From positions 1-64,000 of the forward strand of contig NZ_MTAV01000146.1 in NCBI RefSeq assembly GCF_002154695.1: a stretch of DNA of 64,000 bases, given 5' to 3'. Shown in pieces: positions 1 through 64,000 of this stretch. How positions within the stretch are numbered: the first letter of the stretch is position 1; the number at the start of each line of letters is the position of its first letter. The notes beneath the pieces are model-generated. The model saw only the letters and a list, made by a program, of their open reading frames with translations. It ran no database searches and was not told the origin of the DNA. This stretch comes from Nostoc sp. T09 (GTDB taxonomy: Bacteria; Cyanobacteriota; Cyanobacteriia; Cyanobacteriales; Nostocaceae). The translations under genes and the position numbers were made by a program.

Positions 1-43
1 CATTATTAATGTTCTTAGATTACATCTTTTGCTTACTTTTTGC

Positions 44-1183
44 TTAAGTTGACACCAATGCGAGTTGATGTCCGGCTACAATCCAGCCGAACATGACGCC
101 GACATTCTCTTTGCCGAAGACGTTGGCTACAAGGCGAACTGTCGGTGGTATAGTAGCAATCCAGTCGAGTCCGTAGAAGACCGCAAAGATTGAGAGTCCG
201 TAGAATGAAAAGTGAAAACTGAAGGGCAGAAAAATTAGGGATAAACCCCGCAGCCCGTAGTACCAGCACAGTAAGTAGCGATTGTTCCACCGATCAGACA
301 GCCAACCGGAGATAGTTGTCCCGATAAAATCAAAGATTCCCATAATCGCTAACAGTCCCGCAGCCTTAACTTCAGGGATACCATGATCAATACAGGCGGG
401 AATTAGATGAGTGCCAATGAGTCCGTTAGTGCTGGCACCACAGATAAAAAAACTACTAAATAACAACCAAAAATCTCTAGACTTAAAGCCCTGCCAAAGT
501 TTGTTCAGAGTTGAAGTGATGGAATTGGCCTTTGGCGGTATTAATTCCACAGTTTCACTGTAATCGCCAAAAGGTCGCAAGCCAACTTCCGCAGGGCGAT
601 CGCGCATGAATAAGGCGATCGCAGGAGTAACTGCAAGTGCAACGCCAGCCAGAGCTAAAGTAGCTGTGCGCCATCCAAACCTTTCTACTACCGACGCCAA
701 CATCGGCAGAAATACTAATTGTCCGGTAGCTGTGCTGGCGGTAAGAATCCCCAGAACCAAACCCTGTTGCTCTACAAACCAGCGATTGACGACAACCGCA
801 CCTAATACTAAAGCGATGACTCCGCTACCACTACCGACAATAATTCCCCAAAGTAAGACTAACTGCCAGGAAGTTGACATGAAAGTGGTTAAGCCAACAC
901 CAATAGCGATGAAAGCCAATGCGAATACCATTGTCCGGCGAATGCCGATGCGCTCCATGACAGCGGCAGCAAAAGGGCCAATCAGTCCATAGAGTACTAA
1001 GTTGATGGAGATTGCCAAGGATATAGTAGCTCTGCTCCAGCCAAAGTCTTGCTCCAAAGGCACGATCAGAACTCCTGGTGCAGAACGAATCCCGGCTGCT
1101 ACTAATAACGCTAAGAATGTTAAACCCGCGACAAGCCAGCCATAGTGAAGCGAACGACGTGCTAAAAACGAGGCTAGGGACAT
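44..1183 (-). CDS. MFS transporter, C-terminally truncated
   Basis: A 379-residue major facilitator superfamily permease. Hydrophobic segments are readable from about residue 14 onward; I count ten clear transmembrane helices plus most of an eleventh (FGWIVAGHQLA near residues 364-374). The reading frame then stops after ALVST, so helix 12 and the usual C-terminal tail are absent; family members usually exceed 400 residues. No continuation is visible in other frames down to position 1. It lies last in a minus-strand series of redox enzymes (nitroreductase 94 bp upstream), which suggests export or import of a small organic compound handled by them. Substrate unknown; it may be a pseudogene. 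Confidence 0.7.
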   Translation of the reverse strand: MSLASFLARRSLHYGWLVAGLTFLALLVAAGIRSAPGVLIVPLEQDFGWSRATISLAISINLVLYGLIGPFAAAVMERIGIRRTMVFALAFIAIGVGLTTFMSTSWQLVLLWGIIVGSGSGVIALVLGAVVVNRWFVEQQGLVLGILTASTATGQLVFLPMLASVVERFGWRTATLALAGVALAVTPAIALFMRDRPAEVGLRPFGDYSETVELIPPKANSITSTLNKLWQGFKSRDFWLLFSSFFICGASTNGLIGTHLIPACIDHGIPEVKAAGLLAIMGIFDFIGTTISGWLSDRWNNRYLLCWYYGLRGLSLIFLPFSFHFSFYGLSIFAVFYGLDWIATIPPTVRLVANVFGKENVGVMFGWIVAGHQLALVST

Positions 1184-1277
1184 GGTTCTAAGGGATTTGG
1201 GAAAGGGAACAGATAAACACTGTTAAATATCTGTGTTTATCGGTGTTTATCTGTGGTTTCATTTCTACAATTAAGAA
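1184..1277. repeat. Dispersed 'accacagataaacac' repeat copy
   Basis: The gap between the MFS and nitroreductase genes is mostly a short repeat containing AACAGATAAACACTG and TTATCGGTGTTTATCTGTGG in near-inverted orientation. The same words recur at about 14630-14800, 16693-16759 and 35490-35515. It is a typical dispersed non-coding repeat of Nostoc genomes; function unknown. Confidence 0.6.
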
Positions 1278-1943
1278 TTACCCCTGATAAGGGTTGCCGA
1301 TTCTGTCTACAGAAACGTTAGCAGATAGAGGCAAGCGACCGGGATTGAGGCGTGGTTCTGCGGCATAGCCAACGGGTACTAAAACTGCGATCGCTAAATC
1401 TGGATCTTCTGATGCACCAATCACAGCTTTCACTTGATCCTCAATCCAACCATTCATAAAGCAGGTGGATAAACCTAAACTTTCGGCTGCGAGTACCAAA
1501 TGGGTAGCTGCAATGATTGCATCTTTAATCGCATATTCGCGTTGCTTATCTCCTAGAGAAGCTTGAAACTGCGGTATGGCATTTTTAAAGTAGTTGACTG
1601 TACCTTCATTCCATGCACCAGTTTCGAGCGCTCGCTCATAAACTGGAGTCAAGTCTTGTTCTCCAGCCTTGGGATCTGCCGCAAAAACAAATGTCACAGG
1701 TGCTTGGATAATTTGTTGTTGATTCCAAGACGCTGCTGATAATGCTGCCTTTTGTGCTTCATCTTGCACGAGGATAATTTGCCAGTCCTGGATATTAAAA
1801 CTGCTGGGTGCGGCTACGGTTAACTCTACTAGTTGCTTGAGTAGTTCTGGAGCTATGGGATCTGATTTGAAAGTTTTGATCGACCGACGCTTGAGAATAG
1901 CACTGGGTACATCTAGAGCTTGAGTTTGTGTAATAACACTCAT
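1278..1943 (-). CDS. Nitroreductase family protein
   Basis: 221 residues with the nitroreductase fold signature: an N-terminal RRSIKTFKSDPI segment (the usual Arg-Arg-Ser FMN-binding start), PSSFNIQDWQIILV, and a C-terminal LVPVGYAAEPR stretch. These flavoproteins bind FMN and use NAD(P)H to reduce nitro compounds, quinones or similar electrophiles in the cytoplasm. An AGGAGA ribosome-binding site lies 6 nt before the ATG. It follows the old yellow enzyme gene by 105 bp on the same strand, so it probably belongs to the same detoxification series. Exact substrate cannot be inferred. Confidence 0.88.
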   Translation of the reverse strand: MSVITQTQALDVPSAILKRRSIKTFKSDPIAPELLKQLVELTVAAPSSFNIQDWQIILVQDEAQKAALSAASWNQQQIIQAPVTFVFAADPKAGEQDLTPVYERALETGAWNEGTVNYFKNAIPQFQASLGDKQREYAIKDAIIAATHLVLAAESLGLSTCFMNGWIEDQVKAVIGASEDPDLAIAVLVPVGYAAEPRLNPGRLPLSANVSVDRIGNPYQG

Positions 1944-2048
1944 GAGATTCTCCTGATAGTTGAAGTTCCTACGCTGTTATAGCGCTTTTTATTATCGGAC
2001 TAAATGCTTTTTTGGTGTAAAAGGTTGCTACCCACTACATCGGGGTCA

Positions 2049-3161
2049 TTATAGACTAAGTACTTGTTCGCTGGCAGCCGACCAAAACGGATAGTCTGTA
2101 TATCCTTGTTCGCCACCACCATAAAAGGTTTCTGGATTTGGTTGATTCAACGGTGCATTAATAGCCAAGCGTCGCGGTAAATCCGGATTTGCTATAAATA
2201 GAGTGCCGAAAGCGACTAAATCGGCTTGTTTGTTAGCTAAGACAGCATTGCCCTTGTCACGGGTATAACCAGCGCTAGCAATCAGCGTACCTGTATACCT
2301 TTCCCGTAAATAATTAATTGGTACTGCTGTCCCACCATATTTGATATCTGCATCTGTAGAGTCAACGATATGCAAATAAGCTAAATTAAATTGGTTGAGT
2401 ACTTGCGCGGTATAACCAAAGGTTTCTAAGGGATTAGAGTCACGCATATCGTTAAATGTCCCGCTAGGAGAAAGGCGTACCCCTACTCGGTTAGCATCCC
2501 AGACGCTAGTTACTGCCTCTATAATCTCTAGTAAAAATCGGACACGGTTCTCAATACTACCCCCATACTCATCTGTACGTTGATTCGTACCATCCCGGAG
2601 AAATTGGTCGATTAAATAACCATTAGCTGCGTGAATTTCTATGCCATCAAACCCAGCTTCTAGAGCATTTACTGCCCCCTGGCGGTACTTTTCGACAATC
2701 TCTGGAATTTCTGAGGTTTCTAAAGCACGGGGAGTTACAAAAGGTTTAAACCCATCGTAGGTTAATGCCTGACCTTTAGGCGCAATGGCAGAAGGTGCTA
2801 CAGGTAATACCCCATCTGGTTGAAAGTCAGGGTGAGAAATTCTGCCTACGTGCCATAGTTGCAGAAAAATTCTTCCTCCCTGCTGATGTACAGCATCAGT
2901 TACTAGTTTCCAACCTGCCACTTGTTCAGGTGAATAAATACCTGGTGTATTAGGATACCCTTGCCCTTGAGGAGAAACTTGAGATGCTTCCGCAATAATC
3001 AGCCCAGCAGAAGCGCGTTGGGCATAGTATGTGGCATTCAGTGAGTGCGGTACGTTTCCCTGACCTGCTCTTTGTCGGGTTAAGGGAGCCATGACTATTC
3101 GGTTGGGCAGTTCTAAGTCACCCAATCGGTAAGGAGAGAACAAGTTGATACTATTATTCAT
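2049..3161 (-). CDS. Old yellow enzyme family alkene reductase (NemA-like)
   Basis: 370 residues, a full-length FMN-dependent TIM-barrel ene-reductase. Visible signatures are NRIVMAPLTRQRA at the N-terminus, IFLQLWHVGRISH, the HAANGYLIDQFLRDGTNQRTDEYGG region with catalytic His/Asn and Tyr, and the C-terminal AFGTLFIANPDLPRR phosphate-binding loop. Family members reduce activated C=C bonds of enones, nitrate esters and maleimides with NADPH. A GGAGATG site stands 8 nt before the start codon. Only 34 bp separate it from the upstream SDR gene, so the two are very likely co-transcribed. Confidence 0.92.
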   Translation of the reverse strand: MNNSINLFSPYRLGDLELPNRIVMAPLTRQRAGQGNVPHSLNATYYAQRASAGLIIAEASQVSPQGQGYPNTPGIYSPEQVAGWKLVTDAVHQQGGRIFLQLWHVGRISHPDFQPDGVLPVAPSAIAPKGQALTYDGFKPFVTPRALETSEIPEIVEKYRQGAVNALEAGFDGIEIHAANGYLIDQFLRDGTNQRTDEYGGSIENRVRFLLEIIEAVTSVWDANRVGVRLSPSGTFNDMRDSNPLETFGYTAQVLNQFNLAYLHIVDSTDADIKYGGTAVPINYLRERYTGTLIASAGYTRDKGNAVLANKQADLVAFGTLFIANPDLPRRLAINAPLNQPNPETFYGGGEQGYTDYPFWSAASEQVLSL

Positions 3162-3195
3162 TGGTTACATCTCCAAATAAATGGGGAAAAATTGA

Positions 3196-3990
3196 CTAAA
3201 TAATCGACCGAATCACGCCACCATCTACCCGCAAAGCTGCACCATTAGTTGCCGAAGCTATAGGACTAGCTAGGTAGACAACGATCGCAGCGACTTCTTC
3301 ACAAGTTGCAAAGCGTTTGAGCAAGGAAGTGGGGCGCAGAGTCCGGAAAAACTCTGCCTCGGCTTCGCTGGGAGTAATACCGCGTTCTTGTGCTATCTGG
3401 GTGATAAATTCTGCAACACCTTCTGAGCGAGTCGGTCCTGGTAATACAGAGTTCACCGTTACCCCAGTACCAACACTCATTTCTGCTAGACCTCTGGCGA
3501 TCGCTAGCTGAGATGTCTTGGTCATGCCATAGTGAATCATTTCTACAGGAATCTGTACAGCAGACTCACTGGAAATAAAAATTATCCGTCCCCAATTTTG
3601 CTCGTGCATCTTTTGCAGATATTGTCGGCTTAAACGAACGCCGCTGAGTACGTTAATTTCAAATATGTTCAACCAGTCTGCGTCAGTAATATCAAAAAAT
3701 ACTTTTGGCTCGTAAATTCCGAGATTGTTAACCAAGATATCAATGTGAGGAACTTCCGCAAGCAGTCGCTTAATTCCCTCTTGTGTTCCTAAATCCGCAA
3801 CCACACCAGAAACTTTTGCCTCCGGATGACTGTGCTGAATTTTAGCGATGGCCTGTGTAACTCGTGCCGCAGATCGTCCGTTTACTATTACTGATGCACC
3901 TTCTTGTGCCAGCGCTTGCGCGATCGCTAAACCAATACCTGCTGTTGAGCCACTCACCAGCGCGGATTTACCTTGTAATTTCAAGTCCAT
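3196..3990 (-). CDS. Short-chain dehydrogenase/reductase (SDR)
   Basis: 264 residues from the chosen ATG at 3990, which has an AGGAGA site 6-7 nt upstream; the open frame continues to 4068, but the extra residues are low-complexity and run into a purine-rich repeat, so I reject them. Classical SDR features: GSTAGIG nucleotide-binding motif near residue 13, NNLG near residue 85, catalytic Ser in ISSESA and YGMTK (Tyr-x-x-x-Lys) near residue 155. NAD(P)H-dependent oxidoreductase of unknown substrate. Sits between thioredoxin and the old yellow enzyme gene on the same strand. Confidence 0.88.
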   Translation of the reverse strand: MDLKLQGKSALVSGSTAGIGLAIAQALAQEGASVIVNGRSAARVTQAIAKIQHSHPEAKVSGVVADLGTQEGIKRLLAEVPHIDILVNNLGIYEPKVFFDITDADWLNIFEINVLSGVRLSRQYLQKMHEQNWGRIIFISSESAVQIPVEMIHYGMTKTSQLAIARGLAEMSVGTGVTVNSVLPGPTRSEGVAEFITQIAQERGITPSEAEAEFFRTLRPTSLLKRFATCEEVAAIVVYLASPIASATNGAALRVDGGVIRSII

Positions 3991-4171
3991 TTTATTCTCC
4001 TGGGAGAGAAGGAAAGACAAGGGAAGGGAGTGTGGGAGAGGGTGGGGAGTGTGGGGAGAAATAACCAATGACTCTTGACCCTGGACTCTTGACTCTTAAC
4101 CCTTGACCCTTGACTTTCAAGAAACAAAGATTCCCCTCATTCAAGTCTTATAATTAGCCCACTCTAGGCGG

Positions 4172-4504
4172 TTAACTTTCGGAAATATGCTGTGATAAAG
4201 TCTTAGCTAAAGTGGTTTTGGGCACGGCACCCACGACCGTATCGACTTGTCGGCCCCCTTTAAATACCATTAGCGTGGGAATACTCCGAATACCATAGTG
4301 ACTGGCGACGGTGGGATTTTGATCTGTGTTCAGTTTTACCACTTTCACCTGGCCATCGTATTCGGTAGCGACCTCATCGACAACCGGAGCTACCATTCTG
4401 CAAGGTCCACACCAAGGTGCCCAAAAGTCTACTAAGACTGGAACGTGGCTTTCAAGGACTTCTTGCTTAAATGTGGCTTCCGTGACATTTGTAACGGATG
4501 ACAT
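4172..4504 (-). CDS. trxA: Thioredoxin
   Basis: 110 residues with the WAPWCGPC active site, a cis-Pro in [10 protein letters not shown] and the KLNTDQNP segment, i.e. a canonical cytoplasmic thioredoxin disulfide reductase. AGGAGGA lies 7 nt before the ATG. It is the first gene of the minus-strand redox series and is read away from the ArsR-type gene at 4585, with a 21-bp palindrome between them, so it is probably the regulated promoter-proximal gene. Nostoc genomes carry several thioredoxins; which m/x/y-type this is cannot be settled by eye. Confidence 0.93.
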
Positions 4505-4528
4505 AATCGTCCTCCTGATTTAATTCTA

Positions 4529-4549
4529 TTATTCGATAATATCGAATAA
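4529..4549. promoter_or_regulatory. Palindromic operator between trxA and arsR-type gene
   Basis: Perfect 9-bp inverted repeat TTATTCGAT / ATCGAATAA with a 3-bp AAT spacer, in the 80-bp divergent intergenic region. Size and placement match an ArsR-family dimer operator controlling both genes. The regulator identity is inferred from position only. Confidence 0.65.
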
Positions 4550-4584
4550 GTAAAATATATGCCATTTTATGAGATAGTGCAACT

Positions 4585-4935
4585 ATGAGATTCTTGTATC
4601 ATCCAGATCGAAAAGATATTTCGTTAGCGGGAGTGTTATACGCCTTAGGCGACCCGGTAAGACTAGAGATTGTGCGGCTTTTAGCAACTCAGGGAGAGCA
4701 GTGCTGTGCTGGGTTTGATTTTGCGATCGCCAAATCAACAATGTCAAATCACTTTAAGATTTTGCGGGAGTCGGGGGTAGTATTGACTCATAAAGAAGGA
4801 ACGCAGCACATCAATAGATTGCGGCGCGAGGATTTAGAAGCGCTGTTTCCGGGATTGTTGGATGCAGTCTTGCAATCGGCTCAACCATTAAATATTTGTG
4901 CGTCGGCTGATAAACAAACAGCCTCAACAGCCTAA
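4585..4935 (+). CDS. ArsR/SmtB-family transcriptional regulator
   Basis: 116 residues forming a winged helix-turn-helix: LGDPVRLEIVRLLATQG, then the recognition helix AKSTMSNHFKILRESGVV and wing THKEGTQHINRL. Two adjacent cysteines (GEQCCAGF, about residues 39-40) sit in front of the recognition helix, a place where some ArsR proteins hold thiol sensors, and a third Cys occurs near the C-terminus. Divergent to the thioredoxin-led redox series across a palindrome; likely an autoregulated repressor responding to metal or to a thiol-reactive/oxidising signal. The inducer is an inference. Confidence 0.88.
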   Translation: MRFLYHPDRKDISLAGVLYALGDPVRLEIVRLLATQGEQCCAGFDFAIAKSTMSNHFKILRESGVVLTHKEGTQHINRLRREDLEALFPGLLDAVLQSAQPLNICASADKQTASTA

Positions 4936-5345
4936 ATAAATATCTCTTATCAGCTTCAGCTTTTGTTTACAGCTTGCTCCAGTTAAAAATCTTATTCTGG
5001 TGTCAATACCGTTGAGTTAACACGAATTGTAGGGGCACGGCATCCATAATCTTTCGGTGCATCACATAATTTTATCGGTGCCGTGCCCCTATGACATATC
5101 GCATCTCAGCTTAACTGAACCGTATTGATTCTGGTGTAGACACTGGTCTAGACGAAGGTGATTGTGTCTGCTTGAAATTAAGAACACTAATGCCAACAAA
5201 TTTCTTGACTTAAAAGCAGGGCGAGTGAAGAAGTTACATTTAAACTCTCTTTCTCCCCCTGCTTAAGAAAGCTGCACATTTCAAAAACATCTCTCTTCTC
5301 TCACTAACAAGGTTCCCCTGTCAGTCAAGAGTATATGGGAAATAC
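4936..5345. other. Intergenic region with inverted-repeat element
   Basis: No gene seen. It holds the inverted-repeat element described at 5004-5127; the remainder, 5128-5345, shows no coding signal. Confidence 0.6.
5004..5127. repeat. MITE-like inverted-repeat element
   Basis: Outer arms CAATACCGTTGAGTTAA (5004-5020) and TTAACTGAACCGTATTG (5111-5127) are inverted copies with 2 mismatches in 17; inside lie AGGGGCACGGCA (5031-5042) and TGCCGTGCCCCT (5079-5090), a perfect 12-bp inverted pair. No coding capacity. A small non-autonomous mobile element or a structured repeat. Confidence 0.6.
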
Positions 5346-5681
5346 TTACCGCATGACTTCCAGAAAGCGGTAATCGCGCATCCACTTTTCCCCTTCCTGA
5401 TCGCTTAGCACGGCAAGACGGCCCGTGGTCGTAAACGCCAGCTTGAAAATTTCCCACTGCTCATCGGTAATGTCCCCCTGCTGTGACATCACGCCTCCTT
5501 CATCCCAGATAATCGTCACTTGTCTGCCACCAGCAATCTCGAAGTTCCCCAAGCGAGTAATCCGACCGGTATGCCACTCAAACTTAGAACCGGCTTCCTT
5601 GGCTTGAGAAGCTTCGAGTGCCTCTGTGCTGGAGTGGAGAGTTTGCTCTTGTTCATTGCTCGATGATTTTTGCTTTGCCAT
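5346..5681 (-). CDS. Conserved hypothetical protein, 111 aa
   Basis: A small acidic soluble protein. The first 30 residues are Ser/Glu/Gln-rich and probably disordered; the rest (KFEWHTGRITRLGNFEIAGGRQVTIIWDE to the C-terminus) alternates beta-like and helical stretches and resembles conserved cyanobacterial proteins of unknown function. No catalytic motif, signal peptide or membrane segment. It has no obvious operon partner: upstream is a MITE-like element and downstream an intergenic gap. The start codon at 5681 is the only plausible one before the conserved part. Confidence 0.65.
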   Translation of the reverse strand: MAKQKSSSNEQEQTLHSSTEALEASQAKEAGSKFEWHTGRITRLGNFEIAGGRQVTIIWDEGGVMSQQGDITDEQWEIFKLAFTTTGRLAVLSDQEGEKWMRDYRFLEVMR

Positions 5682-5721
5682 AGCTTGTCTTAATCCTTTT
5701 TTATATGTGCTTTCGTTGATT

Positions 5722-5849
5722 GTGCATAGGACTTACGCAAGAACCCTCTGAAACCCTCTTTCCTACCCTTCGGGAATGCCTGCGGCAAACGTGTCCTTCG
5801 AGTCCTTTGCGGTTCGTTTTTTCATAATTTTGCGTAAGTCCTGGTGCAT
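5722..5849. mobile_element. MITE with 13-bp terminal inverted repeats
   Basis: AGGACTTACGCAA (5728-5740) and TTGCGTAAGTCCT (5830-5842) are perfect inverted repeats about 90 bp apart, flanked by the direct repeat GTGCAT (5722-5727 and 5844-5849) that looks like a target duplication. The interior carries a TTTGCGGTTCGTT word also present at about 20615-20640. No ORF inside, so a non-autonomous element. Confidence 0.65.
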
Positions 5850-5970
5850 TCAAGCAAGGCTCAATATACAGCTGGGTTCAGCCTGTATCTTCTCCCTCAA
5901 GCCATAGTCTTGTTGAAAGTGATTGCCGTTTTTCTAGCTTCAGCTAAATATTGCATTATTGTAAAAATCA

Positions 5971-5988
5971 GTTACATTACGTTACAGA
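5971..5988 (+). promoter_or_regulatory. HLR1-like box upstream of hli gene
   Basis: GTTACATTACGTTACAGA fits the RpaB high-light regulatory consensus of two (G/T)TTACA(T/A)(T/A) units spaced by 2 nt, with a single mismatch in the last two bases. A TATACT -10-like hexamer follows at 6002-6007, 23 nt before the ATG. HLR1 boxes are known upstream of hli genes. Confidence 0.6.
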
Positions 5989-6029
5989 CAGTGCCAACTT
6001 TTATACTGCAATACACTGGAGTTTTACTC

Positions 6030-6212
6030 ATGACAGGTTTTAACAAACCGACACCTCCTGTTGTAGATGACCGCAACCCTGCGCGTTTTGGGTTCACTCC
6101 TCAAAGTGAAAATTGGAACGGTCGCTTTGCAATGATTGGTTTAGGGAAGAAAGAGGTTCCTTTGGTGGACGTAATCGTTACTAAGCTTTGTAGATTCACT
6201 TTAAAAAGCTAA
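6030..6212 (+). CDS. High-light-inducible (Hlip/SCP) protein, truncated
   Basis: 60 residues from the ATG at 6030. The first 37 are a textbook single-helix Hlip start: MTGFNKPTPPVVDDRNPARF, then FTPQSENWNGRFAMIG with the Glu, Asn and Arg chlorophyll-ligand/salt-bridge residues of the ExxNGRxAMIG motif. Directly after this motif the sequence changes to charged residues (LGKKEVPLVDVIVTK) in place of the expected hydrophobic second half of the helix, so the transmembrane segment is not completed. Normal family length is about 60-70, so the total length is deceptive. The promoter box is intact. Probably a broken gene; a sequencing error is possible but no other frame restores the helix. Confidence 0.65.
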   Translation: MTGFNKPTPPVVDDRNPARFGFTPQSENWNGRFAMIGLGKKEVPLVDVIVTKLCRFTLKS

Positions 6213-6248
6213 TCGGTTAGTGCAATAAATTTATTTGATGTAGTTGAC

Positions 6249-6276
6249 GCTCAAGCATGGATGCTTGAGCTTTTTT
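6249..6276 (+). terminator. Intrinsic terminator after hli
   Basis: Perfect 10-bp stem GCTCAAGCAT / ATGCTTGAGC with a 2-nt apparent loop (in practice a few pairs open), followed by six T. It lies 37 nt after the hli stop codon. Confidence 0.85.
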
Positions 6277-6454
6277 GATACAAAAATTGGACTGTGCGCC
6301 AAAATGAACCCATAACCCAAGTTATACCATTTTAGATTTTGGATTGTGAAAGATTTTGTCACCAAGCTTTTGAGCGATCCATCTGTCGCAATCATTTTTT
6401 AAATTGGTATTAATTCGTTACGAACTTGTGCAATTCTGTACTTAGACGTACCAA

Positions 6455-7258
6455 TTAACCAATTTGGGGTGGTTGAAAGTTATAAATATCGCGAATAACT
6501 TGCACCCAACCATCCGAGACAGATTCGAGGATGCGATCGCCTTTTTCTTTAGTTGCTGTTGTCGCATCACCAATGACTCCACTTTGACTGATATCCCGCG
6601 TTACCCAAGCCACAGGTAGTTGACCTTCCCAACTCAGCAAACTAGTTTCTGATTGTTCTGGCGGATACTCAGCCAAAGCTTTATCCAGTTGCACCTGCTC
6701 CGGTAAAAGTGCCAACATCAAACTAGTTTCAGCATCTCCGGCGTGCATACCTAATTTTGCTTCTTTTGGCGTTAGCAACTCTTTAGTAATATTAGGCACA
6801 CGCCATGTGAACAAGGGAAACACCGAAAAATCGCCATACTTAACGTGTAAATCCCGCGCTGCTAATTGCATGACTTGAGGCTGTCCGCCGTGGGAGTTCA
6901 TCAACACTAATTTTCTAAACCCGGCTCGGTAAATACTATCTCCCACCTCCATAATTGTTGCCGTGAGTGTTTCCGTACTCAGAGTAATAGTGCCAGGAAA
7001 GTGCCAGTGTTCGTTAGATTTACCATAGTTAATACTGGGCAAAGCATAAGCAGGAATATTAGAGTCAAGTTTTGCCAAGGCTTTTCCCAACACCCCAACA
7101 CCAATGGCAGCATCGACTATTAACGGCAGATGAGGGCCATGTTGTTCAATTGCTCCTACTGGTTGAATAATTACCACATTTTCCTTATCTGGCATCGCTT
7201 GGATGTCAGTCCAACTGAGATAAGGAAAAAAGCGTTTTGGGGGTATAAAGCTATGCAT
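6455..7258 (-). CDS. Creatininase-family amidohydrolase
   Basis: 267 residues of the creatininase (creatinine amidohydrolase/MftE) fold. Metal-binding motifs are visible: PVGAIEQHGPHLPLIVD near residue 33 (Glu, His, Asp), NSHGG near 120 and HAGDAETS near 170 (His, Glu). Members are Zn- or Mn-dependent hydrolases of small cyclic amides, or act in cofactor pathways; the real substrate in cyanobacteria is generally unknown. Stand-alone gene, with a 346-bp region upstream that contains a possible small RNA on the opposite strand. Confidence 0.88.
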   Translation of the reverse strand: MHSFIPPKRFFPYLSWTDIQAMPDKENVVIIQPVGAIEQHGPHLPLIVDAAIGVGVLGKALAKLDSNIPAYALPSINYGKSNEHWHFPGTITLSTETLTATIMEVGDSIYRAGFRKLVLMNSHGGQPQVMQLAARDLHVKYGDFSVFPLFTWRVPNITKELLTPKEAKLGMHAGDAETSLMLALLPEQVQLDKALAEYPPEQSETSLLSWEGQLPVAWVTRDISQSGVIGDATTATKEKGDRILESVSDGWVQVIRDIYNFQPPQIG

Positions 7259-7424
7259 CTGACTAATATCGCGTCATTTTTATCTTACCGGGACTGGGGA
7301 CAGGGGATTAAGGATTGGGAATGACGGAAGAAAGAGAATTTCCTTCTGGCATCTGCCTTTTACCTTATTTTCTGACAATCAGACTTTAAGATTTTCTAAA
7401 ATTGTTATCTAGTATACTAATTAA

Positions 7425-7523
7425 TAATAGGACAGGTGATATTGTTTATTTGTGTGTGAGGAGCAAGTTAAAACGAAAAACATCTGGGGTGGAAACACGG
7501 CAACACTCCCGGGTGTTTTTTGT
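7425..7523 (+). ncRNA. Candidate small RNA (Yfr2-like)
   Basis: A free-standing transcription unit can be read: TATACT -10 box at 7413-7418, about 75 nt of sequence, then a hairpin AACAC (7502-7506) / GTGTT (7513-7517) running into six T. Just before it GGGGTG (7486-7491) can pair with CACTCC (7504-7509), leaving GGAAACA in the loop, the motif that defines the cyanobacterial Yfr2 RNA family; a second degenerate copy GAAAAACA lies just upstream. No ORF. The assignment to Yfr2 rests on the loop motif and size only. Confidence 0.38.
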
Positions 7524-7604
7524 TTCATTTACAGAAATAATTGCTTTAGCTAAAAATAAGCAAAGCGATCGCTACAACTAAAAGTAATCATACTATTACT
7601 GAAA

Positions 7605-8501
7605 TTAGGACTGAGAAGAGATTAACTCCCTAATTACATTCAGAAATTCGTGCAAGACAGGTGATGAATCTTCTTGTCGCCAAACTACTACAATCTCTCG
7701 CGAGAGATTTACGCCTTTGATGGGTCTGTAAACAACACCTGTGCGCTGAAGATTTTGGACATTGCTGGGTAGAAGTGCGACTCCTACACCACCTGCAACT
7801 AGGCTGAGAACGGTGATTACCCAAGTTGCTTCTTGAACTACATTGGGGAAAAAACCAGCTTGCTGACAGAGATTAATAATTTCAGTGTAGGAAGGAACGA
7901 TTTCTGGCGAAGGTAAGACAAAAGGCTCATCAGCCATTGCTTCGAGAGGAATTTCTGCTTGGGTGGTGAGGTGATGTGTTGTTGGTAATGCAATCACCAA
8001 GGACTCGCGCACAATTGGCAGATAGCTCAAGTTAGCATCCTGTTGATGGGAATGAGGTAAGCGATCGAATCCCAGATCGAGACGACGATTGTGCAGTTCT
8101 TGAATCTGCTCGGAAGCTGTAAGTTCGCGTAACACTAGTTTTACATTGGGAAAGCGATCGCGAAATGTTCGCAGCATTTCAGGTAGAAGGCTGTTAGCAA
8201 TAGAACTATTAGTACCCACTACCAATTGTCCAATCTCGCCTCGGCTAGCTCGTTGCGTTTGGACAATTGCGCGTTCAAGTTGAGCTAAAACTAACCGTGC
8301 TTCTTCTAAAAATACTTGTCCCGCAGATGTGAGTTGCAGCGGGCGCTTTTTGCGATCGAGCAGTTTCACGCCAATTTCGACTTCAAGGGCGCTAATCTGC
8401 TGGCTGAGGGGAGGCTGAGCTATATGCAGGCGTTGGGCTGCGTAGCTAAAATTCTTTTCTTCAGCCACAGCAATAAAATACCGCAAATGTCGAAGTTCCA
8501 T
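7605..8501 (-). CDS. LysR-family transcriptional regulator
   Basis: 298 residues, the standard LTTR length. N-terminal HTH: MELRHLRYFIAVAEEKNFSYAAQRLHIAQPPLSQQI; central and C-terminal substrate-binding domain from about residue 90 with VVGTNSSIANSLLPEMLRTF. It is divergent to the aspartoacylase gene (8655) with 153 bp between them, the usual arrangement for a LysR activator and its target, though no co-inducer can be named from sequence. The BenM/CatR-like domain organisation suggests an aromatic or organic-acid effector, but this is weak. Confidence 0.92.
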   Translation of the reverse strand: MELRHLRYFIAVAEEKNFSYAAQRLHIAQPPLSQQISALEVEIGVKLLDRKKRPLQLTSAGQVFLEEARLVLAQLERAIVQTQRASRGEIGQLVVGTNSSIANSLLPEMLRTFRDRFPNVKLVLRELTASEQIQELHNRRLDLGFDRLPHSHQQDANLSYLPIVRESLVIALPTTHHLTTQAEIPLEAMADEPFVLPSPEIVPSYTEIINLCQQAGFFPNVVQEATWVITVLSLVAGGVGVALLPSNVQNLQRTGVVYRPIKGVNLSREIVVVWRQEDSSPVLHEFLNVIRELISSQS

Positions 8502-8654
8502 TGCTTGCCAGAACTACTATATTTTTTATATATAGTGTACTAGCTAAAAAAGTATCTTCAATATAGTTGCTTTCCCTTATAGTGACACATAAAGGCTGTT
8601 GATCGAGATTCATCCCCGCAACGTGTAACGGTTATCGGGTTAATCACTATAACT

Positions 8655-9539
8655 ATGAGCAAAATCAAGCGTGTTGTGATTGTTGGTGGAACCCACGGAA
8701 ATGAACTGACAGGAATTTATCTAGTCAAGAAATTTGAGCGATCGCCTCATTTGATTCAGCGCTCAAGTTTTGAGAGTCTGACGCTGATTGCGAATCCTAG
8801 AGCTTATGCGATCGGTAAAAGGTATGTTGATACTGACCTAAATCGCTGTTTTCTCCGCCAAGATTTAGAAAACCCTAATTTGTCTAATTATGAAACACAA
8901 CAAGCAAAGATAATTTATCAAACCTTTGGCGCTCAAGGTAGCCAGCAAGCAGATTTTGTAATTGATTTACACACTTCTACAGCCAATATGGGGCTGTCTA
9001 TTATTTTAGGTAATGAAAATTTATTAAATATTCAATTAGCAGCTTATCTCACATCGATAAATCCAAAAGTCAAAGTACTTTATTCAACAAATAAAAATCA
9101 ACACAGACCTCATCTAGATTCAATTTGTGAATTTGGCTGTACTCTTGAAGTTGGTGCAGTAGCTCAAAATATTTTGAATGCTGCTTTATTTCAGGAAACT
9201 GAAGAAATTGTGCACGCAATTTTAGATTATTTAGAAGCTTACAACCAGGGAAATACACCAGCCGTAAAAGATACCCTCAACGTTTATCACAGCATTCAAA
9301 CAATTGATTATCCCAGAAATGAGTTAGGAGAAATTCAGGCAATGATTCATCCTCAACTGCAATTTAGGGATTATCAACCGCTTCATCCAGGAGAGCCAAT
9401 TTTTTTAACCTTTGAGGGTAAGGAAATTCTTTATAAAGGCGACTCAACTGTGTATCCAGTTTTTATTAACGAAGCCGCCTATTATGAAAAGGGTATTGCA
9501 ATGTGCATTACCCAGCTAACTCATAAAAATATTACTTGA
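8655..9539 (+). CDS. Aspartoacylase / succinylglutamate desuccinylase family
   Basis: 294 residues of the AstE/AspA zinc carboxypeptidase-like family. Zinc ligands appear in VGGTHGNELTG (His and Glu near residues 14-17) and VIDLHTSTANMG (His near 116); substrate-binding residues appear in DTDLNRCF. CEFGCTLEVGAVAQ carries the catalytic Glu region. Such enzymes hydrolyse N-acetyl-aspartate or related N-acyl amino acids. Divergent from the LysR regulator, which probably controls it. Preceded by no strong Shine-Dalgarno; the ATG at 8655 fits the family N-terminus. Confidence 0.87.
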   Translation: MSKIKRVVIVGGTHGNELTGIYLVKKFERSPHLIQRSSFESLTLIANPRAYAIGKRYVDTDLNRCFLRQDLENPNLSNYETQQAKIIYQTFGAQGSQQADFVIDLHTSTANMGLSIILGNENLLNIQLAAYLTSINPKVKVLYSTNKNQHRPHLDSICEFGCTLEVGAVAQNILNAALFQETEEIVHAILDYLEAYNQGNTPAVKDTLNVYHSIQTIDYPRNELGEIQAMIHPQLQFRDYQPLHPGEPIFLTFEGKEILYKGDSTVYPVFINEAAYYEKGIAMCITQLTHKNIT

Positions 9540-9590
9540 GAAGTGAAAATAGACTCTCAAGGGTCAATAGTTATTAATTATGGCTCTACC

Positions 9591-9734
9591 GTACTTGTTA
9601 TGCTAAATTCATAGTCTTTAAGAGGGAACAGGGGAAAGAGGCAATATTAAGAAATAATCTGACAAATAACCATGATTTCTCATGTATACCAAGCTTTTTG
9701 AGATTTTCTCACGTAAATTTAGCATACTAGGTAC
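9591..9734. repeat. MITE-like inverted repeat element
   Basis: GTACTTGTTATGCTAAATT (9591-9609) and AATTTAGCATACTAGGTAC (9716-9734) are inverted copies matching at 16 of 19 positions, enclosing about 106 bp without coding potential. Pyrimidine-rich tracts follow (9750-9835), another common dispersed sequence of this genome. Confidence 0.5.
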
Positions 9735-9837
9735 TGAAGAACCTTAATTATTTCTCCCTTCCCTTGTCCTATTTCTCCTCACACTCCCCACACTCCCTCA
9801 TCCCCCTTGTCCTCCTGCCCTCTGCCTTATTCTCCGG

Positions 9838-10566
9838 CTAACTCTTCACAAAAGTCCACTCCAGCGCTTTCCGGGGAGCTTCTTGGAGTGCTTTAGACAG
9901 TTCAGCGTTGCTTTTGAATTTCAACTGAGATAAATCGCAGGCTTCGATATTGACTGTAAATTTCTCATCCTCAAACGGCCAAGGTTTGACAGTAACTAAA
10001 GAATCGCTGCGCTGCATAATGTCATAACGTTGATCTTCAGGGCCTTTGCTAATTTCTAACCATCGTTCATCAGCAGGTAGTTCTTGTTGACAGAGAATTA
10101 AAGAAAGGCGATCGCACCATTGCATAAATGCATAAGCAGCATCTACGTCTTCCTTTTCAATACCCAATTCCTTGCGCCAAAGTTCTTGGTTCTCTAATTG
10201 CTCATCTAAAAATTCGTCCAGTTCTGGAATCTGGCCGCGTTTTCCCTCGTTTAACCGACTCATGTGCTTAGAAATTAATAAAGCTACCCAACGTCCCCGA
10301 TAGAGCGCATTCTTTACTAGTTTGGCAATTTTCTCGACATCGGTATCTTGATTTAGGGTAAAGTCCATCGGCGCGCCAGCTTCAGTTACAATATCTTCTT
10401 CCCACTCTTTCTCTAGATCATCATGATGGGAAATTGCAGCTAGGGTTTCATATAACCTGGCTGGAGCATTTTTGCGTCGCCACTGTCCCGCTAATTGAGC
10501 TGCTAGCAAAGCATGTGCACGGTGATAAATAATTTCCCAACCATTTTGTGTAGCATTGACAATCAC
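9838..10566 (-). CDS. DUF3891 family protein
   Basis: 242 residues. The start MIVNATQNGWEIIYHRAHALLAAQLAGQW and AISHHDDLEKEW match the cyanobacterial DUF3891 family, in which a His-rich helical core (HRAH, HHDD, plus CDRLSL later) suggests a metal-bound HD-like fold; that enzymatic reading is inference. No membrane segment. It lies 98 bp downstream of the manganese catalase gene on the same strand and may be co-transcribed. Confidence 0.75.
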   Translation of the reverse strand: MIVNATQNGWEIIYHRAHALLAAQLAGQWRRKNAPARLYETLAAISHHDDLEKEWEEDIVTEAGAPMDFTLNQDTDVEKIAKLVKNALYRGRWVALLISKHMSRLNEGKRGQIPELDEFLDEQLENQELWRKELGIEKEDVDAAYAFMQWCDRLSLILCQQELPADERWLEISKGPEDQRYDIMQRSDSLVTVKPWPFEDEKFTVNIEACDLSQLKFKSNAELSKALQEAPRKALEWTFVKS

Positions 10567-10664
10567 CAGTTATTTCTCCATCATCTAAAGTCTAATTTTT
10601 GCCCGAAAAATGAGCCAGAGAAGATACTTCTAACTGGCTCATCTTATTCTCCTACTTCAGTTAA

Positions 10665-11357
10665 TTAGGAGTGTTTTTGCAGCGGATCGGCAATGTATTT
10701 GAAAGTTGGTTCAGAATTCCAAGGACCGCGCTCATCATGACCATTACCATTTGTAGATAGGTTGTAGTAGAGAGCAACAGTTTCGTCAGGCTGAATATTA
10801 CCAAATATTGGATCTGTTAATTTACCCAGAGAATCTAATGCTTTCATAAACATCTGGGTATGAGAAATTTCTCTGGTTAACAGATGCACTAAAGTCTTCT
10901 TAGTTCCCTCATCTGTTGCCAACTTAATCAACTCTTCGTAAGTCTGACGCGCACCGGCTTCAGCAGCAATGTTAGCTCTCAGGTCACGCACTACATCTCC
11001 ACCCTCATTCAAGTAGTTTGCAGTCCAAGCGCTACCCTGACTATCTAGAAAATGAGGCCCTATTCCTCGGATAGCAAAGAGAGTACTCTTATAAGCCTCT
11101 GTTTGATCCGTATTTTTGGTATGAGCTTCGATGAGTTTACCCACCATTTCTAAATGGCTAAATTCCTCGATAGCTATATCTTGGAGCATATCTTTAATGC
11201 CTGCATTTTCGACATGAAAAGATTGCACCCAGTATTGTAGAGCAGCTGTAAGTTCTCCCGTTGCTCCACCAAACTGTTCTAGGAGTAACTGAGCAAAACG
11301 AGGATTGGGAACGCTAACGTTTACTGCATGAATCGGCTCTTTTTTATGAAAAAACAT
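10665..11357 (-). CDS. katB: Manganese catalase
   Basis: 230 residues, a ferritin-like four-helix bundle binding two Mn ions and dismutating H2O2 in the cytosol. Likely metal ligands lie in GATGELTAALQYW, IEEFSHLEMVGKL, AAEAGARQTYEEL and TREISHTQMFMKAL (paired Glu and His per helix). Length and sequence resemble the short cyanobacterial KatB type of Nostoc, which lacks the long C-terminal tail of lactobacillal enzymes. The symbol follows that resemblance. Neighbours are a GlsB-type stress membrane protein upstream (223 bp) and DUF3891 downstream, suggesting a stress-response group. Confidence 0.9.
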   Translation of the reverse strand: MFFHKKEPIHAVNVSVPNPRFAQLLLEQFGGATGELTAALQYWVQSFHVENAGIKDMLQDIAIEEFSHLEMVGKLIEAHTKNTDQTEAYKSTLFAIRGIGPHFLDSQGSAWTANYLNEGGDVVRDLRANIAAEAGARQTYEELIKLATDEGTKKTLVHLLTREISHTQMFMKALDSLGKLTDPIFGNIQPDETVALYYNLSTNGNGHDERGPWNSEPTFKYIADPLQKHS

Positions 11358-11579
11358 GTCGTTTTTATTCCTGAAACAATGATGTGGTCAATGGATTGAT
11401 TGGTAATCTTTACGAACTACCAGTTTTACCTCAAACTGGTAGCTCAAAAGAATTACTTAGTACAGCGCGACGTAGATAAAGCCCTGACTGAAATAATGCA
11501 ATAGAGTAAACGTCTTTTGACTTTGGACTTCCGCGTATTAGTACTAATTTGCTCTCTACTTTTGACCTGCCAATTTAAA

Positions 11580-11858
11580 TTAGACCCTACTGCTTCTGCT
11601 CAACAGTCCCCATAGGTAAATAGCAATAATTGCACCAATTACAGCTATAAATAAGCCTGGGAGACTGAAACCAGCACCAGCGGCAGTCAATTGTAGAGTT
11701 CCTGTTTGTAAAAGTGTGTAAAGACTTCCACCGATAAAAGCACCGACAATACCCAAAACCATTGTCGAAAGAATTCCGCCACCCTGATAACCTGGATATA
11801 TTGCTTTCGCGATCGCACCAGCTAGAAGTCCTAAAATAACCCAAGCAATAATATTCAT
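11580..11858 (-). CDS. GlsB/YeaQ/YmgE family stress membrane protein
   Basis: 92 residues, almost wholly membrane-embedded: three hydrophobic helices (residues 1-20, 28-50, 62-86) with small-residue motifs GLLAGAIAKAI and GIVGAFIGGSL, characteristic of the transglycosylase-associated/GlsB family. Members are induced by envelope, osmotic or oxidative stress; molecular role unknown. It precedes the Mn-catalase gene on the same strand. Confidence 0.88.
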   Translation of the reverse strand: MNIIAWVILGLLAGAIAKAIYPGYQGGGILSTMVLGIVGAFIGGSLYTLLQTGTLQLTAAGAGFSLPGLFIAVIGAIIAIYLWGLLSRSSRV

Positions 11859-12437
11859 AAAATCCTCAGAAATCTTATCTGGTTTGTACTTAATTTATCT
11901 ATAAAAACTCAAAATTGTTTCTATCGGTTGAGATAAATGTTACAACCAAAAGATAGAGAAGAATTCATCCTGTTTTTGGGATTTTAGGGTGTAATTATTG
12001 TGATTTCTTGATTTAAGAATATCTGACAATGTTTGTGCAATAATCCTGGCTTGTTATTTCTTGCTAAATGCTAAGAAACAATTAGGTTGTTTATTTCTAT
12101 CTTTAGAAGGAAACCATGTATCTGCCTTTTTATAGATGTATTAGTGAATTTAAATACTTTTAGATATAAATATTGTTCATGTAAGCTGCATAAATAATTT
12201 AATTAATCTGTCTCAGCAGTAATGTAATCGAATCTCAAAAATATAAATACAGAGGTACTAGACAACTGATTGAAGGTTCTAATTTTTTGCAGATGAAGAT
12301 AACCATGAGTCTTAACTGAACCTGAATACTTTCTCAATTCTTGAGTATCAAAAAGGAGGGTTATTCTGTTGCAATAAAGACGATAACACTCAAGTGCAGA
12401 ATCCCCATTGATTACTCAACATCAATCAGGAGTCCAA
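11859..12437. other. Intergenic, no feature recognised
   Basis: AT-rich 579-bp region between divergent transcription units (glsB-type on minus, permease on plus). No ORF with family resemblance. An AAGGAGG at about 12353 precedes a TTG that meets a stop after two codons, so it is not used for a gene. Confidence 0.5.
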
Positions 12438-13796
12438 GTGAGTAGACCTGAAAACTACAGTTCAATTGAGCAGTTAGTGTCACCTGAAAAAGCAGCACCT
12501 CAGCAATCGCTAACATTACCGGACGCTGTGGCGCTAATTGTAGGAATTGTGATCGGGGCTGGGATTTTTCAAACCCCTGCTTTAGTAGCGAATTATGCAG
12601 GTAGTGACTTTGCTGTGCTGCTTTTCTGGTTAATTGGTGGTGCAGTATCTCTGGTAGGAGCATTGTGCTATGCAGAGTTAGCAACAACTTATCCTCATGT
12701 TGGAGGTGCCTACTATTACCTAAAACGTGCTTTTGGGCGGGGAGTCGCCTTTTTATTTGCCTGGGCACGGATGACAGTGATTCAAACAGGTTCGATTGCA
12801 CTGTTGGCATTTGTTTTTGGTGACTATGCTTCTCAGATATGGAGACTAGGTACATTCTCACCATCTATTTATGCAGCAGTAGCGATCGCACTTTTAACTG
12901 CTTTAAATATTGTTGGTTTGCAACAAGGTAAGTGGACGCAAAATTTGCTGAGTGCTGCTAAAGTCTTGGGTTTGTTGCTGGTGGTAATTATTGGATTGGC
13001 TGCCACACCTAATACTAGTACGCCTGTAGAGTCTGCATCATCGGGTACTTGGGGGCTGGCACTGGTGTTTGTTCTATTGTCCTACGGTGGATGGAACGAA
13101 GCAGCCTACATTTCCGCAGAAATCCAAAATAGACAACGCAACATCCTGCGATCGCTCCTGATCAGTATTGGCGTGATCACCGTTATTTACTTGCTAATCA
13201 ATTGGGCTTACCTGCGGGGGTTGGGGTTAGCAAACATGGCTAAATCGGAAGCCGTAGCCGCAGATTTAATGCGATCGCTTTGGGGCGAACCAGGGGCCTT
13301 TTTTGTCAGTTTACTGATTGCAGTTTCTACTTTAGGGGCAACCAACGCCACAATTTTTACCGGGGCACGTACTAACTACGCTATGGGCCAGGATTTTTCG
13401 CTGTTTAGTTTTATGGGACGTTGGCAACAACGACCTAGCACTCCTACCTATGCCTTACTTTTGCAAGGAGCGATCGCCCTTGCATTGGTTTTCTTGGGTA
13501 CGCTTACGCGCAAAGGCTTTGAAACAATGGTGGATTACACCGCCCCAGTATTTTGGTTTTTCTTCTTACTTTCAGGTATATCGCTGCTGGTGTTGCGAAA
13601 GCGCGAACCCCAGATAACGCGATCGTTTCGCGTACCTTTTTATCCTTTTACACCCTTACTCTTTTGTGCAGTTTGCGGCTACCTGCTTTACTCCAGCTTG
13701 GTTTATACAGGCGTAGGAGCAGTTGTCGGTGTTGTGGTTGTGGTAGCAGGTATACCACTACTGCTATGGAATAGCTACCGCCAAGGTAGAGCCTAA
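12438..13796 (+). CDS. APC-superfamily amino acid permease
   Basis: 452 residues from GTG at 12438, chosen because AGGAG lies 5 nt before it; a TTG at 12408 is the alternative. The APC signature VGIVIGAGIFQTPALVA is at about residue 38, followed by about twelve hydrophobic helices, including AWARMTVIQTGSIALLAFVFGD and LVFVLLSYGGWNEAAYISAE. An inner-membrane amino acid or polyamine transporter; specificity not readable. Followed 44 bp later by the methyltransferase gene on the same strand. Confidence 0.9.
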   Translation: MSRPENYSSIEQLVSPEKAAPQQSLTLPDAVALIVGIVIGAGIFQTPALVANYAGSDFAVLLFWLIGGAVSLVGALCYAELATTYPHVGGAYYYLKRAFGRGVAFLFAWARMTVIQTGSIALLAFVFGDYASQIWRLGTFSPSIYAAVAIALLTALNIVGLQQGKWTQNLLSAAKVLGLLLVVIIGLAATPNTSTPVESASSGTWGLALVFVLLSYGGWNEAAYISAEIQNRQRNILRSLLISIGVITVIYLLINWAYLRGLGLANMAKSEAVAADLMRSLWGEPGAFFVSLLIAVSTLGATNATIFTGARTNYAMGQDFSLFSFMGRWQQRPSTPTYALLLQGAIALALVFLGTLTRKGFETMVDYTAPVFWFFFLLSGISLLVLRKREPQITRSFRVPFYPFTPLLFCAVCGYLLYSSLVYTGVGAVVGVVVVVAGIPLLLWNSYRQGRA

Positions 13797-13840
13797 ATAA
13801 TTCAATATTCCAAATACCAAAATGATACAGGAGGACAGTG

Positions 13841-14494
13841 ATGAATTTCTCAAAAATCCTGCTTTTACTGACTACTGGGGTTAGTGTTGTCAGCTTCGGA
13901 ATAACTGGATGCACAACTCAACAGCAAGACTCGGAAGCAGGAACACAACAGCCTGCTGTGACTGTTCAGCAAACTGATATACCAACTCCTACAACCACAA
14001 CTCAACCCCAAGAACGTCCTGGTGATGTTCCTTATGTACCAACACCACAACCAGTAGTGGATGCAATGCTGAAAGTGGCAAAAGTGGGCAAAAATGATGT
14101 AATTTATGACCTTGGCAGTGGTGATGGGCGAATTGTGATTACAGCTGCTCAAAGGTACGGTACGCGAGGTGTAGGTATAGATATCAACCCAGAACGGATC
14201 GAGGAAGCTAATCAAAATGCCAAAACAGCAGGAGTCACTGATCGCGTCAAATTTGTGCAGCAAGATTTGTTCAACACTAATTTGAGTCAAGCCACAGTAG
14301 TAACACTCTATTTGCTACCTGATATCAACCTCAAACTCCGCCCGAAGCTATTTAAGGAACTTAAACCCGGTACTCGGATTGTTTCCCACGCTTTTGATAT
14401 GGGTGATTGGAAACCACAACAAACACTAAATGTTGATGGCAAAACTGTCTATTATTGGGTAATTCCTGACAAGATACCCTCAAATTTACAATAA
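13841..14494 (+). CDS. Lipoprotein-anchored class I SAM methyltransferase
   Basis: 217 residues from ATG 13841 (CAGGAGGA 6 nt upstream; GTG at 13838 is possible). The N-terminus is a lipoprotein signal: Lys-containing n-region, hydrophobic core ILLLLTTGVSVVSFG, lipobox ITGC near residue 23. A Thr/Gln/Pro-rich linker (24-60) leads to a Rossmann methyltransferase core with VIYDLGSGDGRIVI (motif I) and GVGIDINPERIEEA (motif II). A SAM-binding domain outside the cytoplasm is odd, because SAM is cytosolic; the domain may bind another ligand, or the protein may not be exported. Paralogous soluble forms lack the signal. Confidence 0.78.
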   Translation: MNFSKILLLLTTGVSVVSFGITGCTTQQQDSEAGTQQPAVTVQQTDIPTPTTTTQPQERPGDVPYVPTPQPVVDAMLKVAKVGKNDVIYDLGSGDGRIVITAAQRYGTRGVGIDINPERIEEANQNAKTAGVTDRVKFVQQDLFNTNLSQATVVTLYLLPDINLKLRPKLFKELKPGTRIVSHAFDMGDWKPQQTLNVDGKTVYYWVIPDKIPSNLQ

Positions 14495-14828
14495 GGTTTT
14501 GAACTTTAATTAACATCGCTACTTCATAGGGTGGGCATTGCCTACCCTACAAAACTAGTAACTTTCACGAATAATTTAGATTTTCTCTACCCAAAATTTC
14601 GTTGTAATAAATGCTTTTATATCAAACCACAGATGCACACAGCGAAAAGTCTGATCGCCGGCTTCCGGCGATCAGAACTTTTCAAGACAGATTAACACCG
14701 ATAAATATACAGCAGAATTCAGAAGCGAAATAGGCTTTTTACCTGTGTTTGAGGCTTAGAATTTGTACTTCACCAAGTTGGAATCTGCTGTAAGTGTTTA
14801 TCTGCATTTATTACAAATTTTTTCAGAT
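14495..14828. repeat. Repeat-rich intergenic region
   Basis: No gene. It contains the palindrome AGGGTGGGCATTGCCTACCCT's core at 14528-14548, an 11-bp perfect stem CTGATCGCCGG / CCGGCGATCAG at 14651-14675 extended by AAAAGT / ACTTTT, and another copy of the 'accacagat...aacaccgataa' dispersed repeat (14630-14710). Confidence 0.55.
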
Positions 14829-16211
14829 TTATATTGCCCGTGAGAATTGTTTTTCTCTAGCTCTAATGCGACCATCAAAGATAACAGCAATATTTCTTAC
14901 CAGCAATCTGCCAATATCTGTAATTACAATGGAGTTTTTTGATAAACTAACCAGTCCATCGGCTTCTAGAGGCTGTAACATCTCTAATTCGCGTGAGAAG
15001 TACTCATCAAAACGGATGTGATATTTATCTACAATATCTTGCTTATGCAATTGGAAGTGAGACATGATGCTCATAATTGCATCTCGTCTGATAATGTCAT
15101 CTTGAGTTAGTTTGATGCCTTTAGTCAGAGGCAAAGCACCCTTAGCAATTGCCTGATAATAATCTTTTAATTGCTTGTGGTTTTGGAAATAAGCATCTTC
15201 TAGCATACTAATAGATGTGGCACCAAAACCAAAAAGTTCTGTTTCGGCGTGGGTGGTGTAGCCTTGAAAGTTCCGCTTGAGGGTGCCATTACTTTGGGCG
15301 ATCGCCAGTTCATCATTAGATTTAGCAAAATGATCCATACCAATGAAGATATACTCGTTACTTGTCAGTTCTTCAATGGTCATTTTCAGAATTTCTAACT
15401 TTTCCTGTGGCAAGGGTAAGGCATCTTCAGGAATATTTTTTTGTGTAGCTTTTATCCACGGAATATAAGCAAAGTTAAAGACAACAATCCGATCAGGATC
15501 TAATTCAATTGTCTTTTTCACTGTTTCCCGAAAAGTTTGCCGGGTTTGGTAAGGTAGTCCATAAATCAAGTCTACATTTACACTTTCAAATTGAGCTTCT
15601 TTAATCCAACTCATCACATCAAATAGCATTTCTTCTGGTTGGACGCGATTCACTGCTACTTGAACTTGGCGATTAAAATCCTGAATACCAAAACTAATGC
15701 GATTAAAGCCAATCTTTCTGAGAAATAAAATGTAGTTCCTATCCACATAGCGGGGATTAATCTCAATTGAAATTTCTGCTTGTGGATCGATGGTGAAGTT
15801 TTGAGTAATGTTTTTCCACAAGAATTCTACTTGATCGCGCTCTAAGTAGTTAGGGGTGCCGCCACCCCAATGGATTTGGAGTACTTTGCGGTCTGAATCA
15901 ATTAACGCTGCGGTTTGCTGAATATCTTTAACCAAGTTCTCTAAGTAAGGTTTGGCAATATTCTTGTTGTTGGAAATTACTGTATTACAGCCGCAAAAGT
16001 AACAAGCACTCTGACAAAAGGGGATGTGGAAATACAAAGACAAGGGAGTTTTTCTTTGATTTGAGGCGGCGATCGCGGTTTGCAAATCACTGGTGGTAAA
16101 TGCTTCGCTTAACTCCGTAGCAGGTGGGTAACTGGTGTATCTAGGTGCAGGAGCATCGTACTTTTGGATCATCTCCAGATCAAATTTGACACCAGGTAAG
16201 AGAAAAACCAT
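14829..16211 (-). CDS. hemN: Oxygen-independent coproporphyrinogen III dehydrogenase (radical SAM)
   Basis: 460 residues from ATG 16211, where CGGAGG lies 6 nt upstream; the frame extends to 16277 without support. Radical-SAM cysteines in FHIPFCQSACYFCGCN (CxxxCxxC plus the fourth HemN Cys), WGGGTPNYL and the N-terminal YDAPAPRYTSYPPATEL stretch identify true HemN rather than HemW. It decarboxylates coproporphyrinogen III to protoporphyrinogen IX in heme and chlorophyll synthesis under low oxygen. Cyanobacteria usually also carry aerobic HemF; HemN is important under microoxic conditions such as in heterocysts. No operon partner. Confidence 0.92.
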   Translation of the reverse strand: MVFLLPGVKFDLEMIQKYDAPAPRYTSYPPATELSEAFTTSDLQTAIAASNQRKTPLSLYFHIPFCQSACYFCGCNTVISNNKNIAKPYLENLVKDIQQTAALIDSDRKVLQIHWGGGTPNYLERDQVEFLWKNITQNFTIDPQAEISIEINPRYVDRNYILFLRKIGFNRISFGIQDFNRQVQVAVNRVQPEEMLFDVMSWIKEAQFESVNVDLIYGLPYQTRQTFRETVKKTIELDPDRIVVFNFAYIPWIKATQKNIPEDALPLPQEKLEILKMTIEELTSNEYIFIGMDHFAKSNDELAIAQSNGTLKRNFQGYTTHAETELFGFGATSISMLEDAYFQNHKQLKDYYQAIAKGALPLTKGIKLTQDDIIRRDAIMSIMSHFQLHKQDIVDKYHIRFDEYFSRELEMLQPLEADGLVSLSKNSIVITDIGRLLVRNIAVIFDGRIRAREKQFSRAI

Positions 16212-16781
16212 CAAAACCTCCGAATACCGCCTAGCGATTAGTTGTATAGCCAGCCACAGACTCAGGTTGTCTGTCAATTAAAAGTCAATGCCAGAGTTAG
16301 AGAATTGTTATTCTGGGGTTAGACAGGATTTGCATCACTCGATCCAGCAAATACCACTGCCGATGCTATCGCTGCCATTTTTATGTCTCCCAAAATTATT
16401 TAACTATTTATATTTGTATAACTATAAAGCTATTAATATTTCTTTATTTTTGTCTGTGTGTGGAGGCACATTTTGGTTATTGGGCATGGGGCATTGGGCA
16501 TTTGTCATTTCTCTGCGCCGCCCCTGTCCTCTCATCCTCCTTGTCTCCCTTGCCTCATCTCCCCAATCCTAGGTTTTTGCAGAATTTAACTATTTTGAAT
16601 AATATTTTATGCTTATATAACTATTAGAAGATTAAATGATTATAGGATTTTCATGGTGAAGTCTCTTGAAACCCCAAATAGCGAAAGAAAAGGAACCACA
16701 GATAAACACCGATGAACACAGATAAATTATCGGTGTTTATCTGTGTTCATCTGTGGTTCTATATCCAAATTTAATAACTGC
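16212..16781. repeat. Intergenic region with dispersed repeats
   Basis: No gene recognised. It contains TTGGGCATGGGGCATTGGGC (about 16481-16500), a pyrimidine-rich tract (16515-16565), and a 67-bp inverted repeat at 16693-16759 whose arms begin GAACCACAGAT and end ATCTGTGGTTC, with imperfect pairing inside. This last element is a copy of the family also found at 1184-1277 and 35490-35515. Confidence 0.6.
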
Positions 16782-19220
16782 TTATCCAACAGTCTGAGCT
16801 ACTACCTTGTCAGCAAAGCTTTGAGTACCTTGCATATACTCCTCCAAGGTAAACGAATCTACCTGAATCGCATCATTACGCGCGAACTCCGCCTCGCAGA
16901 TGAGTTCGACATCTTTCTCGCTAATCACTCCAGCTTTGAGGGCTGCTGAAATTAACTCATCGGGTTTTAGCTGTGGTAGTTTCCCTGTATGGCTAGCATT
17001 TTTGATGGTTTTGAGTAATGGTTCAGCTTGGGATAACAATGTGAAAGCTTTTTCCAAACGTCCCAATGCTTCATCGCTAGTGCTAGGAATATGAATACCT
17101 GCGGTGAGGCGATCGCGTATTTCCCCAGGAATTTGCAGTTTACGAGCAACTTCGCTACCCAGTTTGTCAGTAGGTAGGGAACCAATTGGATTGAGTCGCC
17201 ACCACCAAGCAAACAAGTTACCTAAAACTGGTACAGGCAAGTTTTCGAGAATTCCCTCAAAAGCTGATTGCATCTGAGCAAAAGTATATTGCATTGCCCA
17301 GTGAACAAAAGCTAAGTCTTCAGGTTTTCTTCCTTCGGCTTCAAAGCGTCGTAGGGTTGCAGTCGCTAAATACATCCAGGTGAGAATATCCGCAAACCTT
17401 CCTGTCAGCTTCTCCCGTCGCTTCAATGTTCCACCAAAGGAGAACATGGCAACATCAGTCAGTAAGGCAAAGGTAGCAGATGCCCACTCTAGTTTGCGGT
17501 AATATTTCGCTGTCGCACCTGGTACGGGAGAAGCAGCCAAGTAACCACGAGTAAGATTGAGAATTGCAGATCGGAAAGTATTACGCACCGTCAACCCTAA
17601 ATGATGCCAGAAGGCTCGATCGAAAGCAGTCACATCTGATTGATTCAGGGCTGTAATTTCGTCATAAACATAAGGATGACAGCGAATCGCCCCTTGTCCA
17701 AAAATCATCAAGGTGCGGGTGAGAATGTTTGCGCCTTCGACGGTAATTGAAATTGGAGTTGCTGTATAAATGTTTGCCAATAAATTTCTGGGGCCGCGAC
17801 AGATACCCGCACCGCCCATAATGTCCATACCGTCGTTAATGATTTTGCGGGAGATTTCGGTCAAACTGTATTTGGCGATCGCAGAAACTACCGCAGGTTG
17901 TTCTCCTTTATCTACTGCACCGCAGGTATAAGTTCGAGCCGCTTCCATTAAGTATGTCAAACCGCCAATTCGTGCCAGAGGTTCTTCTACACCTTCAAAA
18001 CGCCCAATTGCTAAACCAAACTGCTGCCGTACCACAGCATGAGCGCTAGTAACTCTTGCTACTAACTTTGCCACTCCCGTACAGCTAGCTGGGAAGCTAA
18101 TTCCTCTACCTGCGGCTAGGCTTTGCATCAGCATCTTCCAGCCATTACCAGCTTGTTCCACACCGCCGATAATTTGGTCAACGGAAATAATAACGTTATG
18201 TCCCTCTGTGGGGGAATTGTAGAAAGGCACACCCATTGGATCGTGCCGTCTGCCCATGCTCACGCCTGGTGTGTTGGTGGGGATTAAAACGCAGGTAATT
18301 CCAACTTCTTTACCTTTACCTAAGTAATTTTCCGGATCGCGTAATTTGAAAGCTAGCCCTAAAAGAGTGGCGATCGCAGCTAAAGTAATATATCGCTTCT
18401 TCCAATTCAGACGCAGATAAAGCTTGCCATCCTCGCCTCTAAATACTGTTCCTTCAGATTTGATACTGGCTGCATCTGACCCAGCCGTGGGTTCTGTCAG
18501 CGCAAAACAAGGAATTTCTTCACCAGTTGCGAGGCGTGGTAGGTAATAATTTTTCTGTTCCTGTGTACCGTAGCGGAGTAATAATTTTGCGGGGCCTAGT
18601 GAGTTCGTCACTCCGACAGTAGCGACATGGGTAAAAGAACGAGATGCTAACTTAGTCATCACGTTGCTGTAGGCGAAGTTAGAAAATCCCAAACCGCCAT
18701 ACTCTTGAGGAATCATCATCCCCAAAAAGCGCTCTTGTTTTAAATAGTCCCAAACTTCAGGCGGTAAATCCTTGCGGCGGTAGATTTCCCAATCACTCAC
18801 CATCCGACAAACTTGTTCGACGGGTCCATCGAGAAAGGCTTGCAGTTCTGGTGTAACTAAAGGATATGGTTCTTGATTAATTCTTTGAAAGTTTGGTTTA
18901 CCTGAGAAGAATTCACCATCTACCCAAACATTGCCGGCTTCAATGGCTGCGCGTTCGGTATCAGAGATTTTTGGTAATACATTAAAAGCTTTGATGGCTT
19001 TAATTAAGGGTGATGTGAGAATTGTTTGCCGCAAAATAGGGATATTAAGTATGAGGGCGATCGCGCCAAAAATCACCCAAGTCCAAATAGGGGCGTGGAG
19101 AGATAGTAGTACTGTTGCAAAATAAAGCGACCAAACCCACAATGGAACGCCGATGTAACCAAGTAATAGTAATAGGAAAATTAGTGTGGGAATAACTATG
19201 GTTGGTTGGAGAAGGTTCAT
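16782..19220 (-). CDS. fadE: Acyl-CoA dehydrogenase, FadE type
   Basis: 812 residues, matching the length of proteobacterial FadE (about 814), not the 380-600 residue classes. Two hydrophobic N-terminal helices (residues 8-62) suggest inner-membrane association. The catalytic core shows FALTEPTAGSDAAS (FAD-binding), GRRHDPMGVPF and the highly conserved ITVEGANILTRTLMIFGQG near residue 490 carrying the likely catalytic Glu; the C-terminal DUF1974-like helical part is present. It oxidises acyl-CoA to trans-2-enoyl-CoA, passing electrons to ETF. Last gene of the minus-strand beta-oxidation series, 137 bp after the thiolase. No ETF genes occur in the window. Confidence 0.93.
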   Translation of the reverse strand: MNLLQPTIVIPTLIFLLLLLGYIGVPLWVWSLYFATVLLSLHAPIWTWVIFGAIALILNIPILRQTILTSPLIKAIKAFNVLPKISDTERAAIEAGNVWVDGEFFSGKPNFQRINQEPYPLVTPELQAFLDGPVEQVCRMVSDWEIYRRKDLPPEVWDYLKQERFLGMMIPQEYGGLGFSNFAYSNVMTKLASRSFTHVATVGVTNSLGPAKLLLRYGTQEQKNYYLPRLATGEEIPCFALTEPTAGSDAASIKSEGTVFRGEDGKLYLRLNWKKRYITLAAIATLLGLAFKLRDPENYLGKGKEVGITCVLIPTNTPGVSMGRRHDPMGVPFYNSPTEGHNVIISVDQIIGGVEQAGNGWKMLMQSLAAGRGISFPASCTGVAKLVARVTSAHAVVRQQFGLAIGRFEGVEEPLARIGGLTYLMEAARTYTCGAVDKGEQPAVVSAIAKYSLTEISRKIINDGMDIMGGAGICRGPRNLLANIYTATPISITVEGANILTRTLMIFGQGAIRCHPYVYDEITALNQSDVTAFDRAFWHHLGLTVRNTFRSAILNLTRGYLAASPVPGATAKYYRKLEWASATFALLTDVAMFSFGGTLKRREKLTGRFADILTWMYLATATLRRFEAEGRKPEDLAFVHWAMQYTFAQMQSAFEGILENLPVPVLGNLFAWWWRLNPIGSLPTDKLGSEVARKLQIPGEIRDRLTAGIHIPSTSDEALGRLEKAFTLLSQAEPLLKTIKNASHTGKLPQLKPDELISAALKAGVISEKDVELICEAEFARNDAIQVDSFTLEEYMQGTQSFADKVVAQTVG

Positions 19221-19357
19221 TAGTTTTACCCCAAATTAGATAAGTCTCACGCAAGGGCGCAGAGGCGCAAAGAAGAACGCAAGAGTTTTGAAGGCAAAGT
19301 TTGACAGATCGCTATTCATTCCTTCTGCCCTCTGCCTCCTGCCTCCTGCCTTCTTCC

Positions 19358-20539
19358 CTAAATCATCAAATTCTCAAACACCGCCGCTGCACCCATTCCA
19401 CCACCAACACACATCGTCACCAAACCATAACGGACGCTACGCCGTTTCATTTCGTGGAAGAGGGTAGCTGTGAGTTTCGCACCTGTGCAACCGAGGGGAT
19501 GACCAAGGGCGATCGCACCACCGTTGACGTTGACAATTTCTTCGTTGAGTCCGAGTTTGCGAATTACTGCTAAGCTTTGGGCAGCAAAGGCTTCGTTGAG
19601 TTCAATTAAGCCAATGTCGTTTAAGGTCAAACCGACTTGTTTTAAGACTTTCGGTATCGCTTCCACTGGGCCAATACCCATAACTTCCGGTGCGACACCT
19701 GCAACCGCATAGCCTAACATCTTACCCAGAGGACGGACATCGAGCATATGCATCATGCGATCGCTCATTACTACCGTTGCGGCTGCACCGTCTGACATTT
19801 GCGATGAGTTACCTGCCGTCACACCACCACCAACACGAAATACAGGTTGCAATTTCATCAAGGCTTCCATACTGGTATCAGCACGCGGCCCTTCATCCAC
19901 CGTCATTACCTTTTCTATCGGTCGCGGAGTACCATCAACATAGAGTACTTCTTGCACTGTAATTGGTACAGTTTCTTCTGCAAATCGACCTTGCCTAATA
20001 GCAACTAACGCTTTTTCATGAGAACGCAGCGCAAAAGCATCCTGTTCTTGGCGAGAAATTTCGTATTGCTGCATGACATTTTCGGCTGTCATGCCCATCG
20101 TGCAGTAAGCTTTGGGTGTATTGATCATCATTTCTGGGTTGGGAGCCAAATAATGTCCTCCCATCGGAATCAAACTCATAGATTCCGCGCCACCCGCGAC
20201 AATTACTTCTGCATGTCCTGCCATAATTGCTTGGGTTGCCATTGCGATCGTTTGCAGCCCCGAAGCACAGAAGCGATTCACAGTTTCACCTGCCACAGAA
20301 TCAGGTAAATCTGCACGCTGGGCAATTAACCGCCCGATATTAAATCCCTGTTCTGCTTCCGGAAAAGCGCAACCCATAATTACATCATCAATGTATACAG
20401 GTTCTAAATCTTTAACTTTCGCAATTGCTGCTTTAACTGCAACTGCACCCATATCATCAGGACGCATATTATGTAGCGTCCCCCGTGGCGCTTTTCCTAC
20501 AGGCGTGCGAACGCTACTCACTATATAGGCTTCTTTCAT
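19358..20539 (-). CDS. fadA: Acetyl-CoA acyltransferase (3-ketoacyl-CoA thiolase)
   Basis: 393 residues from ATG 20539, preceded by GGGAG; the frame reaches 20680 but the extra 47 residues are repeat-derived. Thiolase motifs are complete: [15 protein letters not shown] with nucleophilic Cys near residue 90, [18 protein letters not shown] with His, and [14 protein letters not shown] with the C-terminal base Cys. It cleaves 3-ketoacyl-CoA with CoA. It lies 192 bp after the bifunctional FadN-type gene and before fadE on the same strand. Could also serve acetoacetyl-CoA synthesis, but the neighbours favour beta-oxidation. Confidence 0.93.
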
Positions 20540-20731
20540 AAATAACTCCCACCTATTGATAAATAAGGCAAAAGAGAGATCTAACAAATTACTTCTTTCT
20601 TTTCTTTCTTCGCGTCCTTTGCGCCTTTGCGGTTCGTTAAAAAACTCAAAACTAACCGCGTTCGGCGAAGCCGTTCCCACAGGGTAGACGCGAAGAGCAC
20701 AAAGGTAAGAGGGATTACAAGGGTTTGCGCG

Positions 20732-23101
20732 TTAGTTTCTGAGAGACTTTTTCGTCTTCAACGTATAAGCAAACCGTTCTTGAGTTTTCGGTTGGTGTAA
20801 TAGTGGTAAAAAGGACTCTCTTTCCAATTTCGATAAATAATCCTCATCAACCAAAGCAGGTACAGTCAGTTCTCCACCAGTCATTACATACGCCAAGCGG
20901 CTAGCTAAATAATGGTCATATTCGGAAATGTATCCTCCCTGCTGCATGACGTAGGCGGCCTGGTCTAACATTGCCCGTGCTGAACGGCCTAGTACCATGA
21001 TGGCGTTACGTTCTGGTGGTGGCATATAACCTATGTGGTCAAGACACAGCACTTCCTCTTTGGCAACAGATAAAATTCGGTCGGAATTCATCACAATCTT
21101 GGTTGTTGGTGAGAGGAAACCCAATTCTTGCCCTTCATGGGCGCTACTGGAAACCTTCGCCATACCAATAGTTTCAAACACTTTCCGCAGGAAGGGGAGA
21201 ATGTCTTTTGGTGATTCGCTTGCGGCTTTGTCAGCTGCCCAAGTCACCATCCGCATAATACCGCCAGCCCCAGGAATTAAACCAACGCTGAGTTCTACCA
21301 GTCCGATGTAAGTCTCTGCGGCTGCTACTACATGGGGACAAGCTAAGACTAACTCACAACCTCCACCTAAAACCCGCCCGACAATTGCGGCAACAATTGG
21401 TTTGGGGAAATATTTTAGTCGTTGCAGTAATGCCTGGAATTTGACTATTAAATCGGCAATGCCTTTACCGTTATCTGTCTGGGCTAACATGGCCATTTCT
21501 GCCAAATTCGCACCACCAGAGAAGTTAGCACTTTCGTTACCAATGACTAATCCGCGGTAATCGCTGTTCTCGATCAGGTCTAATACCGCAGCTAAACCTT
21601 CTACGACTTTTAAAGTCAGGGTATGGCCTTTGGAATGAAATTCGTATAGAACTACTCCATCCCCTATGTCCAATAAAGAAGCTTCTGAGTTTTGCCACAA
21701 GATATTTTTGGCATCTTCTTTGATAGCTGGTATCAGAATTTCATCTGTTGGGGTTTTTGGTTGTTCGCTAATGCACACCGCACAAGCATCAACTACTTTT
21801 TGTTCAGCCCAAGATAGGCGGTCTTTTTGATAGAAACTATGCACGCCAGAATTGTGCATCTTTTCTACCCACTCTGGTACGGTGATACCAGCAGCTTTCA
21901 TGTCTGCTAATACAGTCTCGAAGCCCAGGACATCCCAAATTTCAAACGGGCCGATTTCCCAAGCGAAACCCCAGCGGATTGCCCGATCAATATCTGCGGG
22001 TCTGTCGGCAATTTCTGGAATGCGACGAGCGCTGTAACCCAGAATTTCTAAGGTTGATTTGCGGAAGAAGGCTCCTGAGCGACCAGGATCGTGGTAGAGT
22101 TTGCGTAAGCGATCGCCTAAATCAGAAATCTTGCCAATTGCCTCAATATCCCCTAAGTCAAGTGGTTTAGCTGCTTCATAAGCTAGCGTCGTGGGATTAA
22201 TCGAGAGAATTTCCTTACCTTGTTTCTTATAAAATCCTTGACCTGTTTTTGCTCCTAAAGTCCCCGTCTCTACGAGTTTCTTCATTAACGGAGGTACTCG
22301 CAACACCTCCCGGCTTTCATCGTGGGGAATGGCTGGGTAAAGGTTGTGTGCCACATACATCAATGTATCTAGCCCTACGACATCAGCAGTGCGAAATGTA
22401 GCTGATTTGGGTCGTCCTGCGATTACTCCTGTTAACGTATCAATTTCTTCAATTGTGTAACCTTGCTCAGTCACACCCTTTATTCCCAGCATGGTTGCAT
22501 ACATACCAATGCGGTTAGCAATAAAGTTTGGTGTGTCTTTGGCTATTACTACACCTTTACCGAGGTGTATTCTGCCAAACCATTGCATTCTTTCAAGGAT
22601 CTGCGGGTCTGTATCAGGTGTAGGAATTAACTCTAGTAATTTAAGGTAGCGTGGAGGGTTAAAAAAGTGAGTACCTAAAAACCGCTTCCGAAAAGGCTCA
22701 GAACGCCCTTGAGCAATTTCATTGATGGGTAAGCCACTAGTATTAGTAGATACTACTGTATCATCACGAATTGTACTTTCTATCCGCGCCATCAAATCTT
22801 GTTTAACAGCGAGATTTTCTACTACAACTTCAATTACCCAATCAACATTATTAATCCGGTGAAAATGTTCGTCAAAATTGCCCAGAATGATGCGACGAGC
22901 TGTTTTTTCTGTAAATAAAATTGGTGGAGATTGCTTCAGCGCTTTTTTAAATGCTGTCTCTACTACATCATTTTTATTGTCGCCTTTAGCCGCAATATCC
23001 AATAATTGAACTGTGAGTCCCGCATTGGCTAGATGTGCGGCGATTTGAGTTCCCATCACCCCCGCACCTAAAACTGCGGCTGTTCGGAACGGCTTAAACA
23101 T
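20732..23101 (-). CDS. fadN: Bifunctional 3-hydroxyacyl-CoA dehydrogenase / enoyl-CoA hydratase
   Basis: 789 residues with the dehydrogenase first and the hydratase last, the order of Bacillus FadN and opposite to E. coli FadB. N-terminal VLGAGVMGTQIAAHLANAG binds NAD; THFFNPPRYLKLLELI carries the catalytic His/Glu pair; a C-terminal crotonase domain (about 470-700) shows SANFSGGANLAEM, LGGGCELVLACP and VELSVGLIPGAGG with both catalytic Glu. It converts enoyl-CoA to 3-ketoacyl-CoA, linking FadE and FadA encoded downstream. Symbol assigned by architecture. Confidence 0.92.
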   Translation of the reverse strand: MFKPFRTAAVLGAGVMGTQIAAHLANAGLTVQLLDIAAKGDNKNDVVETAFKKALKQSPPILFTEKTARRIILGNFDEHFHRINNVDWVIEVVVENLAVKQDLMARIESTIRDDTVVSTNTSGLPINEIAQGRSEPFRKRFLGTHFFNPPRYLKLLELIPTPDTDPQILERMQWFGRIHLGKGVVIAKDTPNFIANRIGMYATMLGIKGVTEQGYTIEEIDTLTGVIAGRPKSATFRTADVVGLDTLMYVAHNLYPAIPHDESREVLRVPPLMKKLVETGTLGAKTGQGFYKKQGKEILSINPTTLAYEAAKPLDLGDIEAIGKISDLGDRLRKLYHDPGRSGAFFRKSTLEILGYSARRIPEIADRPADIDRAIRWGFAWEIGPFEIWDVLGFETVLADMKAAGITVPEWVEKMHNSGVHSFYQKDRLSWAEQKVVDACAVCISEQPKTPTDEILIPAIKEDAKNILWQNSEASLLDIGDGVVLYEFHSKGHTLTLKVVEGLAAVLDLIENSDYRGLVIGNESANFSGGANLAEMAMLAQTDNGKGIADLIVKFQALLQRLKYFPKPIVAAIVGRVLGGGCELVLACPHVVAAAETYIGLVELSVGLIPGAGGIMRMVTWAADKAASESPKDILPFLRKVFETIGMAKVSSSAHEGQELGFLSPTTKIVMNSDRILSVAKEEVLCLDHIGYMPPPERNAIMVLGRSARAMLDQAAYVMQQGGYISEYDHYLASRLAYVMTGGELTVPALVDEDYLSKLERESFLPLLHQPKTQERFAYTLKTKKSLRN

Positions 23102-23347
23102 ACATCACCCTTCCTTCTTCGATTTTGGATTTTGGATTGAATAATCGACTGCTTGTATATAGGGGTTCTGATAACGAACCACAGAGTCACAGAGAACACA
23201 GAGGAATGAGTTTTTGAGATATTGTTAGAAATGCAAAAAACAGAAGAATTTCACTAAAAATAAATATCTTCGTTCAAAAACGTTTTTCTTCTGCCTTCTG
23301 CCCGGTCACTGAGCGAAGCCGAAGTGCTGCCCTCTGCCTCAACCTAT
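23102..23347. repeat. Repeat-bearing gap inside the fad island
   Basis: Carries AACCACAGAGTCACAGAG and CTTCTGCCTTCTGCC-like words that recur elsewhere in the window as dispersed repeats. No gene; its size means fadN may have its own promoter. Confidence 0.45.
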
Positions 23348-25678
23348 TTATGAATTGAGAGATTGAGCAAATGCAGGACATGAAAATGTTGAGTTCGCAG
23401 GACATAAGTCATCTATTTTTCCTATTTTTACATCCCCATGTCGTTGCATTTTATTGTCTTCATACATTGCATTAATTTTTTGAGCAAACACTTCTATAAT
23501 TTTCGCTCGATTTACCTCCTGATTTGGTGTTAATAGTCCATTTTCTACAGTAAGTTCGGTATTAATTACCTGGAATCGTTTTACCGTTGACCAATGAGGT
23601 AAGTGACAGTTTGCTTCATCGATTAATGCTTGATATAAAGCAATAATGCAAGGATGTTGAAGCAAGTCTTCGCTAGGTAAATCAATTCCGATTGCTAAAG
23701 CCTGCTGATGTAAGTTTTCTAAATTAGGAAAAATTAGCACGGCACAGAATTTGCACTCCGAACCGACAGTAACAGCCTGTGCTACCAGAGGAGATTTTTT
23801 TAGCTTGCTTTCTATTGGTTGCGATGTTACATACTTACCTGTAGAGAGTTTAAAGCGGCTTTTCTTTAAACCAGTAATCTTGAGAAAGCCTTCAGAAGTA
23901 AATTCTCCTAAATCGCCTGTATGTAACCAACCTTGAGCATCGATTAGTTGCTGGGTAGCTTCCAGATTTTTGTAATAGCCTTGAGTAATGTAAGGACTTC
24001 TTGTGAGGATTTCGCCATCTTCGGCGATCGCAACTTCTACGCCAGCAATCGGTACGCCTACAGTTCCAGCACGGTTGAATTGACTGCGATTACAGGCTAC
24101 TGCTGAACTGGTTTCAGTTAAACCGTAGCCTTGCAGAATTTTTATTCCCGCAGCAGCAAATAAATTTACAATTTCTGCTTTTAAACCTGCACCTCCACTC
24201 AGTAGATATTTTATATTGCCACCAAAAACAGAACGCCATTGTGAAAACACCAATCTATCTGCCAGCTTCAACATCAAAGCATCTTGACGTTGCGGGGTTT
24301 TTCCCAATTCATATTTTTGGGCTAATTTTACTGCCCAATTCATCATCGATTGAGATAGAGGAAGATAGAATTGACGCAATGAAATAGCCAGCAGTTTAGT
24401 GGATGGTTTCTTTGCCAAAGAAACAGCAGCGGTACGGGAGGGAAACCACTGCTTTGCAAGAGTTCTTCCTGTTGTAGACACCTGCATGGAAGCTTCTCGC
24501 AGGGTAGCAAGTGGTGTTTTTTCAGTCCAGGTAGCTGGAAAACTAAAGGGTAAAATCGTAATATGACGACGCGGTAAATTTACCCTTGTCTCTGTTTCTT
24601 TGTTGCTTCGTGTCTTATTTTTCTCTCCTTCTTCTATAAGCTTGCTATAAACTTTTTCTAATAGCAAAGGAACTGTAGCAAATATTGTTGGCTTGACTTC
24701 TTTCAGGTGTTTTAATACCCGATTAGAATTACTAAAATAAATGCTGTGACCATAGTTAATATGACCGTAGACAAAGACACGAGCCAAAACATGGGTTAAC
24801 GGTAGGAATGAAAGAATTACCTCCTGTGCTCCAAATGCCAAATCAGGGATGCCGGTAAACATGGCTAATGCATTCGCAGAGAGATTTTCGTGGGTGAGCA
24901 TTACCCCTTGAGGTTCTCCTGTAATGCCGGGAATGTAAATGATAGTTGCCAAGTCATCAGCTATTATTTTGGGATTAAGTTCCTGTAAACTAGCTTCCGA
25001 ATTCTTTATCTGCCCCTGAGCGCGAATTTCCTCCAATGAAAAGACTTGAATACATTGGGGAATATCTCTAACTGATTGTGCTGATGAGTGTAAGGTTGGT
25101 AGCAACAAACATAGATTATTAGGAATTATTGAAATATCGCTATTTAGCGTTTTTTCATATTCCGTACTTTGTTGACAGGTTAATTGTTGTCGCTGTTGAT
25201 GCCAATTATTAGGAACATCAGTAACTATTATTGTCTTGAGATGAGTTACATTTCCCAGATAAGGAATAATTTGAGACAGCAACTCGAGATTAGAAATAAT
25301 TAGCGCCTTTGCTTCTGTGTGCTGCAAAATGAAGATAATGTGTTCAATTGTTTGGGTTAAATCAATTGGCACATTTACCAAACCTGCGAGTAAGGAACCT
25401 ATGTCAGCAATACAAAAGTTGATATCGCTGTGCATGAGTAACGCAATCCGATCGCCTGCTTTCATTGGCAAGCTCAGCAAACCCAATGCTAATTCTGCCG
25501 TAGCCGTGCGCAATTCGCTGTTAGATAAAGGTTGCCAGCCAGTTTCTGCAAACTGGTTTAAGGCGCGAGGGTTAGGAAAGCGATCGCACGCTTCATCTAA
25601 TAAGGAAGGCAAAGTACGCCCTAAGACTACTTCTCCAGAGTTGGGAGGCGCTCTATAGGTCTTATTGGTAGATAACAT
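23348..25678 (-). CDS. Long-chain acyl-CoA synthetase-like AMP-binding protein
   Basis: 776 residues from ATG 25678 (TTG 25687 possible). ANL-superfamily: LPSLLDEACDRFP start, GYGLTETSSAV (A5), HTGDLGEF (A7) and FKLSTGKYVTSQPIE near the C-terminus with the catalytic Lys loop. However, the phosphate-binding A3 loop reads YIPGITGEPQG instead of the usual YTSGTTGEPKG, and the A8 hinge reads TGLKK where an Arg normally follows Gly. A basic insertion of about 80 residues (near 345-430) is also unusual. It would activate fatty acids for the downstream fad genes, but these substitutions cast doubt on normal adenylation. Confidence 0.8.
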   Translation of the reverse strand: MLSTNKTYRAPPNSGEVVLGRTLPSLLDEACDRFPNPRALNQFAETGWQPLSNSELRTATAELALGLLSLPMKAGDRIALLMHSDINFCIADIGSLLAGLVNVPIDLTQTIEHIIFILQHTEAKALIISNLELLSQIIPYLGNVTHLKTIIVTDVPNNWHQQRQQLTCQQSTEYEKTLNSDISIIPNNLCLLLPTLHSSAQSVRDIPQCIQVFSLEEIRAQGQIKNSEASLQELNPKIIADDLATIIYIPGITGEPQGVMLTHENLSANALAMFTGIPDLAFGAQEVILSFLPLTHVLARVFVYGHINYGHSIYFSNSNRVLKHLKEVKPTIFATVPLLLEKVYSKLIEEGEKNKTRSNKETETRVNLPRRHITILPFSFPATWTEKTPLATLREASMQVSTTGRTLAKQWFPSRTAAVSLAKKPSTKLLAISLRQFYLPLSQSMMNWAVKLAQKYELGKTPQRQDALMLKLADRLVFSQWRSVFGGNIKYLLSGGAGLKAEIVNLFAAAGIKILQGYGLTETSSAVACNRSQFNRAGTVGVPIAGVEVAIAEDGEILTRSPYITQGYYKNLEATQQLIDAQGWLHTGDLGEFTSEGFLKITGLKKSRFKLSTGKYVTSQPIESKLKKSPLVAQAVTVGSECKFCAVLIFPNLENLHQQALAIGIDLPSEDLLQHPCIIALYQALIDEANCHLPHWSTVKRFQVINTELTVENGLLTPNQEVNRAKIIEVFAQKINAMYEDNKMQRHGDVKIGKIDDLCPANSTFSCPAFAQSLNS

Positions 25679-26105
25679 TTTATCCAAGAAGAGTTTCTTA
25701 CTCTTCCCCTCGTTATCAGTTATCGGTCATCAGTTATCAGATGTTCGCTATTCACTGATAACTAATATAGGTATTAGAAAAATATTTTCCTAATCACCAA
25801 ATTTTTTATTCTGAATAAAAATGCTCTAAGTCTCTGTTGAATAATTATTTCTCTTCAGATACTTGAGCGCAGCTTCATGCCAGACCAGGTAATGCCTAAG
25901 ATGCCGACTTCTGATACCTAAATCCTGACAACTGCCAAATTTCTCCTTCCAAATAGGTATCTCTTAAAGACAGAATTAGTGTTGCTTTAAGTCTTAGGAG
26001 TATTCCCTACCTAATGACTTAAACTAAGCTCTTCTGTACTAATAATAATGTAGTTCATGCTGGGGATCAACGACAACGTTTGTATCTTTTTCGCAAAGAA
26101 AGCCA
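25679..26105. other. Intergenic, no gene
   Basis: 427 bp between the synthetase-like gene and the hydrolase. It contains a short TCAGTTATCAGTTATCAG direct repeat (25710-25740); nothing else recognised. A promoter for the fad series probably lies here. Confidence 0.4.
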
Positions 26106-27005
26106 TCAATGAGTAATAGTTTCAGTATGTAACGTAGGTATTTTTATCAAACACCTTGATGGTTGATTGTCTATATCTCCATCCAAATGCTTTTCTAGCC
26201 AATTCTCTAAATCTACAAGTACTTTTTGGTAATTAATATCCGCGTGAAAGTCGTGATAGTCTCCAGCATACTCATAGCTTTCTTTATCGGGGAAAGTTAC
26301 CTTTTGGAAAAACGCCACGCTGCCTTCTGGCGGTGTGATTTTATCGCCACTGCTATACATAATTAACAAAGGGACTTGTAACTCGCAAGCATGAGTAGTA
26401 ACCCATTTTTCAGTAGCGAAAAATTCGGCGGCCAGTCGCGCACTGCCATACTCGTGCCGTAATGGGTCTTGGGTGGCAATGAGATTCGGTCCGCGTAAAT
26501 TTGTGCCTTTATCAAGACCTACTTTCAGGCTAAAGTTTGGCCAAAGTTGTGAAAGCATTCGCCCCAAAGCCACTTTCAGCAACGGCAGGTTAACTTTTCC
26601 TAAAGCAGGTGCTGTGAGGATTACTCCCTGCAAGCTTTGGGGAAAGCGCAAGGCATAATCTACAACGATCGCTGCTCCCAAACTGTGACCCCACAAAAAA
26701 TATGCACAGCCAGGGCCTCGTTCTTGAATGCGCGTCAAGAAGGTGTGTAAATCTTCTCGCAACTCTGCCCAAGAATTAATATGTCCCCGTTGTCCGGGCG
26801 ATCGCCCATGTCCTCGTAAGTCAAAAGCGTAGATAGCATAACCTAAAGGTAGTAAATGCTGGGCAGCATCCATAAATAATCCGCTATGCGCTCCAAACCC
26901 GTGTACTATGGCGATAACTGCCCGTACTTCACCCTCTGGCTGCCAGCTTTGGTAATAAAGTTCAAGCCCCCCTGCTCCGGTGAAGGTGCCTTCTATGTGT
27001 GTCAT
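26106..27005 (-). CDS. Alpha/beta hydrolase, monoacylglycerol lipase-like
   Basis: 299 residues from ATG 27005. Serine-hydrolase features: oxyanion segment VHGFGAHSG, nucleophile elbow WGHSLGA, acid in YSSGDKITPP and His in GDYHDFHAD, i.e. the order Ser-Asp-His of the Hydrolase_4/monoglyceride lipase (PldB-like) group. It likely releases fatty acids from mono-acylglycerols or lysolipids. No signal peptide, so cytosolic. It lies upstream on the same strand as the beta-oxidation genes, giving a plausible lipid-to-acyl-CoA route, though the 427-bp gap argues for a separate promoter. Confidence 0.87.
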   Translation of the reverse strand: MTHIEGTFTGAGGLELYYQSWQPEGEVRAVIAIVHGFGAHSGLFMDAAQHLLPLGYAIYAFDLRGHGRSPGQRGHINSWAELREDLHTFLTRIQERGPGCAYFLWGHSLGAAIVVDYALRFPQSLQGVILTAPALGKVNLPLLKVALGRMLSQLWPNFSLKVGLDKGTNLRGPNLIATQDPLRHEYGSARLAAEFFATEKWVTTHACELQVPLLIMYSSGDKITPPEGSVAFFQKVTFPDKESYEYAGDYHDFHADINYQKVLVDLENWLEKHLDGDIDNQPSRCLIKIPTLHTETITH

Positions 27006-27786
27006 TGCTGTACCTACCAAATGCGTTTTTTTAGAATTTATGTCTCAAGACGCAATTGGAGATTGTTCTGTGTAGTTTCTGTGATTAGTAACTGTAATTA
27101 TGTAGTGAGCACTCAATTGCTAACTACAAACTCTGACAACTAATCCACTATTACCTAGTTAAAACTTGGCCCTGAGTAGATATAATCTTGCCCGCTTTGT
27201 CGCTACTTTACGGCGTTTGCCGATATTATCAGGCTTTGATTTAACGTAAGTAAAAATGCTGGTATTAACAATCTACGTTTTGAGACCTTGATACAAATTG
27301 ATTGAGAATTTGTTCGGTCTCAAGACATAGGTTTCAGAAGTCGTTGTGCATCTTTTTATATTGTATTAATTCTATTCAATTCAGTTGGGAGTCTCAACAA
27401 TTATTAGCGCTTAATTATTAGATGTGTATTTTGCCAAGTTTGTTGCCAAAGGTGGAAGTAGACGTGGGGGACGCGGAGAATGTTGTTAATGGCGATCGCA
27501 CTTCGTGTCAGCTAGTGCGGAGTCTCCAGTTGGAAATACGCTTCTGTCTTCTGCCTTATTTCCAAATCTTAAGAGCGATTGCCGCCATGAACAACAGAAA
27601 ACCAATTTCTAGCACATAGCTGATAAAAACGCTTCTATTTAACAACCCATCCCTGAGATAGCCTTGAGGTTTAGGCGTAGCGATCCGCTTAAAAGTCAGA
27701 GATCTGAGAATAAGTATTGTAGGGTGGGCACTGCCCACCATATTTAGATTTTGATAAATACTGCCCAATACAAAGATTTTAATACT
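27006..27786. other. Intergenic, repeats only
   Basis: No gene recognised in this 780-bp stretch. It includes the near-perfect palindrome GGTGGGCACTGCCCACC at 27722-27738, a member of a repeat family also seen at 14528-14548. Apparent short frames here show no family resemblance. Confidence 0.5.
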
Positions 27787-28058
27787 CATTCACGAAGATA
27801 AAAGCTTCATTCACGGAGCTAAAAGCCTCATTCGCGGAGATAATAGCCTCATTAATGGAGATAATAGCCTCATTCACGGAGCAAAAAGCTTCATTTACGG
27901 AGATAAAAGCTTCATTCACGGAGCAAAAAGCTTCATTTACGAAGATAAAAGCCTCATTAATGGAGCAAAAAGCTTCATTCACGGAGTAAAAAGCCTGATT
28001 CACGGAGATAAAAGCCTCATTAATGGAGCAAAAAGCCTCATCACGGGGCTAAAACTTT
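27787..28058. repeat. 21-bp tandem repeat array, about 13 units
   Basis: Twelve full 21-bp units with a degenerate thirteenth, consensus CATTCACGGAGATAAAAGC plus CT or TT. Variation is structured: CACGGAG/AATGGAG and GATAA/GCAAA alternate between units. As 21 is a multiple of 3 the minus strand can be read as a heptapeptide series (VNEAFIS-like) for 74 codons from a GTG at 28003, but there is no ribosome-binding site outside the repeat itself, so I treat it as a non-coding repeat. Confidence 0.85.
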
Positions 28059-28182
28059 CATTAGAGACATGAAATTCCTCTCGCGTAGTCAGCACTGAAG
28101 TCTTGTCTAGGAGTTGCTGCTTTTCCCCGCCATTGATAAGTCACTCTAATTAACAACATCAGCCTTTTGTTGTCAACAGTAG

Positions 28183-28211
28183 TTGACAATTTGTAATAAA
28201 GTTGTTAAATT
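28183..28211 (+). promoter_or_regulatory. Sigma-70-type promoter of psb34-like gene
   Basis: TTGACA (28183-28188), 17-bp spacer, TAAATT (28206-28211). Just after it lies GTTACATAAGTTAACA, which partly resembles a direct-repeat HLR1 box but with wrong spacing. Confidence 0.6.
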
Positions 28212-28245
28212 TAGTTACATAAGTTAACAACGGGGCAAACGAACT

Positions 28246-28416
28246 ATGTACACCACTATTAACGAAGAAGGTATTCTCAACAACTACGCGACTGAACCCC
28301 AAACTTACTACGCTGTCTACCCTTCAACTGAGCAGCAAAGTCGCTATGCCTTCCAAGGTGCAGTTGCTACTTTATTAGTTACTGCTTTAGTGTTGTTTGC
28401 TTCTGGTATTAGCTAA
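28246..28416 (+). CDS. psb34: Psb34-like small photosystem II protein
   Basis: A 56-residue protein too short for routine gene finding. N-terminal MYTTINEEGILNNYATEPQT matches the conserved start of the cyanobacterial Ssl1498/Psb34 family, followed by a Tyr/Gln-rich soluble part and one C-terminal transmembrane helix (about residues 36-55, GAVATLLVTALVLFASG). Psb34 is known as a single-helix subunit found on PSII assembly intermediates. It has a strong promoter upstream and a terminator 55 nt downstream, so it is a monocistronic unit. The family identification is from remembered sequence pattern. Confidence 0.78.
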   Translation: MYTTINEEGILNNYATEPQTYYAVYPSTEQQSRYAFQGAVATLLVTALVLFASGIS

Positions 28417-28470
28417 AAGTTTCCCTTTTTTATCGCTGTATCTAATCGTCATTTGGACTTCTCCCATCAG

Positions 28471-28495
28471 CCTCGGTTAATCACCGGGGTTTTTT
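28471..28495 (+). terminator. Intrinsic terminator after psb34
   Basis: Stem CCTCGGT / ACCGGGG (one T-G pair) with a 5-nt loop, followed by six T. Confidence 0.8.
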
Positions 28496-28636
28496 GTTTA
28501 CAAGGAAAGTTCTTTCGCATACCCAAAATAAAGTCGGCAGGCTGGAAGCCTGGACGGCATTTGCTACCCTGCGGGAACGCTTTCAGCGAACAAGTCGGGG
28601 AACCCGCCCAACGCACTGCCTCGGCTATCGGTACGA

Positions 28637-28681
28637 AGCCCACCTTCGTGGGCTGAATTCTTTAGCCCACGAAGGTGGGCT
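28637..28681. repeat. REP-like double hairpin
   Basis: AGCCCACCTTCGTGGGCT (28637-28654) and its exact reverse complement (28664-28681) separated by 9 nt; each arm is itself a hairpin (AGCCCAC/GTGGGCT). It lies between convergent genes psb34 and the GH57 gene, so it could also stop transcription from either side. The flanking 28500-28779 contains no gene. Confidence 0.7.
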
Positions 28682-28779
28682 TTGTTTGATTAGCCGCACC
28701 CTTCGAGGGTGACGGCGGGATTTCGGGATAAGCTAGGGATCTAATCCTCGCAACCCAAGAGAATTTATGTGCTGAACCA

Positions 28780-31515
28780 CTAGTGCAACTGATTGATAAT
28801 GCCACTCATATCAATACCCAACTTTTGTCCTAGCTTCAGCAGGCGATCGCATTTACTGTTTTCTCGCTCATTACTGAGGGTGGCGATACAAATTGGTAAT
28901 ATTTGACTGTGCAAGCAACTAAAGTATAGTTCTTGGGATCGATGCAGAGAAATACCAAAGTTTAGATGATATGCGGTATCAATCAACCGTTCTAAGCGTT
29001 GGATATCTGCATCTAAGCTACCATTGGGATCGTGTAACAATTGCCAAAGCAATCGCGTAATTAACTGTTCCAATATCTGCTTGCCTTCAGGAATATCCAG
29101 CCGACAACGCATATGCTTGGCTTCGTTGGCGATCGCTTCTAATTCGACGATGTGATTTGAGGTTAATTGCGGTTCCGCGATATCTTGCTCAAGCGATCGC
29201 AATGTTGTCAGACAGCGATATCCTAAAGCAATTTCCACTGCTACTTGCAACTCTTTTGGTACAGCTAGTTCATCTCGGTGAAACGCTGCAATCACGCCGT
29301 AATTATCACGGTACGCCTGGGTATAAAGCTGGTCTAAACGTGTCAGTGTTTCTTGACTCAGCAGCCGCATAATTCGGTGGCGTTCTTCGGCGAACAGAGT
29401 TTGTAAGCTAAAGGTTTCTTCCCCAAATAACTGCGTCATGATCAAGATAGTTTGAGCCGCACTAGCTTGTTGCAGCGAGCCAAACAGCTTGTCTTTTAAT
29501 TGACTGTAGTCGCGTCGTCCGGCAAATGGTTGAATGCAGCAGTGGAAATCCCAGCCGCCCAAATGGAGAACTGCAAACACCAAATCTTCGCTTTCCCAAG
29601 TAATATCTGACACTAGCCGCAAATGACCAACTGCCAAAGTTAGCGATCCCATGCGTTGCATTTGGTAATCCAACTCATTAGCGGTGTAGCAGTAAACCCG
29701 CTTTTGGGAAACATGAGGATGTTTGCCATTAGTATCTTGTCCAGATAGGAAATTACGTGTCTCTGCTGGTTTGTGGTTGGCAAACAGAGAAGTAATAGCG
29801 TAGTGCGAGGCTACTTGTTGACAACTAATCTGGGCAGTCAATACTAGTTGGCGATAAATTTCGGTACCGTGCTTGAAATGGTCAACATTACTGGGGGCTA
29901 AACCCAGACGTTTGAGAAAGCCTTTTTCCAGCTGCACACCCGCTACATCCCCTGCTAGTTCTAAAGCGCGGGCGGCATAACGCAGAATCTGCGTACCTTC
30001 AGGGCGAGAAATTTCTTCAAAAAACCAACCACAACTAGTAAACATCAGCAAAGAATGACGCTGCATTTCCAATAAACGCAAAGCATCTACTTGTTCGGCG
30101 GCTGTGAGTTTGTGGGTTTGATGACGGCTTAGAAAACGACTAACATTGGCAGAAGAGCGATCGCGGATGACTTGAATATATTCATCTCTAGCTAGCCAGG
30201 GATCGCGGAATAGTTGTTTGCCATATTCTTCATATACTTCAAGTAGCTGATCTCGCAACCAATTCAAGGCATTGCGCAGGGGACGACGCCATTTCTGATG
30301 CCAAACACCGCCTTCACCACCGCAACCACAGTCATCTTGCCATCTATCTACACCGTGGGCACAACTCCAAGCAGTGATCGGCTTCAATTCCACTTCCCAA
30401 GCGGGAGTATTTAAACTCAGGTAATGAGCATAGTTTGTCACTGTCCAACCGTGGTTAGGAAACTCGCCCTTAAAAGCGTAGGCTAGAGTTTTCTCGGTTC
30501 CTTTCTTGTGGTGTCCAAAGGTTTCCCCATCGGTGGCGACAGAAATTAATTGCGCTGGACGATGATCCCCACGCACAGCTGAACCTATGCGTCCGGCAAA
30601 GTGATTGGAACTATAAATAACGTCACTAAAACCCATATCCCGAGAGATCGGGCCATCGTAGAAGAAGATATCAATGTAGGGTAATCCTTCTACGGATTCT
30701 GCATCTAATGCACCTTTGTCATGGTTGCTGTGAATTGCATTCAGAGGTGAAGATGCAATGCTGAGTTCAGGCTTCAAATAACAACGATAGGGACGGGTGG
30801 GATCAATCTGACTACCGCCAACTTCGTGCCATTCGGGGTGGGGATCGTCTTTCGTCGGCAGAAGACGGCAACGCTGTGCTTGCGATGGTGCGAGGACAAT
30901 AAAGCGAATTCCTTCAGCCACCAAAGCTTCGAGAGTGGCATAGTCTACAGCAGTTTCCGCCAACCACATACCTTCGGGATCGCGGTCAAAGCGGGAACGG
31001 AAGTCTTCTTTGCCCCAGCGAATTTGGGTATATTTGTCCCGTTCATTAGCCAGAGGCATGATGATGTGATTGTATACTTGCGCGATCGCATTACCGTGAC
31101 CGTGCAAGCGCTGGGAACTCTTGGCATCTGCTTCCAAAATCCGCTGATAAACCTCAACATCGTAGCGTTCTAGCCACGACATTAACGTGGGGCCGATATT
31201 AAAGCTCATATACTCGTAATTATTTACGATATCTATGACTTCGCCCCGGTCATTTAACACCCTGGCAAAGGCATTCGGACGATAGCATTCCCAATGAATC
31301 CGCTCATTCCAATCATGGAAAGGTGCAGCACTCGGTTGGCGTTCAATTGCGTCCAGATATGGGTTTTCCCTTGGTGGCTGGTAAAAGTGACCATGCACAG
31401 TGACATAAACACCCGTTGCCGTTCTTAGGGGATCGCTCTGGGAAGTATGTCTGGGATCGTATTGTGACGTGAATTTTGAGCCAGAACTAGCTGGCAGTTC
31501 AGCAGCAGAAGTCAT
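28780..31515 (-). CDS. GH57-type glycoside hydrolase with DUF3536
   Basis: 911 residues. The N-terminal half is a GH57 (alpha-amylase/4-alpha-glucanotransferase-like) barrel: YVTVHGHFYQPPRENPY start, GMWLAETAVDYATLEAL with the nucleophilic Glu near residue 190, and VATDGETFGHHKKG with the acid/base Asp near 333. The C-terminal half matches DUF3536, common in cyanobacteria. It probably acts on glycogen or an alpha-glucan; activity unproven for this architecture. A cysteine-rich DCGCGGEGGVW loop lies in the middle. Monocistronic. Confidence 0.88.
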   Translation of the reverse strand: MTSAAELPASSGSKFTSQYDPRHTSQSDPLRTATGVYVTVHGHFYQPPRENPYLDAIERQPSAAPFHDWNERIHWECYRPNAFARVLNDRGEVIDIVNNYEYMSFNIGPTLMSWLERYDVEVYQRILEADAKSSQRLHGHGNAIAQVYNHIIMPLANERDKYTQIRWGKEDFRSRFDRDPEGMWLAETAVDYATLEALVAEGIRFIVLAPSQAQRCRLLPTKDDPHPEWHEVGGSQIDPTRPYRCYLKPELSIASSPLNAIHSNHDKGALDAESVEGLPYIDIFFYDGPISRDMGFSDVIYSSNHFAGRIGSAVRGDHRPAQLISVATDGETFGHHKKGTEKTLAYAFKGEFPNHGWTVTNYAHYLSLNTPAWEVELKPITAWSCAHGVDRWQDDCGCGGEGGVWHQKWRRPLRNALNWLRDQLLEVYEEYGKQLFRDPWLARDEYIQVIRDRSSANVSRFLSRHQTHKLTAAEQVDALRLLEMQRHSLLMFTSCGWFFEEISRPEGTQILRYAARALELAGDVAGVQLEKGFLKRLGLAPSNVDHFKHGTEIYRQLVLTAQISCQQVASHYAITSLFANHKPAETRNFLSGQDTNGKHPHVSQKRVYCYTANELDYQMQRMGSLTLAVGHLRLVSDITWESEDLVFAVLHLGGWDFHCCIQPFAGRRDYSQLKDKLFGSLQQASAAQTILIMTQLFGEETFSLQTLFAEERHRIMRLLSQETLTRLDQLYTQAYRDNYGVIAAFHRDELAVPKELQVAVEIALGYRCLTTLRSLEQDIAEPQLTSNHIVELEAIANEAKHMRCRLDIPEGKQILEQLITRLLWQLLHDPNGSLDADIQRLERLIDTAYHLNFGISLHRSQELYFSCLHSQILPICIATLSNERENSKCDRLLKLGQKLGIDMSGIINQLH

Positions 31516-32517
31516 GTATATTTATTCCAAAATCAAAAAAACTTGCAGTTGTGTCAAAAATGGGACTGTTAACCTTTATTCAAGGGCTTGAACACAAAAT
31601 CCGGTACCGATAACAACTATGTAATACAGTCAAAGTTCTAACAAAGCGGTCTTAGTATAGCGGGAAATCTGCGTTATCGCACAGTCCTTTCCCAAAAGGC
31701 ATCAAATTATTAGCCATCGAAAAACTCCTAATTGTGGAGCCTATACTGTTGGTAACGCCAATAAATTTAATTGTCTTTTAATATATTAAACCGCATTTTT
31801 TCAGTAAAATATCGACCTCAAGTCATAGTTTTGCTACGAAACATTGCAAAATCTACGCAAAACGCAATTTTATATTACATATCTAGCTTGAGAATGAAAA
31901 CCGTAAAATCTCGGAACTACTACATGAGAATGTTGATGAGTAAAGGCTGACGCAGTGAGACAGCGCTGTGGGAGAGTTAGCCCAACTCAGGCCACTGTGA
32001 ACCTGAAAACTGAGGCAGAGATTAAGAAAATTAAAGTTCACCGCGTCATCGCATCCTTTTGCGGGTTTGCACTCATCTGGATCAACCGCACCAAGATTTA
32101 ATCCGTTAATGTTGTTGTGATCGACTCATAGTGTATCTCAGAAAAGTTTGGGCAAAATAAAAGGGCTAACTAAGTTTCCTTGGTTAGCCTTTGAGCAAAA
32201 GGAAACAATTGTTTGATGACGATGGCAATTTTATCTGCGATCGCATCTGCTACCAATCACTCACCAAACCAAAATCTGCATTTTAGCAAGCTTGTCATCA
32301 ACACAAATTTTGGTAGCTAATAGTGATAAGTGCTACACAGATGCTAACCTTTTTGTTCAAAGTAGTTCTCCTACTTGGGAACTAATTTTAACCCTCAGCC
32401 TGGGTTGAACAACTGAGGCTGATGACTCAAGAGCCTGATGATGTCACAGCCAATATTCCTCATGAGTATTGACTATATAGGCATCTGTGACTAGATACCC
32501 TCAACTCAAAGTGACCA
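31516..32517. other. Long intergenic region upstream of cax
   Basis: No protein gene. The first 380 bp are AT-rich and featureless; 31945-32014 forms nested stems and a terminator-like hairpin follows at 32161-32192 (separate entries). The last 300 bp before the antiporter start show no clear operator. Confidence 0.5.
31945..32192 (+). ncRNA. Candidate structured RNA upstream of cax
   Basis: GGCTGAC (31945-31951) pairs with GTTAGCC (31976-31982), enclosing the self-complementary ACAGCGCTGT; CTCAG (31986-31990) pairs with CTGAG (32010-32014), enclosing CAGG/CCTG. A strong hairpin AAGGGCTAACTAAG / CTTGGTTAGCCTTT (32161-32192) follows. Together these suggest a structured transcript with a 3' terminator; I could not match it to a known riboswitch class, and its strand is inferred from the pairing order and the gene downstream. 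Confidence 0.35.
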
Positions 32518-33609
32518 ATGTCAGTCAAAAACATTATTTTTCTCTTTTTGTTATGTTTTATCCCGGTTTCCTTAGCAGCTCACTTTTTGGGGTGGGGCGA
32601 CTTGATAGTTTTCATCACAGCTGGATTAGCAATTCTCCCCTTAGCAGCTTGGATGGGTACGGCCACAGAGGAAATTGCTGTGGTAGTTGGTCCTTCATTA
32701 GGAGGGCTATTAAATGCCACCTTTGGTAATGCTACGGAACTAATTATTGCTTTAGTTGCGCTGAAAGCTGGGCTAGTAAATGTAGTCAAGGCCAGTGTCA
32801 CCGGCTCGATTATTAGCAATCTACTACTAGTGATGGGTCTTTCTATGCTTTTAGGAGGACTACGGTATAAGGAACAGACATTTGAGCCAATTATAGCGCG
32901 GGTAAATGCTTCAGCTATGAATCTGGCGGTAATTGCTATTCTGCTACCTACCGCTATGGACATTACGTCTAAGGGGATTGGCCGACAAACTCTACAACAT
33001 TTTTCTGTTGCCGTTGCCATAGTATTAATCTTGGTCTACGCGCTAACACTGCTATTTTCGATGAAAACCCACTCCTATTTATATGAAGTGGGGATGGTAG
33101 AAGCAGAGATAGACGAAATGCCCCATAACAAACCAAATATGTGGTTATGGAGTGGTGTACTTCTAGTATGTACGCTCTTAGTAGCTCTGGAGTCGGAAAT
33201 GCTAGTTGATTCTTTGGAAGTAGCTACATCCCAGCTAGGTTTGTCAGCACTGTTTACTGGGGTGATTATTGTTCCTATTGTGGGTAACGCTGCGGAACAC
33301 GCCACAGCAGTCACCGTAGCGATGAAAGATAAGATGGATCTTTCTCTTTCCGTAGCTGTGGGATCGAGTATGCAAATTGCTTTATTTGTCGCTCCCGTTT
33401 TAGTGATCGCAGGTTGGGTGTTTGGTCAACCGATGGATTTAAATTTTCAACCTTTTGAATTAGTAGCTGTTGCTGTAGCCGTGTTGATTGCCAACAGCAT
33501 TAGTTCTGATGGTAAATCTAATTGGCTAGAAGGAACCTTATTATTAGCTGCCTACACAGTCTTGGGAATAGCTTTCTACTTCCACCCAGTCATTGATGGC
33601 ATCGGTTAG
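32518..33609 (+). CDS. cax: Calcium/proton antiporter (CAX family)
   Basis: 363 residues with about eleven helices and the two inverted cation-binding repeats: LLNATFGNATELIIALVALK near residue 65 and VPIVGNAAEHATAVTVAMK near 255, between which an acidic cytosolic stretch (VEAEIDEMPHNK) separates the halves. These are the hallmarks of Ca2+/H+ exchangers, which expel Ca2+ (or Mn2+) using the proton gradient. The ATG at 32518 gives a standard N-terminus. An unusual 1-kb leader region precedes it. Confidence 0.93.
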   Translation: MSVKNIIFLFLLCFIPVSLAAHFLGWGDLIVFITAGLAILPLAAWMGTATEEIAVVVGPSLGGLLNATFGNATELIIALVALKAGLVNVVKASVTGSIISNLLLVMGLSMLLGGLRYKEQTFEPIIARVNASAMNLAVIAILLPTAMDITSKGIGRQTLQHFSVAVAIVLILVYALTLLFSMKTHSYLYEVGMVEAEIDEMPHNKPNMWLWSGVLLVCTLLVALESEMLVDSLEVATSQLGLSALFTGVIIVPIVGNAAEHATAVTVAMKDKMDLSLSVAVGSSMQIALFVAPVLVIAGWVFGQPMDLNFQPFELVAVAVAVLIANSISSDGKSNWLEGTLLLAAYTVLGIAFYFHPVIDGIG

Positions 33610-33767
33610 TTACCAGCAAACATCAACTTCATGGGCGATCGCTTACACTTTAATCGAGAGCGATCGCTTTTTAATCGGGTTAAAGAGCATTGTCATCCTA
33701 AGTTGCGATCGCTAACCATTCACAAATAATCAAGTAACAGCTAGTTATTAAACATTACTTCCGAATT

Positions 33768-34028
33768 ATGGAAACAATACCTACAACTCAAGCACAACCT
33801 TTGAATGCGCGTGCTACCGCTAATCCCAGTCTGCCAAATCTACGGTTTGGTGATTCCGGTGATGCTGTCAGAGTGTTACAGCGGCTGTTATTAAATCATC
33901 GCTATGCTGTTAAAGTTGATGGAGTTTTTGGTGCATTAACAGAGACGGCTGTTAAAGCTTTTCAGAATCAGCGGAATTTAAATGCAGATGGAGTAGTCGG
34001 TCCTCGAACTTGGCGCGAGTTAGCATAA
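33768..34028 (+). CDS. Small peptidoglycan-binding-domain protein
   Basis: 86 residues, almost all a PG_binding_1 domain: LRFGDSGDAVRVLQRLLLNH, KVDGVFGALTETAVKAFQNQ, DGVVGPRTWREL. The family fold is a three-helix bundle that binds cell-wall peptidoglycan. No signal peptide or catalytic domain, so how it reaches the wall is unclear; the first 25 residues are Thr/Asn/Pro-rich and may be flexible. A paralogue with the same domain is encoded about 730 bp downstream on the same strand (34762). Confidence 0.85.
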   Translation: METIPTTQAQPLNARATANPSLPNLRFGDSGDAVRVLQRLLLNHRYAVKVDGVFGALTETAVKAFQNQRNLNADGVVGPRTWRELA

Positions 34029-34761
34029 TTAGCTATTAGAGATTATTTATTACTAATTAATCATGTTTTTAGCTAAATTAATCCCTTGCTATCGCTACCC
34101 TACGAGCAGCCTCATTTCTCCTATCTACTCAGCGACTTTGAAAAAGAAGTAAGATGGGCAATTCAGAATTCACAATACAATCAGTTAAGGATTCAGCCCC
34201 GACTGATTGAAGAATACCAAATTTTAAATGTGGTGGGGGTCTTAAACCCAGTTATTCATCTGCTCTTAAAATCCGCAAGCTAAATTCTGACCCCTGACTT
34301 TTGAATTCTTTATTGATAAAATTCCAAATTAAATAGGTATTATTGTAGATTTTATAGTTGTTTTGTAGATAACAAGCGGCTTAAAGTAGAGTATGTTATT
34401 TTTATTTCCACGCTAGCTAGACTCTTAAGAGATACAAGGCATAGGGAATAAACTAAGGAAGTTTTTCTTTTATTAGTTGCTCGCATCTAAAAGCACTAGT
34501 TAGAGGTTCTTATCTAAAGATGAGAATGCAGATATTAACCATCAACTAACTGCATATAAAAAAACATAAAATTAAACAGTTATCTCTTAAGTATGGACTG
34601 TAAAACATAAGCCCTTAGGGGCATAACATTGTTATGTCAATACCATATTTTGTATCCAAGCAATAACAATTTTTTGCTAATAAATTATTACATGACTTTT
34701 TTGTGTATTCCTATGCATTATTCCGGAATAATATAAACTCGGTGTGTGAAAAGGAATATTG
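34029..34761. other. Intergenic, no gene
   Basis: 733 bp between the two peptidoglycan-binding-domain genes. An open stretch at 34086-34283 consists of repeat-derived words such as ATTCAGAATTCACAAT and has no start signal; nothing else recognised. Confidence 0.5.
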
Positions 34762-35310
34762 GTGTTAGTACAAAGAACTATAATGAGTGAAATTGGCCTG
34801 CTGATGACGGGCGTGTTAACAACAGGACAACCATCTTTGCCCGATTTACCGGAGCAGCAACCGCCTCATCTAGAAAATAGCTTACAAAACTCAATACAGA
34901 ACCAATCATCTCAAGTAGTTCCAACTGCTCAAATTACACCACCAGAATTTATGGAGACAGATGGACCTTCCCTAGCTACCCCGCTATCCCCTAAATTCAA
35001 CAAACAAAATCTCGTTAAAGAAATTAGCAAAAAGCTATTGCAGCATTCTCAGCCTGTAATAGCAGACAATTTAATAGCCAGAGCAAGAGTCCAAAAGTAT
35101 AATAGCCAACCGCCAACTATACGTTTTGGTAGCTCAGGTGTGATCGTCAGAGTATTGCAACGGCTGTTAGTGGCTCATGGCTATGGAATGCGGGTTGATG
35201 GGGTATTTGGCCCATTAACAGAGGCGGCTGTTAAAGCATTTCAAAATCGGCGGAGTTTAGCAGCAGATGGAATAGTCGGTCAAAGAACTTGGCGTGAGTT
35301 GACAATTTAG
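34762..35310 (+). CDS. Peptidoglycan-binding-domain protein, long N-terminus
   Basis: 182 residues from GTG 34762, 7 nt after AAGGA; TTG 34759 is an alternative. Residues 1-110 are Pro/Gln/Ser-rich and probably disordered, with no convincing signal peptide. The last 70 form a PG_binding_1 domain (IRFGSSGVIVRVLQRLLVAH, VDGVFGPLTEAAVKAFQNRR, DGIVGQRTWREL) very similar to the one at 33768, indicating a tandem duplication of the domain. Function unknown beyond predicted wall binding. Confidence 0.82.
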   Translation: MLVQRTIMSEIGLLMTGVLTTGQPSLPDLPEQQPPHLENSLQNSIQNQSSQVVPTAQITPPEFMETDGPSLATPLSPKFNKQNLVKEISKKLLQHSQPVIADNLIARARVQKYNSQPPTIRFGSSGVIVRVLQRLLVAHGYGMRVDGVFGPLTEAAVKAFQNRRSLAADGIVGQRTWRELTI

Positions 35311-35390
35311 TTAAAAGTCAATAGTAAATATTGAGTAGGTATGTTACGGCCACGTAAAGATTTGAGCTTTTGAAAGAGTAAGTAATAGCC

Positions 35391-35419
35391 GTAACGCACC
35401 GTATTTATTGGTGCGTTAC
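35391..35419. repeat. GTAACGCACC inverted repeat
   Basis: Perfect 10-bp arms GTAACGCACC / GGTGCGTTAC with a 9-nt loop, followed by further GTGCGTTACG copies (to 35475). It lies between the convergent genes at 34762 and 35576; a dispersed cyanobacterial repeat that may act as a terminator. A copy of the 'atcggtgttcatctgtg' repeat follows at 35490-35515. Confidence 0.6.
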
Positions 35420-35575
35420 GCGTTGCGATAACGCACTCTACTGGACTGACATGCCTAAAATGGTGCGTTACAGAAATCCATTTTATCGGTGTTCATCTGT
35501 GTTCATCGGTGGTTCATTTTCTCCTCGCTAATGCACTAAATTAGCTGTGTCAGTCCACTACTGACTAATGACTAA

Positions 35576-37996
35576 TTAGCGATACTTATGCTGCTCCAAT
35601 AGTTGTTGTGCTCTTGGCTTGTAAATTAAATAGAACAAAGACTCTATATAACGCAGCAAATCCTCTCGATTTTCGTGAGAAGTAAAGTTCCAAAAACCGT
35701 AAATTCGCGCTAAAGATAGCAGCTTTGTTGTATGAATTCTCCAAGTATAGGTGCTGTAAACTCGCTCAATGCTTTGCTGAGAAATTGACTGCCAATAATT
35801 AGGATTGTGTTCACACTTAGTGACAAAATCTAAAATTTTAACAGCGGTTTCTTCCAAATTTGTTGGGTTAATGTAAAATCCATTAACCTTGTCTTGAATA
35901 ATTTCTAAAGGACCACCAAATTGTGTGGCGAAAGTTGGTATTCCTGAAATCATTGCTTCCAAAATTGTCAAACCAAATGCTTCAAATAAAGCAGGTTGCA
36001 CAAATATTCCCTGATGGTCGGCAATTACGCGGTAAATTTCACCAGAATCAGTTTTAGATAAGCGCACACCCAACCAGCGAATCTTGCCGTGGAGATTGTA
36101 CTGATCAATAATTTGGTAAAGTTTAACAATTTCGTCCCTTTCTTCGTTGTCGCCTGATTCTTCAACACGCAACTTACCTGCTACCAAAATTAAGTTGCAA
36201 TGTTCTTGTAATTCTTGATTTTTACCAAAGCATTCTGCTAAACCAGTGAGGTTTTTAATCCGATCGAGACGTGCCATCGAGAAAATAGGACGCTTGTCAG
36301 GATCGTCAAGTTTACCAAAAATTTGACTAGGATCATCTAGAGTGAAAAGCATTTCATTAATGCGATGGCGATCACTCTCCACTCGGTCTTCATTCCGCGT
36401 ATAGGGGAAATAGTAATTCTCATTCACCCCTGGTGGAACCACATTAAATTTAGGACTAAATAATTCAATGCCATTCACTACATGATATAAATCCGGCATA
36501 GTAAAGCATTTATATGATTCATACTGGCCTACACTATCCGGTGTTCCCACAATTTCTTGGTAGGTGCTGCTAATAACAAAATTGGCAGCATTCATGGCAA
36601 TTAAATCAGCAGTAAATTGTAAGGAAAAATGATATTTATCCTCTAAATCGTTCCAGTACAAGTTACTGAACAAGTATTTAGATTTTTCTAAGGCATGAGC
36701 AATGTTACACTGGGTGACTTTCATGCGTCTTGCCAGTAGAAATGCTACTAAATTACCATCAGAATAGTTACCAACAATTAAGTCGGGTCGTCCTTGGAAT
36801 TCTGCCCGCAGTTCTTTTTCGGCATCAATGGCGTAAGTTTCTAAATAAGGCCAAAACTCAAACCGCGAAATCCAGTTTTGCGTCATGTTGGGATTGAACT
36901 CCCGCAATGGTACTCGCAATATCCAGGCGTTTTCTGTGCCGTGAACTTTTTCTAAACGTTGGTTACAAAGAGTACCATCATTATTAGGAATTAAGCGGCT
37001 AAGAATAATTCCCTTGGGCTGAACATTTAATCCTTCTAAACCGGCTAATCTGACATCTTCTTGCAGTTGCGTTTCTAGAGACTTGGCCTGATCGAGGACG
37101 TAAACGACCTGACCGCCAGTATCGGGACGTCCTAATACTCCCTCTTGTCCGAACCATCCGTGGGGAGACACCAGGACGATTCTAAAAATCATCGGAATCC
37201 GAGAAATAAAAGCTTCTAGAGCCTGGGGATCGGGAGAATCTATCAATTCATCAAGAATGTTCAAAGTCTCCTGGGTGCGCTGGGCTGTATTTCCCCAACC
37301 CGGTTCAAAACCCATTGTTTGTAGAGTGAAGCGAAATTCTTCATAGGGTTCATTACTGGGGCGATCGCTCACAAAGGCTAGAGCTTTCTTGACTTGCTCG
37401 GAAAGTTGTTGCTGTGATTTGATGCGATCGTTGATTAGCAGCTGCACACCATTATATTGATGTAACCGCAAGAAGTTAAATAAGCTCTCCAGCCACTGTT
37501 TAGCGTCTTGTAATAACTTGCTAGATAAATAACGGTTGAGGAAGTTTACTCCCTTACCTATATTTTTCGGATCGCGAATTGCTGGCGAGTAGTCATAAAA
37601 GGGGCCAAAGTCCAGTTCTAGCAGGTCGCCTTCATTGGGATGAAATCTGTTGACTATGCGATCGCGCATATCCAACAATTCCTGTACAGTCATTTGTTCT
37701 ACTTTTAGGTCTTCTGTTAGCCGATAAACTTCTTGGCTGGCTATCTTGGGCCGAATAATAAAACAGAGGTTTGAATCTTCTTGAATAATCTCTTGAGTAT
37801 AGTAAATTAATTTGCCTAAATGAGAAGAACTGTCTGACTTCCCAGTATTCTTGTACTTGGAGCAATATTCACTATATACATTAATGATATCGTTACGTAA
37901 CAAATATTTTTTTTCTTGCTGGCGTAACTCACTAGTAAAAGAACGCAAATCACTCTTCTCGTCACTATCTAGGAGTATTTGAAACAATTCAGACAT
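35576..37996 (-). CDS. susA: Sucrose synthase
   Basis: 806 residues, the typical length for plant and Nostoc-type sucrose synthases. N-terminal regulatory region (about 1-250), then GT-B glucosyltransferase: VSPHGWFGQEGVLGRPDTGGQVVYVLDQ near residue 275, and the EAFGLTILEAMISGIPTFAT nucleotide-sugar motif (E-x7-E) near 665. It reversibly cleaves sucrose with UDP or ADP to fructose and NDP-glucose; in Anabaena this supplies carbon in nitrogen-fixing filaments. Monocistronic with a long upstream region (37997-39126). Confidence 0.95.
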   Translation of the reverse strand: MSELFQILLDSDEKSDLRSFTSELRQQEKKYLLRNDIINVYSEYCSKYKNTGKSDSSSHLGKLIYYTQEIIQEDSNLCFIIRPKIASQEVYRLTEDLKVEQMTVQELLDMRDRIVNRFHPNEGDLLELDFGPFYDYSPAIRDPKNIGKGVNFLNRYLSSKLLQDAKQWLESLFNFLRLHQYNGVQLLINDRIKSQQQLSEQVKKALAFVSDRPSNEPYEEFRFTLQTMGFEPGWGNTAQRTQETLNILDELIDSPDPQALEAFISRIPMIFRIVLVSPHGWFGQEGVLGRPDTGGQVVYVLDQAKSLETQLQEDVRLAGLEGLNVQPKGIILSRLIPNNDGTLCNQRLEKVHGTENAWILRVPLREFNPNMTQNWISRFEFWPYLETYAIDAEKELRAEFQGRPDLIVGNYSDGNLVAFLLARRMKVTQCNIAHALEKSKYLFSNLYWNDLEDKYHFSLQFTADLIAMNAANFVISSTYQEIVGTPDSVGQYESYKCFTMPDLYHVVNGIELFSPKFNVVPPGVNENYYFPYTRNEDRVESDRHRINEMLFTLDDPSQIFGKLDDPDKRPIFSMARLDRIKNLTGLAECFGKNQELQEHCNLILVAGKLRVEESGDNEERDEIVKLYQIIDQYNLHGKIRWLGVRLSKTDSGEIYRVIADHQGIFVQPALFEAFGLTILEAMISGIPTFATQFGGPLEIIQDKVNGFYINPTNLEETAVKILDFVTKCEHNPNYWQSISQQSIERVYSTYTWRIHTTKLLSLARIYGFWNFTSHENREDLLRYIESLFYLIYKPRAQQLLEQHKYR

Positions 37997-39126
37997 AGCA
38001 ACTCCTCCAAAAGATGAATTTGTATTTTCGACTCTAGGGCCAAATCAGTCAGCTAATGCGCATCTAAATTGGACATTTTTTCCTATTCGCGCAGCGTCTC
38101 CAATAGGAGAAGACCGCCATTAGTCTATTTTTCCTAAACACAAATGACCAATGACGACCCTGATAAGTCAATATACACTTTAAATGCGTCATAGCTTATT
38201 GACTTATTGTTGAATCGGATATCAACAAGATCTGTATTACAGCTTTATTCAAACTGCCTAGCAAATCATGTTCACTTTACTTAAAGTATCTATTACTCAG
38301 TACTTTGAACTCTAACTAAAGGCATAGAATTTTACATACTTTTTCTAGATGCATTTACTCTCAGCCTTTCAGGGACAAGGTTTTGAGATATTTTATTTTC
38401 TTGAAGTAAATTATTTTCAAAGGTAGATGCTTTGTAATTACGATGAGTACTAGCGTCGAAAGTTGCCCCAAAAAATTTCTTGCTTCATAACTAAATCTAA
38501 TTTATAGATGTACTATTAACTAAGTAAAGTTTTCTCAAAAACAAATTGTCAGACTGATTCTCCTATCAGTATGTAGATCAGTCGCTTTGGTAATTTATCT
38601 AGCTAATATTTCGCAATTTTTATTTATTATAATTACAGTATCAGCAACATCATGATTATCTCTTAGCTGGCATTTTGTAGACTCAACTTAATTTTTATTA
38701 TTTGAGGTTTTTAATATTTGATTGTGTAAAAAATAACCTATTTAGAAGCAGATTCAATATCTAACCAGATGTGCTTCTTACATTTTTTATTTAACTGTTG
38801 TCTTAACAATAAGGTAGAACACAAAAGAAAAGAAATGCTTTATTGTTCGGTGTTAACTCAAATTCATCGAGCCGCTTATAAATTGGCAAGACTTGCTTAA
38901 GGTATACGTGAGAATAGAGAAAGTACCCTGATAAATAAAAAATCTTAGCTTATATATATTCAAAATCTACATAAGCTAAATTAATATACTTGTACAGTTG
39001 TTTCTATATGCTCGATTAATTTAGCTGTGGATGACCAATTTTTGCTACATTGGAGGTTATTGGTATTGCCAACAACAGTCTATAGCTCACTGATTAGCCA
39101 GAATATATGAGTCTACTTTTATAGAG
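37997..39126. other. Long AT-rich upstream region of susA
   Basis: 1.13 kb with no recognisable gene. Near 38090-38115 is a copy of a CGCGCAGCGTCTCC...GGAGAAGACC repeat. The length suggests complex regulation of susA, but no operator could be defined by eye. Confidence 0.5.
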
Positions 39127-39200
39127 GGCGAACGATGGGACTCGAACCCACGAATGGTGGTACCACAAACCACTGCCTTAACCACTTGGCTACGCTCGCC
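39127..39200 (-). tRNA. trnH: tRNA-His (GTG anticodon)
   Basis: All four arms form: acceptor GCGAGCG/CGTTCGC, D arm GCCAAGTGGTTAAGGC, anticodon stem GTGGT/ACCAC with loop TTGTGGT (anticodon GTG), T arm GTGGG/CCCAT with TTCGAGT. An extra 5' G (G-1) opposite C73 is encoded, the tRNA-His identity element. The 3' CCA is not encoded. Confidence 0.96.
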
Positions 39201-39315
39201 ATTAACTATCTGAGTATAACACTTCCCTGCTGATTTGATCCAAAAAATTTTGTTATTGGAACGGACTCAGTTAATTAGCAGTCTAATGACTAAAACAAAT
39301 CATAGCTGATAAAAC

Positions 39316-39696
39316 ATGAAAGCCTCAACGATTATTGCATATTTAGGAGCCGCAGGACTAGTTGTATTGGGAATAATAATGACGAAATCAAATCCCACTG
39401 AGGTTGAATATCAAGACTATGCTGTGCAACGGTTGACACAATATTTAAAAACCGATGTTTGTCAAAAAACACAAGGTATTATAGAAAATTTAATACACTT
39501 TAATTGTGAAAAAGCAGTAGATTCAGTTAACCCGCAAATGCGGGGAATTATCGCAGGAACTACAAAACGTCAAGATTATATGATTTTTAGTATTTACAGT
39601 ACAGATTTAAAACTAAATTCTTTTATACCGTCTTACAAATTTGAGACTGTGGGCGCATTTAATAACTTTTATACGTACTCTGCTGAACAGCAATAG
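39316..39696 (+). CDS. DUF4359 family membrane-anchored protein
   Basis: 126 residues with one N-terminal hydrophobic segment (7-24, IIAYLGAAGLVVLGIIMT) and a soluble remainder including YAVQRLTQYLKTDVCQK and DYMIFSIYSTDLKL, features of the cyanobacterial DUF4359 family; two cysteines (about residues 51 and 66) could form a disulfide if exported. Function unknown. 76 bp upstream of the kinase gene on the same strand. Confidence 0.75.
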   Translation: MKASTIIAYLGAAGLVVLGIIMTKSNPTEVEYQDYAVQRLTQYLKTDVCQKTQGIIENLIHFNCEKAVDSVNPQMRGIIAGTTKRQDYMIFSIYSTDLKLNSFIPSYKFETVGAFNNFYTYSAEQQ

Positions 39697-39771
39697 AGCC
39701 AAGCACAGGGGGAGAATTTGGAATTAGTTGGGAATACTTCTATGTAGACCCAAGGAAAGCTCTACCTTGTA

Positions 39772-41154
39772 ATGAAACTCTGTCCTAACATTCGCTGTCT
39801 GTATCCGCACAATTCTGACACAGCAAGATTTTGTACCAGATGTGGTAGGCAACTATTTCTCAAAGACCGCTATCATTTGCTTCATCTGATTGGACGTGGT
39901 GGCTTTGGCATAACTTTTTTAGCTGTGGATGAACACCTTCCCTCCAAACCCAAGTGCGTCATTAAACAATTCTGCTTTCCAGAACAAAATGGGGAAAGCT
40001 TTGAGAAGGCGGTGGAATTATTTCGCCAGGAAGCCGTCCGCCTGAGTGAGTTGCAGCATCCCCAAATACCTCAACTGCTGGAGTACTTTGAACAAGAAAA
40101 TCAACTGTATTTGGTAGAAGAATGGATTGCAGGACAGACGCTAGCACAGGAGTTGCAACAGCAAGGAGTTTTTAGCGAAGCGCAAATTTGGGAACTTCTA
40201 AAAGAATTGTTACCACTGCTGCAATTTATTCATGTCCGACAAGTGATCCATCGGGACATTAAGCCAGCAAATATCATGCGTAGATCATCAGGGAATGATC
40301 TAGTTTTAATTGACTTTGGAGTTGCCAAACAGATCACCGCTACAGCTTTGCTACATACAGGTACAACAGTCGGAAGTCCAGGATATATGGCTCCTGAACA
40401 AATGCGGGGTAAAGCGCTACCAGCTAGTGACCTTTACAGTTTAGGGATAAGTTGTATTTATTTATTAACAGGAATTTCTCCTTTTGATTTGTTTGATGTG
40501 AGTAGCGATCGCTGGGTGTGGCGCGATTACATCTTAGGTAAAGATGCAGTAAACCCTCGCCTCGCTGATATTCTCGACAAACTACTGCAAAATGCTCTCT
40601 CCCAACGCTACAAATCTGCTGCTGAAGCTCTGCAAGCGCTGAATTGCGCGATTAAACTTGATTGTTCTCAACCTGTACAGAAAAAGCCAGTTCATACTTT
40701 GAAATCTGAAGCAGGAGTTGACTACCATCACTTGCGGGATTTACTTGCTTTAAGACAATGGCAATCAGCAGATGAAAAAACCTGGGCACTGATGTGTCAA
40801 GCAATCAGAAAGCCTGTAGGCAGCTATTTTTTTAGTAGTGATATTGAAAATTTGCCTTGTGAGGATTTACAAATAGTTGACGAATTATGGAGTAAATACA
40901 GCAAAGGGCGTTTTGGATTCAGCGTGCAAAGGCGAATTTATGAAAGCGTTGATGGTGACTACGGCAAGTTTTGCGCCGCCATAGGCTGGAATCTACCCCA
41001 CTCCACTTCTCCTCTTCAGAAATTATTTTTTCGGTTGTCAGCGCCTCCAGGACATTTACCCTCCCATAATTGGGCTGGTGGTACTCAATTGTGGCGACAC
41101 GTCAGTGCTTTAGTAGCAAAACTGAGAAACTGTAATACTAATTTTGAATTTTAG
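39772..41154 (+). CDS. Zinc-ribbon Ser/Thr kinase with C-terminal GUN4 domain
   Basis: 460 residues in three parts. Residues 4-25: CxxxxC..CxxC zinc-ribbon. Residues about 33-300: active-looking Hanks kinase with LIGRGGFGITF (Gly loop), VIKQF (ATP Lys), HRDIKPANIM (catalytic loop), LIDFGVAK and GSPGYMAPEQ. Residues about 318-455: GUN4 domain (LRDLLALRQWQSADEKTWALM ... GRFGFSVQRRIYESVDGDYGKFCAAIGW). GUN4 binds porphyrins and stimulates Mg-chelatase, so this may be a tetrapyrrole-responsive kinase. Siroheme-pathway genes follow 183 bp downstream. No transmembrane helix. Confidence 0.88.
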   Translation: MKLCPNIRCLYPHNSDTARFCTRCGRQLFLKDRYHLLHLIGRGGFGITFLAVDEHLPSKPKCVIKQFCFPEQNGESFEKAVELFRQEAVRLSELQHPQIPQLLEYFEQENQLYLVEEWIAGQTLAQELQQQGVFSEAQIWELLKELLPLLQFIHVRQVIHRDIKPANIMRRSSGNDLVLIDFGVAKQITATALLHTGTTVGSPGYMAPEQMRGKALPASDLYSLGISCIYLLTGISPFDLFDVSSDRWVWRDYILGKDAVNPRLADILDKLLQNALSQRYKSAAEALQALNCAIKLDCSQPVQKKPVHTLKSEAGVDYHHLRDLLALRQWQSADEKTWALMCQAIRKPVGSYFFSSDIENLPCEDLQIVDELWSKYSKGRFGFSVQRRIYESVDGDYGKFCAAIGWNLPHSTSPLQKLFFRLSAPPGHLPSHNWAGGTQLWRHVSALVAKLRNCNTNFEF

Positions 41155-41337
41155 ATTTTGGATTAGCAATCCTGACTAATAAGCAGTTCTAATGTAGGCT
41201 GGGCGTGGGCCACCATATCTGGGTTTTCGTTGGCATTGCCTAATATTAAGTGCGTGTAAATTCAATGCACGGAGTTTATCATTCATTAATATTTAGTAAC
41301 ATATTACAAATAAGTAGTAAAAGTTTAACCCTTGCCC

Positions 41338-42063
41338 ATGTCTTCTGCATATCTGCTGGTATCTCACGGAAGTCGCGATCCGCGCCCAGAAATTGCTATG
41401 CAGCAACTGGCGAGGTTGATACGTGACAAATTACAAAACACTCACAAGCCAGAATATCTATTTGATCTAGCTTACTTAGAACTAAGGCCAGAACCTTTAC
41501 ACGCGCAGATCAAACAATTTGCCGAAAGCGCTTTTGCTGCTAACTGCGATCGCCTCAAAGTTATACCCTTATTTCTATTGCCGGGAGTGCATGTAATGAA
41601 AGACATTCCCGATGAAATAGCTCTGGCTCAAGAGGCTCTTGGTCAAGATATGATCGTTGACCTACAACCATATATAGGTACTCACCCTAGTTTAGAAAGC
41701 TTAGTTATCAAGCAAATATCAAGCAAAAATACAGCAGCGTGGATTTTATTAGCGCATGGTAGCCGTCGCCCTGGTTCTCAACAGCCAGTGGAAGTAATGG
41801 CTAAAAATCTGGGTGCAGTGACAGCTTATTGGTCTATGACTCCTAATTTAGAATCACGAGTCAAAGAGTTAATTGCTATTGGCAAGAGGGAGATTGCAAT
41901 TTTGCCATACTTTCTATTCGCTGGTGGCATAACTGATGCGATCGCTCAGTCAATAGAGACGCTAAAATTACAATTTCCTCTCGTAAATTTCCATTTGGCA
42001 CAGCCCTTGGGAGCAAATACAGAAGAATTAGCCGAGCTAATTTGGGATTTAATAGATACATAA
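41338..42063 (+). CDS. cbiX: Sirohydrochlorin chelatase, two-domain CbiX
   Basis: 241 residues from ATG 41338. Two CbiX-type half domains: YLLVSHGSRDPRPEIAM at the N-terminus and WILLAHGSRRPGSQQPV near residue 136, each with the metal-inserting His. It inserts Fe2+ or Co2+ into sirohydrochlorin in siroheme or cobalamin synthesis (SirB/CbiX). It overlaps the upstream region of the cobA start by no more than a leader: the gap to the chosen start is 29 nt, so the two are surely one operon. Confidence 0.9.
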   Translation: MSSAYLLVSHGSRDPRPEIAMQQLARLIRDKLQNTHKPEYLFDLAYLELRPEPLHAQIKQFAESAFAANCDRLKVIPLFLLPGVHVMKDIPDEIALAQEALGQDMIVDLQPYIGTHPSLESLVIKQISSKNTAAWILLAHGSRRPGSQQPVEVMAKNLGAVTAYWSMTPNLESRVKELIAIGKREIAILPYFLFAGGITDAIAQSIETLKLQFPLVNFHLAQPLGANTEELAELIWDLIDT

Positions 42064-42092
42064 ACCGCACAGACACACAGGAGAAAAAGTTT

Positions 42093-42839
42093 TTGGGAAA
42101 GGTTTATTTGGTAGGTGCGGGCCCGGGAGATCCAGGACTGATAACGCTCAAAGGTAAGAGTCTCCTGGAATGTGCTGATGTGGTTATCTATGATGCTTTG
42201 GTGAGTCCAGCAATTCTGGAGATGATCAATCCCCAAGCAGAGCAAATCAACGCGGGTAAGCGGATGGGGCGACATTCTCTGTTGCAAGAAGACACAACCC
42301 AACTACTAATTGATAAAGCGCGGGATCATGCAATAGTCGTGCGGCTCAAGGGTGGCGACCCGTTTATTTTTGGTCGTGGTGGCGAAGAAATGGAAGAATT
42401 GGTAACAGCGGGAATCCCGGTAGAAGTTGTGCCTGGTATCACCTCAGGGATTGCTGCACCAGCCTATGCGGGTATTCCTTTAACTCATCGGTTGTATAGC
42501 TCTTCAGTTACCTTTGTTACTGGTCACGAGTCGGCGGGTAAGTATCGACCTACTGTAAATTGGGGTGCGATCGCTCACGGTTCGGAAACTATAGTTATTT
42601 ATATGGGAATTCACAATCTGCCTTATATTGTCGAGCAATTGCGGGCAGCAGGCTTGAGTTTAGAAACGCCAATTGCCTTAGTACGTTGGGGTACGCGACC
42701 AGACCAAGAAGAATTGATTGGCAAAGTTGGCACAATTGTCGAGCAAGTGGAAAAGACTGGATTTGGCGCACCAGCGATCGCAGTAATTGGATCTGTAGTT
42801 AATATGCACAGTCTTTTATCTGGTTGCCGTCCCCGGTAA
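42093..42839 (+). CDS. cobA: Uroporphyrinogen-III C-methyltransferase
   Basis: 248 residues from TTG 42093; AGGAG lies 9 nt upstream and the protein then begins [20 protein letters not shown] exactly as the family does, whereas the open frame to 42042 overlaps cbiX and has no site. SAM-binding motifs: [27 protein letters not shown] and [20 protein letters not shown]. It methylates uroporphyrinogen III at C2 and C7 to give precorrin-2. No CysG-type dehydrogenase domain. Works with the CbiX chelatase encoded just before it. Confidence 0.93.
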
Positions 42840-43019
42840 TGAACGGGATTGGGCCTTGAGCAGATGTAGACGCGTAGCGGCTTCCCGTAGGGTGGGAGCA
42901 GAGAAAAAATGACAAATAATTACTGACTCTTACCTTTTGATAAATGACAAAAATGACAAATAATCAATTATAAATGACAAGTGACAAATAACAAATGACT
43001 ATTGTTAATTTGTAACTAT

Positions 43020-43415
43020 TCATGATAGAATACAATTCCACTCAGTAGCTGATTGAATTGCACTCAGTAAATCTTCAGGAGTATAAGGCTTAGTTAAATA
43101 GACATCGGCACTTTGTTTCCTCGCCCATAAACGATCAACTGCCTGATTTTTATTACTACAGACCACAATTGGAACTTTTTGACTAGTTAAATTGATTTTC
43201 AGGAAGCGGCACAACTCAAACCCACTCATTCCTGGGATCACCACGTTGGTAACAATCGCATCCGGTCTTTCTTCCAATGCTATTTCTAAAGCCTCTTTAG
43301 CACTAGAAGCTTTAACAATTTTGTAACCCCAATCTCCGAGATAATGACTGATAATTCTCCATTCTCGCAGAGAGTCTTCGACAATCAAAATTTTCCCAGC
43401 CCAAGTAATACTCAA
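43020..43415 (-). CDS. CheY-like receiver lacking the phospho-acceptor Asp
   Basis: 131 residues, a single receiver domain: ILIVEDSLREW with acidic pair, and LTKPYTPEDLLSAI with conserved Lys. At the phosphorylation site the sequence is AIVTNVVIPGMSG, where Asn replaces the Asp normally found before xxxP. So it is probably a pseudo-receiver that signals without phosphorylation. It lies 71 bp downstream of the PatA-type regulator on the same strand, the usual PilG/PilH-like pairing, but no CheW, chemoreceptor or CheA gene follows. Confidence 0.87.
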   Translation of the reverse strand: MSITWAGKILIVEDSLREWRIISHYLGDWGYKIVKASSAKEALEIALEERPDAIVTNVVIPGMSGFELCRFLKINLTSQKVPIVVCSNKNQAVDRLWARKQSADVYLTKPYTPEDLLSAIQSATEWNCILS

Positions 43416-43486
43416 CCCTCAACCTCCTACAGAAATATGTTGGCTTGGTATCGTTATACTGCTGATTGCGAAATTACACCACGTGT

Positions 43487-44605
43487 TTACACCATGTGTT
43501 GAAAGATAGTTTTAAGTAAATCTCCTTGCGTAAAAGGCTTAGTCAAATAACCTGATGCTTTCACCATTTTGGCTTTTGCTCTATCTATCAACCCAGTTTT
43601 TCCCGTCACCATAATCACAGGTGTATTTTTGAACTGTGAGTGTTTACGCAGTAGAGAACATAACTCATACCCATCTAGATTTGGCATGGTAATGTCTAAT
43701 AAAATTAAGTCGGGTTTGGTACGGAGAATTTCCATTAAAGCTTTTAATGAATCTGTGACTCCAACAACAGAAAACATTTGCTCATCCAAAAAGTTTTTGA
43801 TAGCATTCAATACACTTGGGCTATCATCAATGCAAAAGATAGTGTAGATTTTTTTGTCATTAGCGGGAGGAGAAACTTGCTGAAAGCTATGATCTCGATT
43901 GTTAGAAGAATTGGGCAAATAATTAGAGTTTTCTGCTACTTGAGCGCTACCAGTTCTCAATGCTGATGGGGCTTTTACTGGAGGTTGTGATGGCTTTTGA
44001 CGTGCAAATGACCCCTGTCTTTGAGAAATGGGTGAGTGGATATTTCCTTGTGCCGATGATGTTTCGCGCCCAGCAAATTCTCCCCTATATTTTTGGCACT
44101 GTTCAACCAGTAGGCGCAGATTTAGATAACAGAACTTTGGCAAATCATCTAAAAAGCTTTCAGGAACAAACTCATAACTTCCTTCTTCCACGCTCAAAAA
44201 TGATTCTAAAACTTCTAGCGCCAATTGTTCTATTAAAATCCCTGCTTGTGTAGGACTGATATATTTCTGATTGACTAACCAACAAATAGCTAAATAATCT
44301 GGATTTGGTATTGCTTGATTCTCAATCCCTGTTTCAAATATTGCTCGTAGCTGCTCATCAATTCCTGTAGGAATAGTAGAAATCTGCTTACTCAAGCGCT
44401 GCAAGTTTCTATAAAGCGGCTCAAACATTTTCTCCGAGTAGCAAGCATATATCAGTTTGCCTTCATCTATATATATTGACCAAGAACCTGAGGTACTAAA
44501 TACTTGTAAGCACCCGGTAACAGACTTATTAGTGATTTTTTTTAAAAGAGATAGGGGCTGTAGTTTCTGAAAAAACCTGTATCTACTAATAGGAAGTGTT
44601 TTCAT
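43487..44605 (-). CDS. PatA-type response regulator (PATAN + receiver)
   Basis: 372 residues. N-terminal PATAN/DUF4388 domain (about 1-175: LLKKITNKSVTGCLQVFSTSGSWSIYIDEGKLIYACYSE in parts), a Ser/Gln/Asn-rich linker (180-245), and a C-terminal receiver with IFCIDDSPSVL, phospho-acceptor Asp in LILLDITMPNLDGYE and GYLTKPFTQ. This matches PatA-like and PixG/TaxP1-like regulators of phototaxis, hormogonium motility or heterocyst pattern. The linker sequence contains no other domain. First gene of a two-gene minus-strand unit. Confidence 0.88.
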   Translation of the reverse strand: MKTLPISRYRFFQKLQPLSLLKKITNKSVTGCLQVFSTSGSWSIYIDEGKLIYACYSEKMFEPLYRNLQRLSKQISTIPTGIDEQLRAIFETGIENQAIPNPDYLAICWLVNQKYISPTQAGILIEQLALEVLESFLSVEEGSYEFVPESFLDDLPKFCYLNLRLLVEQCQKYRGEFAGRETSSAQGNIHSPISQRQGSFARQKPSQPPVKAPSALRTGSAQVAENSNYLPNSSNNRDHSFQQVSPPANDKKIYTIFCIDDSPSVLNAIKNFLDEQMFSVVGVTDSLKALMEILRTKPDLILLDITMPNLDGYELCSLLRKHSQFKNTPVIMVTGKTGLIDRAKAKMVKASGYLTKPFTQGDLLKTIFQHMV

Positions 44606-45902
44606 TGGGACGGCTCTAATATAAAAGCAATATTTGCAGTTGAATGTTATGGAAACCCTTTCCCAGCATCACAGGGATTAAGTCAGAAGTGCTTTTAGAT
44701 AAAAATAGCGCTTCACATCTATGTGAGTACAGGCAAATTGCCCACTCTCCAACTCCCCACTCCCTGTCACACTATAGTGCATCGAACTGCACTCGTGCTG
44801 AAGTAGAACAGCCATGCTATTGCCAAATAGCAAAATGGCTATACTTTCTGCTAGGAAACAGTATTCCAAAAATCAGCTTTACTTTCTGTATCTTTCGCTA
44901 ATCTAGCTCATATCACAGTAACGCAAGTGTTTACTAGTAGCCACCGCCTTCAGCTTTTATGAGATGACAGTGATACTGGTAAAGGGTTTTTACGCTATGA
45001 GATTGTAGCTAATTTCGCCTTGGGTATGACTCCATTTAAATTCACCGTATTTATTGTAACTAAGTAAACGAACAGTTTATTATTTTATCCAAATTGGAGA
45101 TTGTGGAGATTATCTCTGTATGCTTGGATAAAATTATTACTTGTACAATAATAGCGAATTACCATCAACGGTGAGTTAGTTAATATTTTGAGCGATGATT
45201 GTGCGTAATTCGATGTAATTGCTACCAACTTGGCAGAAGGCAAGCTTTTCACAAGCATTGAGGACAAATTTTACTGTTATGGGAGGAAATTACTTACTCT
45301 GCACATATTAAGTGCTAAATTCTCGAATTTATAGAGGAATTTAGAGAATTACATAGCAAATCTCAGCCAGTTAGAAAACTTTATTTAGGCTGATTCTCTA
45401 TGTATCACCGATTTACCGATGTCTGATCCCAAACCATCACACAGAAGTGTATGTTATTAGCTGCTGCGGGGAATGCTTTTGGGTTTTGTTGATCCATAGG
45501 CTGATTTTACAGATAAAAAGAGATTGTCATAGTTAAGTAGCTGAAAAATAGTAATTTTCAGCTAAATGGTAGATATTAAGTGCGTTCCTTAATAAAACCT
45601 AGGTTACTTCAAAATTTAGGAACAGTGAAAGAAAATATGTGAAATTTATGATAAGTAAATCTAGGAAATATAAAAAAAAATTTATTTATTTGCTACTCCG
45701 GGCTAAGCAAAAATGTACAGGAAATTATCATTTTTTAGTTATTAAATCATATTTATGCAGTAGTAAAACACTTAGACAGTTTAAAAAAATATCTAAGAAG
45801 TTAAATAGAATTTAGCCCTTGTAATTATAAAGAAACTGTTGGTAAATAGCTAAGGGGTTAGACCCCCAATTAATTCTCCAACATTCTTCATAAACTCTTT
45901 GA
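44606..45902. other. Intergenic, no intact gene
   Basis: About 1.3 kb of AT-rich sequence; open frames at 44644-44901 and 44678-44869 overlap each other on opposite strands and have no family resemblance. No repeats of note. Confidence 0.45.
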
Positions 45903-46146
45903 ACTTTAGAGCGATATGAAAAAGCGATCGCATCTTTCAATGAAGCCCTGTACCTAACAGATTATCAATATTGGCGAGCGGAAAATAGAGGTATGGCAGT
46001 CCTCAAATCTCAAGATGATCGGGCTGCTGTCAAAACCTGCAATGAAGCCATCAATGCACTTCAACGATCAAGGTTGTGGCGAATTACATAGTCGCAAAGG
46101 CAAAAGTTTGTATAACTACGGTAAGCAGCAAAATCCTAATTCTTAG
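45903..46146 (+). pseudogene. Decayed TPR-protein fragment
   Basis: A frame from 45903 to the stop at 46091 reads RYEKAIASFNEALYLTDYQ, YWRAENRGMAVLK and AAVKTCNEAINAL, i.e. one and a half tetratricopeptide repeats. The next repeat (GELHSRKGKSLYNYGKQQ, to 46146) is in a different frame after an indel. No start codon. A remnant of a TPR gene. Confidence 0.6.
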
Positions 46147-46173
46147 CTTGGCGCTTTAGTTCGTTAAAATTAA

Positions 46174-46245
46174 CTAGCAGAAACTCAACAACAAGCACTC
46201 TGCGTTTTACTTCGAGATAGGGGAATTAATCCAGACCAATTGTGA
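46174..46245 (+). pseudogene. C-terminal remnant resembling Uma2-family protein
   Basis: Twenty-three codons ending at the TGA 46243-46245 read LAETQQQALCVLLRDRGINP then DQL, like the coiled C-terminal tail of Uma2 (DUF820) proteins; the frame is closed by TAA immediately upstream. Its stop overlaps the GTG start of the pseudouridine synthase gene, suggesting the ancestral gene was translationally coupled. Confidence 0.4.
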
Positions 46246-47201
46246 GCGAATTTAATTTAGAAGTCCAAGCAAACAGCGATGGTCTCACCAACGCCTCTAG
46301 CGAACGCCTCGATCGCTACCTTTCTCAAGAACTACCAGATTTATCCCGTTCCCGCATCCAACAGTTAATCGAACAGGGTAATGTTCAACTCAATGGTCAA
46401 GTCTGCACATCTAAAAAAATTAATGTTAAAGCAGGCGATCGCATTACTCTAGAAATACCAAAAGCTCAACCTCTACAACTGCAAGCAGAAGATATTGCCC
46501 TGGATATCTTGTATGAAGATGACCAGCTACTTATTCTTAACAAACCAGCAGGTCTAGTTGTGCATCCTGCACCCGGTCATCCAGATGGCACACTAGTTAA
46601 TGCTTTGTTGGCACACTGTCCCAACCTACCAGGAATTGGGGGAATCCAGCGTCCGGGAATTGTCCATCGATTAGACAAGGATACAACCGGAGCGATCGCT
46701 ATTGCCAAAACAGATATTGCCTATCAAAGCCTGCAAGCACAACTCCAAGCAAAAACTGCACGAAGAGAATACTTAGGTGTAGTTTATGGTGCGCCAAAAG
46801 CTGAAGATGGCGTTATAAATTTACCCATTGGTCGCCACCGCCAAGACCGAAAAAAAATGGCAGTTGTTCCCATCGAACAAGGCGGACGTGCTGCTGTCAC
46901 TCATTGGCAAGTACTAGAACGCTTAGGGAATTACACATTAATTCACTTCCAACTAGAAACCGGACGCACCCATCAAATTCGCGTCCACAGCGCCAAAATT
47001 GGTCATCCCATTGTTGGCGACCCAGTTTATGGTTCTGGTCGTTCGATTGGAGTAAATTTGCCTGGTCAAGCACTGCACGCTTGGCGGCTCAAGTTACAGC
47101 ATCCTTTATCAGGAAATCTAGTTGAGGTCACAGCACCCCCTCCACAAACATTTCTCACTTTGCTAGAAGTTCTGCGGCGACGTGCTGCTATTTCTTATTA
47201 G
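46242..47201 (+). CDS. rluD: RluA-family 23S rRNA pseudouridine synthase (RluD-like)
   Basis: 319 residues from GTG 46242. N-terminal S4 RNA-binding domain (about 18-80: RLDRYLSQELPDLSRSRIQQL) and catalytic domain with PGIVHRLDKDTTG, whose Asp is the nucleophile, HPAPGHPDGTLVNALLAHC, and the GRTHQIRVH motif. Domain order and size match RluD, which modifies helix 69 of 23S rRNA; RluC cannot be fully excluded. Located directly upstream of the pec remnant. Confidence 0.92.
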   Translation: MSEFNLEVQANSDGLTNASSERLDRYLSQELPDLSRSRIQQLIEQGNVQLNGQVCTSKKINVKAGDRITLEIPKAQPLQLQAEDIALDILYEDDQLLILNKPAGLVVHPAPGHPDGTLVNALLAHCPNLPGIGGIQRPGIVHRLDKDTTGAIAIAKTDIAYQSLQAQLQAKTARREYLGVVYGAPKAEDGVINLPIGRHRQDRKKMAVVPIEQGGRAAVTHWQVLERLGNYTLIHFQLETGRTHQIRVHSAKIGHPIVGDPVYGSGRSIGVNLPGQALHAWRLKLQHPLSGNLVEVTAPPPQTFLTLLEVLRRRAAISY

Positions 47202-47672
47202 ATAAGTTAAAAATATGGGTCAATATTTCCTATTTGCTTAACTCTGCTTTATAAAAATACATAAATAAATGCTGCATCTCAACTGATATCAAAAGCCATA
47301 ATTAACTGCCCAAAATGAGTAATTATGCTGGAAATTCAGGAATTAACTTAATTTTCATCAATAATTAATTATTTTTTATATTCAACATAATTAATAAAAA
47401 ATGTATTTTTTAATACTTCGTAAATTTGATTACTTTCTTTTAAACTTTGAATAATAAGTATTTACTACCAAAAATAATTTAAAAAATGTTTATTTATACA
47501 AAAATATTTGGTTCACCAAAATTTTATAAAGTAAAGTAAAGAAATATTTTCAGATGTAAAGCCATTTCGTTACTAATCTAATTAAAAACTGTGTAGAGAA
47601 ACGATTAGCAGAGAATTCTGTTTGGATTAATTCTATTTTACAAAACTTTATCAAAGTACTATTAGCTGCTGC
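47202..47672. other. AT-rich region where pecB and 5' pecA are missing
   Basis: About 470 bp of very AT-rich non-coding sequence. In other heterocystous cyanobacteria this position carries pecB and pecA. No phycobiliprotein beta-subunit similarity is visible in any frame. It may include the old pec promoter and leader joined by deletion to the 3' end of pecA. Confidence 0.55.
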
Positions 47673-47867
47673 TGTGTAGTTGGCGGTACTGGTCCATTGG
47701 ATGAATATGTAGTTGCTGGTTTGAGTGAACTTAACAGCGCTCTTGGTTTATCGCCTAGTTGGTATGTAGCAGCTCTAGAATTTATGTGGAACAATCATGG
47801 TTTACAAGGTGATGTTGCTGGTGAAGCCAACACTTACATCAACTATGCAATTAACGCATTGAGCTAA
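47673..47867 (+). pseudogene. pecA: pecA 3' remnant (phycoerythrocyanin alpha)
   Basis: Sixty-four in-frame codons ending in TAA encode [35 protein letters not shown] and [19 protein letters not shown], the C-terminal third of a phycobilin-binding alpha subunit. It differs from the CpcA encoded at 51834 and carries features I associate with PecA ([19 protein letters not shown]). The frame is closed by stops upstream and has no start codon; the chromophore Cys-84 region and the first 100 residues are gone. Confidence 0.8.
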
Positions 47868-47877
47868 GACAAAACTA

Positions 47878-48026
47878 TTGGGTCTTTGGAAATAGATAAG
47901 TGTCTCGTAAGTAGGTTAGCAGAATTAACTGTTTTGTTGTAGTAATTAACCTCCTTTCTACTACAAAAAGTTTAATTATTGTCTACGCTACTCAAGCACA
48001 GTATTTATCTATTACTAAAGACCCAA
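47878..48026 (+). promoter_or_regulatory. Nested intercistronic stem-loops before pecC
   Basis: TTGGGTCTTTGG...ATAGATAA (47878-47899) pairs with TTATCTATTACT...GACCCAA (48005-48026), 19 of 22 positions. Inside, TTGTAGTA (47937-47944) pairs with TACTACAA (47959-47966), extended by AATTAA arms. Likely an mRNA processing, stability or attenuation element between biliprotein and linker genes. Confidence 0.6.
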
Positions 48027-48067
48027 ATTTATTTACAACATAAATTTGAAAGGGAGCGATTGTAGGA

Positions 48068-48901
48068 ATGAGTAGTTCAGTTGCCGAACGGCTAGCAATT
48101 AGAGATGAGATTGGTAAAAAAGCTGAACTTCGTCCAAATTGGAGCGAAGATGATTTGCAAATAGTATTCCATGCTGCCTACGAACAAATTTTTGGTCGAC
48201 AAGGAATATATGCCAGCCAAAAATTTGTGAGTGCTGAAGCTTTATTGCGTAATGGCAAGATTAGTGTACGGCAATTTGTTGAGATTTTAGCAAAATCTGA
48301 ATTTTACAAAGAGTGCTTTTTTTACAAAAACTCCCAAGTGCGTTTTATCGAATTGAATTACAAGCACTTATTGGGACGTGCAATCTACGATCAATCAGAA
48401 ATTGCTGAGCACGTAGACCTATATGCTGCTAAAGGCTATGATGCCGACATTGAATCTTACATTTACAGCCAAGAATACGAGGCTGGATTTGGTAATTCTG
48501 TTGTTCCTTATTACCGTGGATTTCAATCAATTCCGGGAATGAAGACTGTAGGATTCAACCGCATATTTGAGCTTTATCGCGGCCGTGGTAATAGTGATAA
48601 TGCTCAATCGGGGCGGAAAAGTTCACGCTTGCAAACAAGAGTTTCGATGAATTTGGCTAACTGGATTTCGCCACCTTCATCAGGAGGCGGTAAGTTTGTT
48701 TCCGCAGCACCGACATTGATTAGTTCCACTCCCCGGGGAGATAGCCGGATGTTTGTGATTCAAGCGATCGCTGGTGCAATTAATACGACAGCAGTTCGTC
48801 GCAGTGTACAAGTTTACACTGTACCTTATGAACGGCTCTCTACTACTTATCAAGAAATTCACAAGCGCGGCGGTAAAATCGTCAACATTTCGGCCGTATA
48901 G
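48068..48901 (+). CDS. pecC: Phycoerythrocyanin-associated rod linker PecC
   Basis: 277 residues. N-terminal PBS linker domain (pfam00427 type, about 20-150: [45 protein letters not shown]) and C-terminal CpcD-like domain (about 225-277: [33 protein letters not shown]). Chosen as PecC over CpcC by position, directly before pecE/pecF, and because a separate CpcC lies after cpcA at 52487. It would attach phycoerythrocyanin hexamers to the rod tip; intact although pecBA is gone here. Confidence 0.88.
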
Positions 48902-48903
48902 AA

Positions 48904-48963
48904 GAGGCGGAAGGAGAGAGGAATAAGAACAAGGGAGAATGATTTACAGCAGTCTCCCGCCTC
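48904..48963 (+). promoter_or_regulatory. Stem-loop between pecC and pecE
   Basis: GAGGCGG (48904-48910) pairs with CCGCCTC (48957-48963) around purine- and pyrimidine-rich arms, in the 101-nt gap before pecE. Confidence 0.45.
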
Positions 48964-49002
48964 TCCCTTTTCTCCCGATTACCAAAATTCTCATACTTTG
49001 CA

Positions 49003-49776
49003 ATGACTGCTGCTAACTCTGCTGAACCTATTCTTTCTCCAGAAGCAGCGATCGCTGCTTTGTCGTGTGACGATAACCAAATCCGCTATTATGCTGCTTG
49101 GTGGCTAGGTAAGCATCAGGTGCAAGCTGGTTGTGCAGCGCTATGCGATGCTTTGTTTGATCAAAGGTATCGCATCCCTGATGGCGGATATCCACTGCGC
49201 CGACAAGCTGCACGGGCTTTGGGACAACTCAAAAATCCCCAAGCTGTACCAGCGTTAATTGCAGCGTTGGAATGCGATACGGATCTACGTCTACGAGAAG
49301 CAGCGATTGTTGCTTTAGCTGCTATTGGCGATCGGCAGGCTGTGACGCCATTATTGAAGCTTTTGCAATCTAGTTATGAACAACCTTATGAAGCCTTAAT
49401 TGAAGCATTAGCGACTTTAGAAATTTGGTCAGCACGTCCTTTAGTTGAGCCTTTTTTTGAGCATTCTTCTGAGCGGGTGCAATGTGCTGCTGCTCGATAT
49501 ATGTATCTTTTAACTAAGCAATCCCAGTACCTAGAACGTATTGTCAAAAACCTTAACCATGACAATATGTATTTACGCTGGGCTGCGGTATTTGACTTAG
49601 GAGCAGTTGGTCATCAGCAAGCTATAGAAGCAATTTTAGCAGCTAAAGTTCCTAACAGTTTGAAGCTGTTAAATTTGAAGCGCATTCTAGAAGCCATTCT
49701 GGATAATCATGCTTCTCAAAAAGAAATATCCCAGTTAATTTTTAAAGCGATTGATGATTTATCAATTCAGCTATGA
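49003..49776 (+). CDS. pecE: Phycoviolobilin lyase-isomerase subunit PecE
   Basis: 257 residues of HEAT-like armadillo repeats. IRYYAAWWLGKHQV near residue 28 is the YYAAWWLG motif shared by PecE and CpcE, needed for lyase activity; LRRQAARALGQL and LREAAIVALAAIG are typical repeat units. With PecF it attaches phycocyanobilin to PecA Cys-84 while isomerising it to phycoviolobilin. Assigned PecE rather than a second CpcE because it pairs with a PecF bearing the isomerase motif. CpcE itself is at 53661. Confidence 0.88.
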   Translation: MTAANSAEPILSPEAAIAALSCDDNQIRYYAAWWLGKHQVQAGCAALCDALFDQRYRIPDGGYPLRRQAARALGQLKNPQAVPALIAALECDTDLRLREAAIVALAAIGDRQAVTPLLKLLQSSYEQPYEALIEALATLEIWSARPLVEPFFEHSSERVQCAAARYMYLLTKQSQYLERIVKNLNHDNMYLRWAAVFDLGAVGHQQAIEAILAAKVPNSLKLLNLKRILEAILDNHASQKEISQLIFKAIDDLSIQL

Positions 49777-50010
49777 AAGGGATTGGGGATTAGGGATTAG
49801 CAATTAGGAATTGGGTAAAAGTTTGTTCCCGTTCTTAATACTTTGTCACAAAAACAATGATGAGTTTGTAGCCAACTTTTTCTTTTGCGATCGCTTGACT
49901 TTCAAGACAATCGCTACTGGCTATAAATATTCAATGCTGTGACAGAATTCTAGCCCCCAGTCCCTAGTCCCTTTTTTTATACTTATACACACTTACCTTA
50001 TTGAACTACA
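49777..50010. other. Gap between pecE and pecF
   Basis: 234 bp with GGGATTAGGGATTAGCAATTAGG-like repeat words at its start. No gene or clear hairpin. Confidence 0.35.
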
Positions 50011-50697
50011 ATGAATACATCCAACTCTCGTAGTACTGAGCAATTGATTTCACAATTAAACTCAAACCAAGCATCAACACCCCAAGAAGCGATCGCGGCA
50101 ATTAATGCCATAGCTGCGACTAGTACACCAGAACCAGCAGCGATCGATGCCCTAATTCAAGGTTTAAGTCATCACTACCCGACTGTCGGCGCTGCGATTG
50201 TTGAGGTGTTAGTAAAATTAGCGCCGACAACTGTACAACCGTTAATCGCTGCTTTTAATGCTTCTAGCGATCAGGGGTTACAAGCTTACATTATTCAGGC
50301 TTTGGCTCAAATTGGCGACTCGAGAGCTTGTGATTTGTTGGCGGAAGTTGTCGGTACAGCAGTAGCCAATCACTGTCAGGGAAATGTCCGCCGTATGGCT
50401 GCACGGGGACTTGGAAAAATCGGCAGTACTGCTGATGATGCAGAATTTACTCGCTTTGCCCAAGAAAAGCTAATTTGGGCGTTGCTCAATCCGGATGATT
50501 GGGGTTTGCGTTACGCGGCTGCGGTATCTCTACAGCAAATCGCTACACCAGAGGCTCAGGTCGCCTTACAACAGGCGATCGCCCAAGAGACAGACAAAGT
50601 TGTCCAATCTCGAATTGCGATCGCCTTAGAGGCAATACTCGCGGCGGATGAAATTTCTTCTATGAGGAACGAATCGAAGCACTCACAAAAATATTGA
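50011..50697 (+). CDS. pecF: Phycoviolobilin lyase-isomerase subunit PecF
   Basis: 228 residues of HEAT repeats. The motif NHCQGNVRRMAARGLGKIG occurs at residues 120-138: the NHCQGN hexapeptide (His-121, Cys-122) is the signature that distinguishes isomerising PecF from CpcF, and the CpcF at 54580 indeed has TTDFAPSVRRAAAKGLG at the aligned place. Works as a heterodimer with PecE. The frame is intact, with a slightly longer C-terminal tail (RNESKHSQKY). Its only known substrate, PecA, is truncated in this locus. Confidence 0.88.
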   Translation: MNTSNSRSTEQLISQLNSNQASTPQEAIAAINAIAATSTPEPAAIDALIQGLSHHYPTVGAAIVEVLVKLAPTTVQPLIAAFNASSDQGLQAYIIQALAQIGDSRACDLLAEVVGTAVANHCQGNVRRMAARGLGKIGSTADDAEFTRFAQEKLIWALLNPDDWGLRYAAAVSLQQIATPEAQVALQQAIAQETDKVVQSRIAIALEAILAADEISSMRNESKHSQKY

Positions 50698-51233
50698 GAA
50701 ATATAAATTTTATATTTATATTTTGTAACATAGCTGCCAAAATTAAAAATCTATAGGAAAACTACAATATGCTTAAATTTCAAGGTTTTCAAGAAGATTA
50801 AGAAAATATAAAATCGAAAAATTTTCTTGATTAACGAATTCAATGTAAAGCAATGTTACGAAAATATTGATAATTTCTCAGGTGTAGCCCTTATATGTAA
50901 AGGATTTGAGGCTTTTCTTATTCCTGTAACTTATTTATTCACAATTTGTAACAAATAATGGATCTATAGCATTGTATAAACATAAGCTGGAGGGGTTAAA
51001 CAACAGACAGAAGTTAAACAAGGTAATCAATTCACAAGGTTTGCCAGTTTCTCATAAAATCACCCCAGATTCTCATAATTTCTACGTTCATGAATTGTAA
51101 GGAGTTAAGAGACTTAAATTTGAGAAACAGTTTAATTTCAGTTTTTGTTAACTGTTCCAAAAGATAGTTTGATAAAACATTCCCCGTTTTAATCTAGACA
51201 TCTCTCAACTAAGTAATTAGGAGATTAGAGTCC
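50698..51233 (+). promoter_or_regulatory. cpcB upstream region and leader
   Basis: 536 bp without a gene, holding the cpc promoter. A TATAAA hexamer at 50975-50980 could be a -10 box, giving a leader of about 250 nt; no matching -35 is seen. AACAGTTTAA...TTAACTGTT (about 51126-51158) forms a hairpin in the leader. Confidence 0.4.
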
Positions 51234-51755
51234 ATGACATTAGATGTATTCACCAAGGTTGTTTCTCAAGCAGACGCTAGAGGAGAATTTCTCAGCAACG
51301 AACAACTAGACGCTTTGGCAAACGTAGTTAAAGATGGAAACAAGCGCTTGGATGTAGTAAACCGCATCACCAGCAACGCTTCTGCTATCGTTACCAACGC
51401 TGCTCGTGCGTTGTTTGAAGAGCAACCCCAATTGATTGCTCCTGGTGGTAACGCTTACACCAACCGTCGTGCGGCTGCTTGTCTCCGCGACCTGGAAATC
51501 ATCTTACGTTACGTTACCTACGCTATTTTAGCTGGCGACCCCAGCGTTCTTGACGATCGCGCTTTGAACGGTCTGCGTGAAACTTACCAAGCTTTGGGCA
51601 CCCCTGGTTCTTCCGTAGCTGTAGGCATCCAAAAGATCAAAGATGCAGCGATCGCTATTGCTAACGATCCTAACGGTATCACAAAAGGTGATTGCAGCTC
51701 CTTGATTTCTGAAGTAGCTAGCTACTTTGATCGTGCTGCTGCTGCTGTTGCTTAA
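51234..51755 (+). CDS. cpcB: Phycocyanin beta subunit
   Basis: 173 residues, full length. Both phycocyanobilin sites are present: Cys-82 in [11 protein letters not shown] and Cys-153 in TKGDCSSLI; the methylated Asn-72 lies in [30 protein letters not shown] is the canonical N-terminus. Forms alpha-beta trimers and hexamers of the phycobilisome rods. First gene of the cpcBACDEFG operon, followed 78 bp later by cpcA. Confidence 0.98.
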
Positions 51756-51833
51756 TAGCGCTAAAAAAAATCCGGAACCTAAAGATTAGGTATCTAGGCA
51801 AAAAATTACGAAACATCAAGGAGATTTTTAATC

Positions 51834-52325
51834 ATGGTTAAGACCCCAATTACCGAAGCAATTGCAGCTGCTGATACCCAAGGACGTTTCTTAGGCAATA
51901 CCGAACTCCAATCTGCTCGCGGTCGTTTTGAGCGTGCTGGTGCTAGCTTAGAAGCAGCTCGTGCGTTGACCTCAAAAGCTCAACAGCTAATTGATGGTGC
52001 AACTCAAGCTGTGTACCAAAAATACCCCTACACCACCCAAACACAAGGTAACCAATTCGCTGCTGACAGCCGTGGTAAGTCCAAGTGTGCTCGTGACGTT
52101 GGTCACTACCTGCGGATCATCACCTACAGCTTGGTTGCTGGTGGCACCGGTCCCTTGGATGAGTACCTAATTGCTGGCTTGGCTGAAATCAACAGCGCTT
52201 TTGATTTGTCTCCCAGCTGGTATGTAGAAGCTCTGAAGCACATCAAAGCTAATCATGGTTTGAGTGGTCAAGCTGCTAACGAAGCCAACACCTACATTGA
52301 TTACGCAATCAACGCTCTCAGCTAG
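51834..52325 (+). CDS. cpcA: Phycocyanin alpha subunit
   Basis: 163 residues with one bilin site, Cys-84 in [14 protein letters not shown], and the C-terminal [18 protein letters not shown] stretch. AAGGAG precedes the ATG. Partner of CpcB; chromophore attached by the CpcE/F lyase encoded at 53661-55182. Its C-terminus provides a direct comparison for the pecA remnant at 47673. Confidence 0.98.
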
Positions 52326-52333
52326 ATAGCGTT

Positions 52334-52403
52334 ATGCCCGGAGAGGGGTGCAGTTGCTGGATGAAGTCACCTAGCAGTTGGATCTCGCCCCGGGCATCGT
52401 TTT
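52334..52403 (+). terminator. Attenuating hairpin after cpcA
   Basis: ATGCCCGG (52334-52341) pairs with CCGGGCAT (52390-52397), with an inner stem around TTGCTGG/CTAGCAG, then CGTTTT. Such a partial terminator or stability element explains why cpcBA transcripts exceed those of the downstream linker genes. Confidence 0.75.
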
Positions 52404-52486
52404 ATGTAGGAAAAATAAAAAGCTAGCTTTAGCACAGCAAGCAGTCGGCAGCAGCCGAAGTGCAAATAAAAAGGGGGAAGAAAAAA

Positions 52487-53347
52487 ATGGCGATTACAAC
52501 AGCAGCCTCCAGGCTAGGAACTGAACCTTTTAGTCAAGCAGCTCGGATTGAACTTCGTCCCAATGCAAGTCGAGAAGATGTTCAAAATGTGATCCGTGCA
52601 GTTTATCGGCATGTTTTGGGTAACGACTATGTTTTGGCCTCAGATCGCCTTGTGAGTGCAGAATCACTACTGCGAGATGGCAATCTGACTGTGCGAGAGT
52701 TTGTCCGGAGCCTTGCCAAATCAGAACTCTACAAAAACAAGTTTTTCTATAACAGTTTTCAAACTCGGTTAATCGAACTCAACTATAAACATTTGTTGGG
52801 TCGCGCTCCCTATGATGAGTCAGAAGTAGCTTACCACTTAGACTTGTACCAAGAAAAAGGGTACGATGCCGAAATAGACTCCTACATTGATTCTGTTGAG
52901 TATCAAAACAACTTTGGCGACAACATTGTCCCCTATTATCGTGGTTTTGAAACTCAACCTGGACAAAAGACTGTAGGCTTTAATCGCATCTTCCGGTTGT
53001 ATCGTGGTTATGCCAATAGCGATCGCGCTCAAGTAGAAGGCAAAAAATCTCGGTTGGCACGCGAACTAGCAAGCAACAAAGCTAACTCAATTGTTGGGCC
53101 ATCTGGTAATAACAACAATTGGAGTTTCCGTGCATCTGCGGATGTAGCGCCGAAAAAGAATTTAGGCAATGCTGTAGGTCAAGGCGATCGCGTTTACCGC
53201 ATTGAAGTCACAGGAATTCGTAGTCCTGGCTACCCCAGCGTCCGGCGGAGTAGCACCGCATTTATCGTACCTTACGAGCGGCTTTCAGACAAAATTCAGC
53301 AAATTCACAAGCTAGGTGGCAAAATCGTCAGTGTCACATCAGCTTAA
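52487..53347 (+). CDS. cpcC: Phycocyanin-associated rod linker CpcC
   Basis: 286 residues from ATG 52487, preceded by GGGGGAAG; the frame opens at GTG 52460 but without support. [20 protein letters not shown] start, PBS linker domain (about 15-150, [19 protein letters not shown]) and CpcD-like C-terminal domain (about 230-286, [23 protein letters not shown]). Links phycocyanin hexamers in the rod. A second, PecC-type linker lies upstream at 48068. Confidence 0.95.
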
Positions 53348-53404
53348 GTTAGTTAATTTGCAGCGACTGTTATTAGTCAAAACAGTAGAGGAGATATAGA
53401 AGTA

Positions 53405-53650
53405 ATGTTCGGTCAAACCACACTTGGTTCTGGTAGTGTTTCTTCATCTGCTAGCCGGATATTTCGTTACGAAGTCGTAGGCTTGCGGCAAAATTCAGAA
53501 ACAGACAAAAATAAATACAACATCCGTAACAGCGGCAGCGTGTTTATCACAGTTCCCTATAGCCGCCTCAACGAAGAATACCAGCGGATTACCCGCTTAG
53601 GTGGCAAAATCGTTAATATTGAGCTACTGACTCCAACAGTGGCAGAATAG
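53405..53650 (+). CDS. cpcD: Small rod-capping linker CpcD
   Basis: 81 residues, a stand-alone CpcD domain: FRYEVVGLRQN, TVPYSRLNEEYQRITRLGGKIVNIE. Caps the distal end of rods and limits their length. Starts 57 bp after cpcC and ends 10 bp before cpcE. Confidence 0.95.
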   Translation: MFGQTTLGSGSVSSSASRIFRYEVVGLRQNSETDKNKYNIRNSGSVFITVPYSRLNEEYQRITRLGGKIVNIELLTPTVAE

Positions 53651-53660
53651 CGCCCTGGCA

Positions 53661-54491
53661 ATGATAGAACCCAGTGCAGAAGAGTATGCTGCCGAAAATG
53701 CGCCACCGCTCACACCAGAGCAAGCGATCGCTAACCTACAATCATTAGATTTAGGTCTGCGTTATTATGCCGCTTGGTGGTTGGGTAAGTTCCAAGTTAG
53801 CCAGCCAGCTGCTGTAGACGCTCTAATTGCAGCTTTAGAAGACGAAGCCGACATAACCGAACTGGGAGGTTATCCTCTGCGACGCAACGCGGCAAGAGCG
53901 CTGGGAAAATTAGGTGATAGAAGAGCCATACCGGGTTTAATTAAGTGCTTGGAATGCTCCGACTTCTATGTGCGGGAAGCAGCAGCTCAGTCTCTGGAAA
54001 TGCTGCGCGCCACAACTGCGGCACCAGCACTGATGCAACTGCTCGATGGGGGTGTAGCAGTAGCCGTGCAAGTACCAGGAAGACCGCACTTAATCCAGCC
54101 CTATGAAGCGGTGCTAGAAGCCTTAGGAGCTATTGGTGCAACTGAGGCTATTCACCTAATTGAACCGTTCCTAGAGCATTCAGTACCAAGGGTACAATGT
54201 GCCGCAGCTAGAGCAATGTATCAATTGACACAGGATCCTGCCTATGGGGAGCGCTTGGTGAAAATATTAGACGACAACGATCTAAAATTACGCCGTGTTG
54301 CTCTGGGGGATTTAGGTGCCATAGGTTATATGGCAGCAGCAGATGCGATCGCTAACGCCAAGGCAGAAAATAGCTTCAAACTCATTGCCCTCAAAGGATT
54401 GCTAGAGTATCAACTTCCAGAGGAGTTCGACGCCTTCTGTATTGCTGATGATGCAATCCGGGTTATGAACCTGATGGATTCACTATTGTAG
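53661..54491 (+). CDS. cpcE: Phycocyanobilin lyase subunit CpcE
   Basis: 276 residues of HEAT-like repeats with LRYYAAWWLGKFQV near residue 35 and LRRNAARALGKLG. With CpcF it attaches phycocyanobilin to CpcA Cys-84. It is closely similar in layout to PecE at 49003 (PLRR..AARALG, VREAAA, RVQCAAAR), pointing to an old duplication. Start follows the cpcD stop by 10 bp. Confidence 0.94.
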   Translation: MIEPSAEEYAAENAPPLTPEQAIANLQSLDLGLRYYAAWWLGKFQVSQPAAVDALIAALEDEADITELGGYPLRRNAARALGKLGDRRAIPGLIKCLECSDFYVREAAAQSLEMLRATTAAPALMQLLDGGVAVAVQVPGRPHLIQPYEAVLEALGAIGATEAIHLIEPFLEHSVPRVQCAAARAMYQLTQDPAYGERLVKILDDNDLKLRRVALGDLGAIGYMAAADAIANAKAENSFKLIALKGLLEYQLPEEFDAFCIADDAIRVMNLMDSLL

Positions 54492-54579
54492 TCAATAGTT
54501 ATTAGTTGTTAGTCATTAGTTATTAATAATGATTAAGAACCAATGACTATTGACTACTGGCTATTGATTACTTGAGTTA

Positions 54580-55182
54580 ATGACTGATGAACTAATTCGC
54601 GCCATTGCCCTTGCAGACACACCAGCGCGAATGGTGGCGGCAGTGCAAAACTTGGCAGCAACAAAAGACGTAGCGGCGATTCCCACATTAATTGCTGTGT
54701 TTGGTTATAACAATCCAACAGCAGCAGCAGTGGCAGCATTAGCGCTGACAGAGTTGGGAGAATTAGCAGTGCCTCAATTGCTAGAGCAAATTGATGATTA
54801 TAACTATGGCGCACGAGCTTATTCGATTCGCACCTTAGCAGCGATCGCCGATCCTCGCGCTTTAGATGCACTAATCAACGCAGCTACTACTGATTTTGCT
54901 CCCAGCGTCCGCCGCGCCGCTGCCAAAGGATTAGGAAATTTGCATTGGCAAAAGTTGGGATTTCCTGAAAGTCAGACAGCACCCTTAAGAGCGCTGGAAG
55001 CACTACTGCATATTTCCCAAGACTCAGAATGGTCGATTCGTTATGCTGCTGTTGTCGGATTGCAAGCCCTAGCAAAGATACCTGATTTGCAGCACCCCAT
55101 TCGGGCTAGACTCGAATACATGCTGGCCAGCGATACCGAGAAAGCAGTCCGCGCCCGCGTGCTGTTGGCTCAGAGCCAATAG
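54580..55182 (+). CDS. cpcF: Phycocyanobilin lyase subunit CpcF
   Basis: 200 residues of HEAT repeats (LAATKDVAAIPTLIAVFGY, VRRAAAKGLGNL, WSIRYAAVVGLQAL). It lacks the PecF NHCQGN hexapeptide. Partner of CpcE in chromophorylation of CpcA. The stop codon is 37 nt before the cpcG1 start; the gap between cpcE and cpcF (54492-54579) contains AGTTATTAGT-type repeats. Confidence 0.93.
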   Translation: MTDELIRAIALADTPARMVAAVQNLAATKDVAAIPTLIAVFGYNNPTAAAVAALALTELGELAVPQLLEQIDDYNYGARAYSIRTLAAIADPRALDALINAATTDFAPSVRRAAAKGLGNLHWQKLGFPESQTAPLRALEALLHISQDSEWSIRYAAVVGLQALAKIPDLQHPIRARLEYMLASDTEKAVRARVLLAQSQ

Positions 55183-55219
55183 ATTGTTTTATTACCATAA
55201 AACAAAGGTAAAAGTAAAG

Positions 55220-56059
55220 ATGTCAATACCACTGCTTGAATATTCACCAACCACACAAAATCAGCGTGTAGAGGGCTACGAAGTGCCCAACGAAGATACA
55301 CCGATAAATTATCGGTTGGCAGATGCTACTTCAGATAAAGATATTGATGGGATTATCTGGGCAGCATATCGACAAATTTTTAGCGAACACTTAATTATCC
55401 AGAGAAATCGTCAAAAAAACTTAGAATCTCAACTGCGGAATCGGGCAATTAACGTCAGAGATTTTATCCGTGGATTAGGTAAGTCTGAAGTCTACCGCAC
55501 ACAAGTAGCAGATCTCAACTCTAACTACCGCCTAGTTGATATCACATTGAAGCGGTTTTTAGGACGCGCTGCTTATAACAAAGACGAAGAAATTGCCTGG
55601 TCAATCGTGATTGGCACTAAGGGATTGCATGGTTTTATTGACGCACTATTAGACAGTGACGAGTACCGCCAGAACTTTGGTGATGACATCGTACCTTTCC
55701 AGCGCCGTCGTTTCAAAGACCGTCCCTTTAATTTAGTTAACCCCCGGTATGCTTCATACTGGCGCGATCGCCAGACATTGACGTATTTAGGAGGTCGATC
55801 TTTCTATCAGGCCCGCACCAGTGGCTCTTTAACCAAAGAAGATATTCGTCAGGCTATCCCCTCTAATTTCTTAGCATTAGCAGGACAAATTCTTCCCAAC
55901 GAACGTAACTATCAGCGAACGATTGCGACAGTAACGTCGCAAATCAAAAATATACAAATCCCGGATAATAGCCGCGAACCAGTTACAGAACAACCAACAG
56001 TGAAACCTACAGCTGTTGCTCTGCCTTATCGCTATATTCCCGGAAATCGGACAACTTAG
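55220..56059 (+). CDS. cpcG1: Rod-core linker CpcG1
   Basis: 279 residues from ATG 55220; the frame opens at TTG 55184 but MSIPLLEYSPTTQNQRVEGYEVP is the family start. PBS linker domain (about 20-190: [62 protein letters not shown] in parts) and a variable C-terminus without a CpcD domain. It connects phycocyanin rods to the allophycocyanin core. First of three cpcG paralogues; length equals the CpcG1 I recall from Anabaena PCC 7120. Confidence 0.93.
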   Translation: MSIPLLEYSPTTQNQRVEGYEVPNEDTPINYRLADATSDKDIDGIIWAAYRQIFSEHLIIQRNRQKNLESQLRNRAINVRDFIRGLGKSEVYRTQVADLNSNYRLVDITLKRFLGRAAYNKDEEIAWSIVIGTKGLHGFIDALLDSDEYRQNFGDDIVPFQRRRFKDRPFNLVNPRYASYWRDRQTLTYLGGRSFYQARTSGSLTKEDIRQAIPSNFLALAGQILPNERNYQRTIATVTSQIKNIQIPDNSREPVTEQPTVKPTAVALPYRYIPGNRTT

Positions 56060-56124
56060 GGCAGGAATCAAGGTTAAAAGTCAAGATTCATTAGCAATAA
56101 GACAACTGACAACAACCATTAACT

Positions 56125-56868
56125 ATGTCAATTCCTTTACTAGAATACAAACCCAGTTCCCAAAACCAGCGTGTCCCTGGTTACGAAGTTCCTAACGAAG
56201 ATACTCCCAGGACTTACCGCATCGAGGACTATGCTTTTGAAGGTGAAATCGAAGAATTAATTTGGGCCGCCTATCGCCAAGTTTTCAGCGAACACGTCAT
56301 CCTCAAATTCTATCGTCAGAGCTATTTAGAATCCCAGTTGAAGAATAAAGCAATTAGCGTGCGCGACTTCATCCGGGGTTTGGCTAAATCAGAGGCTTTC
56401 AAGGATTTAGTAATCAAGGCTAACTCCAACTACCGCCTCGTAGAATTAGCCCTCAAACGGCTTTTAGGTCGTGCGCCTTACAGCAAAGACGAAGAAATTG
56501 CTTGGTCAATCAAGATTGCAACCCTTGGTTGGGATGGTTTTGTCGATGCTTTGCTAGATTCTCAAGAGTATCAAAGTAACTTTGGTGAGAATATAGTTCC
56601 CTACCAACGACGTCGCTATAAAGATAGACCTTTTAATCTGGTGACACCCCGCTACGGCAACTACTGGCGTGACAAGCTAGAAAACGGACGTTATAAATGG
56701 GGTGATATCAATAACTTCTTGGATATGGCGAATTCCATCGCTATTAGGACAGTTACCTATACACCAGTTAGCATCGCAAACATCAAAATTCCCGACACCA
56801 CCAGAGAAACTACACCGCAAGGTATTCCCCTTTCCATAAATACCAGCGCTAATTTCCCTGTACGATGA
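56125..56868 (+). CDS. cpcG2: Rod-core linker CpcG2
   Basis: 247 residues with the same MSIPLLEYKPSSQNQRVPGYEVP start and linker domain ([58 protein letters not shown]). The C-terminal 50 residues differ from CpcG1. No transmembrane helix, so it is not the membrane-type CpcL. 65 bp after cpcG1. Confidence 0.92.
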   Translation: MSIPLLEYKPSSQNQRVPGYEVPNEDTPRTYRIEDYAFEGEIEELIWAAYRQVFSEHVILKFYRQSYLESQLKNKAISVRDFIRGLAKSEAFKDLVIKANSNYRLVELALKRLLGRAPYSKDEEIAWSIKIATLGWDGFVDALLDSQEYQSNFGENIVPYQRRRYKDRPFNLVTPRYGNYWRDKLENGRYKWGDINNFLDMANSIAIRTVTYTPVSIANIKIPDTTRETTPQGIPLSINTSANFPVR

Positions 56869-56982
56869 ACCGAATGCGAGACAATAAATAAAGAATGAAT
56901 GAGGAGTTTGAGTTATCAAGCCTCTTTCAGTTTTCATCAGCTAGCTCTTTGTTTAATTTGTTAATAAAAGGAACAACGCAGC

Positions 56983-57750
56983 ATGGCACTGCCATTACTT
57001 CAATACAAACCAAGCAGTCAAAACCACCGAGTCAAAAGCTTTGGCGTCGCTGATCTAGATGACGATTCACCATATATCTACCGAATCGAAGATGTCAGTT
57101 CCTACACTGATATCCAGAATATTATTTGGGCTGCTTATCGTCAGGTATTCAGCGAACATGAGATTCTCAAATTTAATCGCCAAAAAAACTTTGAATCTCA
57201 ACTGAAAAATGGCTCCTTGTCAGTAAGGGACTTTATTCGGGGTTTAGCTAAATCTGAGGCTTTCTATCGTTTAGTTGTCTCGGTTAATAACAACTACCGT
57301 CTAGTAGACATTACTCTGAAGCGCTTGTTAGGCCGTTCTGCTTATAACAAAGACGAAGAAATTGCTTGGTCAATTGTTATCGGTACTAAGGGTTTCAGCG
57401 GCTTTGTTGATGCCATTGTGGACAGCGAAGAGTACACTCAAGCCTTTGGTGAGAATACTGTACCCTACCAACGCAAGCGCTTAGAAGGTCGTCCCCATAA
57501 CTTGGTAACTCCTCGCTACGGCGAAGACTTCCAAGAAAAAGTTGGCACCGTTACAACAGACTGGCGCTTTACCTTGGACAAATTCTATTCACGCAAGTTC
57601 CAAGAAAAACGCCTACCAGAAGGCGATCCACGGAAATTTGCGGATGTGGCAGCCGCAATTGGTGCTCAAGGTAACTACGCACAAAGAGTATCTGCGTTTA
57701 ACATCGATTATCTCAACGCAGTGCCTTACCGTGGTGGTAGCAGACGCTAG
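56983..57750 (+). CDS. cpcG4: Rod-core linker CpcG (third copy, CpcG4-like)
   Basis: 255 residues starting [21 protein letters not shown]; linker domain as in the other copies ([42 protein letters not shown]) and a distinct C-terminus ([18 protein letters not shown]). From length it fits CpcG4 better than the shorter CpcG3; Anabaena PCC 7120 has four copies, so one appears to be absent here. Last gene of the operon. Confidence 0.82.
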
Positions 57751-57779
57751 GATTTAAAATCCGATCGCCTAAAATTTTA

Positions 57780-57873
57780 TACTGGGTCTAGTTTCCGCGT
57801 TGATGTGACCGCTAGTTTGCAGTTTAGCTGTTAGCTAGGTGTGATATTAAGTGGAGATTAGACCCAGTAGTTT
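57780..57873 (+). terminator. Possible terminator of the cpc operon
   Basis: TACTGGGTCTA (57780-57790) and TAGACCCAGTA (57859-57869) are perfect 11-bp inverted repeats with a 68-nt loop, followed by GTTTT. Long-loop design makes it a weaker candidate than a compact terminator. The rest of 57874-58028 shows no gene. Confidence 0.45.
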
Positions 57874-58028
57874 TACTTGGTGAAGATAGAATCATTAAGA
57901 TTCACGGCACAACAAACAATTCGATTGTGCGATCGCGATCGGTTTATTAACGTTAAATACAATAAATAAGCAGTATCACAGTGCATTGGAGTAGATAGAT
58001 ATCAGCCAATAGTGTAGAGGTTGGTTAT

Positions 58029-59984
58029 CTAAGAATTGTTTGTACTGGAACCTAACTCTTCGTTATTAATATCAATAACCTTTTGAATCGATTGCTTGAC
58101 TTTTTCTTCTGTCAAACTTTGCCAGAAATATAATTTTTCCGGCAGTTTTGCAACATCTAGTAGAGAACTGTGCTGCATAACAGCTTGTAGCCGCTGCAAT
58201 GCTATTTCTTCCAGTTCTTTTAAGTGTTCTCTGCTGAGAAACCATTCTCCTGGAGAACTACAGTCCTCCATTTTATATTTACCTTGTTCCTGAATCAAAA
58301 TTGTAATTTCACTAACAATTGTAGATACAGCATTACTATTTGACATTGCATGTTTCAATGTTTCAAACCGTTCTTGTTCATTGATCCGACGTAACAGTTG
58401 CGCGATAATACGCTCAACTCTGATGTCAGTTCCTAAATCAAATATGCCGTCAGGTTGATCTTCCGAACGTAGAAGATGATCGCCTACATCAAAAAAAGCT
58501 TGGACAATTGAAGCAATACAATTTAAAGGAATTGCTGTTTCAGTATAATCCTCAAGCTGTTCCAGAAAAGCCCTTGCTTGGGTTATACCATCAGGACGTT
58601 TTTGATTAGCAAGTTCTACCAGCTTTTCCCCAAATGCTTTTGGATCGCAAGCTAAGGTAAGAACAGCTTTCACTTCTATCTCCGAGAATTTACCTTCTGT
58701 TAAGTTCAGACGAAAATAGTTAGCAAACGTTTCTAGGCTACATATACGCAGGTATTTGCGCCATATTGACTCATGTTTTGCATCGTAGTAAGTATTACAA
58801 TAAACAGCCTCTAACTTAGGAAAAAGACGCATTAACAGCCGTTTAATTGGTTCTTTATCTTCATCTTCTGTTTGAGCTAGCCACGAATTATGAAAATGTT
58901 TTAGTTCGTCTACGGTAGGAATTGAAGAACCTTGAGGATCTGAATATCCAGCAAAAAATTGAGGATTTTTACGGATTATGTCATAAATCGCTGGACGAAA
59001 GACTCGCAGCGATTCAATCGCCACAATGTCGGCTGGATTCACTTCACCTTGAGCCACTGGATATGTCACGGTTAAGGTGTTGGTCAGACGAACAATGTCA
59101 CGGGGTGTATTAATAAAATGGTCTATACCTTGAGAGTAAATATTACTCCAGTGGGTAGCATCAAATATCTGCTTTGGTGTATCAGCAAATATAATATTGA
59201 GTTTTTCAAAAAGCAGCCTACGAAGTAAAGTTTTGTCTGGAAGTGGTAATTCAAAAGCTGCTTGAATAATTTTCTCAAGATAAACGTCTCCGGGTATATT
59301 CTGCGTCTCCGAAATAATTTTGTGGATAACTTCTTGATTGAAGGCTAGAACATAAACAACATTATCAAAATTAGGAATTGCCTTCAGCAGGCGAAATAGC
59401 TGCATAATATCGTCACTATTAAGCCTGTCAATTTCATCAATAGCGACCACTATTCGCGGATGTTTATCTTCCAGTGTTTCTTCCAGGTCTTCTTTTAATT
59501 CAGAAATATCTTTTTCTTTATTATCAAATAATTTGACTACCGCTTTACCAGCTTGAGCGTAAGGAACAGGAATTTCAGAAACAGCTTTTACAAAATCGGC
59601 TATTCGTTTTCTAAAGCCTTGAGGAACAGCTTTCAATTGGCTCAAACTGATCTGTAATTGATTAACGAAGCGTCTTGTAATATCTTCATCTCCAGTAAAT
59701 AACCAAGGATTAAAAGGAACGATAATAGGTTGTTCGTTTTCTGGCTTGTCCTTAAGGTAGTGAACTAAGAAATTTAACAGTGTTGATTTGCCAAATCCCC
59801 AAGGCCCATAAATTGCAATAACGAAGCCTTCGGGAAAATTCATTTTGCAAATACTGTCTGCTAGGTGTCTAGCAAAGGCTGCGTATCCTAATCGATCGTA
59901 TTTTGGGTTTGTTAAAGGATTGTCTGCAAATTGCTCATTTATATTCTCAGTTTCGCTGTCTGAATGACTCGTGATTTCAACCAT
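58029..59984 (-). CDS. KAP-family P-loop NTPase
   Basis: 651 residues. Walker A GPWGFGKST at residues 60-68 and Walker B RIVVAIDEIDRLN near 178, with VPFNPWLFTGD between them, the hallmark of KAP NTPases (named after Kidins220/ARMS and PifA). Here no transmembrane segment interrupts the NTPase, unlike many members. The C-terminal 330 residues are helical with no known domain. PifA-type members block phage growth, so an anti-phage or stress-surveillance role is possible but unproven. Stand-alone gene with a terminator-flanked boundary upstream. Confidence 0.87.
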   Translation of the reverse strand: MVEITSHSDSETENINEQFADNPLTNPKYDRLGYAAFARHLADSICKMNFPEGFVIAIYGPWGFGKSTLLNFLVHYLKDKPENEQPIIVPFNPWLFTGDEDITRRFVNQLQISLSQLKAVPQGFRKRIADFVKAVSEIPVPYAQAGKAVVKLFDNKEKDISELKEDLEETLEDKHPRIVVAIDEIDRLNSDDIMQLFRLLKAIPNFDNVVYVLAFNQEVIHKIISETQNIPGDVYLEKIIQAAFELPLPDKTLLRRLLFEKLNIIFADTPKQIFDATHWSNIYSQGIDHFINTPRDIVRLTNTLTVTYPVAQGEVNPADIVAIESLRVFRPAIYDIIRKNPQFFAGYSDPQGSSIPTVDELKHFHNSWLAQTEDEDKEPIKRLLMRLFPKLEAVYCNTYYDAKHESIWRKYLRICSLETFANYFRLNLTEGKFSEIEVKAVLTLACDPKAFGEKLVELANQKRPDGITQARAFLEQLEDYTETAIPLNCIASIVQAFFDVGDHLLRSEDQPDGIFDLGTDIRVERIIAQLLRRINEQERFETLKHAMSNSNAVSTIVSEITILIQEQGKYKMEDCSSPGEWFLSREHLKELEEIALQRLQAVMQHSSLLDVAKLPEKLYFWQSLTEEKVKQSIQKVIDINNEELGSSTNNS

Positions 59985-60032
59985 TAGACTTCCCCTCTGT
60001 AGCTATTTCGCATCATGCAGCATAAAAAAAAG

Positions 60033-60063
60033 AAATCCTTCCCTCTCAAGGAAGGAAGGATTT
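60033..60063 (-). terminator. Intrinsic terminator downstream of MFS gene
   Basis: AAATCCTTCC / GGAAGGATTT 10-bp perfect stem; reading on the minus strand it is followed by CTTTTTTT. It separates the MFS gene (60443) from the KAP gene (start 59984). The gap 60064-60442 carries pyrimidine-rich dispersed sequence and no supported gene. Confidence 0.8.
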
Positions 60064-60442
60064 TGTTAGTGATACCAATTCATAAAAAATTGTTGTGTCA
60101 GATACTGCACCTGCGGAGGGTTTTTATTCATGTGTTGCTGGGATAACCATGATGAAATGCATACATCAATCATGAATGAACAAAAGGAATAGAAATTATG
60201 ATTTAGTCAGAAACTCTTTGTTTCTACCCTCTAGCTTGAAAATAAGGCAGGAGGCAGAAGGAAGGATTAATATTTTCATCCTTGGTTGTGCCAAAATCTG
60301 GGGTGAATGGCTGACTTGAAAGTGCTGAGTGCTGAGTTGAGAGTTAGAAGTTATTCTCCTTGTCACCTCATCCCCTTGTCCCCCTTTCATACATGGCGAT
60401 GAAATTTTTTCATCGGGACTGCCTTTTTCCCGCCAACTCAAA

Positions 60443-61912
60443 TTAAGCTGCCATTTTCTCTGTTGAAACTAACTCTGCTTTGGGTTTAAAGGGCAGGATT
60501 TTTTCCATCAAATGAGCAATAGGCTTACTGCGTGGTTCTCGAACAAATACTAGGGGCAACAGTGCGATTAATCGCAAAGCAGCGGAAAGGGCAAATAGTC
60601 CGGGTAAGCCACCGATAATATCTAGCTGGGTTAGAAAACCACCAGTTGCCGAACCTAAACCACCACTAACACCAGTAACAGCTGCGGCGATCGCAAAATA
60701 CTGAGAAGGACGATCCAGTGGAGCCATTTCCATCTGAATATTACTGTTACACAAATCGATTGCTGCTCCGAAACCACCAGATATCATGTGTATCATAGGT
60801 AGCCATATCCACACAGAAATTGAGTCAGTCCCAGCACCCAGCCAGAATAAAGGTGTGACTGCTATTAAAACGCCAACTAACAATAGCAGTGGACGATTTC
60901 CTACCTTATCTGCCAACTTACCCCAAAGTACCAGCATGACTAAGTTAGCCCCAGCAATCAAACTGGCGTAAATCGTGACTGTAGTCAGTTCTAAACTCAA
61001 ATTTTCCAGCATGTAAAGGTTAAAAAACGGGGCGCTGAGGTTCATGGCGAATGTCCACACGCCAACATAGAGCAGAAACTTCAAGAAGTTGCTGTCTTTT
61101 AGGATGCTGAATGTTTTGGGTTGGGCGCTGTCGGGATTTTCCTCATGTTGAGACGAAGCTTTGCCAGAGCGATAAACTTGCGGATTTACATCCACCATCC
61201 AAAACTGACAAGCCAAACTGATTAGGCCGATGATGACGCCTAGGAACAAAAGTACGCCGTAACCTTGAATTCCACCACCGGGCCAGACCGAGATACCATA
61301 GCCAAGGACAGGTATAGACAAGAGATTAGCCAAGCTAGCGGCACTATTACGCAAGCCAAAATAACGCCCTCGCAAGGAAGGGGGAACCAAAGCAGCCATC
61401 CAGCTAAACCAAGCACAACCACCTAAGGCTCCCAGGATATTAGTAATTAAAATTATTCCCAGCGTCCAAGTTACTAACTGGTGAGATTTAGTGTCAGAAT
61501 AGCAGAACCAGGCAATACCCCCTACTAAAATCAACCACAGCAGTCTGGAAGGACCAAAAATTGCCAGAGTATACCAATGGCGGCTGGAAGTGCGATCGGC
61601 CAGGTAGGCTCCTAGTGGTTGTAAGAAATTCACCAGTAGAGGAATTGAAGATAGTAGGCCAATTTCTACTGGGGTAGCACCCAGCTGGAGTAAGAAGTTA
61701 ACCAGCAATACACCACCAGTAATGTTAGAAAAAATCGTGGCAAACACTCCATCAATAGTGGATGCCTTTAAGCTAGTGCGAGTAGCTTGCTTAGAAATTT
61801 TCGGCGGCGAGTCTGTCTTGAGTATTGGTGCTGATGCTGGCAGGGGCTTGATTACTTCTATAGGAGGCGAGTATTCTAGTAGTTCTTCAGCAGAGGGAGA
61901 TACAGTCTTCAC
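60443..61912 (-). CDS. MFS transporter
   Basis: 489 residues. After a 45-residue soluble N-terminus (Pro/Ser-rich) come about twelve hydrophobic helices; the segment GAYLADRTSSRHWY after helix 2 is the MFS loop 2-3 motif, and ANLVMLVLWGKLADKVGNRP is its counterpart in the second half. The ISGGFGAAIDLCNSNIQMEMAP stretch is typical of a cyanobacterial MFS group of unknown substrate. Complete, unlike the MFS gene at 44. No operon partner; 458-bp upstream gap. Confidence 0.86.
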   Translation of the reverse strand: MKTVSPSAEELLEYSPPIEVIKPLPASAPILKTDSPPKISKQATRTSLKASTIDGVFATIFSNITGGVLLVNFLLQLGATPVEIGLLSSIPLLVNFLQPLGAYLADRTSSRHWYTLAIFGPSRLLWLILVGGIAWFCYSDTKSHQLVTWTLGIILITNILGALGGCAWFSWMAALVPPSLRGRYFGLRNSAASLANLLSIPVLGYGISVWPGGGIQGYGVLLFLGVIIGLISLACQFWMVDVNPQVYRSGKASSQHEENPDSAQPKTFSILKDSNFLKFLLYVGVWTFAMNLSAPFFNLYMLENLSLELTTVTIYASLIAGANLVMLVLWGKLADKVGNRPLLLLVGVLIAVTPLFWLGAGTDSISVWIWLPMIHMISGGFGAAIDLCNSNIQMEMAPLDRPSQYFAIAAAVTGVSGGLGSATGGFLTQLDIIGGLPGLFALSAALRLIALLPLVFVREPRSKPIAHLMEKILPFKPKAELVSTEKMAA

Positions 61913-62353
61913 TAGAGGAAAATCTTATTAGTTATGGGAGTTAGATAAGTAGGGGTAACCCACCTGTGTCGGTGGTTATAAACTGACAATAAGCTGGCAA
62001 TTAACGCTGAGTAAGAGCCAAAAGAATGATAGATTTTTCAATCTATCGAAACAAAACTTTAAATACAATATTCTACCTAAAGACTCTTCACAAAATACTG
62101 CCAAAGGATAGTTACTATTGGATAAGGCAAAAAAATTACCCAAGGTTTCAAGTGATTTTCCCAGCAATTTCGAGTAGAAGTTTGCTGCTTGTTATTCCAA
62201 TACCTAAGTATTCTCTATTTTGATAATATTACAAATTATCAAGAATATTATAATTCTGTTTAAACTTCCCTCTGCTCTAAAACTGAAGCCAAATAAAGCT
62301 GTGGCTACATGAAATAGACTTGTGGTTTATTCGCTTTTCTATTTTGCCTTGTT
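61913..62353. other. Intergenic, no gene
   Basis: 441 bp of AT-rich sequence between the MFS gene and the AAA-like gene, both on the minus strand. Open frames on both strands here have no family resemblance. Confidence 0.45.
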
Positions 62354-64000
62354 TTATTTAATACCATCACAAATGTGACGATCGCTTTCTCTAATTTCTG
62401 TACTGGTTTGTAGGTATTCCCGCAGCAAATGACATCCATCGGTTAGCGGTTCTACTTCAGAAATTTGTTCTGACTGCCACTGAGACTTTTGTAGTTGAGC
62501 CGCTTGTGGATTCGATACAACTCTATATACAGCTTGTTGAAGTACTCGATCTACCTCAAGTTCTAGGTTAGCATCAACTGCCTCTACTTTTTGGAGCGAT
62601 CGCTTAGCCCGAATTGAATCAATCAACGCCTTAAGCGGTTGGTTAGCTGCGAAATGTCCCTGAGATGATGAAATCAGTGCTTCAATCTCACCTAATCTTG
62701 CTTGACGAACATTTACAGATGCTTGACGATATTGCGAGAGTGTCGATAGCCATAACCACAAGAAGATGACGAACTTAATAGTCATCCCGGTAGTTAAAAA
62801 GGCAAGAATGCGATTGGCTCGTCGCTGCTGTCGGATACGCTTTTGCTCTACTGCTAATCGTGCTTCTACTTCTTTGGCTCGTGCGGCTTCCAGAGTCCTC
62901 TCGATTTCCTGACTATCCAATTGTTGACTTGCTGCTAAAAATTGATAGTCCCAATCGCTCAATCGTTTATCCTGCGACCATTGTTGAGCATCTTTAAGAG
63001 CCTTTCCTCGCAGCAGTCGAGATTCGTCGATTCTTCCAGAAGCCATCCAAGCATCAAATGCTTGGGAATATGGACGGAGATTATTTAGTTGTTGCTTAAC
63101 CCAAGCCAGGTTAAAAATAGTTCGATAAATGGGATTGGTAATTTTTAAATAACCTTGATGCTTAACAACCAACCCACTCAGTAATAACTCAATTTGTTCG
63201 CGACCATCATCTATATGAATATCAGCATATTGTAGAAGTTGCTGATAGACACTCAGCAATCGCCCTGTTAGTTGCTCATTCCATAACAAGCGATCGCGGA
63301 TGGTACGCAAATGCTCTGGTTCGTCTTGTAATTCCCAGTTATTTATGATCAGAGATTTTACGAAATTTTCTACCCAAAATGCTTCTGTCCCTGGAGGAAT
63401 AACAATTATTCCTTCTTTGTCTGGATGCATCTGGCTCATTTTTAACATTACATTACACAGTTTTTGTGTAAGAAACGGTTGTCCACCTGTCCAAGCGAGG
63501 ATTTCTTTTAAAACAATCTGAGGACGCTCTACCCTTTTTTGAAATCCTCCTATCAATGGCGTAGCTTCATCTAACTTAAATCCTTCTAGTTCAATTGCTT
63601 TCCCAATATTAAAAGGTGTTTTTGTTGGTTCTTGAATTAAGTAAGATGGTGTAGCAACTCCAAAAATAGCAAAGGTAATACGGTTATACTCTGGATTAAT
63701 AGCTCTTTGGTTATAGCAAAATCTAATTAGTGAAAAAAAGTCATCAACTGAAAACTTTAGATTCAGGATACTATCGACTTCATCTATAAAAATGAATATT
63801 TTTTGATCGGGAAAATGAATCAGCAATAATTCTTCAATAAATAGTTTTAACTTTTGTACAAAAGAAATATCTGCTTTTTCATTCCACCAAGATTTTAAAT
63901 TAATTTTTCCTAATAAATTAAATTCTGTCCATAAATCGCCAACAATCCCCTTGTACCATTGCAGTGGAGTAATACTCTCACTCCCCATAATACTTAAATC
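62354..64000 (-). CDS. AAA-like/WD40-associated protein, 5' end outside window, WD repeats deleted
   Basis: 549 codons are visible; the frame stays open through position 64000, so the start and the Walker A motif lie beyond the window (a Met at 63988 is internal: the preceding DLSIMGSESITPLQWY fits the family interior). Visible parts: Walker B IFIFIDEVDSIL, the winged-helix region GGQPFLTQKLCNVML, a coiled coil (EAARAKEVEARLAVEQKRIRQ), one transmembrane helix (ILAFLTTGMTIKFVIFLWLWL in part), then LQQAVYRV. Normally several WD40 repeats follow; here the sequence jumps to GCHLLREYLQTSTEIRESDR and HICDGI, the usual extreme C-terminus after the propeller. Likely an internal deletion. Possible signalling or STAND-like NTPase. 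Confidence 0.82.
   Translation of the reverse strand, partial: DLSIMGSESITPLQWYKGIVGDLWTEFNLLGKINLKSWWNEKADISFVQKLKLFIEELLLIHFPDQKIFIFIDEVDSILNLKFSVDDFFSLIRFCYNQRAINPEYNRITFAIFGVATPSYLIQEPTKTPFNIGKAIELEGFKLDEATPLIGGFQKRVERPQIVLKEILAWTGGQPFLTQKLCNVMLKMSQMHPDKEGIIVIPPGTEAFWVENFVKSLIINNWELQDEPEHLRTIRDRLLWNEQLTGRLLSVYQQLLQYADIHIDDGREQIELLLSGLVVKHQGYLKITNPIYRTIFNLAWVKQQLNNLRPYSQAFDAWMASGRIDESRLLRGKALKDAQQWSQDKRLSDWDYQFLAASQQLDSQEIERTLEAARAKEVEARLAVEQKRIRQQRRANRILAFLTTGMTIKFVIFLWLWLSTLSQYRQASVNVRQARLGEIEALISSSQGHFAANQPLKALIDSIRAKRSLQKVEAVDANLELEVDRVLQQAVYRVVSNPQAAQLQKSQWQSEQISEVEPLTDGCHLLREYLQTSTEIRESDRHICDGIK

Follow-up and report, generated by a model that had tools for sequence, protein, structure and literature searches.

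Operons for phycoerythrocyanin of the Nostoc/Mastigocladus type display the gene order pecBACEF. PecE and PecF are described in the literature as a lyase-isomerase making phycoviolobilin on Cys84 of PecA, and E/F lyases are described as highly specific for Cys-alpha84 in their cognate biliproteins (PMC2327270). A PecF-type isomerase with a phycocyanin client is nevertheless documented: RpcG of marine Synechococcus acts on Cys84 of RpcA (PMC5318389). Among heterocystous cyanobacteria the occurrence of phycoerythrocyanin is patchy. PecA was detected in 57 of the 218 genomes of the family surveyed here (83-100 % identity to PecA of Nostoc sp. 106C), and all 57 also encoded PecF.

The stretch of DNA under analysis, hereafter the window, comprised 64,000 nucleotides from Nostoc sp. 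T09 (G000:C94:1-64000) and was part of a 66.7-kb contig in a draft assembly of 8.25 Mb (270 contigs, completeness 100 %). Nostoc sp. 106C (L042) was the closest relative available; it served as reference and displayed an intact pecB-pecA-pecC-pecE-pecF-cpcBA arrangement at the same place. Both loci shared gene order, an upstream rluD, a downstream cpcBACDEF-cpcG cluster, a distal promoter block and a stem-loop between pecA and pecC, whereas the window was devoid of pecB, of codons 1-92 of pecA and of the -10-like block. From 5' to 3', the latter contained the rluD-like gene, 454 bp of AT-rich DNA, a pecA stub, pecC, pecE and pecF, and then cpcB, cpcA, cpcC, cpcD, cpcE, cpcF and three cpcG-type linkers (Table 1). 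An earlier sequence-only reading of this DNA had rightly described the open frames of pecC, pecE and pecF as complete, had placed the isomerase motif of PecF correctly, and had noted the AT-rich non-coding stretch, given there as 470 bp.

Table 1. Features of the pec locus and its surroundings; positions refer to the window.
Feature	Position	Strand	Basis or remark
rluD-like gene	46242-47201		upstream neighbour of pec locus
Retained upstream flank of pec operon, with distal conserved promoter block (~47620-47655)	47202..47655	+	alignment of pecB upstream regions, 15-21 relatives
Deletion junction, 1,087 bp missing relative to Nostoc sp. 106C (L042:2564-3650)	47655..47656	.	
3' remnant of pecA (pseudogene; codons 94-162 plus stop; without Cys84)	47656..47867	+	PF00502 match; omega; invariant-site changes
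Long stem-loop in pecA-pecC spacer, arms 47880-47899 / 48005-48024	47870..48034	+	RNA fold; alignment
pecC, phycoerythrocyanin-associated rod linker, intact, 277 aa	48068..48901	+	96% to 106C; operon place as in relatives
pecE, lyase subunit, intact, 257 aa	49003..49776	+	95% to 106C; CpcE-related
pecF, isomerase subunit, intact, 228 aa, NHCQGN at 120-125	50011..50697	+	96% to 106C
cpcB and cpcA, intact	51234..52325	+	genome's only C-phycocyanin-type alpha/beta pair
cpcE and cpcF, intact	53661..55182	+	ordinary lyase for CpcA Cys84

Alignment of 12 kb with 106C displayed one large internal gap only, of 1,087 bp at position 47,655, with ~93-97 % DNA identity on both sides. The gap comprised 215 bp upstream of pecB, the whole of that gene, the spacer between it and pecA, and then codons 1-92 of pecA with a single base of codon 93. 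In this way pecA lost its first 57 %, including the chromophore site, since Cys84 is codon 84 and lies inside the deleted part. The truncated gene of the window has its intact orthologue at the same place in 106C, which identifies a gene loss. The junction read ...TTTATCAAA / GTACTATTAGC... (slash at the breakpoint) and its ends shared 0-1 bp, which makes a collapse between repeats very unlikely; a collapse between pec and cpc copies was rejected because the junction lacked shared sequence.

Neither pecB nor further pecA was found in the 8.25-Mb T09 genome with the PF00502 profile or by nucleotide search. The profile matched at eleven places, namely allophycocyanin-type genes, cpcB, cpcA, parts of apcE, one weak distant place and the pecA remnant, while BLAST of the deleted 1,087 bp against the genome gave a single match, the cpcBA paralogue at 67 %. 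As the deleted DNA occurred nowhere else except for this paralogue, the assembly indicates that phycoerythrocyanin is lost from T09: of a functional pec system, PecC and PecE/PecF with NHCQGN were encoded in the window, but PecB and a PecA with Cys84 were absent from the genome. The deletion of pecB and most of pecA, the main claim of the sequence-only reading, was thereby borne out by direct alignment and by the lack of a second genomic copy. Its suggestion that pecBA had moved elsewhere was rejected by both searches and is excluded for this assembly.

The pecA remnant was matched by PF00502 above the curated cut-off at 47658-47861. Homology to pecA started at 47,656, with complete codons 94-162 at 47658-47864 and the stop at 47865-47867; the remnant previously seen at 47673-47867 was therefore real but starts earlier and comprises 69 codons, not 64, so that the earlier coordinates were correct to a few codons. 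Selection was assessed with codon models allowing a branch-specific omega, run with an own script on a fixed tree of 12 taxa. On the window branch the stub displayed an omega of 1.06 versus 0.034 elsewhere (2dlnL 9.07, p ~0.003), i.e. relaxed selection in a small sample of only 69 codons. Four amino acids differed from 106C, three of them (Y97C, V136M and R137W) at sites invariant across 54 orthologues. The stub behaves as neutral on the window branch.

The upstream regions of pecB from 15 relatives shared two blocks. The distal one, CTGTATGGAGTAACACTATTTTACAAAACTT, lay at about -250 to -220; the proximal one, CAATATATAAAATACGAACAAGGTTTTAAAAGCAATTA, looks from its conservation like a putative -10 region with leader. 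The deletion cut between the two blocks: the -10-like TATAAAATAC block and the leader were lost, and the distal block was kept with three changes at otherwise conserved positions, all absent in 106C. The putative operon promoter, assigned from conservation only, was consequently missing from the window. No convincing new promoter was found in the window ahead of pecC, and a new sigma-70 promoter in front of that gene was rejected, as nothing exceeded chance. The stem-loop of the pecA-pecC spacer (-50.4 kcal/mol, z -7.5) was kept in relatives, and this intergenic region differed from that of 106C at 2 of 206 bases. Differences in the upstream flank were far more frequent (15-18 %).

Designation of PecC, PecE and PecF relied on orthology and operon place, since no NCBIfam models specific for them were among the matches and all scores remained below the cut-offs for CpcE, CpcF and CpcG. 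PecE reached 233 bits with the CpcE model (cut-off 330) and PecF 97.6 bits with the CpcF family (cut-off 220); they were also related to chains A and B of PDB 5n3u, respectively. The dN/dS comparison proposed in the sequence-only reading was performed on the three genes together: omega was not raised on the window branch (0.191 versus a background of 0.162, 2dlnL 0.25), and omega=1 was rejected (2dlnL 17.2). For pecE/F taken apart it was 0.28, not significantly different from 0.19. Control genes were normal on the same branch (cpc genes 0.05, rluD 0.16). Changes at conserved sites were encountered in PecC (R35H, E232Q and loss of K240), PecE (P174S, L254S) and PecF (I129M, E176Q), and hint at relaxation. 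Of random point changes in these genes, about 4.5 % would create a stop codon; none occurred, which also fits a short time since the loss.

When a single fraction f of relaxed time was fitted jointly for the window branch, coding data alone gave f ~0.16, and separate values for the stub and for pecC/E/F brought no significant improvement (2dlnL 3.4); pecC/E/F alone set f at <= ~0.25. Adding the promoter block, the background rates of which were approximate, raised the conflict to 2dlnL ~9-10. If the stub and the promoter block date the loss, then pecC, pecE and pecF changed less than expected, which is evidence against their being mere passengers of a recent deletion. The excess changes all fell close to the junction, within ~35 bp on its left and ~135 bp on its right, and break-associated mutation clustering could give the same pattern. 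Given this clustering of decayed sites and the rough promoter rates, the conflict is not proof of continued selection.

Clear PecF-type sequences without PecA were found in four of the 218 family genomes, being intact in the window and decayed in Scytonema sp. NIES-4073 (G121), a congener of it (G012) and a Spirirestis rafaelensis MAG (G116). All four loci had rluD upstream and cpcB downstream. The relic of NIES-4073 (L060:5887-6576) displayed a frameshift and an insertion near its start; the insertion was shared by its congener, where a stub of 59 codons was left (L086:5078-5251), and the relic of S. rafaelensis (L079:5992-6627) had lost both ends. As in the window, the 5' part of the operon was removed and 3' sequence left before cpcB, but only a broken pecF remained in these genomes, in contrast to the whole pecC, pecE and pecF and the pecA stub of the window. 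Among relatives the 450 bp ahead of cpcB were strongly conserved (210 conserved columns). Possibly pecF survives longest because a deletion extending any further would damage the cpc promoter. Genes beside cpcB are the last to go in such losses, and the window and the decayed relics together form a series that runs from a fresh deletion through a stub to complete absence.

Order-wide (322 genomes), PecC was present in 33 genomes, 31 of which also displayed PecA. The two exceptions were the window and a genome from another family (G038), which carried an intact pecC between rluD and cpcB (L089:3174-4007). PecA was not found in that genome, no PecE exceeded the CpcE level, and the surroundings of pecC contained no recognizable remnant of pecA, pecE or pecF. 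Its PecC branch was long, with an omega of 0.12 (omega=1 rejected, 2dlnL 95). The rluD-pecC-cpcB order in a genome without PecA recalls the window, but differs from it in lacking pecE/pecF or their remnants and in the long constraint on pecC. This constraint suggests a real retained use, and the G038 protein is probably a working linker without phycoerythrocyanin; linker retention after loss of the biliprotein thus seems possible.

For T09, a recent loss of phycoerythrocyanin by one deletion, with pecC, pecE and pecF as passengers that have not yet decayed, is the probable explanation. A single deletion of 1,087 bp, presumably of the end-joining type, removed pecB, the larger part of pecA and the putative promoter core of the operon. 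With both alpha and beta subunits gone no phycoerythrocyanin would be built, and rods of C-phycocyanin alone are expected. PecE/PecF are left without their only known client and PecC without its usual hexamer. Their genes are probably little transcribed, being severed from the pec promoter and located behind a strong conserved stem-loop, and judging from the selection tests they may look intact because too little time has elapsed; where comparable losses took place in other lineages, the pecF left behind already carried a frameshift, was truncated or survived only as a stub. That the loss was recent had also been considered in the sequence-only reading, and agrees with the clean junction, the neutral stub, the intact downstream genes and the very close relative with a full operon. 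It is a known kind of event, gene loss, and an unusually fresh instance of ordinary antenna loss. An assembly artefact, in which the strain would possess pecBA and the contig would have dropped it, is conceivable for a draft of 270 contigs but highly improbable: the junction lacked a repeat and lay well within a 66.7-kb contig, the deleted DNA was on no other contig, and decay-like changes in the stub and promoter block are not expected of an artefact. With breakpoints sharing 0-1 bp, the assembly deletion between similar biliprotein genes evoked in the sequence-only reading is likewise unlikely.

Selection may alternatively still maintain the leftovers, pecC as a linker of C-phycocyanin and possibly pecE/pecF acting on another bilin protein, but this seems unlikely, and so, if anything slightly more, does its narrower form, in which pecC (perhaps with pecE/F) is still used for C-phycocyanin rods and transcribed from a promoter that lies within the remnant or downstream of it. 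The lone constrained pecC of G038, the rejection of omega=1 for pecC/E/F in the window (omega 0.19, 2dlnL 17) and the nearly unchanged pecA-pecC element (2/206) all speak for such a use. The same omega values are, however, expected under a recent deletion, the core pec promoter is gone and found no convincing replacement before pecC, the conserved-site changes in PecC, PecE and PecF hint at relaxation, and PecA accompanied PecC in 31 of 33 genomes of the order. Adoption of CpcA by PecE/PecF, which would place phycoviolobilin on C-phycocyanin much as RpcG places phycourobilin on R-phycocyanin, is the least probable reading. Both frames and NHCQGN are intact, and RpcG offers a precedent, being a lyase-isomerase with the PecF motif that acts on RpcA Cys84 (PMC5318389; PMC2327270) and resembles the window in having this motif without phycoerythrocyanin; but RpcG is a fused PecE/F-type protein with its own client, whereas T09 encodes PecE and PecF as two proteins and its CpcA is unaltered. 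This CpcA was 100 % identical to CpcA of 106C, which keeps PecA, and CpcE/CpcF, the ordinary lyase for its Cys84, was intact, so that PecE/F are not needed for phycocyanin and nothing points to a new client. The high specificity of E/F lyases for their cognate Cys-alpha84 sites (PMC2327270), the loss of the pec promoter and the lack of any sign of changed selection on pecE/F (0.28 vs 0.19, not significant) also argue against it. The new client proposed in the sequence-only reading for PecE, PecF and PecC, such as CpcA, hence found no positive support; G038 keeps it alive for PecC, though not for PecE/F in particular.

Under the preferred reading of a fresh loss, the window presents the very first step of the process, and the nearly identical, intact operon of 106C is at hand to compare it with. 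Nature has thereby set up a clean test of the ability of a rod linker or a lyase-isomerase to persist once its biliprotein is gone. On this point G038, with its pecC-only locus, is a stronger lead than the window itself.

Some further observations concerned related genes. A CpcB-like gene (47 %) on T09 contig C266 was considered as a hidden pecB and rejected, as it is apcF, encoding the allophycocyanin beta-18 subunit (L002:1480-1902, contig C266 from 6588). It displayed an in-frame TAA at codon 141, which is Gln in 106C, followed by 28 codons that were still readable; this is a second damaged phycobilisome gene in the T09 genome or a sequencing error. Divergent PecF-like sequences (41-48 %) were encountered without PecA in frames of 460-510 aa (G030:C215:13761-14297, G211:C53:66438-67043 and G212:C120:2494-2991), perhaps fused lyase-isomerases of another biliprotein. 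A similar match (41 %) in a 769-aa frame was located near the genome's own pecF in G092. Dolichospermum sp. UHCC 0259 displayed a second, divergent lyase pair (PecE-like 45 %, PecF-like 43 %; L081:3576-6330) between pecC and the ordinary pecE/pecF. Finally, two genomes presented the reverse of the window, with PecA but no PecC orthologue above the CpcC level (G403:C231:2751-3236 and G457:C1540:6164-6649).
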